DNA of 64,000 nucleotides from an uncultured Lachnospiraceae bacterium (GTDB taxonomy: Bacteria; Bacillota; Clostridia; Lachnospirales; Lachnospiraceae). Shown in pieces: positions 1 through 64,000 of the stretch. The notes under the pieces are model-generated. The model worked only from the letters and a program-made list of their open reading frames with translations. It was not told the DNA's origin and searched no databases. The stretch's first letter is position 1. Every line of letters starts with the position of its first letter. The translations under genes and the position numbers were made by a program. The stretch is from the NCBI GenBank assembly GCA_946405625.1, contig CAMJHQ010000005.1, forward strand, positions 1 through 64,000, written 5' to 3'.

Positions 1-139
1 TACCACCTGCTGTAAGGTCATCAGCCTTTCTTGACTTGTCAATGTAACGGATAAGCGCTGGAGCGATAGCTGCAGCAAGGATTGCCATAATAGCAATAAC
101 GATAATAAGCTCAACGAGTGAGAAACCCTTATTCTTCAT
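1..139 (-). CDS. Type IV prepilin, N-terminal part only (cut by window edge)
   Basis: The gene starts at 139 and runs off the left edge, so only about 46 residues are visible. They begin MKNKG, then FSLVE, then a long hydrophobic helix: a class III (prepilin peptidase) signal with cleavage expected between Gly5 and Phe6 and the conserved Glu at mature position 5. The ribosome binding site AAAGGAG precedes the ATG. The first 40 or so residues are nearly identical to the pilin at 40588-41364. It is the last visible gene of a pilB-pilT-pilC-pilin group, so it probably encodes a structural pilin assembled by that machinery. Major or minor status cannot be told from this fragment. Confidence 0.93.
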   Translation of the reverse strand, partial: MKNKGFSLVELIIVIAIMAILAAAIAPALIRYIDKSRKADDLTAGG

Positions 140-268
140 ATAATTCTCTCCTTTAATTTTTTTATAGATTTGTGTGTAATAGTGTATAATTACGCCGCTC
201 GCCCGACGATAATTACCTTATTTATATAATATGTAACAAAGTTACAATTAATATACTTGAAAATTCTT

Positions 269-1471
269 TTAGTAGCTGTCAACTGCGTCGTACATACTGA
301 GAATAGGTGAGTAGATTGCGATAACCATACCACCGACTACAACTGCGAGTACTACGATGATAAGTGGCTCCATCATAGCTGTGATAGCATCTGTTGCAAT
401 TTCAACTTCGTCTTCATAGAAGTCTGCAACCTTCTCCATCATATCTTCGATGTTACCTGTCTCTTCTCCGATATGCATCATCTGAGGAAGCATTACAGGG
501 AAGATATCCATGTCCTTAATCGGTTTTGAAAGAGGAACGCCTCGTGCAACCTGAACCTTGCACTCTCTCAGCTTGTCTCTTATAACCTTATTCTTGATAA
601 CTCCGGCAGTCTGATCAACAGCGTCGATCATTGAGATACCTGATGCAAGAAGTGTAGCAAATGTTCTTGCAAATGTAGCAGCAGCAGTCTTTACATTAAG
701 ATCACCGAAGATTGGCATTTTAATTGCTGCACTACCAAAGAAATCCTGACCTGCATCAGTTCTCTTGAAAACATTTATTCCTACAATAAGTGCAACAGCA
801 ATTGCAAGAACTATATACCACTTGGACACCATGAAGTTACTCATATTAACAAGTAACTGCGTGGCAGCCGGAAGCTTACTTCCCATTTCTTCGAACATTC
901 CCGCAAAGATAGGAATAACCGCTACAAGCATGATTATAACTACTACTAAAACTACGAGAAGTACGACTATCGGGTATGTCATGGCACCCTTGATCTTTGC
1001 TTCGATATGTCCATCCTTCTCAAACTGATTCGCAAGACGTTCAAAACATATTTCAAGCTTACCGGATGACTCACCGGCCTCAACCATGTTTGACATCATG
1101 TCCGGGAATACTTTTCTGTTAAGTCTGAATCCGTTAGCAAGCGTTCCACCCTTTTGAACGAAATTCATCGCAGCAACAGTAGCATCCTTGAGAGTCTCAT
1201 TCTCCATCTGCTGGCTCATCATATCCAATGAAGCTATGATTGGAACACCGGCTCTAAGCACTGATGCCATCTGCTTACAGAATACTGACAAGTCTCTGTT
1301 CTTAACTTTCTTAGGAATCTTAATCTCGATATCCTTGCTTTCGCCAAAGTCCTGGATTGTTAATCCTTCTGACTTAAGCTTCGCTCTAGCCTGATCCTCG
1401 TTATTGGCCTCGATTGTTCCTCTCTTGGCCTTACCGGTGGAATCAACGCCTTTGTACGCGTATTTAGCCAT
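269..1471 (-). CDS. pilC: Type IV pilus / type II secretion inner-membrane platform protein PilC
   Basis: This is a 400-residue GspF/PilC-family protein, the usual length. It has an N-terminal cytoplasmic domain, two repeated T2SSF domains (about residues 65-190 and 270-395) and hydrophobic segments near 170-195, 215-235 and at the C terminus (FEEMGSKLP between the repeats is typical). It forms the membrane platform on which the PilB and PilT motors act. RBS GGAGGAGTAGGAA directly precedes ATG at 1471. It lies between pilT (205 bases upstream) and a prepilin gene, so the group is a compact pilus operon. No pilM, pilN, pilO or prepilin peptidase gene is in this window. Confidence 0.95.
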   Translation of the reverse strand: MAKYAYKGVDSTGKAKRGTIEANNEDQARAKLKSEGLTIQDFGESKDIEIKIPKKVKNRDLSVFCKQMASVLRAGVPIIASLDMMSQQMENETLKDATVAAMNFVQKGGTLANGFRLNRKVFPDMMSNMVEAGESSGKLEICFERLANQFEKDGHIEAKIKGAMTYPIVVLLVVLVVVIIMLVAVIPIFAGMFEEMGSKLPAATQLLVNMSNFMVSKWYIVLAIAVALIVGINVFKRTDAGQDFFGSAAIKMPIFGDLNVKTAAATFARTFATLLASGISMIDAVDQTAGVIKNKVIRDKLRECKVQVARGVPLSKPIKDMDIFPVMLPQMMHIGEETGNIEDMMEKVADFYEDEVEIATDAITAMMEPLIIVVLAVVVGGMVIAIYSPILSMYDAVDSY

Positions 1472-1676
1472 TTCCTACTCCTCCGCCCATTTTTTACACA
1501 TTTTTTCATAACAGCCAATAATGCCGCAATGGCGCACTGCGACCTTATTAACATAATATCTTTTAAAATTTTACAACTTTTCACAAATTATTTCAACACT
1601 TTTGTGTATATTTTATTAGCGAATTATGAACAATTTATGAACAAGGTGTGTTTTTTCTATAGATTTTTATGTTCAT

Positions 1677-2732
1677 TTAGAACATATTCTTCTTCATTGA
1701 CAACTGATCCTGAGCATACATAAGAGCCATATCCTTTGTGATCTCGCCGTTTCTGTAAAGATCTATAAGTGCATCATCCATAGTTATCATACCGAGCTGC
1801 TTAGAAGTCTGAATTGTTGACTCAATCTGATGAGTCTTAGCTTCACGAATCTGAGCTCTGATAGCAGGTGTTGCAAGCATGACCTCGAAGGCTGCCCTAC
1901 GTCCATGTCCGTCAGATGTCGGAATAAGCTGCTGTGAGATAACTCCTTCGATAACCATCGCAAGCTGAATACGTATCTGCTGCTGCTGATGAGGTGGGAA
2001 TACGTCGATGATACGATCCACAGTAGCAGCTGCACCGATTGTATGCAGTGTTGAGAAAACCAAGTGTCCTGTCTCAGCAGCAGTGATAGCTATCTGAATT
2101 GTTTCAGGATCACGCATCTCTCCTACGAGGATAATATCCGGATCCTCACGGAGCGCTGCACGAAGAGCATTATCAAAGGAAAGTGTATCCATACCAAGCT
2201 CTCTCTGGTTAACTATCGATTTCTTATGTTTATGAATGTACTCTATAGGATCCTCAAGTGTGATTATATGAGTACTTATATTCTCGTTAGCTTTATTAAG
2301 AATAGAAGCAAGTGTTGTTGATTTACCTGATCCTGTAGGTCCTGTAACAAGAACAAGTCCTCTCTTCTTCTTATAAAGTTCAACAACTGAAGGTGGAAGA
2401 CCGAGCTGCTCCGGCTTAGGAATTATAGTATCAATCTTTCGGTAAGCAGCAGCCATATTACCTCTGTCCATGTAAACGTTTACACGGAAACGTCCCTTAT
2501 CTCCGACAGAGTATGCAAAGTCGCATTCACCTCTGTCCTTAAGGATAGCCTTCTGTCTCTCGTTCATGGTCATTCCGATACTTTCTGCAGCATCTGTAGC
2601 TGAAAGAGGTGGTACATCAACCTCCTTGAGCTGACCATGTATTCTGAACTTTGGCGGTATTCCAACCGCAAGGTGTACGTCCGATGCATTCTCATCAACT
2701 GCAAGGCTGAGGAGCTCGTCCATATCTATCAT
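1677..2732 (-). CDS. pilT: Type IV pilus retraction ATPase PilT
   Basis: A 351-residue secretion ATPase of PilT length. Walker A GPTGSGKS is at 131-138, the AIRNLIRE-like motif at 189-196 (ALRAALRE), the Walker B region DPDIILVGEMRD near 198-208 and the His box TGHLVFSTLHT near 221-231. It would power pilus retraction, and hence twitching or DNA uptake, at the PilC platform. The gene lies 42 bases after pilB and probably shares its promoter. Start choice is between the listed ATG and an in-frame ATG three codons later, which sits better relative to AAGG. The difference does not affect function. Confidence 0.96.
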   Translation of the reverse strand: MIDMDELLSLAVDENASDVHLAVGIPPKFRIHGQLKEVDVPPLSATDAAESIGMTMNERQKAILKDRGECDFAYSVGDKGRFRVNVYMDRGNMAAAYRKIDTIIPKPEQLGLPPSVVELYKKKRGLVLVTGPTGSGKSTTLASILNKANENISTHIITLEDPIEYIHKHKKSIVNQRELGMDTLSFDNALRAALREDPDIILVGEMRDPETIQIAITAAETGHLVFSTLHTIGAAATVDRIIDVFPPHQQQQIRIQLAMVIEGVISQQLIPTSDGHGRRAAFEVMLATPAIRAQIREAKTHQIESTIQTSKQLGMITMDDALIDLYRNGEITKDMALMYAQDQLSMKKNMF

Positions 2733-2774
2733 ACCTTATTACCCCCGTTTCTAAATTTTTATTACCATCCGGTC

Positions 2775-4490
2775 TTAATATTGATCGCCGGTTGTGTAAA
2801 CTATTTTCTTCATTTCCGCAAGAGATGTTGTTCCCTTTAGTACATGTCTTGCAGCAGACATCTTGAGCGTTGACATTCCTTCTTCAAGTGCCTGTTTTTC
2901 AATTACATCTGCATTCGCACCTCTGGCGATTATAGCTTGCAGTGATTTTGAAACCGGCATCATTTCATAAACACCGATTCGACCCGAATAACCTGTATCG
3001 TTACAAAGTGGACATCCGTCCGGCTCATAGATAACAACATCTTCATCCGGATCTTCAACACCGAGGATTTTCTTTTCATCTTCGTCAGCAAGTCTCGGAA
3101 TCCTGCATGATGTACAGAGCCTTCTTACAAGTCTCTGGGCAATAACTCCTACCAGAGCGTCTCCCGCAACGTACGGCTCAATACCCATATCAATGATACG
3201 TGTAACTGTTGAAGCCGCTGAGTTTGTATGGAGTGTTGAAACAACAAGGTGTCCTGTGATAGCCGCCTGAACCGCTATCTTCGCCGTCTCGCCGTCTCGG
3301 ATCTCTCCTATCATTATTATATCAGGGTCCTGACGAAGGATAGATCTGAGCGCTGCAGCGAATGTCATCTCTGCTTTAACATTAACCTGAACCTGATTGA
3401 TTCCGTTGATGTTAGCCTCGACAGGGTCCTCAACTGTTATGATATTAACCTCTTCTTTGTTAAGCTCTGAAAGAGATGTATAAAGAGTTGTTGATTTACC
3501 TGATCCGGTAGGTCCCGTAACAAGAATGATTCCGTGAGGGTTACTGAGTATTCCGTCGAATATTTCAATTTCTTCAGGTGTGAATCCAAGTCCTGACTTA
3601 GGCTTTGTAAGTCCATCCTTGGAAGTAAGTCTCATAACCGTCTTCTCACCGTGAACCGTAGGAAGAACGGAAACACGGACATCAAACTCTCTTCTGTCTA
3701 CATTGATCGTAATACGACCATCCTGAGGTTTTCTCTTCTCGGCGATATCCATACCACCGATGATCTTGATACGTGCACTGATGGCCGGCAGAATCGCAAG
3801 CTCATAATTCATTACTTCCTTAAGTGCACCATCGATACGATATCTTACTCGTACCTTATTTTCCAAAGCTTCTATATGAATATCGGATGCCCTCTGTCTG
3901 ACACCGCCTTCAATAATCTGATTAACAAGCATTACGATAGGGGAATTATCGATCTCAGCCTGAGCCTCATCGTCTTCCATCTGCAGAAGTCCCGCATTCT
4001 CAGCCTTGTATGCTTCAGCAGCTTCCATAGCCTGAGCACTTCCGTAATACTTTCCTATAACTTCTCCGAGATCATCGTCAAAGGAAAGCATAGGTTCAAC
4101 CTGGAGTCCGGATGATATACTGATATCATCGACTGCAGTCAGATCCATAGGATCCGCCATAGCAACCTTGAGGATGTTCGGATTATTTTCGTCGAAACAT
4201 ACCGGAACCGCTCTATACTTAGCAACCAGGTTATCCGGTATCAGATTCAGAACCGCTTCATCTATCTGAACAGATCTTATCTCGCAGTACTCGATACCCA
4301 TCTGAGTAGTAAGAACCGTAATGAGGAGTTCCTTCGAGATAAAGCCCATCGACATTATAACATTACCGATTCGGCCTCCGTCCTCTTTCTGTTTTTCCAA
4401 AGCCTGTTGGAGCTGATCCTCTGTAATAGCTCCCGCTTCAACGAGGAGATCACCAACTCTGATTCTTTTTCTTGCACCCGCTACATGCAT
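2775..4490 (-). CDS. pilB: Type IV pilus assembly ATPase PilB with MshEN-like N-terminal domain
   Basis: A 571-residue GspE/PilB extension motor. Walker A GPTGSGKS is at 326-333, Walker B DPDIIMIGEIRD at 388-399 and the His box at 412-422. The zinc-binding cysteines come as two CxxC pairs near 459/462 and 493/496. Residues about 9-63 hold two successive copies of the pattern R-[IV]-G..L/I...G.I....L...L..Q (first R11-V-G to Q34, second R40-I-G to Q63). This is the arrangement of MshEN domains that bind cyclic di-GMP in MshE-type ATPases. RBS AGAGG lies 8 bases before the ATG. It heads the pilus operon. c-di-GMP binding is inferred from the motif pattern only. Confidence 0.96.
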   Translation of the reverse strand: MHVAGARKRIRVGDLLVEAGAITEDQLQQALEKQKEDGGRIGNVIMSMGFISKELLITVLTTQMGIEYCEIRSVQIDEAVLNLIPDNLVAKYRAVPVCFDENNPNILKVAMADPMDLTAVDDISISSGLQVEPMLSFDDDLGEVIGKYYGSAQAMEAAEAYKAENAGLLQMEDDEAQAEIDNSPIVMLVNQIIEGGVRQRASDIHIEALENKVRVRYRIDGALKEVMNYELAILPAISARIKIIGGMDIAEKRKPQDGRITINVDRREFDVRVSVLPTVHGEKTVMRLTSKDGLTKPKSGLGFTPEEIEIFDGILSNPHGIILVTGPTGSGKSTTLYTSLSELNKEEVNIITVEDPVEANINGINQVQVNVKAEMTFAAALRSILRQDPDIIMIGEIRDGETAKIAVQAAITGHLVVSTLHTNSAASTVTRIIDMGIEPYVAGDALVGVIAQRLVRRLCTSCRIPRLADEDEKKILGVEDPDEDVVIYEPDGCPLCNDTGYSGRIGVYEMMPVSKSLQAIIARGANADVIEKQALEEGMSTLKMSAARHVLKGTTSLAEMKKIVYTTGDQY

Positions 4491-4535
4491 CCCATATACC
4501 TCTCTTGAATATTATAGATACACTACAACATAAAA

Positions 4536-4541
4536 ATTATA
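4536..4541 (-). promoter_or_regulatory. Extended -10 promoter for the pilB operon
   Basis: On the minus strand the bases read TGATATAAT, a perfect TATAAT with a TGn extension, about 45 bases upstream of the pilB start. The -35 is weak (TTTGTT or TTGTTA at 15-16 bases), as often seen with extended -10 promoters. The rest of the 189-base gap holds only AT-rich sequence and a 12-base palindrome CATAATATTATG at 4645-4656. Confidence 0.6.
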
Positions 4542-4679
4542 TCATACAAAGCAATCTAACAAAAGAAAAAACATTTTTTTGTAAGAATTGCACTATAATA
4601 CAGCGATTCAAGTTTAAATCAAGCTGATTATATGTGAATGTTGACATAATATTATGCGAAATACCTTATGTAACCCATA

Positions 4680-5951
4680 TTAATTTTCTTTTAATAATTC
4701 GATCATTCTTATGATCATACCCGGTTTTATCCCTTCACCGTCAGAAACTCCGATATAAAGTTTTTGTCCCGGATGAGGAGCTGACTCCATCTCATTTCCG
4801 TATTCATCTCTGATTGAATTAACTGTCACTTTCTTATTGTTTCCGTCAAACATCATCAGTTCGATTTCATCCCCCTTAAGGAACTTATTCTTCTGATGGA
4901 TGACGATCTCAGCTTCCTTACTCTCTTCTCTGCAGTTCACTTCTTCAACTGTACCGAGATAAACCGCATTCCTTATATATGTATTATTATCATATATCTG
5001 ATCTTCATACTTCGGCTTTCCGTAATAGAAACCGGTAGTGAAGTCTCTCATCGTGCATGCCGATATTTCATTCTTATAATGATCTATCTTCGAATGATAA
5101 AGCTCAGGCGATTCAAAATAGTCATCTATGGCTTCCCTGTATGTTCTTGCCGCAACAGCTACATATAGTGAAGTCTTCATCCTGCCCTCAACTTTAAGAG
5201 ATTCAATTCCGGCATTGATCAGATCCGGAATATGATCTATCATACACAGATCCTTCGAATTGAAAATGTATGTACCGCGTTCATCCTCTTCAACAGGTAG
5301 AAATTCGCCCGGTCTGGTTTCCTCAACCACACTATACTTCCATCTGCAGGGATGTGTACAAGCACCCTTGTTGGCATCTCTGCCTGTGAAATAATTCGAG
5401 AGCAGACACCTTCCGGAATAAGATATACACATAGCTCCATGTACGAAAGCCTCAATCTCCATATCATCAGGAATATTATCTCTTATCTCCCTGATTTCCC
5501 TAAGTGAAAGCTCTCTTGCAGCAACTACTCTTCTGACGCCCATGTCATGCCAGAATCTGTATGTCATATAATTCGTATTATTTGCCTGTGTGCTGATATG
5601 AATATCCATATCAGGCATTACGCTTCTTGCAATACTGAAAACTCCCGGATCTGCGATAAGTACCGCATCTATTCCGATATCTTTAATCTCTTCGAAATAA
5701 TTCTTCAGTCCTTCGATATCTTCATTATGAGCAAACACATTTACCGTGACATAAACCTTTACTCCGTTTTCATGAGCATAGCTTACAGCCTGCTTCATTT
5801 CCTCATATGTAAAGTTATCAGCCTTTGCTCTGAGGCCGAACCGGCTGCCTCCCATATATACAGCGTCCGCCCCATAGCGAACTGCCACCTTAAGAGTTTC
5901 CATACCTCCTGCAGGCATCAGCAATTCCGGTTTCTTTATTATATTATTCAT
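4680..5951 (-). CDS. trhP: Peptidase U32 family tRNA U34 hydroxylase (TrhP/YrrO-like)
   Basis: Has the U32 core: KPELLMPAGGMETLK at the N terminus, the conserved block YSGRCLLSNYFTGRD followed by CTHPCRW (candidate Fe-S cysteines), and EGRMK. Despite the family name, members such as TrhP act with prephenate-linked chemistry to hydroxylate tRNA U34. Directly upstream is a TrmR-like methyltransferase, which would convert ho5U to mo5U, so the two likely form one pathway as in Bacillus subtilis yrrM-yrrN/O. Here a single U32 gene of about 423 residues is present. Start: ATG 5951 lies just after the upstream stop. An in-frame ATG at 5972 overlapping that stop and preceded by AAGGAA is the alternative. 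The longer frame inside the neighbour is not used. Confidence 0.88.
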   Translation of the reverse strand: MNNIIKKPELLMPAGGMETLKVAVRYGADAVYMGGSRFGLRAKADNFTYEEMKQAVSYAHENGVKVYVTVNVFAHNEDIEGLKNYFEEIKDIGIDAVLIADPGVFSIARSVMPDMDIHISTQANNTNYMTYRFWHDMGVRRVVAARELSLREIREIRDNIPDDMEIEAFVHGAMCISYSGRCLLSNYFTGRDANKGACTHPCRWKYSVVEETRPGEFLPVEEDERGTYIFNSKDLCMIDHIPDLINAGIESLKVEGRMKTSLYVAVAARTYREAIDDYFESPELYHSKIDHYKNEISACTMRDFTTGFYYGKPKYEDQIYDNNTYIRNAVYLGTVEEVNCREESKEAEIVIHQKNKFLKGDEIELMMFDGNNKKVTVNSIRDEYGNEMESAPHPGQKLYIGVSDGEGIKPGMIIRMIELLKEN

Positions 5952-5964
5952 ATTTGTGCCCACT

Positions 5965-6624
5965 TCAGACATTTTCCTTAACCACAGAAACAGCAATACC
6001 ATCGCCCACTGATAGTATCGCTGTCTCAAGCCTTTCATCATTTTTGATCAAATATATGTATTCTCTTAACTTGTCGTGAATAGTTCTGTCTCTTTTCTCA
6101 ACCAGAAAATGCGATTCAAGTACAAGGCCTGATTCAAGTATATTATCGGTCACTATAACCGAACCCGGATGAACCATCCTCATCGCCTGTGATAAATAAA
6201 CCTTATACTGAGATTTAGCCGCATCGATAAAAACCAGGTCATAGCTCCTGCCACCCTGCTCGGCCATATCCTCAAGAATCTCTGACGCGTCACCTCTATG
6301 GAGTGTTATAACATCATCTCTCTTGAATCTTCTGAAATTCATCTCAGCTTCATCCGCCATATCTGTATCTAATTCTATTGTATCAATAAATGTTGTGCCT
6401 CCCAGATATCCAGCCATAAAAAGCGAAGAGTAACCAACAGCTGTTCCGACCTCAAGTATTCTTTCCGGTTTCAGTCCCGCAAGAAGCACCTTCAGATAAT
6501 CAGCCGTATCCTCTCTGATAACAGGAACGCCCCTTCTGACTGCATCATCATACAGCTTTGAAAGGTCGGAATCATCCTCCCTGATATAACTCTTTACAAA
6601 GGTTCTGATCCTATCAAAATCCAT
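5965..6624 (-). CDS. trmR: O-methyltransferase, TrmR (YrrM)-like tRNA 5-hydroxyuridine methyltransferase
   Basis: A 219-residue class I SAM-dependent O-methyltransferase of the COMT-like family. The SAM-binding motif EVGTAVGYSS lies at about 58-67, the acidic residue of the next strand at E84, and the VFIDAAK motif at 131-137. Members in this gene order (after mltG, before U32) are TrmR, which methylates ho5U34 of tRNA to mo5U. The start ATG overlaps the upstream stop as TAATG, and the end overlaps or abuts the U32 gene, indicating translational coupling. The tRNA role is inferred from context. The methyltransferase fold is seen directly in the motifs. Confidence 0.87.
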   Translation of the reverse strand: MDFDRIRTFVKSYIREDDSDLSKLYDDAVRRGVPVIREDTADYLKVLLAGLKPERILEVGTAVGYSSLFMAGYLGGTTFIDTIELDTDMADEAEMNFRRFKRDDVITLHRGDASEILEDMAEQGGRSYDLVFIDAAKSQYKVYLSQAMRMVHPGSVIVTDNILESGLVLESHFLVEKRDRTIHDKLREYIYLIKNDERLETAILSVGDGIAVSVVKENV

Positions 6625-7244
6625 TATTCATCACCGTAATCCGAATCGCCGCCCTGATCCTCCGGAGCTTCGCCGGATTCACCGCCTTCAAATTGTTCAA
6701 AACCATCGTCTGTACCCTCACCGCCTTCGTTAGCGCCTTCACCTGCACCAAGCGATGAGTTATCATGGATCTTATTCGGATCCAAAGCGTCCGACGGCGT
6801 TGCTTCATCAAGAATCGTTCCGCCCGTTCCGGAAGAATCCTCTGCATCAACCGAGGCATTTCCGGTAATAACACCGAGTATCTCTTCATATGTCATAGAA
6901 GCAGAAAGTCCATAGCTTCCCGGTTTGATCTTATCATAGATACCGCCTATTTTTATGCGGGCCATCATTACATACTTGTTTTCAATAACACCGGCATCAT
7001 ATAAAGCGTCGCAGATCTTGCCATTTGAGGAATAAGGTTCAATAGTAACCATCACATATTTCCTGTCACCCGGATTCTTTGCCGAATCATGGAAGACATC
7101 ATATCCGAACGAAAACGAAATCGAGAACGCTTTAACAAACGCATATATTATCAGAACATCTACAAGAAGTTCGATTGCATAATACAGTGCTGTTTTAAGC
7201 CTGCTCTCTGTTTTTAATGATCTTGAAACCTTAACCTTTGCCAT
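6624..7244 (-). CDS. Short YceG/MltG-like membrane protein lacking the catalytic domain
   Basis: From the ATG at 7244 (RBS AAAGGA 7 bases away) the protein has about 206 residues. It has an N-terminal basic segment, one membrane helix (about 19-44), then a LysM-like subdomain with the MltG pattern (VTIEPYSSNGKICDALYDAG ... KIKPGSYGLSASMTYEEIL, about 64-127). It ends in an acidic Gly/Ser/Glu/Asp-rich tail of about 75 residues. The large lytic transglycosylase domain of MltG (family about 330-380 residues) is missing. The position between ylbF and trmR is that of yrrL (mltG) in Bacillus. It may be a regulator of septal glycan processing or a degenerated mltG. An upstream ATG at 7283 exists but lies in the tandem repeat. 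Confidence 0.75.
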   Translation of the reverse strand: MAKVKVSRSLKTESRLKTALYYAIELLVDVLIIYAFVKAFSISFSFGYDVFHDSAKNPGDRKYVMVTIEPYSSNGKICDALYDAGVIENKYVMMARIKIGGIYDKIKPGSYGLSASMTYEEILGVITGNASVDAEDSSGTGGTILDEATPSDALDPNKIHDNSSLGAGEGANEGGEGTDDGFEQFEGGESGEAPEDQGGDSDYGDE

Positions 7245-7271
7245 AACTTTTCCTTTAAACCTCATTAATTT

Positions 7272-7356
7272 TGTAATAATCATTCAAATGCAATAATCAT
7301 TCAAATGTAATAATCATTCAAATAAAATAATCATTCAAACATAGTAATCATTCAAA
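7272..7356. repeat. Five tandem copies of a 17-base unit at the ylbF stop codon
   Basis: Units TGTAATAATCATTCAAA start at 7272, 7289, 7306, 7323 and 7340, the first four tandem and near-identical and the fifth diverged. On the minus strand each reads TTTGAATGA and then ATTATTACA. The copy nearest ylbF supplies its last two codons and TGA stop, so the array looks like a duplication of the gene's 3' end. Confidence 0.95.
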
Positions 7357-7671
7357 TGAAAAACCTCGGAACACTTCGTCGGTAACCATTCTTATAAGTT
7401 CCGAAAAAGCGCTCTCTGCCCGAAGATACTCATTCACCGTCGAATCATGTATAAGCTCATCATATTCTACATAAAGCTTATAGAGTTCGTCATAAGGATC
7501 CCCTTCGGTATAACGTTCTATATCTGCATATCTTTTCTTGAATTCAATAACTGCCCTATACAGTTCATCCTTCATCTTCAACGCATTTTTCGCGAAGATA
7601 TATGACTTGTATTCCTGCGAGTCCTTGATAAGTCTGTTGACCTGTCTAAGTTCGCCCTTCAGTTCATCCAT
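7348..7671 (-). CDS. YlbF/YmcA-family protein
   Basis: A 107-residue, largely helical, charged protein matching the small YlbF/YmcA (Com_YlbF) family in length and pattern (repeated LxxLIKxSxEY, YxxFKKRY-like segments). In Bacillus subtilis YlbF and YmcA form the Y-complex that tunes RNase Y processing. This paralogous type commonly sits beside RNase J and mltG genes, so a link to RNA decay is plausible but inferred. RBS GGGAGGAG is 9 bases before ATG 7671. The final FE-stop lies within the 17-base tandem array. Confidence 0.75.
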   Translation of the reverse strand: MDELKGELRQVNRLIKDSQEYKSYIFAKNALKMKDELYRAVIEFKKRYADIERYTEGDPYDELYKLYVEYDELIHDSTVNEYLRAESAFSELIRMVTDEVFRGFSFE

Positions 7672-7719
7672 ACGGATACTCCTCCCGAACAGTCATAATC
7701 ATTAAAGATATCCGATCTA

Positions 7720-9387
7720 TCAATAATCCACTTCAGAAATAATCGGAAGTATCATAGGACTTCTCTTTGTCTTCTGCCACAGAAACTCACCGAGCGCTTC
7801 CTTCACAGCCGCCTTAAGCTTGTTCCAATCCGTGACACCGCGGCCCGTTTCAAAACAGATAACCTCATCAACAATATCCTTACATTCTTCGATAAGCGCT
7901 TCAGCTTCTCTCACATAAACAAATCCTCTGGATACAATATCAGGTCCCGCAAGAATAACTCCTGTCCCCTTTTCTATAGTAACCGATACGACCATAAGTC
8001 CGTTTTCTGAAAGATGCTGTCTGTCTCTGATAACTATATTTCCGACATCTCCGACACCGAGTCCGTCTACGAAGATCCCCTGAGTCTGAACCTTTCCCGT
8101 TATCTCGAAGAAATTTTCGGAGACCTCAAGCACATCTCCGCAGGACATAACCTTTACATTTTCTTTTGGAAGTCCCATACTCTCTGCAAGTTCCGCATGC
8201 TTCTTCAGATGTCTGAATTCCCCGTGAACCGGCATAGCATATTTAGGCTTTGTAAGTGCATAGATAAGTTTAAGTTCTTCCTGACACGCATGTCCCGAAA
8301 CATGTGTATCATGATATACCACTCTTGCCCCCTTCTGCTCAAGTTCGTTTATCAGATTATAAACCGCTTTCTCATTTCCCGGTATGGGACTTGAAGAAAG
8401 TATAACAACATCTCCCGGAACTATCCTTATCTTGTTATGTGTCGACGATGCTATCCTTGACAATGCCGCCATATTTTCTCCCTGACTTCCGGTTGTTATA
8501 TAAACCAGCTTCTCAGGAGGATAATTAACAGCCTCATCAATACCTATCAGTGTATTTCCCGGAATACTGATTATTCCGAGCTCCGAAGCAATATTTATTA
8601 TATTCACCATGCTCCGTCCATCAACCACTGCCTTTCTTCCGTACTTATAAGCCGAATTTATTATCTGCTGTACTCGGTCGACATTTGAAGCAAATGTGGC
8701 AACAATAATTCTGTTTCCTCTGTTATCATCAATCAGATGATCTATGGTAATCCCTACCATCTTTTCCGAAGGTGTGTAGCCCGGGCGTTCAACATTTGTC
8801 GAATCAGCCATCAGCATAAGGACGCCCTTCTTGCCAAGTTCACCGAACCTCTGAAGATCTATTGTCTCTCCATATACGGGCGTAAAGTCAACCTTGAAAT
8901 CACCTGTATGAACTATCACTCCTGCAGGCGTGGTAATAGCCAGCGCCGCAGAATCTGCTATTGAATGATTTGTTCTGATAAACTCAACTGATATCTCTCC
9001 GAATTTCACTACCTGACCATACGAAACAACATGTCTCTCGACATCATCTATTATCGCATGCTCTGTAAGCTTAGATTCGATAAGCCCCATCGTAAGTCTT
9101 GTAGCATAAAGCGGAATCTGAATTTCCTTTTCAATATACGGTATCGCACCGATATGATCTTCATGTCCGTGTGTCACAACCATTCCGCGTACACGGTCAA
9201 TATTGTCTTTTAAATATTTTACATCCGGAATTACAAGGTCAACTCCAAGCATACTGTCCTCCGGAAAAGACAGTCCGCCGTCAATTACAATTATGTCATC
9301 GCCATATTCTATAGCGGTACAATTCATACCTATCTGCTCGAGCCCTCCCAGGGCTATTACCTTAACGGTACCTCTGCTTTTACTCAT
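7720..9387 (-). CDS. rnj: Ribonuclease J
   Basis: A 555-residue metallo-beta-lactamase/beta-CASP nuclease, full family length. The metal-binding motif HGHEDH is at 73-78, followed by the motif with HTGDFKVD, the beta-CASP block with FASNVDRVQQII, and VHGEFRHLKKHAELA near the end of the catalytic core, then a C-terminal domain. RNase J performs 5'-3' exonucleolytic and endonucleolytic RNA turnover and rRNA 5'-end maturation. RBS CGGAGGAACG precedes ATG 9387. It follows ruvX by 74 bases that contain degenerate repeats and no separate gene. Confidence 0.97.
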   Translation of the reverse strand: MSKSRGTVKVIALGGLEQIGMNCTAIEYGDDIIVIDGGLSFPEDSMLGVDLVIPDVKYLKDNIDRVRGMVVTHGHEDHIGAIPYIEKEIQIPLYATRLTMGLIESKLTEHAIIDDVERHVVSYGQVVKFGEISVEFIRTNHSIADSAALAITTPAGVIVHTGDFKVDFTPVYGETIDLQRFGELGKKGVLMLMADSTNVERPGYTPSEKMVGITIDHLIDDNRGNRIIVATFASNVDRVQQIINSAYKYGRKAVVDGRSMVNIINIASELGIISIPGNTLIGIDEAVNYPPEKLVYITTGSQGENMAALSRIASSTHNKIRIVPGDVVILSSSPIPGNEKAVYNLINELEQKGARVVYHDTHVSGHACQEELKLIYALTKPKYAMPVHGEFRHLKKHAELAESMGLPKENVKVMSCGDVLEVSENFFEITGKVQTQGIFVDGLGVGDVGNIVIRDRQHLSENGLMVVSVTIEKGTGVILAGPDIVSRGFVYVREAEALIEECKDIVDEVICFETGRGVTDWNKLKAAVKEALGEFLWQKTKRSPMILPIISEVDY

Positions 9388-9461
9388 CGTTCCTCCGAAA
9401 TTCTAACTGTTCTGATTTTTTATTACGAAATGTCCCACTGTTCTTTTATTCTTCGAATTAA

Positions 9462-9887
9462 TCATCCGTTCTTTTTCATATCCAGGTATGTCTGAAGTAT
9501 TATCGCAGCCGCCATTTTATCGATATATTCTTTTCTGTTTTCCTTCGCAACGCCTGTAGCATCGAGTATTCTGTCAGCCTCCACAGTAGTAAGACGTTCA
9601 TCCAGTTCCTCAACCGTGAGTCCTGTACGACGTCTTACCATCTCAATGAATTCACGTGTCTCCTCAATCCTCTCTCCTTCCGTTCCATTCATGTTGAGAG
9701 GTTTGCCGACAACGATGACCTCAATATTCTTTTCACGAATTATATCTTCTATCTGCTTGCAAGTCTGTCTGAGCTTATTTCGTCTCTCTCTTGTAATGGT
9801 GATATACGGCTGTGCGGTAATACCCATCTCATCCGATACTGCCACTCCAACTGTTTTGTCACCGTAATCAAGTCCCATATATCTCAT
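9462..9887 (-). CDS. ruvX: RuvX/YqgF Holliday-junction resolvase-like nuclease
   Basis: A 141-residue RNase H-fold protein of the YqgF/RuvX family at its usual length. The first catalytic Asp lies in LDYGDKTVGVAVSD (about 6-19), the Glu-containing LDERLTTVEA near 97-106 and a C-terminal DKMAAAIILQTYLD with the last acidic residue. Members act in pre-16S rRNA 5' maturation or junction resolution. AGGAGG precedes ATG 9887 by 9 bases. It sits 12 bases after ireB, matching the yrzL-yrrK order in Bacillus. Confidence 0.94.
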   Translation of the reverse strand: MRYMGLDYGDKTVGVAVSDEMGITAQPYITITRERRNKLRQTCKQIEDIIREKNIEVIVVGKPLNMNGTEGERIEETREFIEMVRRRTGLTVEELDERLTTVEADRILDATGVAKENRKEYIDKMAAAIILQTYLDMKKNG

Positions 9888-9899
9888 TGAGACAGCCTC

Positions 9900-10166
9900 C
9901 TACTTAAGTCTTGTATCAATATAATTCTGCATGAGCAGCTCAAGAATCTCATCACGTTCTGCTTTCATGATAAGACTTCTCGCATTTCTGTGGCTTGTGA
10001 TATAAGTCGGATCCCCGCTCATAATGTATCCGACTATCTGGTTTACAGGATTGTACCCTTTTTCCGACAGAGCTATATATACTCTTTCGAGAATATCAGA
10101 AACCTCTATCGTACTGTCTCTTTCAATATTCACATCCTGTGTATGAGTTCTGTCTGAATACTCCAT
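9900..10166 (-). CDS. ireB: IreB-family regulatory phosphoprotein
   Basis: About 88 residues from the ATG at 10166, chosen because GAAGGAAGTGGTG lies just before it (an ATG nine codons earlier lacks a good RBS). It matches the IreB/UPF0297 family: [20 protein letters not shown], then [20 protein letters not shown], then a basic C terminus. In Enterococcus, IreB is a substrate of the PASTA kinase IreK, phosphorylated near its N terminus on Thr. Here the N-terminal RTHTQD could serve that role. A PASTA kinase of this type is encoded at 26827-29118. Confidence 0.94.
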
Positions 10167-10208
10167 ATCACCACTTCCTTCACTGTAAAACATAAATACT
10201 ATCCTGTT

Positions 10209-10236
10209 ATTGTAACATATAATTTTACTTTTTCAA
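10209..10236 (-). promoter_or_regulatory. Sigma-A type promoter for ireB-ruvX-rnj
   Basis: On the minus strand TTGAAA (10236-10231) and TACAAT (10214-10209) are separated by 16 bases, in the 76-base gap between the polC stop and ireB. The start of transcription would be near 10202, leaving a 5' leader of about 35 bases. Confidence 0.6.
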
Positions 10237-10242
10237 AGCATC

Positions 10243-13200
10243 CTATAGAAAATCGAATTTCAGCTGGCTTGTATCCGGCATATCTCCGAGTATTCCGAGC
10301 TCGGCCATTTTCTCAATCGCCGAATTATTTATCTTCGATCTTGTGCGGAGTTCTTCCTTCGAGAAGAACTCACCGTCCTTGGCAGCCTCCTGCAACTGCG
10401 CGGCAGCCTTTTCTCCCATTCCGTCGATAGATGCCAGACTCGGCATTATCTTTCCGTCGATTATCTGGAACTTTGTCGCATCGGCTTTATATATATCTAT
10501 AGGCATGAAATCATAGCCTCTCTCATACATTTCCTGAACGAGACGCATATCTCTGACAAGATCCTTATCCTTTGCGGTCATCTTGTTGGAATCCATCTGT
10601 CTGTATTCCTCAAGAATATTTGCAAGATGCTCCTTGCCTCTGCACATTATCTCATACGAAAAGGCAGTCGCTCTGATACTGAAAAATGCAGCGTAATATG
10701 CAAGCGGATGATAGAGTTTATAATATGCAACTCTCCACGCCATCATAACATACGCAACAGCGTGAGCTTTCGGGAACATGTACTTGATCTTGCTGCATGA
10801 CCATACATACCAGTCGGGCACGTCATGATCCAGCATATCCTTTGACCATTCATCCCACACCTCTGGATCTATCTTTCCGCCGGCTACCATACCTTTACGG
10901 ACCTTCTCCATGATATTAAAACTCTTCTTCGGATCAAGTCCTTTACCGATGAGGTAAACCATAATATCGTCACGACAGCATATTGCAGAGCCAAGCTTAC
11001 ATTTACCTTCCTGAATAAGTGTCTGTGCATTTCCCAGCCAGACATCGGTACCGTGCGCAAGACCTGCTATCCTTACGAGATCCGAAAAGTTTACAGGATC
11101 CGCATCGATAACCATCTGCATAGCAAAGTCCGTACCGAACTCCGGTATGCCGAGACATCCCAGCTTTGTACCACCTATCTGCTCAGGTTTGATCCCGAGT
11201 GCCTCAGTTCCGTGGAAAAGAGACATAACCTTTTTATCATCAAGCGGAATCGTTGTAGCTTTAAGCCCTGTGAGATCCTCCAGTCTTCTGATCATTGTAG
11301 GATCGTCGTGTCCGAGTATATCAAACTTAAGAAGGTTATGATCTATACTATGATACTCGAAATGCGTCGTTACCGTATCCGTTGTCATATCATTTGCCGG
11401 ATGCTGTATAGGGGTAAAGCTGTAAATCTCCTCGTTATCAGGTGCAACGATCATTCCGCCCGGATGCTGTCCGGTAGTTCTCTTTACACCCTCACAGCCG
11501 TGAGCAAGCCTTCTCAATTCAGCTTCTCTCAGCTTGATATCTCTGTTCTCTGCATATCTGAGTGCATAACCTATACAGGTCTTCTCAGCAAGTGTTCCGA
11601 TAGTACCAGCTCTGAACGCATGCTCTTTACCGAAGATTTCTTCGATGTATGCATGTGCGTTAGGCTGATATTCACCCGAGAAGTTAAGATCGATATCAGG
11701 TTCCTTATCACCTTCAAATCCGAGGAATGTCTCAAAAGGAATAGCATGTCCTTCTTTGATCATCTTCGTACCACACTTTGGACAGTCAGCATCAGGCATA
11801 TCGCATCCGGAGGTTCCGGAATCCGCATACGGTTTAATCCTTTCGGAATCAAACTCTGTATAGAAACAATGCGGACATATATAATGCGGCGGCAGAGGAT
11901 TAACCTCGGTAATACCCGCCATCGTTGCCGCAAACGAAGAACCTACGGATCCTCTTGAACCAACCAGATATCCGTCATCGTTCGATTTCCAAACCAGCTT
12001 CTGAGCTATAACATACATAACCGAATATCCGTTACCGATAATCGAGTCAAGCTCTTTGTCCAGTCTTTCTCGTACGATATCCGGAAGATTAGGTCCGTAT
12101 ATCTCATGTGCTTTCGTCTCACATATATCACGAAGTATCTTATCCGAATTTTCAATAACCGGCGGACACTTGTCAGGTCTTACCGGCGATATCTTATCAA
12201 TAGAATCCGCGATCATATTCGGATTCTTTATAACTATCTCTTTCGCTTTATCCATTCCGAGATAAGAAAACTCTTCAAGCATCTCATCAGTCGTCTTAAA
12301 GTAAAGCGGCGGTTCCTTCTCCATTTCAACCTCTACGGGTGTTTTCTTTGAACCATCTTCCCTGAAGAATTCTGCGTGGCGCTTTGCGATTTCCGCAAGC
12401 TCCGCTTCACTCTTCTTATCAGACGAACCTCCCTTAGGTCGGGAACCTTCTCTTACAATAGTTCTGTATATAGCATCCTCGGGATCAAGAAAATGTACGT
12501 CTCCCGTAGCTACAACAGGCTTATCATACTTCTCTCCGAGTTCGATGATCTGTCTGTTAAGATTCATCAGATCCTCAAGTGAGTTTACTCTGTCCTCCTT
12601 GGGATTATCCAGAAGGAATTTATTATTTGCTATCGGCTGAACCTCAAGATAATCGAAGAAGTTTACTATTCTTCCGATCTCCTCATCCGAGTCACCGTCA
12701 AGTATCGCACTGAAAAGCTGTCCAGATGCACATGCTGAACCGAGTATCAGTCCTTCTCTGTACTTCTGAATTTCCGACATCGGAATTCTCGGATGGCGGT
12801 TGAAATATTTAATATGAGAATCACTGATCAGTCTGTAAAGGTTTACTCTTCCGGTCTCATTCTTCACAAGAATAATTCCATGATAAGTCTTGGCCTTTCT
12901 TATCGAATCAGGCGAGCTCTCACCGATCTTATTCAGATCATCAAGATTCTTTGCTCCGGCCTCAGTAACAAGCTTCATCAGCTCAATAAATATCTTCGCT
13001 GTAACATCTGCATCATCGCAGGCTCTGTGATGGTGCTGGTTCTTAAACTTGAAATAGCTGCAGAGTCTGTCGAGTGTATATCTTCCGAGTTCAGGAAGAA
13101 ATACATGTGCAAGTGTCATTGTATCAAGTGACGTAAAGTCATAAGTAAGCCCGAGTCTTCCTGCAAAGGTTTTGATAAATGTTGTATCGAAGGTCGCATT

Positions 13201-14895
13201 ATGTGCTACAAGCACCGCTCCCTTACAAAACTCCAGAAATCTCGGAAGTACCTTATCCACCGTATCGGCATCCTTGACCATATCATCGTTAATGGATGTA
13301 AGCTTCTCAATATTATAAGGTATCGGAACCTCCGGATTTATAAACTCGGAAAATCTTCCGATTTCCTTACCCGTACTATCTATACGTACGGCACCTATCT
13401 CTATGATCTTACAGAACTTGAAGCTAAGACCTGTTGTCTCAATATCGAATACAACATAATCCGTATCAAGTCCCTGTCCGTGTCCGTTATCTACAAGACC
13501 TTTTCTGTCATCTACAAAATATCCCTCAAGGCCGTATATGATCTTGAAATCATCCGGTACTCCCTTGGTATGATTTGCGACAGGGAATGCCTGTGCAACG
13601 CCGTGATCGGTAATCGCAACAGCTTTATGTCCCCAGGCAATAGCTCTCTTTATCGCAGCATTTACATCAGTTATCGCATCGAGATCACTGAAGCTTGTAT
13701 GCAGATGAAGCTCAACCCTTTTCTCTTCTGCCGTATCTTTTCTAGTTCCTCTGAAATCAGGAACAGATTTGATACCACTGACATTCTGAATGGTACACTC
13801 ATTTGACCAGGAATCGAATCCAAATCTTCCCTTTACCTTAACAAAACTACCGATACTTATCTCATCAAGAAAATCGGCTTTGTCCGCCGCGGTAACAAAA
13901 ACCTTGAACGTGATCGAATCTGTAAAATCCGTTATACCTGCAGTAATAACAAACTTCTCGCCGTTTTTAATATCCTTTTCTTCAACCGAGAATATCTGTC
14001 CTTTGATCACGACTTCGCCAGCGTAATCATCACTTATCGAACCTATGGTTACAACTTCACCCTCAACATTTTTACCGTAAAAGCATTCCGGATCATCATG
14101 ATTGCTTCTTCGGAAATTTTCAAAGTTCGACTTATAATCTTTCTTGTCACTTCCGGCATTCTTCCGGTTTCCCTGCTTTTTGCCGGCTCCGTTGCCATAG
14201 CCTTCCGACGAATTTCCGAGGACGGAGCCGTCAACCATAACTACATTTTCGTCTTCATCATAATTCTCAAAGAATTCTTCTTCAGCAGCTGCTTCCTCAG
14301 CCGCCATTTCTGCATAATATTCATCCTGCGATGATGCCTCAGCAGCCGCATCACCGGCTTTCTCTTCTTCTTTTTCAGCCGGCACTTCTTTCTGTACCAG
14401 CCTGATATTTACTACAACACTCATCCCGAATCTCTGAAGGAATACATCCTCCAGAAAACGTCTTATCTCGATCATCCTTTCCGTAGCAAGTTCGCTTGCC
14501 GGAATTCTAAGATTTATCGTGCTGTCATCAACACTAATTTCTGCACTTTTAATAAGCTCTGCATTTATATAGCTCATTCTGCGAAGATCATAAAGGATCG
14601 AATCCATATAGAGTTCCATAAGATTCTTCGCATTGTATTGTCCCGAAAGAAGATATCTTTCTTTTATCTCAACTACCGAATTATAATCCTTATCAAAACA
14701 AAGTCGCCCGATCGATCTTTCAGCCTCTTCTATAAAAGCCTTCGGGATAAGATGTCCCGACTCTATATCGACCGACAGCATTTTCGAATTCTTCCAGTAA
14801 ATAACATTTGTTACATAAACATCGCTGAAATAATCTTCTGTTTTCGGATTCAGCTTAATCTGCTGAAAAACCTCAAGAAATTTTTTCTTTGCCAA
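10243..14895 (-). CDS. polC: DNA polymerase III alpha subunit, PolC type
   Basis: A 1550-residue Gram-positive replicase with built-in proofreading. Visible in order: N-terminal NI/NII region, OB-fold (about 270-375), PHP start VELHLHTSFSD (394-404), DnaQ-like exonuclease with FDIETTG (483-489), PHP remainder, a zinc-finger with CPHC and CPKC pairs, the palm with DIDLNFS, and C-terminal helix-hairpin modules. It is about 100 residues longer than typical PolC. The extra length is an Ala/Glu/Asp-rich, then Gly/Asn/Lys-rich linker at about 172-265. It is the last gene of the operon starting at the bactofilin, following ispG by 21 bases. Confidence 0.98.
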   Translation of the reverse strand: MAKKKFLEVFQQIKLNPKTEDYFSDVYVTNVIYWKNSKMLSVDIESGHLIPKAFIEEAERSIGRLCFDKDYNSVVEIKERYLLSGQYNAKNLMELYMDSILYDLRRMSYINAELIKSAEISVDDSTINLRIPASELATERMIEIRRFLEDVFLQRFGMSVVVNIRLVQKEVPAEKEEEKAGDAAAEASSQDEYYAEMAAEEAAAEEEFFENYDEDENVVMVDGSVLGNSSEGYGNGAGKKQGNRKNAGSDKKDYKSNFENFRRSNHDDPECFYGKNVEGEVVTIGSISDDYAGEVVIKGQIFSVEEKDIKNGEKFVITAGITDFTDSITFKVFVTAADKADFLDEISIGSFVKVKGRFGFDSWSNECTIQNVSGIKSVPDFRGTRKDTAEEKRVELHLHTSFSDLDAITDVNAAIKRAIAWGHKAVAITDHGVAQAFPVANHTKGVPDDFKIIYGLEGYFVDDRKGLVDNGHGQGLDTDYVVFDIETTGLSFKFCKIIEIGAVRIDSTGKEIGRFSEFINPEVPIPYNIEKLTSINDDMVKDADTVDKVLPRFLEFCKGAVLVAHNATFDTTFIKTFAGRLGLTYDFTSLDTMTLAHVFLPELGRYTLDRLCSYFKFKNQHHHRACDDADVTAKIFIELMKLVTEAGAKNLDDLNKIGESSPDSIRKAKTYHGIILVKNETGRVNLYRLISDSHIKYFNRHPRIPMSEIQKYREGLILGSACASGQLFSAILDGDSDEEIGRIVNFFDYLEVQPIANNKFLLDNPKEDRVNSLEDLMNLNRQIIELGEKYDKPVVATGDVHFLDPEDAIYRTIVREGSRPKGGSSDKKSEAELAEIAKRHAEFFREDGSKKTPVEVEMEKEPPLYFKTTDEMLEEFSYLGMDKAKEIVIKNPNMIADSIDKISPVRPDKCPPVIENSDKILRDICETKAHEIYGPNLPDIVRERLDKELDSIIGNGYSVMYVIAQKLVWKSNDDGYLVGSRGSVGSSFAATMAGITEVNPLPPHYICPHCFYTEFDSERIKPYADSGTSGCDMPDADCPKCGTKMIKEGHAIPFETFLGFEGDKEPDIDLNFSGEYQPNAHAYIEEIFGKEHAFRAGTIGTLAEKTCIGYALRYAENRDIKLREAELRRLAHGCEGVKRTTGQHPGGMIVAPDNEEIYSFTPIQHPANDMTTDTVTTHFEYHSIDHNLLKFDILGHDDPTMIRRLEDLTGLKATTIPLDDKKVMSLFHGTEALGIKPEQIGGTKLGCLGIPEFGTDFAMQMVIDADPVNFSDLVRIAGLAHGTDVWLGNAQTLIQEGKCKLGSAICCRDDIMVYLIGKGLDPKKSFNIMEKVRKGMVAGGKIDPEVWDEWSKDMLDHDVPDWYVWSCSKIKYMFPKAHAVAYVMMAWRVAYYKLYHPLAYYAAFFSIRATAFSYEIMCRGKEHLANILEEYRQMDSNKMTAKDKDLVRDMRLVQEMYERGYDFMPIDIYKADATKFQIIDGKIMPSLASIDGMGEKAAAQLQEAAKDGEFFSKEELRTRSKINNSAIEKMAELGILGDMPDTSQLKFDFL

Positions 14896-14916
14896 AAGAT
14901 CAACTCCTTAATCTAT

Positions 14917-15978
14917 TCATCCATTCCAATTATCCAATTCATTTTTCAATTCTTCGAGGAGTCTTTCCTGCGGAACCTTTCTGAGGATCTCACCCTTCTT
15001 AAAGATAAGTCCCTCGCCTTCGCCTCCGGCAACACCGAGATCAGCTTCTCTTGCTTCGCCCGGACCGTTTACCGCACAGCCCATAACCGCTACCTTTATT
15101 GAAAGTTCAGGATAGCCGGCAATAAGCTTTTCAACTTCGCCCGCAAGTTCTATAAGATTTATTCTGGTTCTTCCGCATGTCGGACAGGATACCAGTTCAA
15201 TTCCTCCGTCACGAAGCTTAAGAGTTTTAAGTATAAGCTTCGCTGTCTTAACTTCTTCGACAGGATCGCCGGTAAGCGATACCCTGATCGTATCACCGAT
15301 ACCTTCGTTAAGTATTATTCCGAGACCGATCGAAGACTTAATATTTCCGCTCCAGACCGTGCCGGATTCAGTTATGCCGACATGAAGCGGATACTGAATT
15401 TCTCTGCTGATCATCTCATGAGTTTTAACACTCATAAGCACATCGGAAGATTTAATGCTGACTACGATATTATCGTAGCCCTGCTCTTCGATCATCCTGA
15501 CCTTCTGAACTGCACTTTCCACAATACCTTCCGCAGTCACTCCTCCATACTTCATAAGGAGTTCTCTTTCAAGCGAACCCGAATTCACGCCCACTCTTAT
15601 CGGTACATTTCTTTCCTTTGCAGCACGTACGACTTCCGCAAGATTATCAGCTGATCCAATATTTCCCGGATTTATCCTGATCTTATCTGCGCCGTGCTCG
15701 ATTGCACTGATTGCCAGTTTATACTGAAAATGTATGTCCGCAACTACAGGAATATGAACTCTCTTCTTTATCTCTCCTATCGCCGCAGCAGCTTCTTCTG
15801 TATTAGCTGTGCATCTTACGATATCGCAGCCCGCTTCCTCAAGTCGAAGAATCTGACCGACCGTTGCATCAACATCAGCTGTAGGTGTATTCGTCATAGA
15901 CTGGATTGCTATCACATTTCCTCCACCGATCTTTACACCGCCGATATCTATAACCTTTGTATTATCTCTAAAGCTCAT
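14917..15978 (-). CDS. ispG: 4-hydroxy-3-methylbut-2-enyl diphosphate synthase IspG (GcpE)
   Basis: A 353-residue IspG with AIQSMTNTPTADV near the N terminus, a TIM-barrel region with RINPGNIG, and the 4Fe-4S cysteines in SCPTCGRT and VMGCAVNGPGEA. It makes HMBPP from MEcPP, the penultimate step of the MEP isoprenoid pathway. dxr, an earlier step, is two genes upstream. Family length is normal for the short bacterial form. RBS AGAGGGAC precedes ATG 15978. Confidence 0.97.
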   Translation of the reverse strand: MSFRDNTKVIDIGGVKIGGGNVIAIQSMTNTPTADVDATVGQILRLEEAGCDIVRCTANTEEAAAAIGEIKKRVHIPVVADIHFQYKLAISAIEHGADKIRINPGNIGSADNLAEVVRAAKERNVPIRVGVNSGSLERELLMKYGGVTAEGIVESAVQKVRMIEEQGYDNIVVSIKSSDVLMSVKTHEMISREIQYPLHVGITESGTVWSGNIKSSIGLGIILNEGIGDTIRVSLTGDPVEEVKTAKLILKTLKLRDGGIELVSCPTCGRTRINLIELAGEVEKLIAGYPELSIKVAVMGCAVNGPGEAREADLGVAGGEGEGLIFKKGEILRKVPQERLLEELKNELDNWNG

Positions 15979-16016
15979 TTTCAGTCCCTCTACATAATAA
16001 TCATTAATGTTCCGTA

Positions 16017-17075
16017 CTATTTTGCTGCGAAAAGATTACTGATGTCATTAAAGAATACGAATATCATCAGCAGCATCAGAAGAACAAATCCGATACCGTT
16101 AACAATCGCTTCCTTCTCTTTAGGAATCGGCTTACCTGTTACTGCTTCGGCTAGAACGAAAAGTATCCTTCCTCCGTCAAGTGCAGGGATAGGAAGCAGA
16201 TTCATAATTCCGAGGTTAGCGCTGATAAGTATCATAAAGTTAATGATATTCAGAAATACATTCAGCCATTTTGTCTCCGGTGTTGACTGAGCCGCCGCCT
16301 CATCGATAACATCACTTACCATATGTCCAAGACCTACAGGACCCATAAGATCATCCTTGGAAGCTTTTCCGGTAAAGAGCATTTTGAGCGACAGAAATGT
16401 CGCCTTCATCTGATACCTGACTTCGATAAGAGAGTATTTCAGTTCCTCACCGAAGTTTGCAGCCTCTCTTCCATAGCTTGTGATACCGAACATATATTGT
16501 CCGGTCTCTGCATCCAGCTTCAGATTAACTGTAGTCTCATGAACTTCTCCGTCACGCTTATATGTAACCTTTACAGGCTTACTCGGATCGGTCACCATTC
16601 TGAAAATGCTGATCTCTCTAAATGTCATAACACGGCTTCCGTTCAGCTTGATGATCTCATCTCCCGCCTGAAGTCCGGCTTCTTCAGCTGCACTGCCCGC
16701 AACCACTTCAGAAAGCACCGGCGGATCGATCGCATAATAATGACATATGATTATCGAAAGAAGAAATGCGAGAATAAAATTAAAGAACGGTCCGGCAAAA
16801 AGTACCATCAGCCTTGCCCAAACCGACTTCGAACCAAACGCGTTTTCGTCCTTCGAATCCTCAGCTTCTCCTTCCATAAGACAGTAGCCTCCGATAGGGA
16901 GACATCTAAGTGAATACTTTGTTTCTTTCCTGCCCCACTTTGCGATAGCCGGACCCATTCCGATTGCAAACTCATTCACCTTGATCTTATTCATTTTCGC
17001 AAATATAAAATGTCCGAATTCATGTACAAATACTATAATTCCGAACATAAGAATTATTACCAATATCTTCAGCAT
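16017..17075 (-). CDS. rseP: Site-2 metalloprotease RseP (RIP protease)
   Basis: A 352-residue S2P-family membrane protease. The zinc motif HEFGH is at 18-22 in the first membrane helix, followed by a single PDZ domain (about 125-205) and the second metal motif in NLLPIPALDGGR near the C terminus, with four membrane segments. It cleaves membrane-embedded anti-sigma factors or signal-peptide remnants. It stands in the conserved dxr-rseP-ispG order. The 145 bases up to dxr hold degenerate direct repeats of about 25-30 bases around TCAGYTGA-like words and no gene. Confidence 0.96.
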   Translation of the reverse strand: MLKILVIILMFGIIVFVHEFGHFIFAKMNKIKVNEFAIGMGPAIAKWGRKETKYSLRCLPIGGYCLMEGEAEDSKDENAFGSKSVWARLMVLFAGPFFNFILAFLLSIIICHYYAIDPPVLSEVVAGSAAEEAGLQAGDEIIKLNGSRVMTFREISIFRMVTDPSKPVKVTYKRDGEVHETTVNLKLDAETGQYMFGITSYGREAANFGEELKYSLIEVRYQMKATFLSLKMLFTGKASKDDLMGPVGLGHMVSDVIDEAAAQSTPETKWLNVFLNIINFMILISANLGIMNLLPIPALDGGRILFVLAEAVTGKPIPKEKEAIVNGIGFVLLMLLMIFVFFNDISNLFAAK

Positions 17076-17220
17076 ATCCTAATTTTTCCTCATTCTGTTT
17101 CTTTTATTATCCCTCTTGTCAACCGGCTGTTTGTCTGACTGTCAGTTTGAAATATATCTCGCTATTCAGCTAACAATCTGTCCGGCTATCAGTTGACGAT
17201 ACTTCTGACTGTTCAGCTGA

Positions 17221-18381
17221 TCATTCATTCCCACCGAACTTCTGTGCCAGAACCTCATCTGTCCACTTCTCGGTTTCAAGTATATCTTCCAGTGAAGGCT
17301 CTTCTATTACCTTATCTTCATGAAGTGTCATTGCATAATCTATAATGTCATATATTTCCAAAAATCTGCACTTACCATGAAGAAACTTCGCAACCGCAAA
17401 TTCGTTTGCCGCATTAAGTACAGTCGGCATCGTTCCTCCAAACTTTATAGCCTTATATGCAAAGTCCAATCCCTTAAATGTATCCCTGTCGGGAATATCA
17501 AGTGATATCTGACTCATCTTCGTAAAATCCAGCTTTTCACTCGGCATCGGTCTTCTCTCGGGATATGTCAGTGCATACTGAATAGGAAGCTTCATATCGG
17601 GAACTCCAAGCTGTGCCATAACAGCTCCGTCTTCATATTCTACCGCAGAATGAATTATACTCTCAGGCTGAACCAGAACCTCTATCTTTTCAGCCGGAAC
17701 ATCAAAGAGCCAGTGTGCCTCAATTATCTCAAGTCCCTTATTGACCATCGTAGCACTGTCGATGGTAATTTTCGGTCCCATCGACCAATTAGGATGTTTG
17801 AGTGCCTGTTCAACCGTAACATTCTCAAGTTCTTCTCTGCTTCTTCCTCTGAAAGGACCTCCTGATGCGGTCAACAGAATTCTTCTGATCGCATTTCCGT
17901 CATTTCCCTGAAGCGACTGGAAAATAGCAGAATGCTCACTATCTACAGGCAGTATGCTTACCCCCTTTTCCGCTGCTCTCTTCATAACAAGATGTCCCGC
18001 AGTGACAAGAGTCTCCTTGTTGGCAAGTGCTATATCCTTACCTGCTTCAATTGCGGCAAGCGTCGGACGAACTCCTATCATTCCAACAATAGCTGTAACC
18101 ACTGTGTCACTCTTTTCACAGCGGGCTACAGCCACCAGTCCATCCATTCCGGAAACGATATTTACATTTACATCAGCCAGTCTCTCTCGAAGCTTCTCTG
18201 CATCCTCTTCACGGCTTACAGCCGCAAGAGAAGGCTTAAATTCTCTTATCTGCTCCTCGAGCAGCTCTATATTACTTCCGCAGCTGAGAGCCTCAACTGT
18301 GAAATCGGGATTCTCTCTGACAACCTCAAGTGTCTGAGTGCCTATAGAACCCGTAGATCCTATGATCGATAATCTTCTCAA
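17221..18381 (-). CDS. dxr: 1-deoxy-D-xylulose 5-phosphate reductoisomerase
   Basis: A 386-residue Dxr. The NADPH site GSTGSIG is at 8-14, LANKETLV and the metal/substrate block VDSEHSAIFQ follow, then TASGGPFR, HPNWSMGPKITIDSATMVNKG and the C-terminal helical domain. It converts DXP to MEP in isoprenoid synthesis. The start codon is TTG (18381), with AGAGGA seven bases upstream and the expected N terminus. It lies 21 bases after cdsA in the conserved operon. Confidence 0.97.
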   Translation of the reverse strand: MRRLSIIGSTGSIGTQTLEVVRENPDFTVEALSCGSNIELLEEQIREFKPSLAAVSREEDAEKLRERLADVNVNIVSGMDGLVAVARCEKSDTVVTAIVGMIGVRPTLAAIEAGKDIALANKETLVTAGHLVMKRAAEKGVSILPVDSEHSAIFQSLQGNDGNAIRRILLTASGGPFRGRSREELENVTVEQALKHPNWSMGPKITIDSATMVNKGLEIIEAHWLFDVPAEKIEVLVQPESIIHSAVEYEDGAVMAQLGVPDMKLPIQYALTYPERRPMPSEKLDFTKMSQISLDIPDRDTFKGLDFAYKAIKFGGTMPTVLNAANEFAVAKFLHGKCRFLEIYDIIDYAMTLHEDKVIEEPSLEDILETEKWTDEVLAQKFGGNE

Positions 18382-18402
18382 TTTATGTTCCTCTCAGATA
18401 TT

Positions 18403-19224
18403 TTAATCCACATATAACATTGCCTGTAACAGTGTCTTCATCAGATAAAAAACAATTGGCGCAGTAAATATCATACTGTCGAATCTGTCCATAACACCGC
18501 CATGACCCGGAATAAGTTTTCCGTAATCCTTCACTTCATTGTTTCTCTTAATTGCAGATGCCGCAAGATCTCCGATAACCGCAGGTATCGCACCTACTGC
18601 ACAGATAACAAAAAGAAGCAGTGGAAGATTATCTATCGGACGTACAAACATATTAAAACCAAATCCATAGATAGCCCCGAGAAGTCCGGCACCTATGATT
18701 CCGCCGATAAGCCCCTCCACACTCTTCTTCGGACTGAGCTTCGGAGACATCTTATGCTTTCCGAACAGCATACCCGTGCAATAAGCAAGCGTATCATTTC
18801 CCCATGATGAAAGAAATATAAGGACTACGAAGTATCCGCCATCAGGAAGAATTCTCACCTGATAGAGATATGAAAGCATTACGCTCACATAGAAGAAGCT
18901 GAAAAATGCAGCCATCGTTTCCTTATCATGATACCTTGGAAATGTAAATACATATATTCCGAGCAGCACGATCATGTAGGTTACAAGAAGCGGCATAACA
19001 AACTCTTTTTTATCAAGCATAAGAATAATGTAATATCCAACCGTCCAAACATATGCAACTATTCCGGGGAGCTTCTTCTCAACTTTATAAACACGCATAA
19101 GTTCAAAAACTCCCACAAGTGACAAAAGCATTGTAACAATTCCTGTTACAACGCCTCCGAACCACAGTGTTACCACTGCAAGTATTATAAGTACTATACC
19201 GCTTATCAATCTGGTTACGAACAT
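18403..19224 (-). CDS. cdsA: Phosphatidate cytidylyltransferase CdsA
   Basis: A 273-residue polytopic membrane enzyme making CDP-diacylglycerol from phosphatidic acid and CTP. The C-terminal signature is present as KDYGKLIPGHGGVMDRFDS, and SSWGNDTLAYCTGMLFGKHKMSPKLSPKKSVEG contains the second conserved region. Multiple membrane helices fill the N-terminal half. Gene order uppS-cdsA-dxr is conserved across Firmicutes, with 22 bases between it and uppS. Confidence 0.96.
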   Translation of the reverse strand: MFVTRLISGIVLIILAVVTLWFGGVVTGIVTMLLSLVGVFELMRVYKVEKKLPGIVAYVWTVGYYIILMLDKKEFVMPLLVTYMIVLLGIYVFTFPRYHDKETMAAFFSFFYVSVMLSYLYQVRILPDGGYFVVLIFLSSWGNDTLAYCTGMLFGKHKMSPKLSPKKSVEGLIGGIIGAGLLGAIYGFGFNMFVRPIDNLPLLLFVICAVGAIPAVIGDLAASAIKRNNEVKDYGKLIPGHGGVMDRFDSMIFTAPIVFYLMKTLLQAMLYVD

Positions 19225-19246
19225 TTATCGTCCCGCCTCTAAATAT

Positions 19247-19987
19247 TTATTTTACTCCACCGTAACGTCTGTCTCTTTTTGCATAGTAAAGAATGGCCTT
19301 TGCAAGCTCGTCCTTGTTAAAATCAGGCCATAAAGTATCACAGAAATAAAACTCAGAATAAGATATCTGCCAAGGCATGAAATTCGAAATTCTGATCTCT
19401 CCGCTTGTACGTATCAGAAGATCCGGATCCGGCATACCTGCCGTATCAAGAGTTGAAGATATCATTTCCTCTGTAATATCTTCTGCTGAAAGTTCTCCGA
19501 GTTTTACTTTTTCAGCAAGCTTTCTGACTGCTCTTGTTACATCATCACGGCCGCCATAATTAAGAGCAATATTAAACTGAAGGCCGGTATTGCCTGCCGT
19601 TGCGGCCTCCAGTCTTTCGATTGCTTCTCTTATATCCTTATCAAGTCTCGAACGTTCTCCGATCACTCTGACGCGCATATTATTCTTGTTTGCACGATCT
19701 ATCGCATTGATAAGATAATTTCTAAGAATGGTCATTATACCTCTGACCTCTTCAACCGACCTCTTCCAGTTCTCGGTCGAAAATGCATATACCGTAAGAT
19801 ATTTTATACCGAGCTCCCAGGCGTCATCACATATAGTCTCAAGTGTATCCGCACCGGCCTTATGTCCGAAATTTCTCGGCATATGACGCTTCTTGGCCCA
19901 TCTTCCGTTACCATCAAGTATAATAGCCACATGAGCCGGGATCAGTTCCCTGTCCAGCCCCATTACTTCATCTGTCAGTACACTCAT
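19247..19987 (-). CDS. uppS: Undecaprenyl diphosphate synthase (cis-prenyltransferase)
   Basis: A 246-residue UppS. The P-loop IILDGNGRWAKKR with catalytic Asp25 is near the N terminus, then GHKAG, YLTVYAFSTENW, and the C-terminal PDLLIRTSGEIRISNF and WPDF motifs. It supplies the C55 lipid carrier for peptidoglycan. The ATG overlaps the frr stop codon as TAATG, so translation is coupled. Confidence 0.97.
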   Translation of the reverse strand: MSVLTDEVMGLDRELIPAHVAIILDGNGRWAKKRHMPRNFGHKAGADTLETICDDAWELGIKYLTVYAFSTENWKRSVEEVRGIMTILRNYLINAIDRANKNNMRVRVIGERSRLDKDIREAIERLEAATAGNTGLQFNIALNYGGRDDVTRAVRKLAEKVKLGELSAEDITEEMISSTLDTAGMPDPDLLIRTSGEIRISNFMPWQISYSEFYFCDTLWPDFNKDELAKAILYYAKRDRRYGGVK

Positions 19988-20529
19988 TAAACAGTCATAA
20001 GCTCCTTAGTCTTTACTTCGATCATCTTATCTATTTCAGCTGTAAACTTATCAGTAGTCTTCTGGATCTTATCTTCCTCATCCTTCTGCTGATCTTCTGA
20101 AATCTCGCCTGCCTTACACTGCTTCTTAACAGCTTCGTTTGCATCACGACGGATGTTTCTGATAGCAACCTTTGATGCCTCACCCTTCTTCTTTATATCC
20201 TTAACAAGTTCCTTACGTCTATCCTCTGTAAGTTCAGGGAAATGAAGGATAACATTCTTTCCGTCATTGTTAGGATTGATACCGAGATCTGAATTCATTA
20301 TAGCCTTCTCGATTTCCTTAACCATGCTTGGCTCCCATGGAGCGATCATAAGTGTACGTGCATCAGGAACAGAAACATTGGCAACACCCTGAATGTTTGT
20401 CATTGTTCCGTAATACTCAACCTTTATCTTATCAAGAACATGCGGGTTAGCTCTTCCTGCTCTGATTGCCGCAAATTCCTCAGTAAGCTGATCGATTGCC
20501 TTCTGCATTTTTTCACTGAATTCTGCCAT
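19987..20529 (-). CDS. frr: Ribosome recycling factor
   Basis: A 180-residue RRF, a few residues shorter at the N terminus than the usual 185. Key regions: EKMQKAIDQLTEEFAAIRAG followed by RANPHVLDKI, the domain II strand region, and LTEDRRKELVKDIKKKGE near the hinge. It splits post-termination ribosomes together with EF-G. AGGAGGG lies 9 bases before ATG 20529. It is separated from pyrH by 77 bases that contain two 18-base repeats. Confidence 0.97.
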   Translation of the reverse strand: MAEFSEKMQKAIDQLTEEFAAIRAGRANPHVLDKIKVEYYGTMTNIQGVANVSVPDARTLMIAPWEPSMVKEIEKAIMNSDLGINPNNDGKNVILHFPELTEDRRKELVKDIKKKGEASKVAIRNIRRDANEAVKKQCKAGEISEDQQKDEEDKIQKTTDKFTAEIDKMIEVKTKELMTV

Positions 20530-20576
20530 TTTAAATACCCTCCTGATTTAAAAATATAAGCAAATATAATTACATC

Positions 20577-20612
20577 ATTTATGATTCATTAAACTTTTAT
20601 GATTAATTAAAC
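20577..20612. repeat. Two 18-base direct repeats including the pyrH stop codon
   Basis: Units at 20577-20594 and 20595-20612 differ at two positions (core TTTATGATTMATTAAAC). The second contains the last codon and the TAA stop of pyrH (20607-20609). This is the same arrangement as the repeats at ylbF. Confidence 0.85.
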
Positions 20613-21308
20613 ATTTATCTTCGTTCCGATCTTCTCGCCGCTAACTGCTCGAAGAATTGAGTTTTCCTCATTAAGTCCGAAAAGGATCATCGGCATCTTG
20701 TTCTCCATTGCAAGAACAGCTGATGTAAGATCAATAACTCCAAGCTTCTTATCAACAATATCCGACATTTCCATCTCATCAAACTTCTTTGCATCAGGAT
20801 TTATCTTCGGATCGCTGTCATATACTCCATCGATCACTTTTGCTGCTAGTATTACTTCAGCACCGATTTCTATAGCTCTGAGCGTTACTGCCATATCTGT
20901 TGAAAAGAACGGATGACCGGTTCCGCCGGCAAAAAATACAACATCTCCCTTTTCAAGATATTCTACTGCCTTATCTCTGATATACAGCTCTGTTACATCG
21001 CCTATCTGATAAGGAGTCATTACATGACATGTACAGCCCTGCTGTCTAAGCTCATCTGCTGCATATACGCAGTTCATTATCGTTCCGAGCATTCCTATCT
21101 GATCGGCCTTTACGCGGTCCATATCTCCGGAAGATCTTCCTCTCCAGAAGTTACCTCCTCCGATAACGATTCCAACCTGAACACCTGCATCAACAATTTT
21201 CTTAACCTCGGCACAAACCTTTGTTACTTCCGACTCCGAAAAACCTTTTCCTGATTCTCCCGCGAGTGCTTCTCCGCTGAGCTTAAGTACAACTCTCTTA
21301 TAACTCAT
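20607..21308 (-). CDS. pyrH: UMP kinase
   Basis: About 233 residues from the ATG at 21308, preferred over the ATG two codons earlier because GGAG is then at a proper 8-base spacing. Amino-acid kinase fold: YKRVVLKLSGEALAG, the GGGNFWRGR loop, DRVKADQIGMLGTIMN and TGHPFFSTDMAVTLRA. It phosphorylates UMP to UDP. The upstream bactofilin stop overlaps the first ATG (TAATG). In most Firmicutes rpsB-tsf stand just upstream. Here they are absent. Confidence 0.97.
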   Translation of the reverse strand: MSYKRVVLKLSGEALAGESGKGFSESEVTKVCAEVKKIVDAGVQVGIVIGGGNFWRGRSSGDMDRVKADQIGMLGTIMNCVYAADELRQQGCTCHVMTPYQIGDVTELYIRDKAVEYLEKGDVVFFAGGTGHPFFSTDMAVTLRAIEIGAEVILAAKVIDGVYDSDPKINPDAKKFDEMEMSDIVDKKLGVIDLTSAVLAMENKMPMILFGLNEENSILRAVSGEKIGTKINV

Positions 21309-21313
21309 TATCA

Positions 21314-22822
21314 TTACTCCTTCTTTCTGTCTAAGCTGCCGGCATCATTGTCGTCAGCATCTTCAGCCGTAAGCGGCTCAAGTCCTTCTATTTCAAGAAG
21401 ACCGTCGGTTCCTTCACCGGCTGTCTCTTCAGACTCCTTTACATCAAGAATATCACCTGTTTCTTCAGGCGTTCCGGAAGCTTCTTCATCAAGATTTTCG
21501 ATTTCTTCATCGAAAAGCTTCTCTACGTTCACCTCCGAATATACCTGCTGGCACATTCCGTCAACGATTGCTCCTGAATTCACCTGAATAGACTTAGATC
21601 TGATATTTCCTACAACAACTGCCGAGGAATCAACTATAACCTGTTCCTTGACATCAACATCACCCTTAACAGCACCTGCTATTACAGCGGATTCTGCCGA
21701 TATATTACCAACAGAGATTGTACCTGCTCCGATCTTGACACTTCTTTCGGCAACTATCTCTCCGGAAATGTGTGCCTGATGAGCGTAAAGCTCTGTCACT
21801 TTGATATTTCCGTTAACACGTCCACCGATAATAAGTTTTCCGCTGCAGGTAATGTTTCCCTCAACTCTGCCCATAACATCGATATCATCTTCTGTTTCAA
21901 TATTTCCGATTATGGCAGTCTTACTTGTAATATATGTTGTATCCTCCGAGAGACCCGCATATACATCATTCTTGCTGATCTCTGTTTCCAAATCAGGCAT
22001 CTTATCTTCCTCCCTGGTTTTTACATCGACATCATTCTTTGCTGTCTTTCCCTTAGCGTTTTTAGCGCTTTCCTTTTTATTCTTTTTCTTCGAATTCTTT
22101 TTTTCCTCATCACGAATGCGTCTGAGCTCGGCTTCTTCTTCTGCATGTCTTGCAGCAGCAGCAAGCCTTTCTTCCTCTATAAGTCTTTCCTCTTCAGCTC
22201 TTGCAACCTCATCGGCCAAACGTGCTGCTTCAATCTTATCCACATCATTCTGAATATCGGTTATCTTATCCTCTTCTTCAACGGATGAAGGAATTTCTTC
22301 GAAGGTTTCATCAACAGACTTGAAGGTTTCATCAACAGAATTCTCAAGAGTATCTTCAAAATTCTCCCTGGATTCAGCGGCAAAAGCTTCAACAGAAACC
22401 TCTGTTATATTTTCAGCCATATCGCTGACAGATTCATCCTCTACCCATCCTTCAGGTGCATCAGGAAGACTGTCAATTTCCGAATCTATCTCTTCACTCG
22501 CCTTTTGTGCTTCAATGTCGATATTCTCTCCAAGCCTCAAACGAAGTCTTTCGGCTTCCTCACGAAGAACGGCTTCAGATATAGCATCTGCGCCACTGGA
22601 TTCGAGAGTATTACTCGAAGCATCATCTGTAGTTGAATTATTCTCAATACCACTTCCATCAGTGGTAACATTTTCATTTTGATCAGCCGTCTCTACATTC
22701 TCGGGCATAGCGGATTCCTGCGCCGATTTTCTGTTTTTACCCTTTTTCCCTGAATCAGATTCAGGCATCAGCTCGTTGACGGCCTGTGCAAAGTCTCTTT
22801 TAAAATCTTTAAAAAACCCCAT
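21314..22822 (-). CDS. Bactofilin-domain protein with long acidic N-terminal region
   Basis: A 502-residue protein. Residues about 300-430 form a bactofilin/polymer-forming beta-helix domain (ITSKTAIIGNIETEDDIDVMGRVEGNI pattern, with repeated G..V.G.....G.V.G spacing). The first 290 residues are unusual: a basic start (GFFKDFKRDFAQAVNEL, possibly amphipathic), an Asn/Thr/Glu-rich part, a 7-residue VDETFKS/VDETFEE repeat, an Ala/Glu/Arg coiled-coil (about 195-245) and a Lys-rich stretch. The tail after the beta-helix is acidic. Typical bactofilins have 120-200 residues. It heads the pyrH-to-polC operon, so a cell-shape or wall-scaffold protein is made with lipid-carrier enzymes. RBS AAGGAG is 8 bases before the ATG. 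Confidence 0.9.
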   Translation of the reverse strand: MGFFKDFKRDFAQAVNELMPESDSGKKGKNRKSAQESAMPENVETADQNENVTTDGSGIENNSTTDDASSNTLESSGADAISEAVLREEAERLRLRLGENIDIEAQKASEEIDSEIDSLPDAPEGWVEDESVSDMAENITEVSVEAFAAESRENFEDTLENSVDETFKSVDETFEEIPSSVEEEDKITDIQNDVDKIEAARLADEVARAEEERLIEEERLAAAARHAEEEAELRRIRDEEKKNSKKKNKKESAKNAKGKTAKNDVDVKTREEDKMPDLETEISKNDVYAGLSEDTTYITSKTAIIGNIETEDDIDVMGRVEGNITCSGKLIIGGRVNGNIKVTELYAHQAHISGEIVAERSVKIGAGTISVGNISAESAVIAGAVKGDVDVKEQVIVDSSAVVVGNIRSKSIQVNSGAIVDGMCQQVYSEVNVEKLFDEEIENLDEEASGTPEETGDILDVKESEETAGEGTDGLLEIEGLEPLTAEDADDNDAGSLDRKKE

Positions 22823-23086
22823 AGCATCATCTCCTTATAAGCCCTGTCTGATAGTATATCATAACTCAGACCTCAACAACAACTGTTTCATATATTGTGT
22901 CAACCCGTCCAAAAATGTACATTTTTTCACAATATTTTGTGTAATACATTATAAAAGCATTAAAAATCTCAATAAATTTACATAATATTATAAGTTTGTT
23001 AATACTTTGTTCATATTTCAGTTTTATATTTAAACCATAGATTTTTTCATAACTCTCTCACCTTATGAAATAGTGTATTTTTACAA
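22823..23086. other. AT-rich gap upstream of the bactofilin operon
   Basis: No gene is seen in these 264 bases. A minus-strand -10-like TATACT is at 22858-22853 (possible -35 TTGTTG 18 bases upstream), suiting a short leader before the bactofilin ATG. A hairpin TTTCATAA...TTATGAAA spans 23044-23070. A plus-strand TTCACA (22926) and TATAAA (22950) are 18 bases apart. Confidence 0.5.
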
Positions 23087-23118
23087 AGCACCCTGGTTCG
23101 GCAGGGTGCTCGCTTTTT
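23087..23118. terminator. Rho-independent terminator hairpin downstream of the symporter gene
   Basis: Perfect 9-base stem AGCACCCTG / CAGGGTGCT with a 6-base loop (23087-23110). On the plus strand it is followed by CGCTTTTTTT. On the minus strand, where the symporter gene ends 47 bases earlier, it is followed by TTG and an A-rich stretch, a weaker tail. It may act in both directions. Confidence 0.75.
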
Positions 23119-23156
23119 TTATACAGCTTTTTTTATAAAATCCTTTCTGTATTGTT

Positions 23157-24620
23157 TTATACGATTCTGTTCTTTACCTCTTCAAACATTACATCCAGCT
23201 TTTCATCAGCTTTCCATGTTACCAGACTGATAACGATAACAGCTATAGCCGAAAGAACAGCTCCCGGAAGCATTGCATTTACCCCGGTAAAATCCGAAAG
23301 GCTCACTGCTTTGATTCCATTATCCACAAATGGACAATACTCCCAGAAAAGAACAACTGCACTACCTGTAATAAACCCTGCCGCGAAGCCCTGCTTCGAG
23401 GTTTTTTTCATATATAACGAAATAAATGCTGCCGGACCGACTGCAGTGCTTATCATCATCACTATAACAATCATAAGCCTCATCACGTCTATATTGATCC
23501 CGCATGCTGCAAACGCAGATACTGCAGCCAGAACAAAGGCTACCATCATTATGAGGAGATTTTCTCTCTTATGCCTCTCCTCATTATCCTTCAGCTTTTC
23601 GATATAAATCGGTGCCAGCAGATCATTTACCACTATTCCCGTTATGATATTCAGAAATGTACAGCTGATCAGAACAATGAGCATAAAAACCGACAGCAGA
23701 TAAAACACCGCAAGAAACCTGTAAAGAATATCTCCGTTTATAAGGTTTTCAAACATTGCTCCGATATATCCGCTCAGGCTTTTCTCAGTATCGCGCGGAT
23801 ACAGAAGTGCTCTGGAAATTCCTCCGAGAAATGCTGATGCAACAAAAAGCAGCACCGAGAGCAGCGCCGTAAGCCTTCTGCTCTTCTTAATGATCTTAGC
23901 TGTAGGAGCAGCAAGAAATGTATTGAGCAGCGGCAGAAAACCGAAAACCATAAGTCCGTAAGAAAGGTAATTGACCATTTCCTCCGCATATAAGAATCTG
24001 GTGCCTTTCTTCATTACATTGATATAATCGCTTACGCTGCCCTGAATATCGCTCCATATTGTATTTCTTACTATTTCTCCGAGACCCATTCTGATCGTAG
24101 CCAAAGCAACAATGCACATTAATGTCAGAATAGTTAATATAACAAGCGGAATGGATGATATAAAAGAAGCTCTGATACCGATAAATATCGATACAAAGAA
24201 AGCGATCGTGACTAATACGATAATACAGATATATGATTTTCCTATACCGAAATCCCGAAGCATTCCGCCCATTACGGAAAGAATGAACGTATACAGTGTG
24301 AGAACCGCGGCAAGCAGCATGAGCGCGACGATCGTCCTTCCGAATTCACCGAGTCCGAGTCTTGCTTTAAAATATGACGGAACAGTATACACGCAGGAAT
24401 TCTTCCTTGCATATCTCATCATCCTGAATGACATCCAGCTGAAAGCAACCTGAAGCATAACAAAAAGGCCTGCATAAATCCAGGCAACCTCAGCTCCGGC
24501 TATATAGATATGATAAGGCATCACCGCCAGTCCGATGGCTGCGGCCACATATGCAACAGCAGCATTCCCCATCCTGAGAACGCCTATTCTCCTGCCTATG
24601 CAGAATCTCCTAAGCTCCAT
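23157..24620 (-). CDS. Sodium:solute symporter (SSS) family transporter, substrate unknown
   Basis: A 487-residue membrane protein with about 12-13 hydrophobic segments and the general layout of the SSS/PutP family (WIYAGLF..., YTVPSYFKARLG, FLPLLNTFLAAPTAKIIKKSRR resembling the family's loop after helix 8). Key residues of well-known members are not clearly conserved, so the substrate cannot be named. It lies 33 bases after thiN and is last in the operon, ahead of a terminator. RBS GGGGA is 8 bases before ATG 24620. Confidence 0.75.
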   Translation of the reverse strand: MELRRFCIGRRIGVLRMGNAAVAYVAAAIGLAVMPYHIYIAGAEVAWIYAGLFVMLQVAFSWMSFRMMRYARKNSCVYTVPSYFKARLGLGEFGRTIVALMLLAAVLTLYTFILSVMGGMLRDFGIGKSYICIIVLVTIAFFVSIFIGIRASFISSIPLVILTILTLMCIVALATIRMGLGEIVRNTIWSDIQGSVSDYINVMKKGTRFLYAEEMVNYLSYGLMVFGFLPLLNTFLAAPTAKIIKKSRRLTALLSVLLFVASAFLGGISRALLYPRDTEKSLSGYIGAMFENLINGDILYRFLAVFYLLSVFMLIVLISCTFLNIITGIVVNDLLAPIYIEKLKDNEERHKRENLLIMMVAFVLAAVSAFAACGINIDVMRLMIVIVMMISTAVGPAAFISLYMKKTSKQGFAAGFITGSAVVLFWEYCPFVDNGIKAVSLSDFTGVNAMLPGAVLSAIAVIVISLVTWKADEKLDVMFEEVKNRIV

Positions 24621-24653
24621 ATCCTGTCCCCGCTAAATAATTATATGGTAAAT

Positions 24654-25274
24654 CTAATCACATGTTTCCATGAGAATATAATAATTACTGCAGTCCACTA
24701 CTGCAGTATCAGCTTCAAATTCATTGCTTATACATCTTGATATTCCCTTTACCAACGTAAAGTTTTCTATCTCATACTTAAAGCCCTTCATAGTAAGGTC
24801 TGTAAGAGCCTCGGCATAAGGAAGTATCGAAATGTATTTTCCGAAAGCATCCGCCTTTCTGAGAACCGTTCTGCCGACCGCAACACGGATCCTGTTAGTC
24901 GGATCTATAATAAATGCATCAACATTTTTCTCCGTTGCCATACGAAGCAGTTCGATGCTTGAAAGAGTCTGATCCATCCTGCTTCCCGTTGCACCATATA
25001 TCAGAATTTCCGATGGATTCATATCAAGTGCATGGATAAGCGCACATTCCGTATCTATCTCATCCTTTTCAGGTTTCAATTTGATAACATTAAGTCCGTC
25101 AAAAAGTCCTACATCGACTGAATCAAAATCGCCTATGCATAAATCGGGCTTAATTCCGTTATCGGTGAGCAGTGCCGCTCCCGCATCTATTCCGATTATA
25201 TAATCTCCGTCCTTTATAGCATCCTCTACCTGAGTTATATCACATTTCCCGCCGGAGACCATTATTACTCTCAT
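24654..25274 (-). CDS. thiN: Thiamine pyrophosphokinase
   Basis: About 206 residues from ATG 25274, selected because GAGGGATAATGAT in the end of rpe gives a correctly spaced RBS and the N terminus MRVIMVSGG fits the family. The diagnostic GDFDSVD is at 48-54, with KPEKDEIDTECAL and YGATGSRMDQTLSSIELL following. It transfers pyrophosphate from ATP to thiamine, giving the cofactor TPP. It comes after rpe in the conserved prkC-rsgA-rpe-thiN order. Confidence 0.95.
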   Translation of the reverse strand: MRVIMVSGGKCDITQVEDAIKDGDYIIGIDAGAALLTDNGIKPDLCIGDFDSVDVGLFDGLNVIKLKPEKDEIDTECALIHALDMNPSEILIYGATGSRMDQTLSSIELLRMATEKNVDAFIIDPTNRIRVAVGRTVLRKADAFGKYISILPYAEALTDLTMKGFKYEIENFTLVKGISRCISNEFEADTAVVDCSNYYILMETCD

Positions 25275-25278
25275 ATCA

Positions 25279-25935
25279 TTATCCCTCAAGATGTTTCCTG
25301 AAGTTCAGCACGTTCGACGTAATATCGCTGTCAAATATAGCAGAACCCGTAACTATGACATTTGCGCCTGCTTCGAGTATTTCATCAACATTTTTAAGAT
25401 TTATACCGCCATCAACTTCAATATCCGTCTTAAGTCCGTATTCCTCAAGGAGCAAGACCGTTTCCCTTATCTTATCCAGTGCGACCGGCATAAAACTCTG
25501 TCCGCCGAATCCCGGTTCAACACTCATGATAAGTATCATATCAACCTCGGTAATTATCTCTTCAATCGCGCTGACCGGAGTTGCGGGTTTAATTGCAACA
25601 CCCGCTCTCATTCCATTTTCGTGTATGGATCTTACCATCTGAACCGGATCCATTACTGCTTCAATGTGAAATGTAACTATATCAGCGCCGCACGCCTTCC
25701 ACTTATCCATATATCTTCCCGGTTCGGTAACCATAAGATGCATATCCATAGTCACATCCGGAAGTACCTTACGGACATATTTGATGACTGGTGGACCGAA
25801 TGAGATATTCGGAACAAAGTTACCATCCATTACATCAACATGTATTTGTCTTGCTCCCGCATTATATGCAGCAAGCAGATCTTCTTCCATATGTCTGAAA
25901 TCCAACGAAAGCATAGATGGTGCAAGTATATTCAT
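25279..25935 (-). CDS. rpe: Ribulose-phosphate 3-epimerase
   Basis: A 218-residue TIM-barrel enzyme. APSMLSLDF begins the barrel. Metal and catalytic residues lie in HVDVMDGNFVPNISFGPP, MDMHLMV, MSVEPGFGGQSF and DIEVDGGINLKN, and the phosphate site in VTGSAIF. It interconverts Ru5P and Xu5P in the pentose phosphate pathway. It lies 14 bases after rsgA with GGGGGTC and GGGG upstream of the ATG. Confidence 0.97.
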   Translation of the reverse strand: MNILAPSMLSLDFRHMEEDLLAAYNAGARQIHVDVMDGNFVPNISFGPPVIKYVRKVLPDVTMDMHLMVTEPGRYMDKWKACGADIVTFHIEAVMDPVQMVRSIHENGMRAGVAIKPATPVSAIEEIITEVDMILIMSVEPGFGGQSFMPVALDKIRETVLLLEEYGLKTDIEVDGGINLKNVDEILEAGANVIVTGSAIFDSDITSNVLNFRKHLEG

Positions 25936-25949
25936 AACCCCATGACCCC

Positions 25950-26834
25950 CTAGTATTTTCTTACAGCTTTGACAGCCTCATAAATACGAACATAACTCTC
26001 ATATCTTTCCTGTGAAACCGCCCCATCTTCCACTGCCTTCTTCACAGCGCAATCCGGTTCCGCAACATGGCTGCAACCCGTAAAACGACACTTTCCGAGA
26101 TACGGTCTCATTTCTCTGAATCCGTATGACACCTCGTCGGCATCGTCACACATTATCTCTATAGAACTGTATCCCGGAGTATCCATGATATAAGTATCCT
26201 CTCCGAGACTGATCAATTCTGTATGTCTTGTTGTATTTTTTCCTCTTCCGATTTTCTCCGACAGTTCTCCCGTTTCAGCATATTCCTGCTCCAAAAGACT
26301 GTTTATGAGCGAAGACTTGCCCACACCGGAGGGACCTGAAAGAACGCTGATTTTGCCTTTCAGAATATCCCGGAGCTTGTCTATACCTTCCATAGTCTTA
26401 TTTGATATCGAAAGCACCTTATAACCTGCATTTCCGTAAATATTCATCAACCTATCAGCATCATCCAGATCGTTCTTGCTGAAAACAATTACCGTTTCCA
26501 GATTCTGCTTTTCCATATTCATCAGGAATCTGTCCAGAAGCCCTGTACTGAGTTCAGGTTTCTTTATTGCAAAAATCATAACCGCCTGGTCAGCATTTGC
26601 AGCTGCCGGGCGGATAAGTGCTGATTTCCTGGGTAGGATCCCTGTTATATTTCCAATTTTTTGTTCTTCATCGACTATATCTATCTCACACATATCTCCG
26701 ACAAGAGGTGTAATCCCTTCCTTGCGGAATATTCCGCGAGCCTTGGATTCATATATGCCTCTCTCAGTATCGATATAATAGAACCCGCCGATACCTTTAA
26801 TAATTCTTCCCTGCAAAGCGTCCTCACTATTCAC
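25950..26834 (-). CDS. rsgA: Small ribosomal subunit biogenesis GTPase RsgA
   Basis: About 294 residues. Circularly permuted GTPase: an OB-fold first, then FSKNDL (G4), SGPSGVGKSSLINSL (G1) and DTPGYSS (G3), and a C-terminal zinc motif with CRFTGCSH and a later Cys. It checks late 30S assembly. The listed start is a GTG overlapping the prkC stop, but it has no clear RBS. A TTG at 26816 with GAGGA just upstream would give the N terminus LQGRIIKGIGGFYYI, which fits the family better, so the start is uncertain by six codons. Confidence 0.95.
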   Translation of the reverse strand: MNSEDALQGRIIKGIGGFYYIDTERGIYESKARGIFRKEGITPLVGDMCEIDIVDEEQKIGNITGILPRKSALIRPAAANADQAVMIFAIKKPELSTGLLDRFLMNMEKQNLETVIVFSKNDLDDADRLMNIYGNAGYKVLSISNKTMEGIDKLRDILKGKISVLSGPSGVGKSSLINSLLEQEYAETGELSEKIGRGKNTTRHTELISLGEDTYIMDTPGYSSIEIMCDDADEVSYGFREMRPYLGKCRFTGCSHVAEPDCAVKKAVEDGAVSQERYESYVRIYEAVKAVRKY

Positions 26835-29118
26835 CGGTATAGGTAACTGTCAGATTCTTGGTATAAATACCCGTAAGATCAAATCCGTTCTGGTCCTTAA
26901 CAGCAAAGGTCACAGAACCGTCGTTGTAGCTAAGTCCGCCACACGCGCCGCCAACATTGATTGTTCCGGCCTGATCCTTCGGCACAGTAGCCTCAAAGAC
27001 CTGATGTGCACCAGCTGCATCCTGAATATAAGCAGTAACCGTAACGCTTTCTGCCATTCCAAGCATATTCATATCGTTACATGTTACATTTCCTGCAACA
27101 GAACCTGTATAGGTTACATTTTTAACACCCGCACTGATAACTATATCAACTACAGTTCCTTCGACGGTTTCAGTATTAGCGGCAATTCCCTGGCTTACAA
27201 CATGTCCTGCAGGAACCTCAGCATTAAACTCCTGAGTAACCTGACCAACTTCAAGCTTAGCGTTCTTAATCGCATCTCTTGCTTCCTGCTCACCCATATT
27301 ATAGAGATTAGGAACAACCGCCTGCTTGATTTCCTTACCGAGACTTACAACAATAGTGATGACCGAACCGCCCGGAGCTTTCTCGCCTCCGTTAACGCTC
27401 TGTGATATAACGCGATCCTTCTCAACAGTATCATTGTTCTCATAAGAATGCGTAGGGTTAAAATGCTCGCTGATCAATTCATCAGCTTCTTCAACTGTCT
27501 TTCCGAGAACATCAGGAACCTCAAAATCTTCCGGTCCCTTACTTACCTTAAGTACTATCTCATCATCAGGATGTATTTCCTTCTTGAGCTCAACGCTCTG
27601 ACTGATGACATAACCCTTTACTTCATCTTCATCAAATACTTCTTCTACTCGTACATTTGTAAAGCCCGCATCCTGAAGGTTCTTCAGTGCCTTCTCTACT
27701 GTTGTACCCTTTACATCCAGCATCTTTATCAGAGTTTCCTCTGTGGTTGCCTCTGTAGATGCTTCGGTTGCCACCTGCGTAACCGTTTCGGTTGATGCAG
27801 CATCAGTAGTAGTTTTCTTCTCTTTATCACTTCCGAACTTGAACCAGCCCATGATATTTCCGATAAGTGCAAGAACCACAGCAGCTATAATAAGTGCTGC
27901 AGCTATTCCTCCTATCATCACAGCCTTTTCAAGCTTCGGATCAACATCATCGTCATCATCGTCATCATCGTCGTAATTAGATGGTTTATAATCTTCTTTA
28001 TCGCTGACTTTCTTTAATGAGCCCTTCTTCTGACGAGGTTGTTCTTCATATTCATCCTCATCATCTATCTCTTCAAGATAATCATCATTCTGCTGAAGAA
28101 GCTCTTCAATCTTGCCTCTGTTTGCATAAACTTCAGAAGATGCAAGTCCGCTCTTTCCTGCTGCTGCAAGTGCCTGCTCAAGCTCATCATTACGCTTCTG
28201 CGCAGATCCGGTCTTGATCTTCGCCATATCTTCCGGAGTAAACTGATGCGTAGGTGCATTTGAAACCGCAGAAGACGGGGCAACGATAATATCTATATTC
28301 GGATTATCCTTAACTCTCTTCAGATCGGCAATAAGAGCCGCAGCCGTAAGATATCTTCTCTCCGGCTTCTTCTGAGTTGCTTTAAGGATTATCTTCTCAA
28401 AACTCTGATATATATCAGGATAGAGTTCACGCGGTGGGATCAGGTCATTCTGGATATGCATGAGAGCGATTGCTACATTTGAATCACCTTCAAACGGAAC
28501 TCTTCCGGTAACCATCTCATACATGGTAATACCGAGTGAATAAATATCACTTCTCTCATCACTGTATCCGCCTCTTGCCTGTTCCGGCGAAATGTAATGA
28601 ACAGAACCTATACCTGTCGTAGACATAGTTGTAGAGGTGGCCGCCTTCGCAATACCGAAGTCTGTCACCTTGATGGTTCCGCTTTTTGAAACGATTATAT
28701 TCTGTGGTTTGATATCTCTGTGAATAACATGATGTTCATGAGCAGCTTCAAGTCCGGATGCGATCTGAATCGAAAAATTCAGAGCCTGATCCATGGAAAG
28801 TCTTCCGTTCAGGTTGATATACTCCTTAAGAGTAATACCCTCAACAAGTTCCATTACTATGAAATATCTGCCGTCATCCTCACAAACGTCATATACACTG
28901 ACTATATTCGGATGTGTAAGACCAGCTGAAGACTGTGCTTCAGCTCTGAACTTAGATACGAAATTTGCATCACTGCTGTAATCGGACTTAAGAACCTTAA
29001 TAGCAACAAATCTTTTGAGCCTTTCATCCTTGGCTCTGTAAACTGTTGACATTCCGCCGGTTCCGACTACATCTATTATCTCATACCTGTCATCCAGAAT
29101 GGTTCCCGGTTTAAGCAT
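26827..29118 (-). CDS. prkC: PASTA-domain Ser/Thr protein kinase (PrkC/Stk)
   Basis: A 763-residue membrane kinase. Kinase domain about 11-270: Lys41, HRDIKPQN (133-140), DFG (153-155), TGIGSVHYISPEQ activation segment. The juxtamembrane region contains nine Asp in a row (383-391), a helix crosses the membrane (about 400-424), and a Thr-rich linker follows. Three PASTA repeats lie outside (about 465-527, 531-593, 598-663). Residues 668-763 are an extra non-PASTA, beta-rich domain. It senses muropeptides/lipid II and phosphorylates wall, division and metabolic proteins. prpC, its phosphatase, lies 12 bases upstream and rsgA overlaps its end. Confidence 0.97.
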   Translation of the reverse strand: MLKPGTILDDRYEIIDVVGTGGMSTVYRAKDERLKRFVAIKVLKSDYSSDANFVSKFRAEAQSSAGLTHPNIVSVYDVCEDDGRYFIVMELVEGITLKEYINLNGRLSMDQALNFSIQIASGLEAAHEHHVIHRDIKPQNIIVSKSGTIKVTDFGIAKAATSTTMSTTGIGSVHYISPEQARGGYSDERSDIYSLGITMYEMVTGRVPFEGDSNVAIALMHIQNDLIPPRELYPDIYQSFEKIILKATQKKPERRYLTAAALIADLKRVKDNPNIDIIVAPSSAVSNAPTHQFTPEDMAKIKTGSAQKRNDELEQALAAAGKSGLASSEVYANRGKIEELLQQNDDYLEEIDDEDEYEEQPRQKKGSLKKVSDKEDYKPSNYDDDDDDDDDVDPKLEKAVMIGGIAAALIIAAVVLALIGNIMGWFKFGSDKEKKTTTDAASTETVTQVATEASTEATTEETLIKMLDVKGTTVEKALKNLQDAGFTNVRVEEVFDEDEVKGYVISQSVELKKEIHPDDEIVLKVSKGPEDFEVPDVLGKTVEEADELISEHFNPTHSYENNDTVEKDRVISQSVNGGEKAPGGSVITIVVSLGKEIKQAVVPNLYNMGEQEARDAIKNAKLEVGQVTQEFNAEVPAGHVVSQGIAANTETVEGTVVDIVISAGVKNVTYTGSVAGNVTCNDMNMLGMAESVTVTAYIQDAAGAHQVFEATVPKDQAGTINVGGACGGLSYNDGSVTFAVKDQNGFDLTGIYTKNLTVTYTGE

Positions 29119-29130
29119 ATTATTACCTCA

Positions 29131-29850
29131 CTACCTGCAAACCACAACCACGGAAATGTTATCGTTTCCGCCGTAATAATTCGCCTTTTCAATAAGCATC
29201 TCAACTGCAATCTCCGGGGATTTTGCCTCGGTGATTATATCCCTGATCTCATCATTCTCAACCATATTCGAAAGTCCGTCCGAACACATAAGTATCTTGT
29301 CTCCGGGAGAAAGCGTTATCTCAAAAAAATCAGGCATTGCCTCATCTCTTGAACCCATCGCTTTCGTAATGATATTCTTCTCCGGATGATTTCTGCCTTT
29401 ATTGCGGTCAAGCTGTCCCGTTCGGATCAGCTCTTCAACCAGAGAATGATCAAGTGTGATCTGCCTTATATCATCATTTATTAAGTAAAGCCTGCTGTCG
29501 CCGATGTTGGCTATATAGGCTTCATTTCCATCTATAACACAGGCAACCATAGTTGTGCCCATGCCCATCTTTTCCTTATCCTTTTCAGCCTCTTTAAAAA
29601 CTTCGTTGCTGGCAAGGATCATGGCTCTCTTAAGAAGTGATATGGGATTGGTAATTGTTGATTTCTTTATGAAATCCAAAACAACAGAAATAGCATACCG
29701 CGAGGCAAAATCCCCCGCAGCATGTCCACCCATACCGTCTGCGACTATATACAAATTAGGCAGCGGGCCAACAGAACTATCGCTTACAAAGATACAGTCC
29801 TGATTATTGCTGCGCTTCCTGCCCTTATCAGTTCTGCCTACTGAAATCAA
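29131..29850 (-). CDS. prpC: PP2C-type Ser/Thr protein phosphatase PrpC
   Basis: About 239 residues. Metal-binding motifs RSNNQD, VADGMGGHAAGDFAS, GDSRLYLI, and CSDGLSNMVENDEI with a final GGNDNISVVV are all present. It reverses phosphorylation by PrkC. The start is taken as TTG 29850: it overlaps the rlmN stop as TTGA, has GGAGG 11 bases upstream, and gives the N terminus MISVGRTDKG expected for the family. The longer frame would need a GTG with no RBS inside rlmN. Confidence 0.96.
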   Translation of the reverse strand: MISVGRTDKGRKRSNNQDCIFVSDSSVGPLPNLYIVADGMGGHAAGDFASRYAISVVLDFIKKSTITNPISLLKRAMILASNEVFKEAEKDKEKMGMGTTMVACVIDGNEAYIANIGDSRLYLINDDIRQITLDHSLVEELIRTGQLDRNKGRNHPEKNIITKAMGSRDEAMPDFFEITLSPGDKILMCSDGLSNMVENDEIRDIITEAKSPEIAVEMLIEKANYYGGNDNISVVVVCR

Positions 29851-31067
29851 TTGTTCCCGGTCCTCCGTCTTCTTAATTGCCCGCACGCAGCGTCAATATC
29901 TGCGCCCAAACCTCTTCTAATAGTAACATTTATTCCATTTTTTTCAAGTATATTTTTGAAGTTTTGGATGTCTGAAGTGCTTCCGGGCTTAAAATCTGTC
30001 TCATTCACAGGATTAACCGGAATTAGATTTATATGAAATCCTCTGCCCTTCATCAGGCGTCCCAAAAGCTCCGCAGTTTCCGTACTGTCATTTATTCCAT
30101 GCATCAGACTATACTCGGCTGTAAGGCGTCTTCCTGTCTTTCTGAAATATCCTTCACACGCCTCAAGAGTTTCCTCTATGCTGTATTTATTTGCAATCGG
30201 CATGAGTGTGCGCCGGAGTTCATCCGTCGGTGCATGAAGCGAAAGAGCGAGTGTGATCGGAAGCTTCTCATCTCCGAGTCTGTCTATCATCGGTACAACA
30301 CCGCATGTCGAGACAGTTATATTTCTAACAGACAGATTATATCCCTTTTCGTTGGTGATAAGTCTTATGAATCTAATAAGATTATCATAGTTCTGAAGCG
30401 GTTCTCCGGTTCCCATAACAACGATATTCGACACTCTCTCACCTGTCAGTCTGACAGCTGCATAAATCTGCCCGAGCATCTCACTTGCAGTCAGATTCCT
30501 GATGCATCCACCTATCGTTGACGCACAGAATCTGCAGCCCATTGCACATCCGCACTGACTGGATATACATACTGAATTACCATGGTGATACTTCATGAAG
30601 ACTGTTTCGATCATCTGACCGTCTTCCATCCTGAAAAGAAACTTAATTGTTCCATCGGATGATGTCTGCCTTGTCTCCTCAGCGACATGATACATCTCTC
30701 CGTCCAAAAGAGCCCTCATATCCTTTGGGATATTCGTCATCTCATCGGCACATCCGATACACTTTTCATGGAGCCATGAAAAGACCTGCTTCGCCCTGAA
30801 TGCCGGAAATCCCTTATCCTTAAGAAATCCCTCAAGCTCCTCAGGATACATAGATCCTATATCAGACTTGATTTTACCTGCACCTGAAGCATCATCTGCA
30901 GCTGTAGTTCCTGTAGTATCTGTAGTTCCTGTAGTATCTGTAGTTCCTGTAGTATCTGCAGTTCCTGTAGTATCTGCAGTTCCTGTAGTATCTGTAAGGA
31001 TTTCAGAGGTGCTTTCACAAGATGCCTTTCTAATATATTCAGTTTGAAGTCTAATTTCTTCTGCCAT
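29847..31067 (-). CDS. rlmN: 23S rRNA/tRNA adenine-C2 methyltransferase RlmN with repeat-expanded N terminus
   Basis: A 406-residue radical SAM methyltransferase; the family is usually about 345. Core features: ELEGFLKDKGFPAFRAKQVF, radical SAM cysteines in GCAMGCRFC (preceded by SSQC), GTGEPLQNYDNL, SLHAPTDELR, and the C-terminal catalytic Cys in DAACGQL. The first about 65 residues are a Thr/Gly/Asp-rich segment made of a TDTTGT unit repeated about five times (18-base DNA unit at about 30899-30992). The RBS (AAAGAAGA) supports ATG 31067. An in-frame ATG at 30851 would skip the repeats. Confidence 0.95.
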   Translation of the reverse strand: MAEEIRLQTEYIRKASCESTSEILTDTTGTADTTGTADTTGTTDTTGTTDTTGTTAADDASGAGKIKSDIGSMYPEELEGFLKDKGFPAFRAKQVFSWLHEKCIGCADEMTNIPKDMRALLDGEMYHVAEETRQTSSDGTIKFLFRMEDGQMIETVFMKYHHGNSVCISSQCGCAMGCRFCASTIGGCIRNLTASEMLGQIYAAVRLTGERVSNIVVMGTGEPLQNYDNLIRFIRLITNEKGYNLSVRNITVSTCGVVPMIDRLGDEKLPITLALSLHAPTDELRRTLMPIANKYSIEETLEACEGYFRKTGRRLTAEYSLMHGINDSTETAELLGRLMKGRGFHINLIPVNPVNETDFKPGSTSDIQNFKNILEKNGINVTIRRGLGADIDAACGQLRRRRTGNN

Positions 31068-31140
31068 AATCTTCTTTCTTTATATAGACGAATAGACGAA
31101 CACAACACGTACATGTTATACAGCTTGCCCCGAGGTTGAT

Positions 31141-31251
31141 TTACTAACAATTTCCTTGTTTTCCCGATTTTGTTAGTATATTATTTATTTTTCCTTCTTG
31201 CTTTGAAGTCGGTTTACTAATAATTTCCCTGTTTCCCTGATTTTGTTAGTA
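31141..31251. repeat. Two 39-base inverted-repeat elements with 73-base period
   Basis: Elements start at 31141 and 31214, exactly 73 bases apart. Each opens with TTACTAAYAA and closes with TTGTTAGTA around a pyrimidine-rich centre. The same 39-base element and the same period occur four times at 55958-56215. The rest of this 255-base gap between rsmB and rlmN shows nothing else clear. Confidence 0.85.
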
Positions 31252-31322
31252 TATTGTATAATATGCCATCAATAGGCCAAGATACACATATAAATATATC
31301 CACGCTGAATTTATGACTTCAA

Positions 31323-32822
31323 TCAAGTCCTCTTGGCAAGTATCGCATAATAGAAGCCATCACACGGATCTATTCCCTGGAGAAATGTTCTCTCTTCTAT
31401 CAACTTAAAACCATCCCGAGTTCCGTTTTCATCCAAATAACCATGAACCACTTCGCCGTTTTCTCCCGGGTTGACGGTACAGGTTGAAAACATAAGAACC
31501 CCTCCGTCCTTAACGTACATTGCAGCATTTCTGAGAATAGTCTTACCCAATAACGCTAACGACTTCATTCCATCTTCTGTAACATTGTATTTTATATCAT
31601 TCTTATGTCCCATTACCCCAAGTCCCGAGCAAGGAACATCTGCGATAACTATATCTGCTCTACCTATCATATCTCCATCAAGGCAGACAGCATCTCTCTC
31701 TTGTACTTCAACATTGCTAAGTCCGAGTCTTTCAGCATTTTCTCTTATCAGGTCTGTTTTGGCTTCAGTCAGATCTCTTGCAATCACATGACCGTGATCA
31801 CCGAGTATCTCTGCCATATAGAGGGATTTGCCTCCCGGAGCCGCACAAAGCTCAAGTACATTTATGACATTTTTTGAATCCGCTGTATCTGAAGTATATT
31901 TATTCTCTATATTATCGGCATTATCTATATTATCGGCATTATCTATATCATCCGCATCAATTAAAACGCTTCTTTCCTGAGTACGAGACAGGCTTCCGCC
32001 TTCTTTGTAAGCTTCGAACAGCCTTCCGCCTTCTTTGTAAGCTTCGAACAGGCTTACGCCTTCTCTGTAAGCTTCGAACAGCCTCTCTACCGCATACATT
32101 GAACTTTCATCCTGTACAGAAAAAAAGCCCTTTCCGAATCCGGGCAATTTCCTGACAAAATCATACTCATCAATGAGCAGTGCCTTATCGGAAAGTTTTC
32201 CGTCTTCAGTCCTAATCCCCTGCTCTTCAAAGCTTTTCTTCAATTCATCTTTGGAAATCTTCCGTGAATTAACTCTTACAGATGTCGCACGATGTTCGAA
32301 TTGAGAACCAAGTATCTTATCTGCTGTTTCCTTACCATAATTCGATACAAAGAAATCCACCAGCCATTTGGGTGTACTGAATCTAGTCTCTCTTGAGGAG
32401 CATATCATTCCGTTAATACGGTTTTCTTCTCTTGCCTTGGCAACTGCTCTGAGAACCGCATTAATATATCCCGTTAATCCTTTCAGTTTATGGGTTTCAG
32501 CAATCTTCACCGACTCGCTTACTGCCGCTCTGTCAGGAATCGCATCCATATAAAGGATCTGATATATTCCCATTCTAAGAATAACTTTTATTTCTGTTTT
32601 AATTTTGTTAAATGGAGTTTTCGAAAACTTCTTGATCAGAAAATCAAGGGTAATCCGTCTCTCCACTACGCCTTCCGTAAGTCTTGTGATAAATGCTCTT
32701 ATCTGTTTATCCTGAAACTGATTTTTGCGGAGTTGCACTTCCAGAATGTCGCCGACATAAGCACCCGACTCTTCCGTTTCAATAAGTATTCTGTATACGA
32801 TATCTCTTGAATTCGCTGTCAT
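31323..32822 (-). CDS. rsmB: 16S rRNA m5C967 methyltransferase RsmB with in-frame repeat insertions
   Basis: About 499 residues from ATG 32822 (RBS GGAGAAGAAG); relatives are about 440. The N-terminal NusB-like domain (ANSRDIVYRIL ... MGIYQILYMDAIPDRAAVSESV) is followed by the methyltransferase: LCAAPGGKSLYMAEIL, DVPCSGLG with a catalytic Cys and STCTVNPGENGE with the second. Between the FSVQDESSMYAV strand and the SAM motif lies an insertion made of three 10-residue copies (LFEAYKEGGR-like) and a run of DNADNI units. These come from a 30-base and an 18-base DNA repeat, both multiples of three. The catalytic motifs are intact, so it should be functional. Confidence 0.95.
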   Translation of the reverse strand: MTANSRDIVYRILIETEESGAYVGDILEVQLRKNQFQDKQIRAFITRLTEGVVERRITLDFLIKKFSKTPFNKIKTEIKVILRMGIYQILYMDAIPDRAAVSESVKIAETHKLKGLTGYINAVLRAVAKAREENRINGMICSSRETRFSTPKWLVDFFVSNYGKETADKILGSQFEHRATSVRVNSRKISKDELKKSFEEQGIRTEDGKLSDKALLIDEYDFVRKLPGFGKGFFSVQDESSMYAVERLFEAYREGVSLFEAYKEGGRLFEAYKEGGSLSRTQERSVLIDADDIDNADNIDNADNIENKYTSDTADSKNVINVLELCAAPGGKSLYMAEILGDHGHVIARDLTEAKTDLIRENAERLGLSNVEVQERDAVCLDGDMIGRADIVIADVPCSGLGVMGHKNDIKYNVTEDGMKSLALLGKTILRNAAMYVKDGGVLMFSTCTVNPGENGEVVHGYLDENGTRDGFKLIEERTFLQGIDPCDGFYYAILAKRT

Positions 32823-32855
32823 ACTTCTTCTCCACTCAGAATCTGATACAAACAA

Positions 32856-33109
32856 TCCACCATCCTATAACTCCAACAAATGTACATATTAATTGATAAA
32901 AAGATAAATAAACTTAAATGAAATGTAAATCAGTCAGATTGTTATCCTGATCATTCGAATTAGTTGATATTTCGAGAAATAAATCCAATTGCAATTTCAA
33001 CTCGTCTTGTCAATCGTCACCTAAATTTATCAAATACGTTGACATTTCGGTCGATCATATAATTAGCAATTCAAATCAGATGTACAAATCCGCACTTCTA
33101 CTTGCCATT
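32856..33109. other. Gap between fmt repeats and rsmB, no gene seen
   Basis: About 250 AT-rich bases with weak, degenerate direct repeats (words such as TCAATTNGTC and TTGACATTTCG). Many relatives carry a zinc metallopeptidase gene between fmt and rsmB. No trace of coding sequence for one is visible here. Confidence 0.5.
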
Positions 33110-33367
33110 CAGGTCACAACTTCACCGACGTCAAGGCCACAACTTCTACCGACGTCAAGACCGCAATTTCTACCGACGTCAAGACCACAATTTCTACAGA
33201 CATCAAGGCCACAACTTCTACCGACGTCAAGGCCACAACTTCACCGACATCTAGGCCACAACTTCTACCAACGTCAAGGTCACCACTTCTACCGACGTCA
33301 AGGTCACCACTTCTACCGACGTCAAGACCACAACTTCTACCGACGTCAAGACCACAACTTCTACCGA
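33110..33367. repeat. 24-base minisatellite, about 11 copies, abutting the fmt stop codon
   Basis: The unit is CAAGRCCACAACTTCTACCGACGT, tandem from 33110 to the base before the fmt stop (33368). Nine units are about 24 bases and two are 22 (missing TA), with scattered substitutions (for example GGTCACC variants). Each full unit holds a GACGTC palindrome at the junction. The 22-base units break any reading frame, so the array is not coding. Confidence 0.93.
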
Positions 33368-34318
33368 CTATCCCAGTTTATCTCCTACGCTGACTTTATA
33401 TCCATTCAGAAATGCACTGCAGTCCATTACTTTCTTTCCTTCAGGTTGAAGTTTCAGAATTGTAAGAGCTCCATTTCCGCATTTAACTGTAAAATTCTTC
33501 TTGGTTACATTTATTACCGTTCCCGGTTCAGCCGATAAAGCAGCCTCTTCATCCTGAACCTCACTAACGCCGGCACTGATAATCTTCAGACCCTTGCCGT
33601 CGATTTCGGTATATACACATGGCCATGGATAAAGCGCTCTGACAAGCCTCTCGATCTCACGGCTGTCCTTTGTGAAATCCAACCTTCCCATTTCTTTATC
33701 AAGCTTACCGCAATATGAGCTGTCTTCTTCTTTCTGCGGTATTCTTTCGTTAGTTCCGTCTTCAATGCTCTTTAAGGTTTTCACTATTTCCTGAGCACCG
33801 ATCTGTGACAGTTTTTCTGTAAGCGATTCGGTGGTATCATCGTCTGCTATTTCAATCTCTGCAGATGATATCATGTCACCCGTATCGAGCCCCTTTGCCA
33901 TATACATTATTGTAACTCCGGTCTTCTCATCGCCGTTCATAATGGCCGCCTCTATCGGTGAAGCACCTCTGTATTTTGGAAGAAGCGACGCATGAATATT
34001 GATGCATCCGTATTTCGGTATATTCAGCACTTCCTCGCTTAATATCTGCCCATACGCAGCAACTACTATCACATCCGGATTAAGTTTCTTCAGAATTTCA
34101 ACATTTTCAGCTTCACGAAGTTTTTCCGGCTGATATATACATCCATCCAGTCCCATTTCGAGCGCTGCTTCTTTCACTTCCGAAAATGTAAACTTTTTTC
34201 CTCTACCCTTCTGCCTGTCGGGCTGTGTAAAAACTCCGACTATCTCATGTCCGGCCTCAGCAAGACTCCTGAGCGGCCGAGCAGCAAAATCGGGTGTTCC
34301 CATATATACTATTTTCAC
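33368..34318 (-). CDS. fmt: Methionyl-tRNA formyltransferase
   Basis: A 316-residue Fmt at normal length. The N terminus KIVYMGTPDFA is canonical, INIHASLLPKYRGASPIEAAI carries the catalytic Asn/His region, and TGVTIMYMAKGLDTGD follows, with a C-terminal OB-like domain. It formylates initiator Met-tRNA. The start is GTG, overlapping the def stop as GTGA, with GAGGA nine bases upstream. def and fmt act in sequence on the same protein N termini. Confidence 0.97.
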   Translation of the reverse strand: MKIVYMGTPDFAARPLRSLAEAGHEIVGVFTQPDRQKGRGKKFTFSEVKEAALEMGLDGCIYQPEKLREAENVEILKKLNPDVIVVAAYGQILSEEVLNIPKYGCINIHASLLPKYRGASPIEAAIMNGDEKTGVTIMYMAKGLDTGDMISSAEIEIADDDTTESLTEKLSQIGAQEIVKTLKSIEDGTNERIPQKEEDSSYCGKLDKEMGRLDFTKDSREIERLVRALYPWPCVYTEIDGKGLKIISAGVSEVQDEEAALSAEPGTVINVTKKNFTVKCGNGALTILKLQPEGKKVMDCSAFLNGYKVSVGDKLG

Positions 34319-34824
34319 TCTTCTTCATCCTCGTCTGTAAAATCAATATCTTCAGGATCTGCAGGCTGAACCATATGAAGTCCGTCATTAACCTTATCCT
34401 TATACAGTATCCCATCGAGATGATCAAGCTCATGGCAAATGCATCTTGCAAGAAGCCCTTCGCCTTCAACAGTTATCTCATCCATATTCCTGTCAAGTGC
34501 CTTGCATACAACTCTCTCCGGTCTTGTAACCTCACCCTCAAGTCCCGGAAGTGAAAGACATCCTTCCGGACCTGTCTGCTCACCTTCGGTTTCAACAATC
34601 TCAGGATTGATCAAGACTAACGGGTTACCATCCATAACATCTATTACAACTATTCTTTTAAGAACACCAACCTGAGGTGCTGCAAGTCCGACACCGTTTG
34701 AATCATACATAGTTTCAAACATATCATCGATCAGTTCCTCTGTGCGGGCTGTCATACTCTTAACCGGCTTACAAACCTTTCTGAGCACATCATCACCATC
34801 TGTTCTTATAGTCCTTTTAGCCAT
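34315..34824 (-). CDS. def: Peptide deformylase
   Basis: A 169-residue metalloenzyme with all three signatures: GVGLAAPQVG, EGCLSLPG (metal Cys) and ICHELDHLDG (HExxH). It removes the formyl group from new proteins. The C terminus is acidic (EDEEE), a little longer than needed. It sits 2 bases after priA and overlaps fmt. Confidence 0.97.
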   Translation of the reverse strand: MAKRTIRTDGDDVLRKVCKPVKSMTARTEELIDDMFETMYDSNGVGLAAPQVGVLKRIVVIDVMDGNPLVLINPEIVETEGEQTGPEGCLSLPGLEGEVTRPERVVCKALDRNMDEITVEGEGLLARCICHELDHLDGILYKDKVNDGLHMVQPADPEDIDFTDEDEEE

Positions 34825-34826
34825 CT

Positions 34827-36875
34827 TTACCTCCTCATATCTACCTGTATTCCGACATTTTCATAGCTTCCGAGTTTTGAAATAAGATAATTTGATATTT
34901 CACCAACAATCACTTCATCATCAGTCTTTATATATATAACTCTTCTATATACATCATCGATCTTATATATAACTGCTTCTGCAGGTCCGATTATATCTAC
35001 AGCACTTTTCTTGAAGGAACTACTTATTTTGCCCTTATCCGTCTCGTCACTACGATCCATATAAAGCTTCTTCAGTTCTGAGGCGAGTTCCTCTGCCGCT
35101 CTTAAAGCCGCATCTTCATCACCGGATGTAACCATCACCTCTGTAAGCCTGTAAAAAGGCGGATATCTGAGTATCCTTCTATATGCAGTTTCATATTGAT
35201 AAAAGCCTTCATAATTCTGCTCTGCGGCAGTCATAATCGCATAATGCTCGGGTTGATAGGTCTGAATCACCGTATAGCCCTTCTTGTCGGCTCTACCTGC
35301 TCTTCCGGCCGCCTGAGTCAAGAGATCAAACGTCCTCTCTGATGACTCATAATCACTGTCAAAAAGTCCCAGATCCGCAAGTATAGCTCCCACAACTGTT
35401 ACATTTCCAAAATCATGTCCTTTTACGATCATCTGTGTTCCTATAAGACAGTCTGCCTTATGATTTCTGAATGCACTGATAATCCTTCCGTGAGAGCCCT
35501 TGGTCTTCGTAGTATCTTTATCCATACGGATAGTTTTTACACCGGGGAAGAGTCTTTGCACCTCTGCTTCAACCTTCTCCGTTCCCGTTCCGTATCCTCC
35601 GATCAGCTTGGACTTACATTTCGGACAAGCCTTTGGCATCACCTCAGTATGTCCGCAATAATGGCACATAAGTGTACTCGATCCATGAAGTGAAAGAGAC
35701 ACATCACATCTCGGACATTTTATAACCTCTCCACATTCTCTGCATGAAACAAATGTATTAAATCCTCTTCGGTTAATAAAGAGCATCGCCTGCTCACCTG
35801 CACTGAACGCAGCGCTGAGTTTTTCATACAGTGCTCCGGAAATAATACTTCTGTTGCCTTTCTTCAGTTCATCTCTCATATCAACGACTGTAACCGAAGG
35901 AAGTGAACTGCCTGCAGCACGTTTATCAAGAGACATCAAAGTGAGCTTACCTGTTTCAGCCATATGATAACTTGTAACCGACGGCGTTGCACTACCAAGT
36001 ATTACTGCAGCTCCTTCTATCTCCGCCCTCTTAAAAGCCGTTTCTCTGGCATGATATTTTGGTGTGGACTCACTCTTATAAGAATTATCATGTTCCTCAT
36101 CGATTATTATCAATCCAAGTCTCTCGAAGGGAGTAAAGAGCGCCGATCTCGGACCGATTATAATATCGGTTTCTCCGGTTCTCGCACGTTCAAATTCCCT
36201 GAATTTCTCACCTTTACTGAGTCTGGAATTCAGAATCGATATCCTGTCGCCGAATACCGCCCTGAACCTGGCAACCGTCTGAAATGTAAGAGCTATTTCC
36301 GGAATGAGCATTATAACAGCACGGCCTTCGTCAGTAACTTTCTTGGCAAGCTGTATATAAACCTCCGTCTTTCCGCTCCCCGTAATTCCGTGAAGGAGAT
36401 ATCTGTCTCTCCTTCCGTTGCTGTAATCATCACAGAACTTATCAACAACTGCTCTCTGCTGATCATTCAGCTCCTCTATCGGAGCAAATTCCGGAACCGA
36501 CTCCATTATATCGACTCCCGGTTTTCTGGCTGAAACCTTCTCCTTTACAGGCATAACCGTTCTGAGTGCGGTTATCATGGTACATGAGTAGGTTTCCTTC
36601 ATCCACGCTGCAAGTCTTATAAGACTCGCCTCGACTTCTATGGATTTTTCATCGATCTCTATTATTTCCTTGAGCTTTTCCGGATCGTATTCCGGAATGT
36701 CCTTAACTTCTATTACATACCCCTTCTGCACCTTGTTCCATCGTCCAAATGGTACATTTACTACAGATCCGGTCTGAACAACATCCGAAAGCTCATCGGG
36801 AATCTTGTATTCAAAGGTCTTATCGACGCCTTCATGCGAAATATCTATTATTATATCCGCATATTTTTGTGACAT
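34827..36875 (-). CDS. priA: Primosomal protein N' (replication restart helicase PriA)
   Basis: A 682-residue superfamily 2 helicase, somewhat short for PriA (about 730-800). The N-terminal 3'-DNA-binding region is present, then LLHGITGSGKTEVYIQ (Walker A), IIIDEEHDNSYK (DEEH), ATPSVTSY, zinc-binding cysteines in CRECGEVIKCPRCDVSL and CHYCGHTEVMPKACPKC, and QAAGRAGRADKKG. It reloads the replisome at stalled forks. ATG 36875 lies inside the end of murE, preceded by GGAGGAAG. Confidence 0.97.
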   Translation of the reverse strand: MSQKYADIIIDISHEGVDKTFEYKIPDELSDVVQTGSVVNVPFGRWNKVQKGYVIEVKDIPEYDPEKLKEIIEIDEKSIEVEASLIRLAAWMKETYSCTMITALRTVMPVKEKVSARKPGVDIMESVPEFAPIEELNDQQRAVVDKFCDDYSNGRRDRYLLHGITGSGKTEVYIQLAKKVTDEGRAVIMLIPEIALTFQTVARFRAVFGDRISILNSRLSKGEKFREFERARTGETDIIIGPRSALFTPFERLGLIIIDEEHDNSYKSESTPKYHARETAFKRAEIEGAAVILGSATPSVTSYHMAETGKLTLMSLDKRAAGSSLPSVTVVDMRDELKKGNRSIISGALYEKLSAAFSAGEQAMLFINRRGFNTFVSCRECGEVIKCPRCDVSLSLHGSSTLMCHYCGHTEVMPKACPKCKSKLIGGYGTGTEKVEAEVQRLFPGVKTIRMDKDTTKTKGSHGRIISAFRNHKADCLIGTQMIVKGHDFGNVTVVGAILADLGLFDSDYESSERTFDLLTQAAGRAGRADKKGYTVIQTYQPEHYAIMTAAEQNYEGFYQYETAYRRILRYPPFYRLTEVMVTSGDEDAALRAAEELASELKKLYMDRSDETDKGKISSSFKKSAVDIIGPAEAVIYKIDDVYRRVIYIKTDDEVIVGEISNYLISKLGSYENVGIQVDMRR

Positions 36876-38361
36876 CCTCTTCCTCCAAAATCTCTCTTAT
36901 AAGGTCTCTCTCATCCATATGATGCTTTATGCCGCATATTTCCTGATAATCCTCATGACCTTTACCCGCAAGGATGACGATGTCCCCTTCAACTGCATTC
37001 ATTATCGCATACCTTATTGCTTCCTTACGGTCTATTATCTCTACATATTTTCCGTCGGTTCTTCCGATTCCGACCTTTATATCATCTATAATCGCCTGCG
37101 GGTCTTCATTTCTCGGGTTATCACTTGTAATAACCGTGAAATCCGCATACTTTCCGGAAACCTCGCCCATTCCGTAACGTCTTTCCTTGGATCTGTTTCC
37201 GCCGCATCCAAAGAGGGTGACAATTCTCTTTGGCTCATATTGTCTGATCGCCTGAATAAGTGACTTCAGGGACATATCGTTATGAGCATAATCTATCATC
37301 AGAGTAAACTTATCTGAAATAGGTATCATTTCAACACGGCCTCTGACTTTGACCTTCTTCAGAATTTCACAGATCTTATCTTTAGATACGCCCATCTCAT
37401 CGGCAACAACTATAGCTGCAAGTGAGTTATGAACGCTGAAATCTCCCGGAAGATCAACCATTATATCGGCATTCATTTTTCCGCTGAGGGTATATTCTAT
37501 TCCGAGAGTACCCATTTCCTTGCGGATCTTGATATCAGAAGCTCTGTAGTCCGCATCTTCCTTCTCGCCGAAGGTGATCATCTCACAGGTGCTTCCGTCC
37601 ATCATATATGCAGATTCCGGATCGTCAATGTTGAAGAAGCCTTTTTTTACAATTGAGAAAAGAAGCTTCTTACAGTCTCTGTATTCCTCATAGGAATCAT
37701 GCTCATCCGGTCCGATATGATCCGGAGAAAGATTTGTAAAGATACCATAATCGAAATCAACACCGGCAACTCTGTTCAGCTTAAGGCCCTGCGAAGAAAC
37801 CTCCATAACAACGCTGTCGAGTCCGTTTTCGATCATATCCTTAAATACCTTGTGAAGCTTGATAGATTCCGGAGTCGTATTCTTCGCCGGGATGATATTT
37901 TTGCCGTCATTTATCTCGATGGTACCGACCAGTCCTGTCTTATGTCCTGCTCTTTCAAGCATGTCATGGATCATATACGCAGTCGTTGTCTTGCCCTTCG
38001 TTCCTGTAATTCCGATAACTTTAAGACGCTTAGACGGTTCTCCGTAGAAACGGCTGCTCATAACGCCCATCATATAGCGTGCATTTTCAACTTTAACTAT
38101 CGTGACTTTACCGAGTTCATCATCGGTAAGTCCAAACTCGCTTTTCAGCTTAGCCGAATCCCATTCGGTCACGATTGCTGCCGCACCGTCATTAATGGCA
38201 CCCGGAATAAATTTTGCGCCATCGACTTTTGCTCCGGGAATGGCAAAATAAAGCCCTCCCTCTTCGACTTCTCGTGAATCGTTTGTAATACTTCTTATAT
38301 CTATATCAATCCTGCCCGCACACTCTGCACGATCAGAAGAAATCAACTCAGATAAGATCAT
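36832..38361 (-). CDS. murE: UDP-MurNAc-L-Ala-D-Glu ligase adding meso-diaminopimelate
   Basis: A 509-residue Mur ligase. GITGTKGKTTTAYMI is the ATP loop, TPES and the carbamylated-Lys region follow, then YAHNDMSLKSLI. The specificity motif DNPRNEDP is the form linked to meso-DAP rather than lysine. The C-terminal GKGHEDYQ motif is present. It adds the third stem-peptide residue in peptidoglycan precursor synthesis. The gene follows rpoZ after a strong hairpin (38392-38446) and overlaps priA by 44 bases. AGGGG is the RBS. Confidence 0.96.
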   Translation of the reverse strand: MILSELISSDRAECAGRIDIDIRSITNDSREVEEGGLYFAIPGAKVDGAKFIPGAINDGAAAIVTEWDSAKLKSEFGLTDDELGKVTIVKVENARYMMGVMSSRFYGEPSKRLKVIGITGTKGKTTTAYMIHDMLERAGHKTGLVGTIEINDGKNIIPAKNTTPESIKLHKVFKDMIENGLDSVVMEVSSQGLKLNRVAGVDFDYGIFTNLSPDHIGPDEHDSYEEYRDCKKLLFSIVKKGFFNIDDPESAYMMDGSTCEMITFGEKEDADYRASDIKIRKEMGTLGIEYTLSGKMNADIMVDLPGDFSVHNSLAAIVVADEMGVSKDKICEILKKVKVRGRVEMIPISDKFTLMIDYAHNDMSLKSLIQAIRQYEPKRIVTLFGCGGNRSKERRYGMGEVSGKYADFTVITSDNPRNEDPQAIIDDIKVGIGRTDGKYVEIIDRKEAIRYAIMNAVEGDIVILAGKGHEDYQEICGIKHHMDERDLIREILEEEDVTKICGYNNRYFA

Positions 38362-38391
38362 TTCTTAAACCCCTTTCTCACTTAAAATGAA

Positions 38392-38446
38392 CGGGCATTG
38401 GTCCTCACGGTACAGATTATTCCGTACTTGTGACGACCAACGCCCG
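38392..38446 (-). promoter_or_regulatory. Long stem-loop between rpoZ and murE
   Basis: An imperfect inverted repeat: CGGGCaTTGGTCcTCACgGTAC pairs with GTACttGTGAcGACCAAcGCCCG around a 10-base loop, about 19 pairs with a few mismatches. On the minus strand it lies between the rpoZ stop and the murE ATG and is followed by TTCATTTTAA, a poor terminator tail. It could be an attenuator or RNA-processing site. Confidence 0.7.
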
Positions 38447-38464
38447 GTCAGGTGCTGCATATGA

Positions 38465-38695
38465 TTATTCGTCTCCGACAATCTTGATCTTTCCCTTATA
38501 AAGCTCTTCAACAGCAATAGATAAAGGCTTCTTTCCTGCAGCATCAACATGTGGCTCTGAGCCGTTAACAATCTGTCTTGCACGCTTTGCTGTAGCAAGC
38601 ACGATTGAATATCTGCTCTGTACCACCGGCTGTTCTCCCGGCTCAACGCCTGTGTTTGCAACAGCCATAAGGTCTGAATAAGATGGATGTATCAT
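38465..38695 (-). CDS. rpoZ: RNA polymerase omega subunit
   Basis: A 76-residue RpoZ: HPSYSDLMAVAN at the N terminus, SRYSIVLATAKRARQIV (the conserved helix that cradles beta-prime) and KPLSIAVEELYKGKI at the end. It assists RNA polymerase assembly. AAGGAGGAAG precedes the ATG. It follows gmk by 55 bases as in other Firmicutes. Confidence 0.95.
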   Translation of the reverse strand: MIHPSYSDLMAVANTGVEPGEQPVVQSRYSIVLATAKRARQIVNGSEPHVDAAGKKPLSIAVEELYKGKIKIVGDE

Positions 38696-38750
38696 TTATC
38701 TTCCTCCTTTATATGAAGCCCGGAAGGGCCTATAAACATTTTTCATGGAT

Positions 38751-39368
38751 CTACTTATACTCTGCCAATTCTCCCTGAATCTTCTTGATAAATTCAATTG
38801 AATTCTCTGTTTTATAATCATCACTGATTATTATGGAATGAACTGCATCAATGCAATCCTCAAGGCCATCATTGATAACTACATAATCATAATTATCCAT
38901 AAGCTCTGCCTCATCGGCAGCACGGCTTATTCTCTTGTTGATAACCTCTTCGGTTTCTGTACCGCGCTTCAGAAGCCTCTCCCTCAAGGTTTCAATATCC
39001 TTAGTCGTAATAAAGATAAGAACCGCATCCGGATACTGTGCCTTTATATTTGAAGCACCCTTGACTTCAATTTCAAGTATTACCGTTTTTCCCTGTGCCA
39101 GCTCGTCTTCAACAAACTTTCGTGGAGTACCATAGTAATTATCTACATATTTTGTCCACTCAATAAGTCCGTTATAATCAACCAGACTGAGGAACTCTTC
39201 AGTAGTCTTAAAATAATATTCCCTGCCGTCAACCTCTCCTTCTCTCGGAGCTCTTGTTGTAGCAGAAATAGAAAGACTGTAGCCATATCTTTCAATAAGC
39301 TGCTTTATGACGGTACCCTTACCGGCACCCGAAAAACCCGAAACAACAACCAGTTTTCCTTTACCCAT
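38751..39368 (-). CDS. gmk: Guanylate kinase
   Basis: A 205-residue enzyme with P-loop SGFSGAGKGT near the N terminus, STTRAPREGEVDGREYYF (GMP binding) and a lid and LID-like region with RLLKRGTETEEVINKR. It converts GMP to GDP. In many Firmicutes remA stands between yicC and gmk. Here the 95-base gap has only GATCA-rich degenerate repeats and no remA. Confidence 0.96.
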   Translation of the reverse strand: MGKGKLVVVSGFSGAGKGTVIKQLIERYGYSLSISATTRAPREGEVDGREYYFKTTEEFLSLVDYNGLIEWTKYVDNYYGTPRKFVEDELAQGKTVILEIEVKGASNIKAQYPDAVLIFITTKDIETLRERLLKRGTETEEVINKRISRAADEAELMDNYDYVVINDGLEDCIDAVHSIIISDDYKTENSIEFIKKIQGELAEYK

Positions 39369-39463
39369 ATGTCTCTCCTCATAATCTATTATGTCTGAAA
39401 GCAGATCACATCAAAATCGGATCAACTGATGATCATACGATCAGCAGACTGCCTTCCACTGAT

Positions 39464-40339
39464 TTACTCAATGTTCTGCACTTGTTCTCTAACCTTTTCG
39501 ATGAGAGTTTTCAGCTCAATTCCGATATCGGTAACTTCCTTGGTATCAGACTTAGAAAGCGTTGTATTAGCCTCTCTGTTCATTTCCTGAACAATAAAGT
39601 CAAGCTTTCTTCCTGCTGCCTTATCCTCACCGAGGATATCTCTTACAGCCTGAATATGGCTTCTGAGTCTTACAAGTTCTTCATCAACAGCCACCTTATC
39701 GGCGTAAATGATAACCTCCTGAACTATACGAGCATCATCTATATCCCTGAGTTCAAGAATATCATTAACCTTAGCTGTAAGCTTTTCTTTATATTCTTCG
39801 ACAATTCCCGGAACAAGCTCTTCAATCCTGTTTACAAGAACTTCGATCTCATCCATTTTATCAAGCAGATCCTTCGCGAGATTCTCGCCTTCCTTCTGCC
39901 TTGATTCCATAAAGTTTTTTCCTGCCTCATCAAAAACCTTCTGGATATCCGTATACTCTTCGTCCTCAGCGCTGTAGTTTTCTTCTAATGAAAACACATC
40001 AGGAAAACGAGCAATTACCGTAGGCTTATAATCTTCTTCCAGACCGAAATCTTCAGCTATCTGCTTCAGATAATTCATATATTCCGAAGCGATCTCCTTA
40101 TTGTACTTTACGGTTTCGCTGGTCTTAAGATTCTGATATGTTACAAAAACATCGATCTTTCCGCGCTCAGCATAAAGTTTAAGTCTCTTCCTTATCTCCG
40201 GCTCAAATCTGCTTATTGAGCGAGGAAGCTTAACACTTACATCAAGATATCTGTGATTAACAGATTTCATTTCAATGATGATCTTCTTTTCATCATCAAT
40301 AAATTCGCTTCTACCGAATCCAGTCATACTGCAAATCAT
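39464..40339 (-). CDS. yicC: YicC family endoribonuclease-like protein
   Basis: A 291-residue YicC/YloC protein at full length: SMTGFGRSEF at the N terminus, VNHRYLDVSVKLPR, and C-terminal KLDFIVQEMNREANTTLSKS followed by ELKTLIEKVREQVQNIE. Family members have recently been tied to endoribonuclease activity. First gene of the yicC-gmk-rpoZ-murE run, with AGGGG before the ATG. The 248 bases upstream hold the pilin terminator and nothing else recognised. Confidence 0.93.
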   Translation of the reverse strand: MICSMTGFGRSEFIDDEKKIIIEMKSVNHRYLDVSVKLPRSISRFEPEIRKRLKLYAERGKIDVFVTYQNLKTSETVKYNKEIASEYMNYLKQIAEDFGLEEDYKPTVIARFPDVFSLEENYSAEDEEYTDIQKVFDEAGKNFMESRQKEGENLAKDLLDKMDEIEVLVNRIEELVPGIVEEYKEKLTAKVNDILELRDIDDARIVQEVIIYADKVAVDEELVRLRSHIQAVRDILGEDKAAGRKLDFIVQEMNREANTTLSKSDTKEVTDIGIELKTLIEKVREQVQNIE

Positions 40340-40531
40340 ATTGTAATCCCCTAACTGTTCGCGTTTCTTTTATCACCCTTATATAACGCGTACAGCTTAT
40401 TGTAATATATTTCCGGCTTTTATTCAAGGATAAATCTATACCCCCTTCTCTGCATACAGATCCACTCTTCTTCATTACTGTTCACAGTCAACATCAGCCG
40501 TATTCATAGCCCCTTTGTTTCACATGACAAA

Positions 40532-40553
40532 GGCGGCAGCCGAAGCTGCCGCC
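40532..40553 (-). terminator. Terminator hairpin of the riboswitch-controlled pilin gene
   Basis: Perfect 9-base GC-rich stem GGCGGCAGC / GCTGCCGCC with a 4-base loop, 35 bases after the pilin stop. On the minus strand it is followed by TTTGTC. Confidence 0.8.
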
Positions 40554-40587
40554 TCATCAGAGGTATATTTGCTGTTAAGCTTATTAT

Positions 40588-41364
40588 TTATCTGCTGTAT
40601 TCTGCACATGGATTAGGATGAAGCCTGTACAGCGGGCGAACCGGATTATGAGGATCCTTATATCCGGCCCAGATTTCACAAGCGCCATTGTCATCTCGTC
40701 TGTAGATGCACCAGCATTCAGGAATCTTCTCCTCATTTCCGCCTGCATAAAGCGAGGTCTTCGTTTCGGCCGAAGGAGCCTGCAGCTTCGATGCCTTCCT
40801 GCACTTAAAGAATACATATCCGTTATCCTCTCCATCATAGGTGCGGTTGCCGTTATCATAACCGCCTACCGCCCTATCCTGACACAGATTGATAAGGAAT
40901 TCATCAGTATAAGCTCTCTGACTTTCAGCTGCAGGATCAACACCATCCATAGCAGCTTTAAACAATGAATTCTCCCATGCTCCACCGTAATTTCCGTCAT
41001 GTCTTATACCTCTGCACCATGAAACAAGTCTTATGGAATATACTCCTGTACCCGACGTTGTATTTGCCTGATGGCCGTCATTTGTTACAAAAGTTCTTCC
41101 CGACCTGTTGTCACTTACAGTTGCGATAACTGCCCATCCGGCTGCCGCTTCATCGCTGGATGTAGCTGCCGCAAGATGTGCAGCTTCATAAAGCATCTGT
41201 GCATCCTGAATATCTACAGCCTTTCTTGACTTATCGATATATCTGATAAGCGCAGGTGCTATCACAGCTGCAAGGATTGCCATGATTGCAATAACTATAA
41301 TAAGCTCAACAAGAGAAAAACCACTATTCAATTTTCTATATTCATTTCTATTCATTTTTCTCAT
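40588..41364 (-). CDS. Type IV pilin controlled by a c-di-GMP riboswitch
   Basis: A 258-residue prepilin. A 15-residue basic leader ends in Gly before FSLVE; cleavage is expected between Gly15 and Phe16. A hydrophobic helix follows (about 16-45), then a globular domain rich in Gly/Asn/Asp with five cysteines after the helix, ending in PNPCAEYSR. The helix segment is nearly identical to that of the pilin at 1-139, so both are probably used by the PilB/PilC machine. The gene stands alone between rqcH and yicC, with its own promoter, riboswitch and terminator. RBS AGGGG lies 8 bases before ATG 41364. Adhesin, major or minor role is unknown. Confidence 0.93.
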   Translation of the reverse strand: MRKMNRNEYRKLNSGFSLVELIIVIAIMAILAAVIAPALIRYIDKSRKAVDIQDAQMLYEAAHLAAATSSDEAAAGWAVIATVSDNRSGRTFVTNDGHQANTTSGTGVYSIRLVSWCRGIRHDGNYGGAWENSLFKAAMDGVDPAAESQRAYTDEFLINLCQDRAVGGYDNGNRTYDGEDNGYVFFKCRKASKLQAPSAETKTSLYAGGNEEKIPECWCIYRRDDNGACEIWAGYKDPHNPVRPLYRLHPNPCAEYSR

Positions 41365-41429
41365 ACAATCAACCCCTGTCTTTTTAAAATTTGCATCATA
41401 TCTTTTTCATGCTCTCTCACCTTCATAAA

Positions 41430-41464
41430 AACGAAAAGATGCCTTGTCTACAGACAAAGCATCT
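41430..41464 (-). terminator. Intrinsic terminator in the pilin leader (riboswitch expression platform)
   Basis: On the minus strand AGATGCTTTGTCT and AGACAAGGCATCT form a near-perfect 13-base stem with a tiny loop, followed by TTTTCGTTTTT. It lies between the c-di-GMP aptamer and the pilin ATG. Its 5' arm (GCTTTGTC) is also complementary to GGCAAAGC in the aptamer, which suggests a switch between two pairings. Confidence 0.88.
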
Positions 41465-41496
41465 TACTTGATTCCTATAACTCCATTCAGTCTTTT

Positions 41497-41577
41497 TATT
41501 CGTGCAGCTGGCTATCATGTAAATATTTAGACCCTATAGCTTTGCGTCACAGCGTTTCCCCTGCTTTGCCTGTTATC
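41497..41577 (-). promoter_or_regulatory. Cyclic di-GMP-I (GEMM-I) riboswitch aptamer
   Basis: On the minus strand the conserved core is plain: GGCAAAGC, a GGGAAAC tetraloop hairpin, GTGACGCAAAGCTATAGGG, TCTAA, and then the closing ATGATAGCCAGCTGC. This order and wording is the class I c-di-GMP aptamer. It is followed about 35 bases later by a terminator and then by a pilin gene. Confidence 0.93.
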
Positions 41578-41634
41578 ATTTTAAAATTGTAATAATATAA
41601 CAAATGATTTTGTACATATTTAACAACTACATAC

Positions 41635-41663
41635 ATAATAGCCTATATTTAGACGAAAATCAA
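41635..41663 (-). promoter_or_regulatory. Promoter for the riboswitch-pilin transcript
   Basis: On the minus strand TTGATT (41663-41658) and TATTAT (41640-41635) are separated by 17 bases, about 60 bases upstream of the aptamer. The rest of the gap to the rqcH stop at 41785 is very AT-rich with no other feature seen. Confidence 0.55.
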
Positions 41664-41784
41664 CCGTTTTTTTAATAAAAAATGAATGAATTATGAATAT
41701 TTTATGAACACACCGTATATTTTTTATGAATATATTAAATAGTCTAGAAATTTTATTATAAAAACAATATTTTTACTATATTTT

Positions 41785-43542
41785 TTATTCCGCCGTTTTG
41801 ATGTCATCAATGTTCTTCTCAACAACAACCGAATAATTCGTATGATAAATTACATATCCGAGATTCGCAGCCGGCGGTTTTTTAAGATTTTTCCTTTCCG
41901 TATAATCAATTTCAACCTTGCTGCTTTCAACAGATGAGTAAAATGCAGCAAGCCTCGCCGCCTCAAGATAAGTAGCATCAGGTATTTCCTCGTCTCTGTT
42001 TCTTCTCACGATAACATGAGACCCCGGAGCCTTCTTCGCATGAAACCACATATCATTTGCTCCAGCCAGACGGAATGTCAGTTCATCATTCTGAATATTA
42101 TTCTTTCCAACATAGATATCAAAGCCGTTCGAAGATATGAAATGAAGCGGTTTTCCCTTTGCTTCACGTCTCTGTCCCTTCTTACTCTTATCAAGAACTC
42201 TTTCCGCTGCACTTCCTCTTAAGAAGCCCGAACCGATGAGTTCTCTTCTTATTTCCGCTATGTCAGTTTCATCCGACGCTATATCAAGTGACAGCTGTAC
42301 ACTCTTAAGATATTCAAGTTCCGCCTCAGAATCCGAAAGTTGCTGAACCAGTGCCGCAGCAGTCCTCTTCTTCTTATTATATTTTTCAAAATATTTCTTG
42401 CTGGCTTCTCTTGCATCACAATTTTCCGGAATCGGGATCTTAACTTCTTTATTATCATCATAATAATTCATACATACAAGCTCAGCAGCCCCCGGTTCGA
42501 GCGAATAACCATATGTATTAAGAAGTTCTCCATATATCCTGTACTTTTCCCTATCCTCGGTATCCTTCATCTGGTTTCTCTGAAGATCAAGTTTCTTCGC
42601 CGTTCTTTCAACAGCCTGTGCAACCACATGCCTGAGCTCTGTCGTCTTCTGCTTAATCCTCACTTTATCATTCTTCATCTGATAGAAGCGTTTCAGCATA
42701 TCCGAAACCGAATCGCAGCCTACCGCCTCAAATCCTCTGTACACCTCAAAAGGGACAACACTGTAATCTTTCGGTACATCATTTTCCAGATAAATGTACG
42801 GCTTACTCTCTTCTGTCAAAAGCTTACGAAGTGAATCATAAAGCTTACATTTATCTGATTCACTGAGTTCTTCGGAGTTTGCTCCACCGTCAATTCCGGC
42901 TCTTTCACATATCTCATTTGCCGTGACAGTCGCAATACCGTTAAGCGATGTGCTGATCAGCTTTGAAACAACTCCGGGCTTTCCGAGCACATTTTCGACA
43001 AACATCTTCTCGTCTGTCTCTCTCGGATCACTCTTATCCGGTGACTTCGGTGTCTCATACTGCATTCCCGGAAGCACCTGTCTCACTGAACTGACGTCCA
43101 GCGGAATTCTCTTTATGGAATCCAGGATTTTTCCCGAATCATCCACAAAAATGATATTGCTGTGCCTTCCCATAAGCTCAACTATGAGACGCTTCTGTCT
43201 TACATCTCCCATTTCATCAAGGTGTTCTACATGAATTTCAATGATTCTGTCAAACCCCGGCTGGATTATATCCTTGATCCTTCCGTTCCCTATATGCTTT
43301 CTGAGCAGCATGCAGAAATTCGGAGCAGTCATCGGAGCCGCCTTCAGAGTATCAGTCAGATAAACAAGCGGAAGACTCGGATTAACCGACATCATCAGTT
43401 TGAGATTATTATCCTTTCCGTTTTTAATGACCATATCAATTTCGTCTGCTTCTGTCTGCTGAATCTTATTGATCCTGCCACCCACAGCTCTTTCGCGGAG
43501 TTCCCTGACCACCGCATTTATTGTATATCCGTCAAATGCCAT
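41785..43542 (-). CDS. rqcH: NFACT-family ribosome quality control protein RqcH
   Basis: A 585-residue protein with the NFACT-N (FpgN-like) domain starting AFDGYTINAVVRELRERAVGGRINKIQQ, helix-hairpin and coiled-coil parts (about 270-440, including PYIYLENDVPKDYSVVPFE before it) and the C-terminal NFACT-R domain (FISSNGFDIYVGKNNIQNDEL, then DMWFHAKKAPGSHVIVR). RqcH binds stalled 50S-peptidyl-tRNA complexes and adds Ala tails. Older annotation calls it a fibronectin-binding protein. It is a single gene after the glgA terminator. Confidence 0.95.
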   Translation of the reverse strand: MAFDGYTINAVVRELRERAVGGRINKIQQTEADEIDMVIKNGKDNNLKLMMSVNPSLPLVYLTDTLKAAPMTAPNFCMLLRKHIGNGRIKDIIQPGFDRIIEIHVEHLDEMGDVRQKRLIVELMGRHSNIIFVDDSGKILDSIKRIPLDVSSVRQVLPGMQYETPKSPDKSDPRETDEKMFVENVLGKPGVVSKLISTSLNGIATVTANEICERAGIDGGANSEELSESDKCKLYDSLRKLLTEESKPYIYLENDVPKDYSVVPFEVYRGFEAVGCDSVSDMLKRFYQMKNDKVRIKQKTTELRHVVAQAVERTAKKLDLQRNQMKDTEDREKYRIYGELLNTYGYSLEPGAAELVCMNYYDDNKEVKIPIPENCDAREASKKYFEKYNKKKRTAAALVQQLSDSEAELEYLKSVQLSLDIASDETDIAEIRRELIGSGFLRGSAAERVLDKSKKGQRREAKGKPLHFISSNGFDIYVGKNNIQNDELTFRLAGANDMWFHAKKAPGSHVIVRRNRDEEIPDATYLEAARLAAFYSSVESSKVEIDYTERKNLKKPPAANLGYVIYHTNYSVVVEKNIDDIKTAE

Positions 43543-43618
43543 AATAATCCTCTTTCAAATTAGAACTTGCGAAACTCACACGCTATGATCACAAGCGTGC
43601 GGCGTCTGATATATCAAG

Positions 43619-43648
43619 CAAAAAGGCCGATAGCCACAGCTACCGGCC
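43619..43648 (-). terminator. Terminator after glgA
   Basis: On the minus strand GGCCGGTAGC / GCTATCGGCC form a 10-base stem (one G-T or mismatch) with a 4-base loop, followed by TTTTTG, 9 bases after the glgA stop. Confidence 0.88.
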
Positions 43649-43656
43649 CAATAATA

Positions 43657-45093
43657 TTACAGTTCCTCATACAGCTTTTCGTAAATCTTTGCAGAAGCGA
43701 TCCAGCTGTAATCCTGCTGCATAGCCCTCTTCTGCATTTCTGTCCATGCATCCTTATCTTCAAAGAATACTTTCTTAGAATAATTGATCGTATTAAGAAG
43801 ATCCCTTGCATCATAATTTGCAAACGAAAATCCTGTTCCCGTTCCTTCAAATTCGTTATAAGGAATAACCGTATCCTTAAGGCCACCCGTCTCACGAACT
43901 ATCGGAAGTGCACCATATCTGAGTGCCATAAGCTGAGTCAGACCGCATGGTTCAAAGCGCGAAGGAACAAGTATGCTGTCACACGCTCCGTAAATCTGAT
44001 GTGACAATTCATCACTGAAGTAAATGTTTGCCGAAAGCTTAGCAGGATGAATACCCTGATAATACTGGAACATTTCCTCATATCTTCTGTCACCGGTTCC
44101 GAGAACAACAAGCTGCGTTCCGTCTGTCATGATATCATTCATAGCCCTGTCCACAAGATCAAGACCCTTCTGATCTGTAAGTCTTGAGACAATACCTATC
44201 ATATATGCATTTGGATCTTCCGGAAGACCAAGCTTATTCTGAAGTGCAATCTTATTCTTTAATCTGTTTTTCTTAAATGTCTTAATATCATATTTTGCCG
44301 GCAGTGCCTTATCTGTCTTAGGATTATAAACCTCATAATCAATTCCGTTTACTATGCCCCAAAGAGACTGCCATCTTGCCTGAAGAAGTCCATCAAGCCC
44401 TTCACCGTAATAAGGAGTCTGAATCTCGTGTGCATAAGTATTGGATACAGTCGTAATCTTATCGGCATATACGAGACCGCCCTTCAGCATGCTCGCATCC
44501 TTATGCCATTCAAGCTTATCCGGTGTAAAAAGATCACTCGGAAGACCTGAATATTCCTGAACAGTCTTGATATCCCATCTGCCCTGGAACTGAAGATTAT
44601 GAATAGTCATCACTGACTTAATTCCCTGATAGAACGGGTTGCCTGCAAATAGAGTTTTAAGATATACAGGCACAAGTCCGGCCTGCCAATCATGGCAATG
44701 AATGATATCCGGTCTGAATCCGATTCCCGGAAGGATTGAAAGCGCTGCTTTACAGAAATAGCAGAACTTCTCAATATCCCATTTCACATCACCATATATA
44801 TTATAACCGTTAAAATAATATTCATTGTCTATGAAGTAAACAGGAACACCTTCATACTCCATATACATTACACCGACATATTGCTGTTTCCAGCCGATGT
44901 CCATATGAAAATGTGTGATATACTTCATGTTATTCTTAAACTTCGAAGGAAGACACATATAATTCGGGATGATAACCCTTACATCATACTTTGTCCTGTC
45001 AAACTTTTTCGGAAGCGTTCCGACAACGTCAGCAAGTCCGCCGGTCTTAATAAAAGGAACGCACTCGGATGCAATAAACGCTATCTTTTTCAT
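43657..45093 (-). CDS. glgA: Glycogen synthase
   Basis: About 478 residues from ATG 45093 (GGAGG six bases upstream; eight codons upstream in the longer frame are rejected). GT5 family: KKIAFIASECVPFIKTGGLADVVGTLPK (the KTGGL ADP-glucose site), HCHDWQAGLVPVYLK, and the C-terminal PSRFEPCGLTQLMALRYGALPIVRETGGLKDTV. It extends alpha-1,4-glucan from ADP-glucose. No glgC, glgD or glgB is nearby, so it is a stand-alone storage-polysaccharide gene here. Confidence 0.95.
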   Translation of the reverse strand: MKKIAFIASECVPFIKTGGLADVVGTLPKKFDRTKYDVRVIIPNYMCLPSKFKNNMKYITHFHMDIGWKQQYVGVMYMEYEGVPVYFIDNEYYFNGYNIYGDVKWDIEKFCYFCKAALSILPGIGFRPDIIHCHDWQAGLVPVYLKTLFAGNPFYQGIKSVMTIHNLQFQGRWDIKTVQEYSGLPSDLFTPDKLEWHKDASMLKGGLVYADKITTVSNTYAHEIQTPYYGEGLDGLLQARWQSLWGIVNGIDYEVYNPKTDKALPAKYDIKTFKKNRLKNKIALQNKLGLPEDPNAYMIGIVSRLTDQKGLDLVDRAMNDIMTDGTQLVVLGTGDRRYEEMFQYYQGIHPAKLSANIYFSDELSHQIYGACDSILVPSRFEPCGLTQLMALRYGALPIVRETGGLKDTVIPYNEFEGTGTGFSFANYDARDLLNTINYSKKVFFEDKDAWTEMQKRAMQQDYSWIASAKIYEKLYEEL

Positions 45094-45218
45094 AACAAAC
45101 CTCCTCACGAATCTCATATAAGCAATAACTATGAATCACTTTCCGCATTTTATATCAGCATTACATTTTTCTGTTCAGATAACGGAAAACCTGTATTCAT
45201 TATAACATACAGCACATC

Positions 45219-45785
45219 TTATGAAAAACGCATTTCCGCATATTTTTTGATGTATTCAACACAGCCTCTGATACCGAATTTCTCACAATCCACAGAAAGA
45301 TCATACTGTGTCACATCATACCAGCTCGAACCAGTGTAATTCTCATAATACTCCGCTTTCTTATCATCTGCTCTCTTAAGATATGCAGCCAGTTCTTCAT
45401 CACTCATATAATGAACAGATGATGCTCTCTTAATACGGAATTTTTCCGGTGCATGTATGAATATGCTTATGGTATCATCACGATCCTTAAGAATATAATT
45501 CGAACATCTTCCGACTATAATGCAGGATTCACGCTCTGCGATATCCTTTATTATTTTAGATTGATATTCAAAAATGTTTGATCCGTCGGAAACATCATAG
45601 AGGCCTGTGCCCTTGAGTCTCTGATCATGTGCAGCCTTATCTTCCGCGCCGTCATCACCTGAAACCAGTGTAAACAGCTCACTGTCATAACAATGCACAC
45701 CCAGTTCTTCTGCAAGAAGCTTGCCGATCTTGAGTCCACCTGTATAATGCTGTCTTGCTATTGTGATCACAAATTTCTTATCCAT
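45219..45785 (-). CDS. Cytidylate kinase-like family protein
   Basis: About 188 residues from ATG 45785, which has AGGGGGG at a good distance (the ATG two codons earlier would overlap it). It opens KFVITIARQHYTGGLKIGKLLAEELGVHCYDSEL, a P-loop position where the usual GSGG is replaced by YTGG, followed by IIVGRCSNYIL and IFIHAPEKFRIKR, as in the cytidylate-kinase-like family common in clostridia. The altered P-loop makes true CMP kinase activity doubtful. Cellular role unknown. It sits between yebC and glgA. Confidence 0.82.
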   Translation of the reverse strand: MDKKFVITIARQHYTGGLKIGKLLAEELGVHCYDSELFTLVSGDDGAEDKAAHDQRLKGTGLYDVSDGSNIFEYQSKIIKDIAERESCIIVGRCSNYILKDRDDTISIFIHAPEKFRIKRASSVHYMSDEELAAYLKRADDKKAEYYENYTGSSWYDVTQYDLSVDCEKFGIRGCVEYIKKYAEMRFS

Positions 45786-45854
45786 AAGCATCCCCCCTCT
45801 TTGTATCTTTATATATCAGGCTGATTATACAAAAGCCATTCATAACGACGGCAA

Positions 45855-46586
45855 TTACTCCTCATCCCAGTTGGTATACACATCCTGTACGTCATCATCC
45901 TCATCAAGAAGATCAAGAATTCTCTGAAGTTTCTTAACATCTTCTTCATCTGTTACAGAAACATAATTCTGAGGAATCATTGTAACCTCTGCAGAAACCA
46001 TTGCGATTCCCTGCTTCTCAAGTGCTTCACGGACCTCACTGCAAGCTTCCGGTGCTGTGATGATTTCAAATGAATCATCCTCTTCCGAAAAGTCCTCTGC
46101 TCCGGCATCAAGTGCAAGCATCATGAGTTCATCCGGATCCATATCACACTCTTCCTTATCGATTATGATCTGTCCCTTCTCATCGAACATATAAGATACA
46201 CAGCCTGTTGTACCAACATTTCCGCCGCCCTTTGTAAATGCACTTCTTACATTTGCAGCTGTTCTGTTCTTGTTATCTGTAAGAGTCTTTACGATGATAG
46301 CTGTACCTGCAGGGCCGTATCCTTCGTAAGTATTATAAACATAGTTTACGCTCTCAAGGTTTCCGGCAGCCTTCTTGATACCTCTTTCGATAGTATCGTT
46401 AGGCATGTTGTTTGCCTTAGCCTTTGCAATAACATCACGAAGCTTAGCGTTGCTGTCCGGATTAGGACCGCCTTCCTTAACTGCTACCGCGATTTCACGT
46501 CCGATTACTGTAAAGGCCTTTCCCTTAGCAGCATCGTTCTTCTCCTTCTTTGCCCTGATATTGGCAAATTTTGAATGTCCTGACAT
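45855..46586 (-). CDS. yebC: YebC/PmpR-family translation or transcription regulator
   Basis: A 243-residue YebC with the canonical [24 protein letters not shown] start, three-domain length, and [23 protein letters not shown]. Family members were described as DNA-binding regulators and more recently as factors that relieve ribosome stalling. The gene starts 2 bases after the stop of the CBS protein gene, with AGGAAAATT upstream. Confidence 0.95.
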
Positions 46587-46587
46587 T

Positions 46588-47379
46588 TTAATTTTCCTCC
46601 ATTTTCTTTATCTTGACCGACTGAATGACTCTGTCTTTGATTTCCAGTGCCTCGAAGGTATACCCTCCGTAATCGATCTTGATAACGGCTTCATCCTCTT
46701 CAGGAAGATGACCGTATTTATATAACATAAAACCATTCAAAGTTTCAATATCGCTCTCAGGAAATTCCAGGTCATCAATCAGTCCTTCCAGGTCGTTAAG
46801 AGAAATCAGCCCATCCACCTGATATCCGTCATCCTGGGTAGGTCTGGCTTCCTCTTCCTCGTTATCATGCTCGTCCTGAATGTTGCCAACGATTTCCTCA
46901 ATAATGTCTTCAAATGTTACTATTCCGTCTGTCTGTCCATATTCGTCCAGAACTATCGCCATATGTTTTTTTTCCTTCTGCATCTTTTTAAGCAGCTTGG
47001 AAATGTCATATGTCGGATGAACAAACATCGGCTCATCTATAATAGTCGAAACAGATATTGCACTGCTTCTCAGAAATGCCTCAACCATATCCTTGAGATG
47101 AAGAACACCTATAATATTATCTATATCGTTCTCATAAACCGGATATCTCGAAAACCCGCTCTGAAGGCAGTTTTCAAGGCACTCGCCTATCCTGGTACTT
47201 TTCTCGACCGCAAAAATCTTGTTTCTACTGGTCATTATATCACGAACCTTCTTATCATCGAAATCCAGAATATTGGAAATCATTTCCGCTTCATTTTCAT
47301 GTATGAAGCCCTGTTCGTGTCCCTCCTCAACGATAGAGAGAATCTCCTCTTCTACCTTATCTTCCTTCTTCTTAAACAT
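46588..47379 (-). CDS. CBS-pair and CorC/HlyC domain protein (soluble CNNM/HlyC type)
   Basis: A 263-residue protein with a short acidic lead (about 1-45, [19 protein letters not shown]), two CBS motifs (about 45-165, including [21 protein letters not shown] and [25 protein letters not shown]), and a C-terminal transporter-associated CorC_HlyC domain. The membrane DUF21 domain found in full CNNM-type transporters is absent, so it is the soluble CorC-like form. It may influence Mg2+/Co2+ handling. It overlaps the end of alr by 8 bases. Confidence 0.9.
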
Positions 47380-48541
47380 ACAACTCCCGCAGATAATTTA
47401 CTTCACTGACTTCCCTGCCGTCACGATAATATACTCTCGGAACTCTTCTTGCTATGTTACAAACAAGCTCATAATTGAAGCTGTTAGCAGGCTCAGCAAC
47501 CTCTTCAACAGAAATGTTTTCCTCACCCTGTGTTCCGAAAAGTACAACATCATCTCCGACCTTCACATCATCAAGCTCTGTGACGTCGACCATAAACTGA
47601 TCCATGCAGACTCTTCCGAGGATTGGAACTCTCTTTCCGTGAATGAGCACCTCACCTCTTCCTGACTGAGATCTCGGATATCCATCGGCATAACCGGCAG
47701 AAACCGTAGCCACTCTGGTCTCCTTGTCTGTCGAGTATGTCCAGCCGTAGCTGATGCCTCTTCCCGCAGGAAGCGTCTTAACATGTACAACCTTTGTTTT
47801 AAATGTCATCGCAGGTTTAATTATCAGGCTCTTATCCATTTCATCAGATGGATATAGTCCATATATTACAATGCCGAGACGCATCATGTCAAACCCGTCT
47901 GAATGAAGCTCCATTGCACCGGCACTGTTATCAAGATGTTTCAGCTTAAAGGATATACCCTTCTTCTCAAGCTCTGATATAAACCAGGTCATATTATCAA
48001 ACTGCTCTTTGGCAGAAGTTTTATCATATTCATCGGCCTTTGCGAAATGTGAGAATATTCCTTCAATCTCTATTCCGGCCATATCCTTCAAGGTCTCAGC
48101 CTCTTTTACTCCTGCACTGTCACAGCTGAAGCCGATACGAGACATACCGGTATCAACTTTTATATGAACGATTGCTTTCTTTCCCATTTTTAAAGCCGTT
48201 TCCGAAAGCACCTCTGCATCCTCTGCAGAAAAAATGGCCGGCCTTATCTCATTTTCTATCAATTCCTCATAATGACTTCTATCGGTATAACCAAGTATAA
48301 GGATCGGCTTTGTGATGCCTGCCCCTCTAAGCTCCATAGCTTCATCTACACCCGCTACTCCGTAGAAATCGGATATCTTATCAAATTCCTTTGCAAATGT
48401 TACCGCCCCATGACCGTAAGCATCTGCCTTTATTACCAGAAGTGTCTTTCTTGACGGAGGATTCAGCGCCTGAACTGCTTTTATATTATATTCAACCGCA
48501 TCCAGATCAATATCCGCCTCAACTCTTCTTTCGAAACCCAT
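47372..48541 (-). CDS. alr: Alanine racemase
   Basis: A 389-residue fold-type III PLP enzyme. The cofactor lysine lies in LLVIKADAYGHGA near residue 40, YGVAGVDEAMELR follows, and the C-terminal beta-domain contains SYGWTYST and RVCMDQFMVDVT. It makes D-Ala for peptidoglycan. It follows nnr in an order common in clostridia. The acpS gene often present there is not seen. Confidence 0.97.
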   Translation of the reverse strand: MGFERRVEADIDLDAVEYNIKAVQALNPPSRKTLLVIKADAYGHGAVTFAKEFDKISDFYGVAGVDEAMELRGAGITKPILILGYTDRSHYEELIENEIRPAIFSAEDAEVLSETALKMGKKAIVHIKVDTGMSRIGFSCDSAGVKEAETLKDMAGIEIEGIFSHFAKADEYDKTSAKEQFDNMTWFISELEKKGISFKLKHLDNSAGAMELHSDGFDMMRLGIVIYGLYPSDEMDKSLIIKPAMTFKTKVVHVKTLPAGRGISYGWTYSTDKETRVATVSAGYADGYPRSQSGRGEVLIHGKRVPILGRVCMDQFMVDVTELDDVKVGDDVVLFGTQGEENISVEEVAEPANSFNYELVCNIARRVPRVYYRDGREVSEVNYLRELYV

Positions 48542-48600
48542 TTTTGTGTCACCTCTTGTTATTTATATGTAATACCGAATCCTGCTAATCACACAGAATA

Positions 48601-48833
48601 CGGTACACTTTTCATATTTATTTTTATGAAATCCGAATCAGTAAATGATTTCTTATCCAGCATTCAAATTTCGAATCAGCAGATGATTTCTTATTCATCA
48701 TCAGAAATCTGAACCAACAAATGATTTCGTATTCATCACCCGAAATCAGAATCATTATCTGAATCATCATTCTTAATCTGAGATTCAATACCCGGACTGT
48801 TATCCACCACCCGAAATCTGATTCTTCATCTGA
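48601..48833. repeat. Degenerate tandem repeats between nnr and alr
   Basis: About 230 bases without a gene. Units of roughly 38 bases built around GAATCAGYARATGATTTCTTAT and ATCATCMGAAATC recur at about 48627, 48674 and 48711, then decay into shorter GAATCAT words up to the nnr stop codon. Confidence 0.75.
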
Positions 48834-50558
48834 TCAACTCAGCACTTTATCCAGTCCTTCAATTATATCTGTTGCAAGCATTCCTCGCTCACCCTTCAAC
48901 TGTCTGGCTGCATCTCCTGCAGCTCCGTGAAGCTTAACAGATATCGCAACAGTCTGGGCAAAATATCCCATGCCTGCTTCTTCTATATTATGAATGCCCG
49001 AAACAAGCGCCGCGATAATTCCGGTAAGAACATCACCAGAACCACCGGTAGACATTCCCGAATTACCTGTAAGATTAACATACACTTCTCTTCCGATGCC
49101 ATGTGAAGCTATATGCGTTCTGGCATCCTTCAGAACAACCGTGATCCCGAATCTCTCCGCCATTCTTACTGCAGTCTCCGAAATGTTATCTGAGACCGTC
49201 TTAATGTACTCTCGAATGTCCGAAGCTTTGAAATTATCTCTATCCGGATCTATTATTCTTTCAGTAAAACCCGAATCATTATCCTCCAAATCAATCGTTC
49301 TTACAAGTCTTGCCATCTCAGCGATGTGTGGAGTTATTATCATCTTTCCATTAAAACTCGCCGCAGCCTTTTTAAATATCTCAAGTCCCGTGATTCCTTC
49401 TGCTTTATCGGAAGCACAGATGTTAATAGCATCTGCATCCATTATAAGACATTTACCGGTTTTACCGGCATCTGCCACAACATCAAGGATAGTTCTTGAT
49501 TTCTGCCCTGTTCCAAGACCCGGTCCTATCACAACCGTATCTGCCCATTCAACTGATTTTTTTAAGTTTTCTTCTTCCTCATCCGAAAGTATATCACCTT
49601 TCTTATAACAGCCGATCATAGCTTCCGGAAGCATATTCATCAGATTATCCTTGTTGACCTCTGATGTAAATACTTTAACCAGACCTGCACCTGTCTTATA
49701 TGCAGCTGCAGCAGACAAATATGCTGCGCCGTATATTTCATCGCTTCCCGCAACTACAAGTACCTTTCCGAAGGTTCCCTTATTGGAATTCGGATTTCTG
49801 TATGGAAGCAGCATTTTCATTCTTTCATCAGGTATTGCTCTGAATGAAATATCGTCATCATCATAACCTGTAGGAGAAATCTCAAGTCCTATTTCAGAAA
49901 CCGTGACTTTTCCGCCATACAGACGTCCTTCATTTACAACCAGACCATACTTCATAAATCCGAAGGTTATAGTCTCGTTGCTCATTACCGCATCGCCTCT
50001 AACCCGTCCGGTAGTGCAGTCGATTCCCGAAGGAATATCAACAGCAACCTTGTAGGTGTCCGAAGCATTGATAACCTCTATTAATTTTTTATAGTTATTA
50101 TCTAAATCACGTGAAAGTCCGACACCAAATAATCCGTCAATTAAAATATCGGCACTTTCAATCACATTTTTAAATGCCTCATATTTACTTTCGTCACCAT
50201 CGGGTACAAAGCAGCATTCTGTATCTACACAAAGATTCCCTGCAATCTCCAGCTGCTTCTTCATAGACTCCGTGGCATTATCCGGATTTCCTATAAGCAC
50301 AATCGCAGCATCATTATTTCTCTGACAGAGAATTCTCGCTGCCGCTACTGCATCACCGCCGTTGTTACCCATTCCGGCAATCGCAATAACCTTCGGTTTC
50401 CGCTTATAGAATCGAACTTTATCTTCTGCTATCAGTGTCTCAACTCTCTCAGCAATTGAAAGAGCAGCCCTCTCCATAAGAACAAGACCGGGAATCCCGA
50501 TCTTGCTCTGTGTATAATCATCATTTAGTTTTGATTGTTTTCCTGTTAAGAGAAGCAT
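48834..50558 (-). CDS. nnr: Bifunctional NAD(P)H-hydrate epimerase / ADP-dependent dehydratase
   Basis: A 574-residue fusion. N-terminal YjeF_N epimerase (about 1-215) has IAGMGNNGGDAVAAARIL and VAVDIPSGID. The C-terminal YjeF_C dehydratase (about 240-574) is ribokinase-like, with VVAGSDEIYGAAYLSAAAAYKTGAGLV, VIGPGLG, ITPHIAEMARL and the ending NSGMSTGGSGDVLTGIIAALVS. Together they repair hydrated NAD(P)H. The ATG follows the upstream stop directly, so it is co-translated with the C39-like gene. Confidence 0.96.
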   Translation of the reverse strand: MLLLTGKQSKLNDDYTQSKIGIPGLVLMERAALSIAERVETLIAEDKVRFYKRKPKVIAIAGMGNNGGDAVAAARILCQRNNDAAIVLIGNPDNATESMKKQLEIAGNLCVDTECCFVPDGDESKYEAFKNVIESADILIDGLFGVGLSRDLDNNYKKLIEVINASDTYKVAVDIPSGIDCTTGRVRGDAVMSNETITFGFMKYGLVVNEGRLYGGKVTVSEIGLEISPTGYDDDDISFRAIPDERMKMLLPYRNPNSNKGTFGKVLVVAGSDEIYGAAYLSAAAAYKTGAGLVKVFTSEVNKDNLMNMLPEAMIGCYKKGDILSDEEEENLKKSVEWADTVVIGPGLGTGQKSRTILDVVADAGKTGKCLIMDADAINICASDKAEGITGLEIFKKAAASFNGKMIITPHIAEMARLVRTIDLEDNDSGFTERIIDPDRDNFKASDIREYIKTVSDNISETAVRMAERFGITVVLKDARTHIASHGIGREVYVNLTGNSGMSTGGSGDVLTGIIAALVSGIHNIEEAGMGYFAQTVAISVKLHGAAGDAARQLKGERGMLATDIIEGLDKVLS

Positions 50559-51470
50559 TTACTCTCCTGACGCGTCTTCTCCCGCATTTTCGGTAGTTGC
50601 TTCAGTCGTACTATCAGCCGTACTATCAGCCTCACCTGTCTTCGATGCATCGGTCGACGGTTTACTATTAGGATCGGAAGTCAGAGCAAATACCGCCATC
50701 ATTCCGCTCTCAATATCTTCAAATTTATATTTTTTACTGCTTGTCTGCTCGCTTGCAGGATCGTTGATGAAGAAGCCTTCATCATCATATCCGTAAATAA
50801 CGATATACTGATCGGTCGGATTGTCACCGAGTGTCTTCTCTAAAATGCTCGCGATAAGGATTTCTCCGTTATCAAGTCCTGCCTTAAGTCTTTCCTCATC
50901 ATCTGTTGCAAGCCATTCACTCTTAAGTCCGTAATTGGCACAACCTTCTGTAAATATCGCATAGGATGTACCCTCTCCGTCCATATAGTAACCTGCATTT
51001 GCACTATATTCAGCTACTCTCGGAGGAGTTGCCGTAAAGTCCTTCTTCAGATAAATGACTGCCATTGAGAGACATGTAGGTCCGCCGCCGAACTGACCAA
51101 CGGTTCCCGACGCTCCATAAGGTGCATCCTTCCATCTCGGATCATTCTGTAGCAGAAGCAGATTAGGTGTATTTTTCTCGTCTTCCGAAAGATCATAGCC
51201 CTCTGTAGGTTTTGATATTCCGGCCGGTGCTTCTGTAGCCGGCTGCTCGGTTGTAAATTCGGAAAAGGCATCCGAAAGAGTTGCTTTAGGTTCTTCCTCA
51301 GCCTGAACCTTCTGCTTCTCGGGCTTCGGATCCTTCTTGTCAAATGCACCGATTATTATTCCCGCAAATATAAGATATCCCGCAAGGCAAGCGAAAACAA
51401 TCTTATAATTCAGATGGTCCACCATAAAAAGAAGTTTTTTTCTCTTTGATATCTTCTTGTTGTTCCCCAT
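50559..51470 (-). CDS. Membrane-anchored C39-like domain protein, probably inactive as protease
   Basis: A 303-residue protein: basic N terminus, one membrane helix (about 22-42), a Pro/Glu/Thr-rich linker, then a Peptidase_C39_2-like domain (about 103-258), and a Ser/Thr/Glu-rich tail. The domain keeps Gln108 (QNDPRW), Cys133 (GPTCLSM) and Asn-Asp-Pro (236-238). The position where the family has His (H-[FY]-[IV]-V....GY) reads TDQYIVIYGY, with Gln221 instead. The Cys/His pair is therefore broken. It may bind peptide or wall without cutting. AAGG is the RBS. nnr starts immediately after its stop. Confidence 0.78.
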   Translation of the reverse strand: MGNNKKISKRKKLLFMVDHLNYKIVFACLAGYLIFAGIIIGAFDKKDPKPEKQKVQAEEEPKATLSDAFSEFTTEQPATEAPAGISKPTEGYDLSEDEKNTPNLLLLQNDPRWKDAPYGASGTVGQFGGGPTCLSMAVIYLKKDFTATPPRVAEYSANAGYYMDGEGTSYAIFTEGCANYGLKSEWLATDDEERLKAGLDNGEILIASILEKTLGDNPTDQYIVIYGYDDEGFFINDPASEQTSSKKYKFEDIESGMMAVFALTSDPNSKPSTDASKTGEADSTADSTTEATTENAGEDASGE

Positions 51471-51537
51471 ATTACCTTCATACCCCGCTTCAGTCTGATT
51501 CCGATATCAATAACACCCGTTTTCATTATAAATATGT

Positions 51538-51608
51538 CAGTCATGCAGCTTTCAATCAGTCACGCATTTCAATCAGTCACGCATTTTCAATCAGTCATGC
51601 AGCTTTCT
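51538..51608. repeat. Four 17-19-base direct repeats spanning the ligase gene stop codon
   Basis: Units begin CAGTCAYGCA at 51538, 51557, 51574 and 51592. The last unit lies in the coding end of the phenylacetate-CoA ligase gene (codons for Leu-His-Asp and the TGA at 51591). The others extend downstream from it. Confidence 0.88.
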
Positions 51609-52898
51609 CTTATCGATAACTCTGACTGCCTTACCCTCACTTCTTGTGATTGACTTAGGAGCAAGCAGATGGATCTTAGGTCTGATACCGAGCATCTTGA
51701 CCATAGCTCCTGTAAGCTCTTTCCTTGCAGCCTCATCATTATCCTTGATCTTCTTGAACTGTTCCTCTGAAAGCTCAACATTTATATCAAATGTATCTTC
51801 ATTTGCAATTCTGTCTACATGGATCTCATAGTTAGGTGTATAACCTTCCTTGAGAAGAACTGTCTCAATCTGTGATGGGAATACATTTACACCACGGATA
51901 ATGAGCATATCATCTGAACGTCCCTTCGGCTTCATCATTCTGATATGAGTACGTCCGCAGGAACATTTCTCTCTTGTAAGAACTGTAAGATCTCTTGTTC
52001 TATATCTGAGAAGTGGGAATGCTTCCTTATCAAGACTTGTGAATACAAGCTCACCTTCTTCACCTTCAGGGAGTACCTCTCCTGTATCAGGATCGATTAT
52101 CTCTGCAAGGAAATGATCCTCATTTATATGCATTCCGCGCTGCTCTTCACACTCGAATGAAACTCCCGGACCTGATATTTCTGTAAGTCCGTAAATGTCA
52201 TAAGCCTTGATTCCCAGCTTGGATTCGATATCACGTCTCATCTCTTCTGTCCATGGCTCTGCACCGAAGATACCTGCCTTAAGTCTGATATCATCAAGAG
52301 TGCAGCCCATCTCATGAAGTCTTTCACCGATATATGCAGCATAAGAAGGTGTACAACAAAGAATTGTTGAACCCAGGTCTCTCATAAACTGAATCTGTCT
52401 GTCAGTATTTCCCGAAGACATAGGAATTGTAAGACTTCCCACCTTGTGTGAACCACCGTGAAGTCCCGGACCTCCTGTGAAAAGTCCGTAACCGTAGCAT
52501 ACCTGAACAACATCCTCATCTGTTCCGCCTGCTGCAACAATTGCTCTTGCGCAGCATTCCTCCCAAAGATCCAAATCATGCTGTGTATAAAATGCAACAA
52601 CTCTTCTTCCTGTTGTTCCGCTTGTAGACTGGATTCTTACACAATCCTTGAGCGGTGCTGAAAGAAGTCCATATGGATAAGCTTCTCTAAGATCGTTCTT
52701 TGTAAGGAACGGAAGTTTATGAAGATCATCCAGGCCTTTTATATCGTCAGGAGTAACTCCCTTCTCATCCATAAGCCTATGATAATACTTATTATGATCA
52801 TATACATATTTTACCTGCTTAACAAGTTTCTCTGCCTGAAGGGACTTGATCCAGTCAACCGGTGCAGTCTCGATTTCCTTCTGAAAATACCTTTTCAT
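51591..52898 (-). CDS. Phenylacetate-CoA ligase family AMP-forming ligase
   Basis: A 435-residue PaaK-type ligase at the family's usual length. IQSTSGTTGRRVVAFYT is the ATP loop, then YGYGLFTGGPGLHGG, IFGAEPWTEEMR, YDIYGLTEISGPGVSFEC, and the C-terminal RSDDMLIIRGVNVFPSQIE with the hinge. It activates an aryl acid to its CoA thioester. In fermentative clostridia such genes often serve aromatic amino acid breakdown, and the true substrate is unknown here. AGGAG precedes the ATG. It stands between clpB and the C39-like gene. Confidence 0.92.
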   Translation of the reverse strand: MKRYFQKEIETAPVDWIKSLQAEKLVKQVKYVYDHNKYYHRLMDEKGVTPDDIKGLDDLHKLPFLTKNDLREAYPYGLLSAPLKDCVRIQSTSGTTGRRVVAFYTQHDLDLWEECCARAIVAAGGTDEDVVQVCYGYGLFTGGPGLHGGSHKVGSLTIPMSSGNTDRQIQFMRDLGSTILCCTPSYAAYIGERLHEMGCTLDDIRLKAGIFGAEPWTEEMRRDIESKLGIKAYDIYGLTEISGPGVSFECEEQRGMHINEDHFLAEIIDPDTGEVLPEGEEGELVFTSLDKEAFPLLRYRTRDLTVLTREKCSCGRTHIRMMKPKGRSDDMLIIRGVNVFPSQIETVLLKEGYTPNYEIHVDRIANEDTFDINVELSEEQFKKIKDNDEAARKELTGAMVKMLGIRPKIHLLAPKSITRSEGKAVRVIDKRKLHD

Positions 52899-53082
52899 TT
52901 TTTTCTCCTAACTGATTATATCTAACATATAAAATATTTGGGTGATGCCATCACCACCCATAAATTTTACATTGTTTATTATACTTTTTCAACAGTTTAT
53001 ACCGAATTGACGGGATTTTTTAAGCATTTCTCAATCTCCTGCATCCTTGAAATATCATCTTCCTGCAGTCGGAATAATAAAA

Positions 53083-53118
53083 ATCCCTGACCGCTGAAAA
53101 TATACAGCAGTCAGGGAT
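53083..53118 (-). terminator. Terminator after clpB
   Basis: On the minus strand a 13-base stem (TCCCTGACTGCTG / CAGCGGTCAGGGA, one G-T) with an AT-rich 8-base loop is followed by TTTTTATTATT, 67 bases after the clpB stop. The rest of the 286-base gap to the ligase gene shows nothing further. Confidence 0.92.
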
Positions 53119-53184
53119 TCTGTTTAGCAGATCATTTGTATTAATAATCTCCAAAATCATCTTATTAACACTGCGCTTATAATG

Positions 53185-55776
53185 TCACTGTTTTTTCCTA
53201 CATGTAAGTTCTCCGTTTTCAGCATCCAGAAGAACTGTATCACCCGAATTAAGTGTATTGCTGAGAATAAGTCTTGCCACAAGCGTCTCAACATTTTTCT
53301 GCAGATACCTCTTAAGCGGTCTTGCTCCGTATACCGGGTCGTATCCTTCATCGATAACAAGATCCTTTGCGGCATCCGAAAGCTCTATTGTTATATTTCT
53401 GTCGGCAACACGTCTGTTCATATCCTTCATCAGGAGCTCAACGATTCCGCCAATATTCTCCTTTGTGAGCGGCTTAAACATAATGATCTCATCAAGTCTG
53501 TTCAGGAACTCAGGTCTGAAATGAAGCTTCAGCATTCCCTCCACCTTCTCTGCCGCATCGTCCTTGATTTTTCCGTCATCGTCGATTCCTTCAAGCAGGA
53601 ACTCTGAACCGATATTTGACGTCATGATAAGTATTGTATTCTTGAAATCAACCAGGTTGCCCTTTGAATCCGTAATACGTCCGTCATCAAGTATCTGAAG
53701 CATGATGTTAAACACATCAGGATGTGCCTTCTCAACTTCATCGAAAAGTACTACAGAATACGGATTTCTTCTTACCGCATCTGTCAGCTGTCCGCCCTCA
53801 TCATAACCTACATATCCCGGAGGCGCTCCGATAAGTCTTGACACACTGTGCTTCTCCATATATTCACTCATGTCGATACGGACGATATTGTTCTCATTAT
53901 CAAAGAGTGCTTCTGCAAGAGTTTTGGCAAGCTCTGTCTTACCTACACCTGTAGGTCCGAGGAACAGGAATGAACCGATAGGCTTTGTCGGATCCTTGAT
54001 TCCTGCCTTTGAACGGATTATCGCATCACTTACGAGCTCAACTGCATTATCCTGTCCGATAACTCTCTTATGCAGCTGCTCTGCAAGGTGCAGTGTCTTA
54101 TAACGCTCTGATTCATTCAGCTTTGCAACCGGAATTCCCGTCCACTTGGAAATGATCTTCGCAATTTCTTCATCGGTTACAGTTTCTCTGATAAGACGTC
54201 TGTCCTGATCTGTCATACTCTCTTCAAGTTCTTCCAGCTCTTTGGTCAGCTGTGGCAGCTTACCGTACTGCAGTTCGGCTGCCTTGTTCAGATCATAACG
54301 TCTCTGGGCTATCTGTATCTCATCCTTAACTTCTTCAATCTGTTTTCTGAGATCATGAACCTTATCAACCTGCTTCTTTTCATTTTCCCATACAGCCTTC
54401 ATTTCATTTGCTTTATCATGAAGTTCTGCAAGCTCCTTCGTAAGTGCCGCAAGTCTCTCATGAGACAGGTTGTCATCCTCATTTTTCAGTGCCGCATGCT
54501 CTATCTCGAGCTGCATGATCTTTCTTGAGATTTCATCAAGCTCGACAGGCATTGAATTAAGCTCTGTCTTGATCATCGCACAGGCTTCATCCACAAGGTC
54601 GATCGCCTTATCAGGCAGGAACCTGTCTGTGATATATCTGTCTGAAAGTGTGGCAGCTGCAACAAGTGCACCGTCACTTATTTTAACTCCATGGAATACT
54701 TCATAGCGGTTCTTGATACCTCTGAGTATCGATATGGTATCCTCAAGTGTCGGCTCCGCAACCATTACAGGCTGGAATCTTCTTTCGAGAGCCTTATCCT
54801 TTTCGATATATTTTCTATATTCATCTACCGTGGTTGCACCGATACAATGGAGCTCACCACGTGCAAGCATAGGCTTCAGCATATTTCCGGCATCCAGACT
54901 TCCGTCAGTCTTTCCGGCGCCAACTATCGTATGAATCTCGTCGATAAAGAGAATTATCTTTCCTTCTGACTTTTTTACCTCATCAAGAACTGCCTTAAGT
55001 CTCTCCTCAAATTCACCTCTATACTTGGCACCTGCAATGAGTGAGCCCATATCAAGTGCGAAGATTTCCTTATCCTTCAGCGAACCCGGAACATCACCCT
55101 TAACGATTCTCTGAGCCAGTCCTTCGATTGCCGCCGTTTTGCCGACACCCGGATCACCTATCAGACAAGGATTATTCTTTGTCTTTCTTGAGAGGATTCT
55201 GATGATATTCCTTATCTCATTATCACGTCCTATAACCGGATCAAGCTTCTGCTCACGAGCACGCTCAACCAGATTATAACCGAATTTTCCGAGTGCATCA
55301 TATGTAGCTTCCGGATTATCCGACTCCACTCTCTTGTTGCCTCTTACTGCCATAAGAGCCTTGAGGAATGCATCTCTAGTGATATTATATTTTCTGAAAA
55401 GCTCCTTAACCTTGTCTCCTGCTTTCTCGAGAAGTCCGAGGAAGAGATGCTCAACTGAAATGTAGTCATCATTCATATTCTTTGCTTCATCTTCAGCCTT
55501 CATCATTACACGGCTCAGTTCCTGGCTCATATATACATTCTGATTTGAACCCGAAACACGAGGTCTTGCAGCAATAAGCTTATCAACTTCAGCTATAAAA
55601 GTATCTTTATTTATCCCCTGATTCTCAAGGAGCTTCGCTATAAGACTGTCATCTACCGTTAGCAGTCCGTACAACAGATGCTCTGAAACAAGTTCCTGAT
55701 TGTTGTACTCATATGCGGCCTTTTCAGCTTCTTTAATAGCATCAACGGATTTCATCGTGAATTTTTCTGTATCCAT
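53185..55776 (-). CDS. clpB: ATP-dependent disaggregase ClpB
   Basis: About 863 residues from ATG 55776, chosen for the AAGGAGGG site (an earlier in-frame start would place translation inside the CIRCE region). Order: N domain with two Clp repeats, AAA1 with [13 protein letters not shown], the middle coiled-coil (about 405-525), AAA2 with [19 protein letters not shown], arginine-finger region and C-terminal domain. It rescues aggregated proteins with DnaK. A perfect CIRCE operator over its promoter predicts HrcA control. A terminator follows, so it is monocistronic. Confidence 0.97.
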
Positions 55777-55832
55777 AATCGTCCCTCCTTCTTCGTTTCT
55801 CCTTCTTATTTTTTCAAACCTGATAACTCTTG

Positions 55833-55859
55833 TTAGCACTCTATGTGGTTGAGTGCTAA
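55833..55859. promoter_or_regulatory. CIRCE operator (HrcA site) upstream of clpB
   Basis: TTAGCACTC, nine bases, GAGTGCTAA: a perfect match to the CIRCE consensus, 57-83 bases upstream of the clpB ATG and just downstream of the predicted transcription start. Confidence 0.97.
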
Positions 55860-55870
55860 CTCTTGATTAT

Positions 55871-55899
55871 GTTATACCACCGAAGGAACATTATGTCAA
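55871..55899 (-). promoter_or_regulatory. Sigma-A promoter of clpB
   Basis: On the minus strand TTGACA (55899-55894), a 17-base spacer and TATAAC (55876-55871). The start of transcription would fall at the edge of the CIRCE element, so bound HrcA would block it. Confidence 0.85.
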
Positions 55900-55957
55900 A
55901 TATCTTTTGTAGATCTGTGTTAAGTATATCTTTTATAGATTTATGTACAGTAGCTCA

Positions 55958-56215
55958 TTACTAACTATTTCTCTTATTTCTGCATTTTGTTAGTAAAACC
56001 CTCCGCTCGACACTCTTCTACAATTTGTGTTTACTAACAATTTCTCTTATTCCTGTATATTGTTAGTAAAACACTCCGCTCAACACTCTTCTGCAATTTG
56101 TGTTTACTAACAATTTCTCTTATTCCTATATATTGTTAGTAAAATCCTCCGCTTTAAACTCTTCTGCAATTTGTGATTACTAAATATTTCTCTTATCTCT
56201 GCATTTAGTTAGTAA
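55958..56215. repeat. Four 39-base inverted-repeat elements in a 73-base tandem array
   Basis: Elements at 55958-55996, 56031-56069, 56104-56142 and 56177-56215, each exactly 39 bases and spaced exactly 73 bases start to start. The best copies have perfect 11-base arms TTACTAACAAT / ATTGTTAGTAA around a 17-base pyrimidine-rich centre. The three 34-base linkers are near-identical to each other (CCTCCGCTCNACACTCTTCT core), so this is a tandem repeat and not a CRISPR array. Just before it is a 26-base unit repeated twice (about 55898-55950). Confidence 0.92.
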
Positions 56216-56224
56216 ATTCCTCGA

Positions 56225-56430
56225 TTGGCATGCTTCTGCTCGAAGATTGCCTTGCTTCCGACCGAAGATCGACATGCTTTCGACCGAAATAGTCTATTCT
56301 CCCTTTTAAAGCATATGAGAGTTGCACAAACACTCTTTATCCCCATAACAACAATGAGAGTTGCACAAACACTCTTTATCCCCATAACAACAATGAGAGT
56401 TGAACAATCACTCCTTATCTCCACAACAGC
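56225..56430. repeat. Degenerate about 22-base repeats and three 39-base tandem copies
   Basis: About 56225-56300 holds three imperfect copies around TGCTTYCGACCGAAGAT. From 56315 three units of 39 bases start at 56315, 56354 and 56393 (ATGAGAGTTGCACAAACACT, then CTTTATCCCCATAACAACA). Each unit contains a small AGAGTT...ACTCT hairpin. No gene is seen. Confidence 0.85.
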
Positions 56431-56432
56431 GA

Positions 56433-56463
56433 AAGAGCGCCGACACATTACGTATCGACGCTC
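56433..56463 (-). terminator. Hairpin, possible terminator of the psp-type operon
   Basis: AGAGCGCCGA and TCGACGCTCT form a 10-base stem with one mismatch and an 11-base loop. On the minus strand it is followed by TTTCG only, so the tail is weak. It is about 240 bases after the SPFH gene stop. Confidence 0.5.
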
Positions 56464-56484
56464 TGATCAGTCTGTTAATCTGCT

Positions 56485-56628
56485 ATATACATAATCAACC
56501 ATATACATAATCAACCATATACATAATCAACCATATACATAATCAACTATATACATAATCAACTAATTACACAATCAACTAATTGCATAATCAACTAATT
56601 ACACAATCAACTAATTGCATAATCAACT
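56485..56628. repeat. Nine tandem copies of a 16-base unit
   Basis: Exact 16-base spacing from 56485. The first five units are ATATACATAATCAACY and the last four alternate AATTACACAATCAACT and AATTGCATAATCAACT. A further pair of about 18-base repeats (CTTATTCAACCGATAAA) follows at about 56650-56690, up to the SPFH gene stop. No gene or RNA recognised. Confidence 0.95.
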
Positions 56629-56700
56629 ATACACAAACTTGTTATTACTTATTCAACCGATAAAATCACTTATTCAACCGATAAATATTTCAACAAATAA

Positions 56701-57783
56701 TTATGCAAGCTTGTTTCCGCAATTAGGACAGAAGTTTGCTCCTGTTGTAGCTGCTCCGCAGTTCGGGCAGAAGTTTGGAACTGCTCCGCCTGCAGCGCCT
56801 GCTGCCGGTGCCGCACCCTGAGGTGCCATCTGTGGAGCCTGCTGCTGTGGGTAACCCTGCTGTGGATATCCCTGCTGTGGGTAGCCCTGCTGTGGATATC
56901 CCTGCTGCATCATCGGCTGACCGAAGCCCATGCCCATGTTCTGCATCATCTGGTTAGCCATTGTAGCACCCATCATCATCTCTGCCATATTACCCATGGT
57001 TCCGCCACCGCCGCCGAGCTTTCCTTCAGCCATTGCGTCAGCCATAGCAACCTGAGTATATTTATTTACATCACCGATCATTGCCTGAGCAGCATTCTTG
57101 TTGATAGCTGCCTGGATCTCTTCAGGATAATTGAAGTTGTTGATAGCAAATGATGTAACAGAGATTCCGTCCTTGCTTGTCTGCATATCAAGGTCTTCTC
57201 TGATACCGTTTGAAATATCAACAGCACTTGCCTGAAGGTTGAACATATCCTTGCCTTCTTTTGAAATCCACTTCATAAGAAGCTGATCGAGCTGTGTGAT
57301 AATACGTCCTCTAACGTCCTCAACATAATACTCTGTCTTAACGCCTGCAACCTTATCAATGAGTGTCTGATAATCAGTAACTCTGATACTTGCAGTACCG
57401 TTAGCACGAACAGGCATACCGCCCGGAAGCTGAGGTGTCTGAAGCATTATAGGTCCCTTTGTTCCCCAGTTTACGAGAAATTCCTTTGTATTAACGAAGA
57501 GAACTTCTGCTCTCATCGCACTATCAAATCCAAATGAAAATCCCTTAAGTGTTGAAAGGAATGGGATGATCTGTGATTCAATATCATACTCACCATCATC
57601 CTTGAAAACACCCTCGATAGCACCATTATTAAGGAAAATAGCATCCTGACCAGGTCTGATGATAAGCTTAGAGCCCTTCTTGATCTCCCTGTTAGTCCAC
57701 TTCCAGAAGATCATATCCTCACGCCACTCTTCCCACTCAACTACATTACGAAGCTGACCTTTGATCACATCTTTTAATCCCAT
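56701..57783 (-). CDS. ydjI: SPFH/band 7 protein with C-terminal zinc ribbon (YdjI-like)
   Basis: A 360-residue protein. Residues about 10-240 are an SPFH/band 7 domain of the YdjI/virion-core-protein-like type (GSKLIIRPGQDAIFLNNG, then KVAGVKTEYYVEDVRGRI). Then come a Gly/Met-rich stretch and a PQQGY unit repeated about four times (15-base DNA repeat). The protein ends in a zinc ribbon with two CPNCG knuckles. In Bacillus subtilis the pspA-ydjG-ydjH-ydjI products work together, with YdjI needed for PspA placement at damaged membrane. The same four genes stand here in the same order. AGGAGG precedes the ATG. Confidence 0.9.
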   Translation of the reverse strand: MGLKDVIKGQLRNVVEWEEWREDMIFWKWTNREIKKGSKLIIRPGQDAIFLNNGAIEGVFKDDGEYDIESQIIPFLSTLKGFSFGFDSAMRAEVLFVNTKEFLVNWGTKGPIMLQTPQLPGGMPVRANGTASIRVTDYQTLIDKVAGVKTEYYVEDVRGRIITQLDQLLMKWISKEGKDMFNLQASAVDISNGIREDLDMQTSKDGISVTSFAINNFNYPEEIQAAINKNAAQAMIGDVNKYTQVAMADAMAEGKLGGGGGTMGNMAEMMMGATMANQMMQNMGMGFGQPMMQQGYPQQGYPQQGYPQQGYPQQQAPQMAPQGAAPAAGAAGGAVPNFCPNCGAATTGANFCPNCGNKLA

Positions 57784-57938
57784 TTTAAACCTCCTGTTTA
57801 AACATTATATAATGATTTTGTAACCTTTCAGCCGTTATATATCTTGTCTAAACTGAACAGTCACAATACTTTTAACAACCATGTACAATTCTACTATAAT
57901 TTTTTCGGTTTTTCATCATCTAAATTAATGAATTGGAT

Positions 57939-58751
57939 TTAAAATCCTCTTCCGCCGCTGGAATGTCCTCCGCCGCCTGAGAAGCCTCCTCCGCCGCCTC
58001 TGCTACCGGAATCGGTATTGATCTTAACGCGGCTGACCGTGGTTCTTACATACCGGTCAAATCCGTTAACGACCTTGGATTTCCCGCCATTCAGATAGGT
58101 TGATGCAGTTACATCATCCCTCTCTCCGGTATTTATAGCACTCAGCATAAATATTATCATAAAGATCACAAAGAGTACCAGTAACTGGAACCACCATTTA
58201 AGGAATATCACATCATCGAAAACAGAATCATAGCTTCCGAGATATTTATCTACATCTTTTGCGAAAATACAGCATGCCTTATAGAAATTATAATTTCTCA
58301 TATCGGCTTCCATGTCATCCTGTATCTTCTGAAGCCTCTTTGTCGAGAGCTTCTTCTCCGAGTTTTCTTCTCCGTAGGATCTGATGACATAAACATGATC
58401 GTCCGACTTAAATCCGATAAGAAGTATGACAGAATTCCTGTCCGGAAGCGCTGTCCATTTTCTCTCAAGATAGCCTTCATAATCATCAGACATTCCTATC
58501 TGTGTCGTAATGATGATATAAGCATTAACCTTATACTTCTCATATATCTTCGAAAGCTTACTCTCAAGGTCTGCCTTCTGTTCCGCATCGTCCAGTATTC
58601 CTTCTTCATCAAATACTCCGTAATGCTCCGTTATCTGATCCGGAACACCCAAATTATCCGCATAAACCAATTTTGAAGAAATTAAAAGACATATACAGAT
58701 TGATATCAAAAAGAAAAATGTACCGATATATTTTCTGCTCAATCTTACCAT
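57939..58751 (-). CDS. ydjH: TPM-domain membrane protein (YdjH-like)
   Basis: A 270-residue exported membrane protein. The N-terminal signal peptide probably ends after LVYA (residue 31). The TPM (YgcG/repair-of-photosystem-like) domain spans about 45-165, a second membrane helix about 187-207, and a C-terminal Gly/Ser-rich tail ends in GGGGHSSGGRGF. It matches YdjH of the PspA-linked operon. It overlaps the zinc-ribbon protein gene by 7 bases. The 155-base gap to the SPFH gene is AT-rich, with a TATAAT 40 bases before that gene and no other feature. Confidence 0.88.
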   Translation of the reverse strand: MVRLSRKYIGTFFFLISICICLLISSKLVYADNLGVPDQITEHYGVFDEEGILDDAEQKADLESKLSKIYEKYKVNAYIIITTQIGMSDDYEGYLERKWTALPDRNSVILLIGFKSDDHVYVIRSYGEENSEKKLSTKRLQKIQDDMEADMRNYNFYKACCIFAKDVDKYLGSYDSVFDDVIFLKWWFQLLVLFVIFMIIFMLSAINTGERDDVTASTYLNGGKSKVVNGFDRYVRTTVSRVKINTDSGSRGGGGGFSGGGGHSSGGRGF

Positions 58752-59821
58752 AGGAACGGCCCTCCCATGAAAAGAATGATCAGACGGATGATAAGAAACA
58801 GTCCGATAGTCCAGCCAAAGATATACCCGAACACAGTCGGCCAGGATATCGGCGGCTTACCTGCTATCTTTCCGGTCTGTCCGTTCATTGCAAAAGAATA
58901 ATCCTTACCCTTGTAGGTTGAATAGCTCATCCATATCGGAAACAGACAATAGCTTGTCCTGTCTCTGTTTGCCCTATAATTCTTTTGAGTAATAACAGTG
59001 GTAGCATAACCGCTTATGGATTTTCTGACATAATCATCCATATAGGTAAAGATTCTCTGCTTGGCTCTCGGAAACATCTGCTCGGCATCATAGTCGTAGT
59101 TTTCGGCTACATATCCGGTCAGATACGGAGTCGCAAATTCTTTCATATCGTTATAATCAAAAGGCTCCATCAGATCCATAAGGCGGTCTTCCATTCGCTG
59201 GGAAGCATCTGCCGGAACTCCGTCATAAGTTGTATCGATCTGCCTGTAAACCTCATAATGGGCTGTTTCCGTTACCCTGTAATCCCCCGAATAATAAACC
59301 TTCGATCTCGTACATTCGGCAACCGCGTCACCCTGTCCGCAGACATCATATACCCAGAACGGTGCATAGAGTCCCTCGACCTTCTTAACCTTTGCGGCTT
59401 TACGAAATTCCGAAGGTGCATATCTGAGAAGCTTGGTCCACTTTTTAAATGCAGCATTTGCTTCGCTTTTATCAATCTTAAACGGAATAACATAATCAGG
59501 TTTAAGTATTCCCTCAAGTCTTTCTCCAAGAACTACCGGTGCATTACAGAAACTGCATCTTGTCGCAGATGTATTCGCATTGGTCATAACAACGGCACCA
59601 CAGTTCTGACACTGATACTGGATCATATCATCGGCTATGGTTGTAACGCCCTGTTGATGCTGATGATCCTCCGACGGTCTCATCTCTCCGCCGAAGCTTG
59701 CGTTGGTTATCTCATCCTGTCTTCCACAGCTTGTGCACATCAGCTTTCCGCTTGCGGCATCAAATGACATATCAGCCCCGCAATCGGGACATTTATACTG
59801 AATAACCTTACCCTGCTGCAT
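58745..59821 (-). CDS. ydjG: TFIIB-type zinc-ribbon membrane protein (YdjG-like)
   Basis: A 358-residue protein. It has two zinc ribbons near the N terminus (CPDCGADMSFDAASGKLMCTSCG and a second CQNCGAVVMTNANTSATRCSFC; each Cys-x2-Cys pair twice), then a conserved mid-domain (LKPDYVIPFKIDKSEANAAFKKW), and a C-terminal membrane helix with IGLFLIIRLIILFMGG. It corresponds to YdjG in the pspA-ydjGHI set and is thought to hold PspA at the membrane. It lies 2 bases after the PspA gene stop and overlaps ydjH. Confidence 0.9.
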   Translation of the reverse strand: MQQGKVIQYKCPDCGADMSFDAASGKLMCTSCGRQDEITNASFGGEMRPSEDHQHQQGVTTIADDMIQYQCQNCGAVVMTNANTSATRCSFCNAPVVLGERLEGILKPDYVIPFKIDKSEANAAFKKWTKLLRYAPSEFRKAAKVKKVEGLYAPFWVYDVCGQGDAVAECTRSKVYYSGDYRVTETAHYEVYRQIDTTYDGVPADASQRMEDRLMDLMEPFDYNDMKEFATPYLTGYVAENYDYDAEQMFPRAKQRIFTYMDDYVRKSISGYATTVITQKNYRANRDRTSYCLFPIWMSYSTYKGKDYSFAMNGQTGKIAGKPPISWPTVFGYIFGWTIGLFLIIRLIILFMGGPFLW

Positions 59822-59823
59822 TT

Positions 59824-60453
59824 TTATACCTCATCATATTTTCTGGTGAGATCATCAAGCTCATCGGAAGTAGATAAATGATTCAGTTCTGCTTCAGCCT
59901 GTGCTCTGTCATATCTCGCATTTGCTTTATCTTCAAGTGTATTGAAAGCATCATCGGCAGTGTATGCAGGTTTCTTCTTACCCATATTTACACGGCTTGC
60001 TTCTTCAAGAGCCGTTGCTTCGCTCATTCTTCCCTTTATAGCTGCAAGTCTTTCTTCGCACTGAGCAAGTTCTGATGTAAGCTTATCTCTCATATCCGAC
60101 AGGTCTTTTCCGTCCTGCTTCAGAACATCATATCTCTTCTGAAGAGTTTCAAGTTCAGGTAAAAGTGCTTCCCTTCTCTGTTCAAATACTCTTGCATCGG
60201 ATGTATTTCCTTCAGACGCTGACTTTTCGGCATATCTCTGATATTTCTCAATCTCCGTCTCACAGTCATTGAGTGCACGGGCAGCTCTTTCTCTTTCAAG
60301 ATCAAGCGCTGCAGATTCAGCCTTTATCTGTCCGAGATCAGCTCTCATCTGATTCATATATTCGTTGATAGTCTTCTCCGGATTACGTGACTTAGCTACA
60401 AGAGCATTGATATTAGAAGCCATGATATCCTTAAACCTTGATAAAATTCCCAT
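59824..60453 (-). CDS. pspA: PspA/IM30 family membrane-stress protein
   Basis: About 209 residues from ATG 60453, where GILSRFKDIMASNINALVAKSRNPEKTINEYMNQM is the conserved N terminus and AGGAGG lies 10 bases upstream. The rest is almost wholly coiled-coil (about 25-185), as expected for ESCRT-III-like PspA/Vipp1 rods that coat stressed membrane. It is first of the pspA-ydjG-ydjH-ydjI run and directly follows a NUDIX gene. No liaIH-type or pspF regulators are seen. An AraC-type regulator lies three genes upstream. Confidence 0.94.
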   Translation of the reverse strand: MGILSRFKDIMASNINALVAKSRNPEKTINEYMNQMRADLGQIKAESAALDLERERAARALNDCETEIEKYQRYAEKSASEGNTSDARVFEQRREALLPELETLQKRYDVLKQDGKDLSDMRDKLTSELAQCEERLAAIKGRMSEATALEEASRVNMGKKKPAYTADDAFNTLEDKANARYDRAQAEAELNHLSTSDELDDLTRKYDEV

Positions 60454-60475
60454 TGAAATATAACCTCCTGAATAC

Positions 60476-61039
60476 TTACTTAACTTTACTCCACATATAA
60501 CAATACGCCTGAGTTCGTGCCGCAAACCTTTCCGTCTTTAGCAGTTTACGCACTTCCTCCCTAGTATACCATGCAGCTGTAATCTCCTCAAACGAAGAAT
60601 CGCTTAATCTTATTTCACCTTCGCATTTTCCTACCACACACACATTCATTTCATTTGAAAAACCTACAGCGCTGTAGCTGAGGCCGATATGATCGTCGAT
60701 AGAGATTAATGTGAGGCCTGTTTCCTCACGGAGCTCTCTGGCTGCAGCAGTGTCTGCATCCTCTCCCGGATCTATAAGACCTGCAGGAAAATTGTATACC
60801 CACATTCCCGCTGCCATTCTGAATTCTCGATTTAGGAGTATCTTATCTCCCTCTGCATTATGCATAATAAGAACAACGGCATCGGGTTTATCGCCATGAA
60901 GATCCTCGAACGTTTTGATATCGGCATTTCGGCTTATTATCTCGTAACACTTCGGCTTACCGTCCGCTGTCTCATAATTTATATCATATCTTGTAATATA
61001 CTTACCTTGATCTTTCTTCTCAAGATCTATGAACTTCAT
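60476..61039 (-). CDS. NUDIX hydrolase
   Basis: About 187 residues from ATG 61039 (GGAGGAAAG upstream). The Nudix box is complete: GLIDPGEDADTAAARELREE then TGL, with the expected G-x5-E-x7-REUxExGU spacing. The preceding FPAG-like AGMWVYNFPAG resembles the ADP-ribose pyrophosphatase group, but the substrate is not certain. It sits between relQ and pspA on the same strand, 76 bases after relQ. Confidence 0.9.
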   Translation of the reverse strand: MKFIDLEKKDQGKYITRYDINYETADGKPKCYEIISRNADIKTFEDLHGDKPDAVVLIMHNAEGDKILLNREFRMAAGMWVYNFPAGLIDPGEDADTAAARELREETGLTLISIDDHIGLSYSAVGFSNEMNVCVVGKCEGEIRLSDSSFEEITAAWYTREEVRKLLKTERFAARTQAYCYMWSKVK

Positions 61040-61114
61040 ACTTTCCTCCGTGCATTTATTCTTCACTGGTCGGATAGCACATTTAGACAAATGTACCGCA
61101 TCATGCCGCATATG

Positions 61115-61768
61115 TCAGCTGTCTATCCTTCTTCTGATATCCTCCATCTCATCATCCATTGATGACAGAATATCTGCACAGCGTTTAAGTCTTTCACCAA
61201 CTTCTTCCGGATTCTGTATTTCCTTCTTGTATTTCAGCTTATGCTCAACCGATGCCCAGAAATCCATTGCAATAGTTCTGAACTGAACCTCAACCTTCAT
61301 ATGTTTCTTTCCGTTCGATAAGAATATCGGAATATCAACTATCATATGAAGACTTCTGTAACCGTTATCCTTAGGCTTCTTTATATAATCCTTACGCATA
61401 AGAATAAGCACATCATCCTGTTCAATGAGAAGATCCGCAAGCTTATATATATCCTCCTTAAAAGAGCATACAACTCTGATTCCGGCTATATCGTAAAGCT
61501 CTCTTTCTATATTCTCAAGACTTACCTCAATGCCTCTTGACATAAGCTTCTCTACTATACTTACCGGGTCCTTCAACCTGGTTTCGATTGACTCGAATGG
61601 ATTTCTGTCATACTGAAGTGCAAACTCCTGATTGAGCACATTAAGCTTTGTCTCAACCTCCATTATTGCGCATTTGTAAAATGTCATCAGTTCGGAAAAC
61701 TCTTTCCTGCCTGCAAACTTCTTGGCGACAGCTTCCGCCTCTTCTCTGGATACTTCTATAGTTTCCAA
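61115..61768 (-). CDS. relQ: Small alarmone synthetase (RelQ/YjbM-type)
   Basis: A 217-residue RelA/SpoT synthetase domain alone, without HD hydrolase or TGS/ACT domains. Motifs: IETRLKDPVSIVEKLM, DIAGIRVVCSFKEDIYKLADLL, KPKDNGYRSLHMIV, VEVQFRTIAMDFWASVEHKLKY. It makes (p)ppGpp from ATP and GDP/GTP. The start codon is TTG, with GGGAGG seven bases before. It lies 25 bases after the AraC-type regulator. Confidence 0.94.
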   Translation of the reverse strand: METIEVSREEAEAVAKKFAGRKEFSELMTFYKCAIMEVETKLNVLNQEFALQYDRNPFESIETRLKDPVSIVEKLMSRGIEVSLENIERELYDIAGIRVVCSFKEDIYKLADLLIEQDDVLILMRKDYIKKPKDNGYRSLHMIVDIPIFLSNGKKHMKVEVQFRTIAMDFWASVEHKLKYKKEIQNPEEVGERLKRCADILSSMDDEMEDIRRRIDS

Positions 61769-61793
61769 TCATTACCTCCCTCAGGAGATCACT

Positions 61794-62549
61794 CTACAAT
61801 CGACTTCCGTCACGGAATGCCTTGTTTCTATATTCTTTAGGAGTGACTCCCATAACCTTTTTAAATACACTTATAAAATAACTGTGTGATGAAAACGACA
61901 GATCTGTCGCAATCTCAATACTTGATTTGTCAGTGAATTTGAGCAGCCAGCAGGCTTCTTCAATCTTCTTGTCACGGACATATTCACTAACGGTAACTCC
62001 CGTCTCTCTCTTAAACACCTTAGATAGATAGGTCTCATTAAGTCCGACAAAATCTGCAAGTTCAGACACTGTAATAGTATTATGGAGATTTTCATTAATG
62101 TAGTCAATACACTTAATGACCTGCTTGGACTTGACCCTGAACTTAACCCTGTCTCTCATAATATCGTTAAATGTATTTACCATTTCCGACTGTACTGCAA
62201 CAATCTCATCAGCACTGCCCATCTTGTCTGCACGCTGAATAAAATAATCACTCAACTTATAAGCAACATCCTGATCAAGGCCGTGATTAATACAAACCCT
62301 CGTGATCATCGTGATCATCGAAACGAAATGATACATTGCATTTCTAACGGGATTTTCTGACAGAACTCCTCTTGTCTTATCATCCGGTCTGGGTTTATCT
62401 CCCCATCTCAGATCCAGATTTTCAATCTTTCCGTCTGCCACAAGATTGTAAAATGCCATCTCACTGTCATATGAAGGATGTTTGCCTTCCGGACTCTCTT
62501 CTCTTTCATCAAAAACACTTTGAATGATACTATCAATAATCCTATCCAC
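61794..62549 (-). CDS. AraC-family transcriptional regulator
   Basis: About 251 residues. The last 100 are a double helix-turn-helix domain (CIDYINENLHNTITVSELADFVGLNETYLSKVFKRE, then YVRDKKIEEACWLL, SFSSHSYFISVFKKVMGVTPKEYR). The N-terminal 130 residues are helical with no sugar-binding cupin seen; the domain type is not recognised. The start is GTG. The second of two in-frame GTGs (62549) has the better spacing to GGGGG. It may regulate the genes downstream of it (relQ, NUDIX, psp set), but this is inference. Confidence 0.9.
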   Translation of the reverse strand: MDRIIDSIIQSVFDEREESPEGKHPSYDSEMAFYNLVADGKIENLDLRWGDKPRPDDKTRGVLSENPVRNAMYHFVSMITMITRVCINHGLDQDVAYKLSDYFIQRADKMGSADEIVAVQSEMVNTFNDIMRDRVKFRVKSKQVIKCIDYINENLHNTITVSELADFVGLNETYLSKVFKRETGVTVSEYVRDKKIEEACWLLKFTDKSSIEIATDLSFSSHSYFISVFKKVMGVTPKEYRNKAFRDGSRL

Positions 62550-62747
62550 TGCCACTACCCCCTTTATAATTTATTAACAAATGGACCGACCCATTTGGTA
62601 AAACTCAAACTACCGCACTGCTAAAAAAATAATTTCTTAAGATAATATTATACTCTTGCAATAATCCCCTTCTTAGGTTATTATTATCAAGTACAAAGTT
62701 TTCGAAAAGACTATCACAAAATGGTTTTTAAAACTTTTTCGTCAAAG

Positions 62748-62778
62748 TTCACAAAATCATCTGTATATATTATATAAT
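62748..62778 (+). promoter_or_regulatory. Plus-strand promoter-like sequence
   Basis: TTCACA (62748-62753), 17 bases, then TATATAAT (62771-62778). It would start a transcript near 62785 (GGGGC), leading into the structured stretch described next. Confidence 0.5.
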
Positions 62779-62784
62779 CTTTTC

Positions 62785-62975
62785 GGGGCATTAGTCAAAA
62801 ATTTTGATAAAAAAAACATAAAAATTATAGAATTAAGAAATGTCATCAATTATAATGATGACAATAACAAAGCCCCCTGTTAAAGAAGATTATTCTTCTT
62901 TAATCATATAAATACTTTTAACCTTCACTAATGGTAAAAGGACGTATTCATTATTGGGTACGTCCTTTTATCTTT
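62785..62975 (+). ncRNA. Candidate structured small RNA, about 190 bases
   Basis: In the 470-base gap between the araC-type gene and the MarR terminator. Seen in order: GGGGC (62785-62789), which can pair with GCCCC (62872-62876); inside it a perfect 8-base hairpin TGTCATCA / TGATGACA (62841-62863); a 10-base hairpin TTAAAGAAGA / TCTTCTTTAA (62880-62903); and a terminator of 11-base stem AAAAGGACGTA / TACGTCCTTTT (62936-62969) followed by ATCTTTTT. No known RNA family recognised. The minus-strand reading, as a leader of the AraC gene, is the alternative. Confidence 0.42.
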
Positions 62976-63013
62976 TTACCCGGATTATCTTCATGATTCC
63001 TTAATATCTTTCT

Positions 63014-63072
63014 TAAGAAAAAATGAAGGAGCGGGGCATCTTTCCGGGATACTCTGCTCCTTCATTTTCAAT
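63014..63072 (-). terminator. Terminator after fabZ-marR
   Basis: A 13-base perfect inverted repeat AAAATGAAGGAGC / GCTCCTTCATTTT, extended by inner pairs, about 25 bases after the MarR gene stop and followed on the minus strand by TTTTTTC. Confidence 0.9.
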
Positions 63073-63096
63073 CAGATTTTCTGAATATTATAAAAC

Positions 63097-63534
63097 CTAT
63101 GGATTTAATTCAGGCATCAGCTCATCCGATACCTTCTTCATTATCTTATTAAAGAACTCATACTCTTCATCCGTAAGAGAATTCTTTATTCTTTTTTCAA
63201 CTATCTCAAAGTATTTCTCACTAAGGTTCCAATACTTATAATATCTGTCGGTAACCTGAAGATGAAACTCTCTCTTATCGGTCTCTGACTGAACCTTCTT
63301 TACATATCCTTTTTTTATCAAAGAATTAACCTTATAGGTTGCATTTGGGGATGATATTCCGATAAAGCCTGCAAATTCATTTATAGTAGGGCATCCCAAA
63401 GAATGAATGATTTCTACGCAATAAGCTTCAACCGTAGTAAGGCTGAGCTCTCTGTTTTGGATTCTGTTAAATACATCTCTGTAATAATGAACCCTGAACT
63501 TTCCGTAAACCTCTGAAAGTGCACTTCTTTCCAT
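63097..63534 (-). CDS. MarR-family regulator next to fabZ (FabT-like)
   Basis: A 145-residue winged-helix protein: EAYCVEIIHSLGCPTINEFAGFIGISSPNATYKVNSLIKKGYV is the DNA-binding helix region, then VQSETDKREFHLQVT (wing with the conserved D-x-R) and dimer helices at both ends. Starting 9 bases after fabZ, it resembles FabT, the MarR regulator of fatty acid synthesis in other Firmicutes. The regulatory target is inferred from position. Confidence 0.85.
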   Translation of the reverse strand: MERSALSEVYGKFRVHYYRDVFNRIQNRELSLTTVEAYCVEIIHSLGCPTINEFAGFIGISSPNATYKVNSLIKKGYVKKVQSETDKREFHLQVTDRYYKYWNLSEKYFEIVEKRIKNSLTDEEYEFFNKIMKKVSDELMPELNP

Positions 63535-63543
63535 GCTAACTCC

Positions 63544-63969
63544 TTATCCTATTGCAAATGATATCTCCGCCTGACATGCTACTTTGCCGTTAACTGTAGC
63601 AACCGCTTTTCCGAATCCCACAGGTCCCTTTCTCTCAATGATCTCACATCTGAGATTAAGTACATCTCCCGGCTTAACCTGCTTCTTAAACCTTGCATTC
63701 TTAATTCCACCGAAGAAAGCAATCTTTCCCTTGTTTGCTTCTTCCGAAAGAATAGCTACCGCACCTGTCTGCGCAAGAGCTTCAATGATAAGCACTCCCG
63801 GCATAACATGAGCTTCAGGAAAATGTCCCTGAAAGAACGGTTCATTTACAGAAACACATTTCACACCCTCAGCCCAGACTCCCGGCTCAAAATCCGTAAT
63901 CTTATCTACAAGCTGCATAGGAAATCTGTGAGGTATGATCTCTCTGATCTGATTTGAATCAAGTTCCAT
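63544..63969 (-). CDS. fabZ: 3-hydroxyacyl-ACP dehydratase FabZ
   Basis: About 141 residues from ATG 63969 (GGGAGGAC upstream). [17 protein letters not shown] carries the catalytic His, and [20 protein letters not shown] the catalytic Glu of the hotdog-fold dehydratase. It removes water from beta-hydroxyacyl-ACP in each round of fatty acid elongation. The remaining bases to the window edge are upstream sequence of this gene; other fab genes are probably just outside. Confidence 0.96.
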
Positions 63970-64000
63970 ATTAGTCCTCCCATTTCTTAAATACAACGCT

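Follow-up and report, generated by a model that had tools for sequence, protein, structure and literature searches.

Organization of the Pilin Locus

The window, that is, the whole stretch of 64,000 nucleotides analyzed here from an uncultured Lachnospiraceae bacterium (GCA_946405625.1, contig CAMJHQ010000005.1), carries on its minus strand a promoter, a GEMM-I aptamer core, an intrinsic terminator, and a prepilin gene in this order (Table 1), which confirms the arrangement that had been read from the letters alone in the initial annotation. The N-terminus of the encoded protein matches the N_methyl family PF07963 with 30.9 bits (cut-off, 21.2) and TIGR02532 with 27.8 bits (cut-off, 16.3), and comparison with solved pilins also gave N-terminal matches (best E-value, 5.9e-5). 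A prepilin cleavage/methylation motif is followed by a long hydrophobic helix, the hallmark of type IV pilins, and the gene product presumably functions as such. The tiny ORF MKKI, which is preceded by the purine-rich sequence GGTGAGAGAG, is positioned between the terminator and the pilin start.

Table 1. Features in and around the leader of the pilin gene (window coordinates).
Feature	Position	Strand	Basis
Three 11-bp-phased repeats, GTTCATAAAAT / ATTCATAATTC / ATTCATTTTTT, immediately 5′ of the -35 element	41677..41709	-	
Putative promoter TTGATT-17-TATTAT	41635..41663	-	Consensus scan; similar elements ahead of the aptamer in G026 and G021
c-di-GMP-I (GEMM-I) aptamer; model position 11 (41570) is G	41500..41580	-	RF01051, 60.4 bits
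Predicted antiterminator strand 1, ACAGGCAAAGCA, aptamer 5′ side including pocket bases GGC	41562..41573	-	Complementarity
Predicted antiterminator strand 2, TGCTTTGTCTGT, from the upper part of the terminator 5′ arm and three loop bases	41450..41461	-	Complementarity
Intrinsic terminator, 13-bp hairpin (41465-41436) and TTCGTTTTT tract	41427..41465	-	Terminator scan
Tiny ORF, ATG AAA AAG ATA TGA (four codons, MKKI)	41396..41410	-	Read from the sequence
Type IV prepilin, 258 aa (GFSLVELIIVIAIMAIL)	40588..41364	-	Profile matches
GC-rich hairpin, then TTTG, 3′ of the pilin gene	40532..40553	-	Like the hairpin in relative L005

The pilin gene is flanked by a gene for an NFACT protein (41785-43542), which we take to be rqcH, and by yicC (39464-40339). 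The order rqcH, pilin, yicC is retained in the related genome G026; rqcH-pilin is retained in G021, the contig of which stops within the pilin gene, and pilin-yicC in G062, where the similarity of the pilin is limited to approximately 60 N-terminal residues. The hairpin downstream of the pilin gene, which has a short T tract and is absent from the list produced by the terminator scan, probably marks the end of the transcript. Since both this hairpin and a separate yicC promoter recur in L005 (apparently the same contig as G026), the pilin gene probably forms a monocistronic transcript of its own. The description of the pilin gene as “lone” therefore probably holds for the transcription unit but not for the neighborhood, in which pilC, pilT, and pilB are encoded at 269-4490 on the minus strand, 36-40 kb from the pilin gene. 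Another pilin start is located at 14-160 and reaches the contig edge.

The promoter fits 9 of the 12 consensus positions in a scan whose yield was at chance level (4 promoters found vs. 5.2 in shuffled sequences). The corresponding elements are TTGACA-17-TACAAT 5′ of the aptamer in the leader of G026 and TTGCAT-17-TAAGAT in that of G021. The promoter of the window is presumably used, with a transcription start estimated to lie near 41630. The repeats ahead of it may possibly constitute a binding array for a regulator: the pattern RTTCAYN5RTTCAYN5RTT is unique to this site within the 3.3 Mb assembly, (G/A)TTCAT repeats occur in the same phase in the orthologue G021, and comparable arrays precede some further pilin leaders in the genus. 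The excess of repeats upstream of pilin leaders (p = 1e-6; 29 vs. 130 leaders) is partly circular, the consensus having been picked post hoc. The 11-bp repeats presumably resemble a phosphate-type (PHO) box; an identity with this element was dropped, as the pattern has no other match in the genome, which argues against a large regulon.

The Aptamer and Its Ligand

The class I aptamer proposed in the initial annotation was compared with the Rfam covariance models, and a match to c-di-GMP-I was obtained over the full model (positions 1-87; 60.4 bits against a gathering score of 35; E-value, 2.5e-9), the sole Rfam match of the window at gathering thresholds. The consensus core is present, including GGCAAA and GACGCAAA, a GAAA loop, CUAA and AUGA, and the 3′ strand AGCC..GCUGC, motifs that we take to provide the pocket and the tetraloop receptor; toward the 3′ end of the aptamer, A takes the place of one consensus C. 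As judged from its sequence, the aptamer is a typical representative of the known family RF01051 and would be expected to bind c-di-GMP.

In the cGAMP type of this aptamer (GEMM-Ib), the G of the selectivity position is replaced by A. In the window, model position 11, which presumably corresponds to G11 of the Clostridioides difficile switch Cd1, is occupied by G, as it is in three orthologues and in 107 of the 160 aptamers surveyed in the genus (the others being 49 A, 3 C, and 1 T). Another cyclic dinucleotide such as 3′,3′-cGAMP, which is reported to be bound by GEMM-Ib variants (PMC8835794, PMC6456294), is thus a highly improbable ligand of this switch, even though the A form is found elsewhere in the genus, five pilin leaders included. 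In these five leaders, the A form could mean a different ligand preference.

The genome itself contains four c-di-GMP-I aptamers, 32 GGDEF matches (31 above the cut-off), and 10 EAL matches. Another of its aptamers (L067; G000:C3, 138329-138412, minus strand) precedes a 438-aa ORF that includes a GGDEF match, and a feedback loop may exist here. The PilB protein encoded in the window (2775-4490) contains the MshE-type c-di-GMP motif NF053729 (64.9 bits; cut-off, 38) and MshEN PF05157, and motifs of this kind bind c-di-GMP in MshE of Vibrio cholerae (PMC5013675). To judge from these domain matches, c-di-GMP may act on the pilus twice, through the riboswitch and through the PilB motif.

A Helix Predicted to Compete with the Terminator

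The terminator (-17.2 kcal/mol) is a hairpin of 13 pairs with a loop of 4 and is followed by TTCGTTTTT, a T tract broken by CG. It begins 34 nt past the aptamer match, and the two do not overlap. In the initial annotation, an antiterminator had been sought in a complementarity of 8 pairs, one of them G-U, between GCTTTGTC in the terminator 5′ arm and GGCAAAGC in the aptamer. This complementarity is real, but its length was underestimated: ACAGGCAAAGCA and TGCTTTGTCTGT form 12 contiguous pairs, including one G-U, and the final three fall in the terminator loop. Because 8 contiguous pairs with one G-U are reached by 408 of 5000 shuffled arms, the shorter helix was rejected as proof and the 12-pair helix was substituted; this length is not reached by any of 5000 shuffled arms or by any of 4986 random 18-mers drawn from the window, and among 5000 dinucleotide-shuffled aptamers it is attained by 6. 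The duplex has a calculated energy of -17.6 kcal/mol (z = -3.3 vs. dinucleotide-shuffled arms), and in ensemble calculations the pairing of the arm with the aptamer amounts to 0.76 for the 5′ arm, compared with 0.30 for shuffled arms and 0.14 for the leader's own 3′ arm.

Folding with ViennaRNA, in which nearest-neighbor energies exclude tertiary contacts and the ligand, assigns 64% of the window ensemble to the antiterminator before the 3′ arm has been transcribed; the corresponding share is 0.52-0.93 in all seven leaders that were picked for 5′-strand pairing. Once the whole hairpin has been made, the terminator state is favored over the antiterminator by 5.1 or 6.6 kcal/mol in the window (two calculations) and by 1.6-12.7 kcal/mol in three orthologues, and the two states differ little in stability, or the antiterminator is favored, in G008, G012, and G023. 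Because the full terminator prevails at equilibrium, OFF function, that is, read-through in the ligand-free state, would require kinetic trapping of the antiterminator. The antiterminator of Cd1 is likewise described as transiently stable (PMC9262584).

Conservation of the Leader in Orthologues

Four orthologous leaders were compared, namely those of the window, G026, G021, and G062, with G026 and G062 being closely alike. All four share the same terminator 5′ arm, TGCTTTGTCT, and the spacer, loop, and 3′ arm vary; retention of the 5′ arm while the 3′ arm drifts is as expected if a second partner exists for the 5′ arm. The pairs of the antiterminator are intact in 95.8% of cells, compared with 31-53% in slid registers, with the structure having been derived from one of the sequences, which favors the slid-register control; terminator pairs are kept in 86.5% of cells. 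In the orthologues, the helix is 12 (G026), 11 (G062), and 9 pairs long (G021). Against shuffled sequences, the arms of the orthologues score more weakly than that of the window (z = -1.5 for G026, -1.8 for G062, and -1.0 for G021), and 1-2 of 15 shuffles score as high in the ensemble test. Two antiterminator pairs are changed on both sides, both at terminator-loop bases that have no terminator partner. This covariation in four sequences is equaled by 55 of 500 shuffles and is not significant, and hence was set aside as evidence by itself. The comparison with relatives that the initial annotation had suggested thus bears out the constancy of the arm and the maintenance of the pairing, but not covariation.

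A similar relationship was observed in three of the five pilin leaders that carry A at position 11: in G008, G012, and G023, the aptamer sequence TTTAGCAA is matched by the arm TTGCTAAA through 8 pairs and a further stretch. In the remaining A-type pilin leaders, those of G004 and G068, a matching terminator arm is absent.

These data bear on the proposal that the terminator acts independently of the ligand as a fixed attenuator and that the complementarity is a relic. Such decoupling would agree with the 5-7 kcal/mol by which the modeled terminator exceeds the antiterminator in stability, and in C. difficile 5 of 12 class I riboswitches are reported to have no detectable downstream coding sequence and perhaps to be non-functional (PMC6200980). 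The retention of the 5′ arm in the four orthologous leaders despite the drifting 3′ arm, together with an antiterminator that occupies more than half of the ensemble prior to synthesis of the 3′ arm, argues against it, and we consider it unlikely.

Survey of Leaders in the Genus

A c-di-GMP-I match, in one case below the curated cut-off, was found in 53 of the 61 genus genomes (32 of 37 and 21 of 24, the search of the 37 genomes having used stricter filters than that of the 24). This survey yielded 166 matches (94 and 72), for which 160 leaders were fetched, two of them identical (G019); G063:C142, G074:C270, G078:C25, G082:C51, G082:C239, and G084:C31 were left out. Thirty of the 160 leaders, from 28 genomes, are located within 700 nt upstream of a pilin motif. 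When 36 pilin homologues, including that of the window, were fetched instead, 18 were preceded on the same strand by a GEMM core at a distance of no more than 1.6 kb, no upstream GEMM core was found for 15 (a few with truncated flanks), and 3 were at contig edges; none of the 36 has a GEMM core on the opposite strand. A search for class II c-di-GMP switches gave no match in the 61 genomes, with the positive controls being equally silent.

A terminator was identified within 260 nt in 148 of the 160 leaders, and the 141 in which it starts within 100 nt were used for arm-pairing tests. In the ensemble test, pairing of the 5′ arm with the aptamer is 0.55 across the genus, compared with 0.37 for shuffled arms and 0.54 for 3′ arms (5′ vs. 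3′, p = 0.42). In the duplex test, 5′ arms perform better than 3′ arms (p = 1e-4), with a mean z of -1.02 and 22.7% of the 141 leaders at or below the 5% shuffle level. A genus-wide rule by which 5′ arms pair with the aptamer has support in the comparison with shuffled arms but is not claimed, given the value reached by 3′ arms in the ensemble test. In 11 non-pilin leaders that were picked by pattern (within L071-L207), an arm GCG(T/C)C(A/G)C is complementary to the strand G(T/C)GACGC of the pocket, with agreement at the variable base in all 11 (8 A with T and 3 G with C). The 160 leaders, in which one aptamer is linked to terminators through several aptamer strands, offer a natural series for the evolution of expression platforms around a fixed aptamer.

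The 160 leaders were also scanned for terminators that begin inside the aptamer 3′ strand. The best terminator is separate from the aptamer in 142 leaders, overlapping in 7, and absent in 11; among the 30 pilin leaders, it is separate in 29 and absent in 1. Four of the overlapping terminators belong to G082 (L191, L193, L194, and L203), where they start inside the aptamer 3′ strand (GGTTGCAA or GGTCGCAA) and extend approximately 4 nt into it, which corresponds to the layout of an ON switch; the remaining three overlaps seem doubtful.

Direction of the Switch

The anatomy of the leader bears most directly on whether c-di-GMP would stop or permit transcription of the pilin gene. In an ON switch, c-di-GMP would prevent termination, comparable to cGAMP at pilM of Geobacter or c-di-GMP at the class II switch of pilA1 in C. 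difficile. Precedents are described in the literature: type IV pilus gene expression is raised by c-di-GMP in C. difficile and Bc2 of Bacillus thuringiensis is a class I ON switch (PMC6366702), and Cdi1_1 of C. difficile precedes a gene that is raised by c-di-GMP (PMC3649979, PMC6200980). At pilM, however, the aptamer and the terminator are mutually exclusive (PMC9262584), whereas the terminator of the window stands clear of the aptamer, and no overlapping alternative was found there by the scan that picks up overlaps in 7 of the 160 leaders, including the four in G082. The ON reading was set aside on this ground and is improbable.

The reading that we favor, with a probability of about 0.8, is that of a transcriptional OFF riboswitch that would control one type IV pilin gene, probably as a monocistronic unit. 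This direction, which had been put forward in the initial annotation, is a prediction and is supported as the best reading by the non-overlapping terminator, the 12-pair helix on the 5′ pocket strand, and the retention of the arm while its 3′ partner drifts. In both the sequence and the model, the leader combines a terminator that is compatible with the aptamer and a helix that would sequester the pocket together with the terminator 5′ arm, as in an OFF switch of the Cd1 kind. In the absence of the ligand, nucleotides 41461-41450 of the terminator 5′ arm and loop would pair, on emerging from polymerase, with the aptamer 5′ strand (41573-41562); the resulting 12-bp antiterminator would hide the pocket bases GGC and block the terminator hairpin, and the pilin gene would be transcribed. 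If c-di-GMP is bound first, the 5′ strand would be locked in the aptamer and the 5′ arm would remain free to form the 13-bp terminator, causing transcription to stop before the pilin gene. In this scheme, the family match of the aptamer, the separate terminator, the complementarity over 12 bp, and the constancy of the arm are observed, and ligand binding, the co-transcriptional order, and the direction and size of the response are inferred.

An OFF switch of this kind would conflict with the usual rule linking c-di-GMP to pili, as had been pointed out in the initial annotation. A pilin gene under a predicted class I OFF switch opposes the best-studied pilus case, the class II ON switch of pilA1. 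One tentative proposal, which we hold to be more doubtful than probable, is that c-di-GMP chooses between pilins. It could drive the pilus motor through the MshEN-type PilB and would turn this particular pilin off, so that the composition of the pilus rather than its amount would change; across the genus, a different aptamer strand would serve as the antiterminator partner each time (5′ GGCAAAGC, 3′ GUGACGC, P3, or the 3′ closing strand). If the OFF reading is true, c-di-GMP would not simply raise type IV pili, particular pilins would be lowered in many species of the genus, and the question of which pilin is made, and when, would become testable by simple transcription assays.

Comparison with Known Systems

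Class I switches of C. difficile are reported to be OFF switches and class II switches to be ON switches, with pilA1 being under the control of a class II ON switch (PMC6366702, PMC6200980, PMC11477304, PMC3649979). The pilA1 switch, Cdi-2-4 (PMC6366702, PMC6200980), resembles the window in that a c-di-GMP riboswitch and a terminator precede a clostridial type IV pilin gene, but its aptamer is of class II and it is an ON switch, whereas that of the window is of class I and predicted to be OFF. The GEMM-I switch of pilM in Geobacter metallireducens (PMC9262584) shares a GEMM-I aptamer ahead of pilus genes and transcriptional control; it differs in its cGAMP ligand, its ON direction, and its aptamer-excluding terminator, of which no counterpart was found in the window. 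Bc1 and Bc2 of B. thuringiensis (PMC11218506, PMC6366702) are likewise class I switches of a Gram-positive organism that act through transcription termination, but Bc2 is an ON switch that controls a collagen adhesin (PMC6366702). Among the hits examined in searches of openly licensed PMC papers, none describes a pilin under the control of a class I OFF switch.

A close likeness is seen with Cd1 (Cdi-1-3), which precedes the flgB operon of C. difficile (PMC9262584, PMC6366702) and in which a class I aptamer is followed by a coexisting terminator and an antiterminator that destroys the pocket. In the ON switch of pilM, the aptamer and the terminator exclude each other, whereas in Cd1 the two coexist and compete with the antiterminator (PMC9262584); the OFF logic common to Cd1 and the window has been measured for the former and is predicted for the latter. 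The two differ in their targets, since Cd1 controls flagella and the switch of the window precedes a pilin gene, and in their antiterminators: that of Cd1 is formed by a switching strand and the 3′ (A) strand of the aptamer (G86, C87), whereas that predicted for the window involves GGC, the pocket bases of the 5′ strand, and hence represents a variant expression platform. Overall, a class I aptamer that is predicted to act as an OFF switch on a pilin through a putative antiterminator on the 5′ pocket strand constitutes a variant arrangement.
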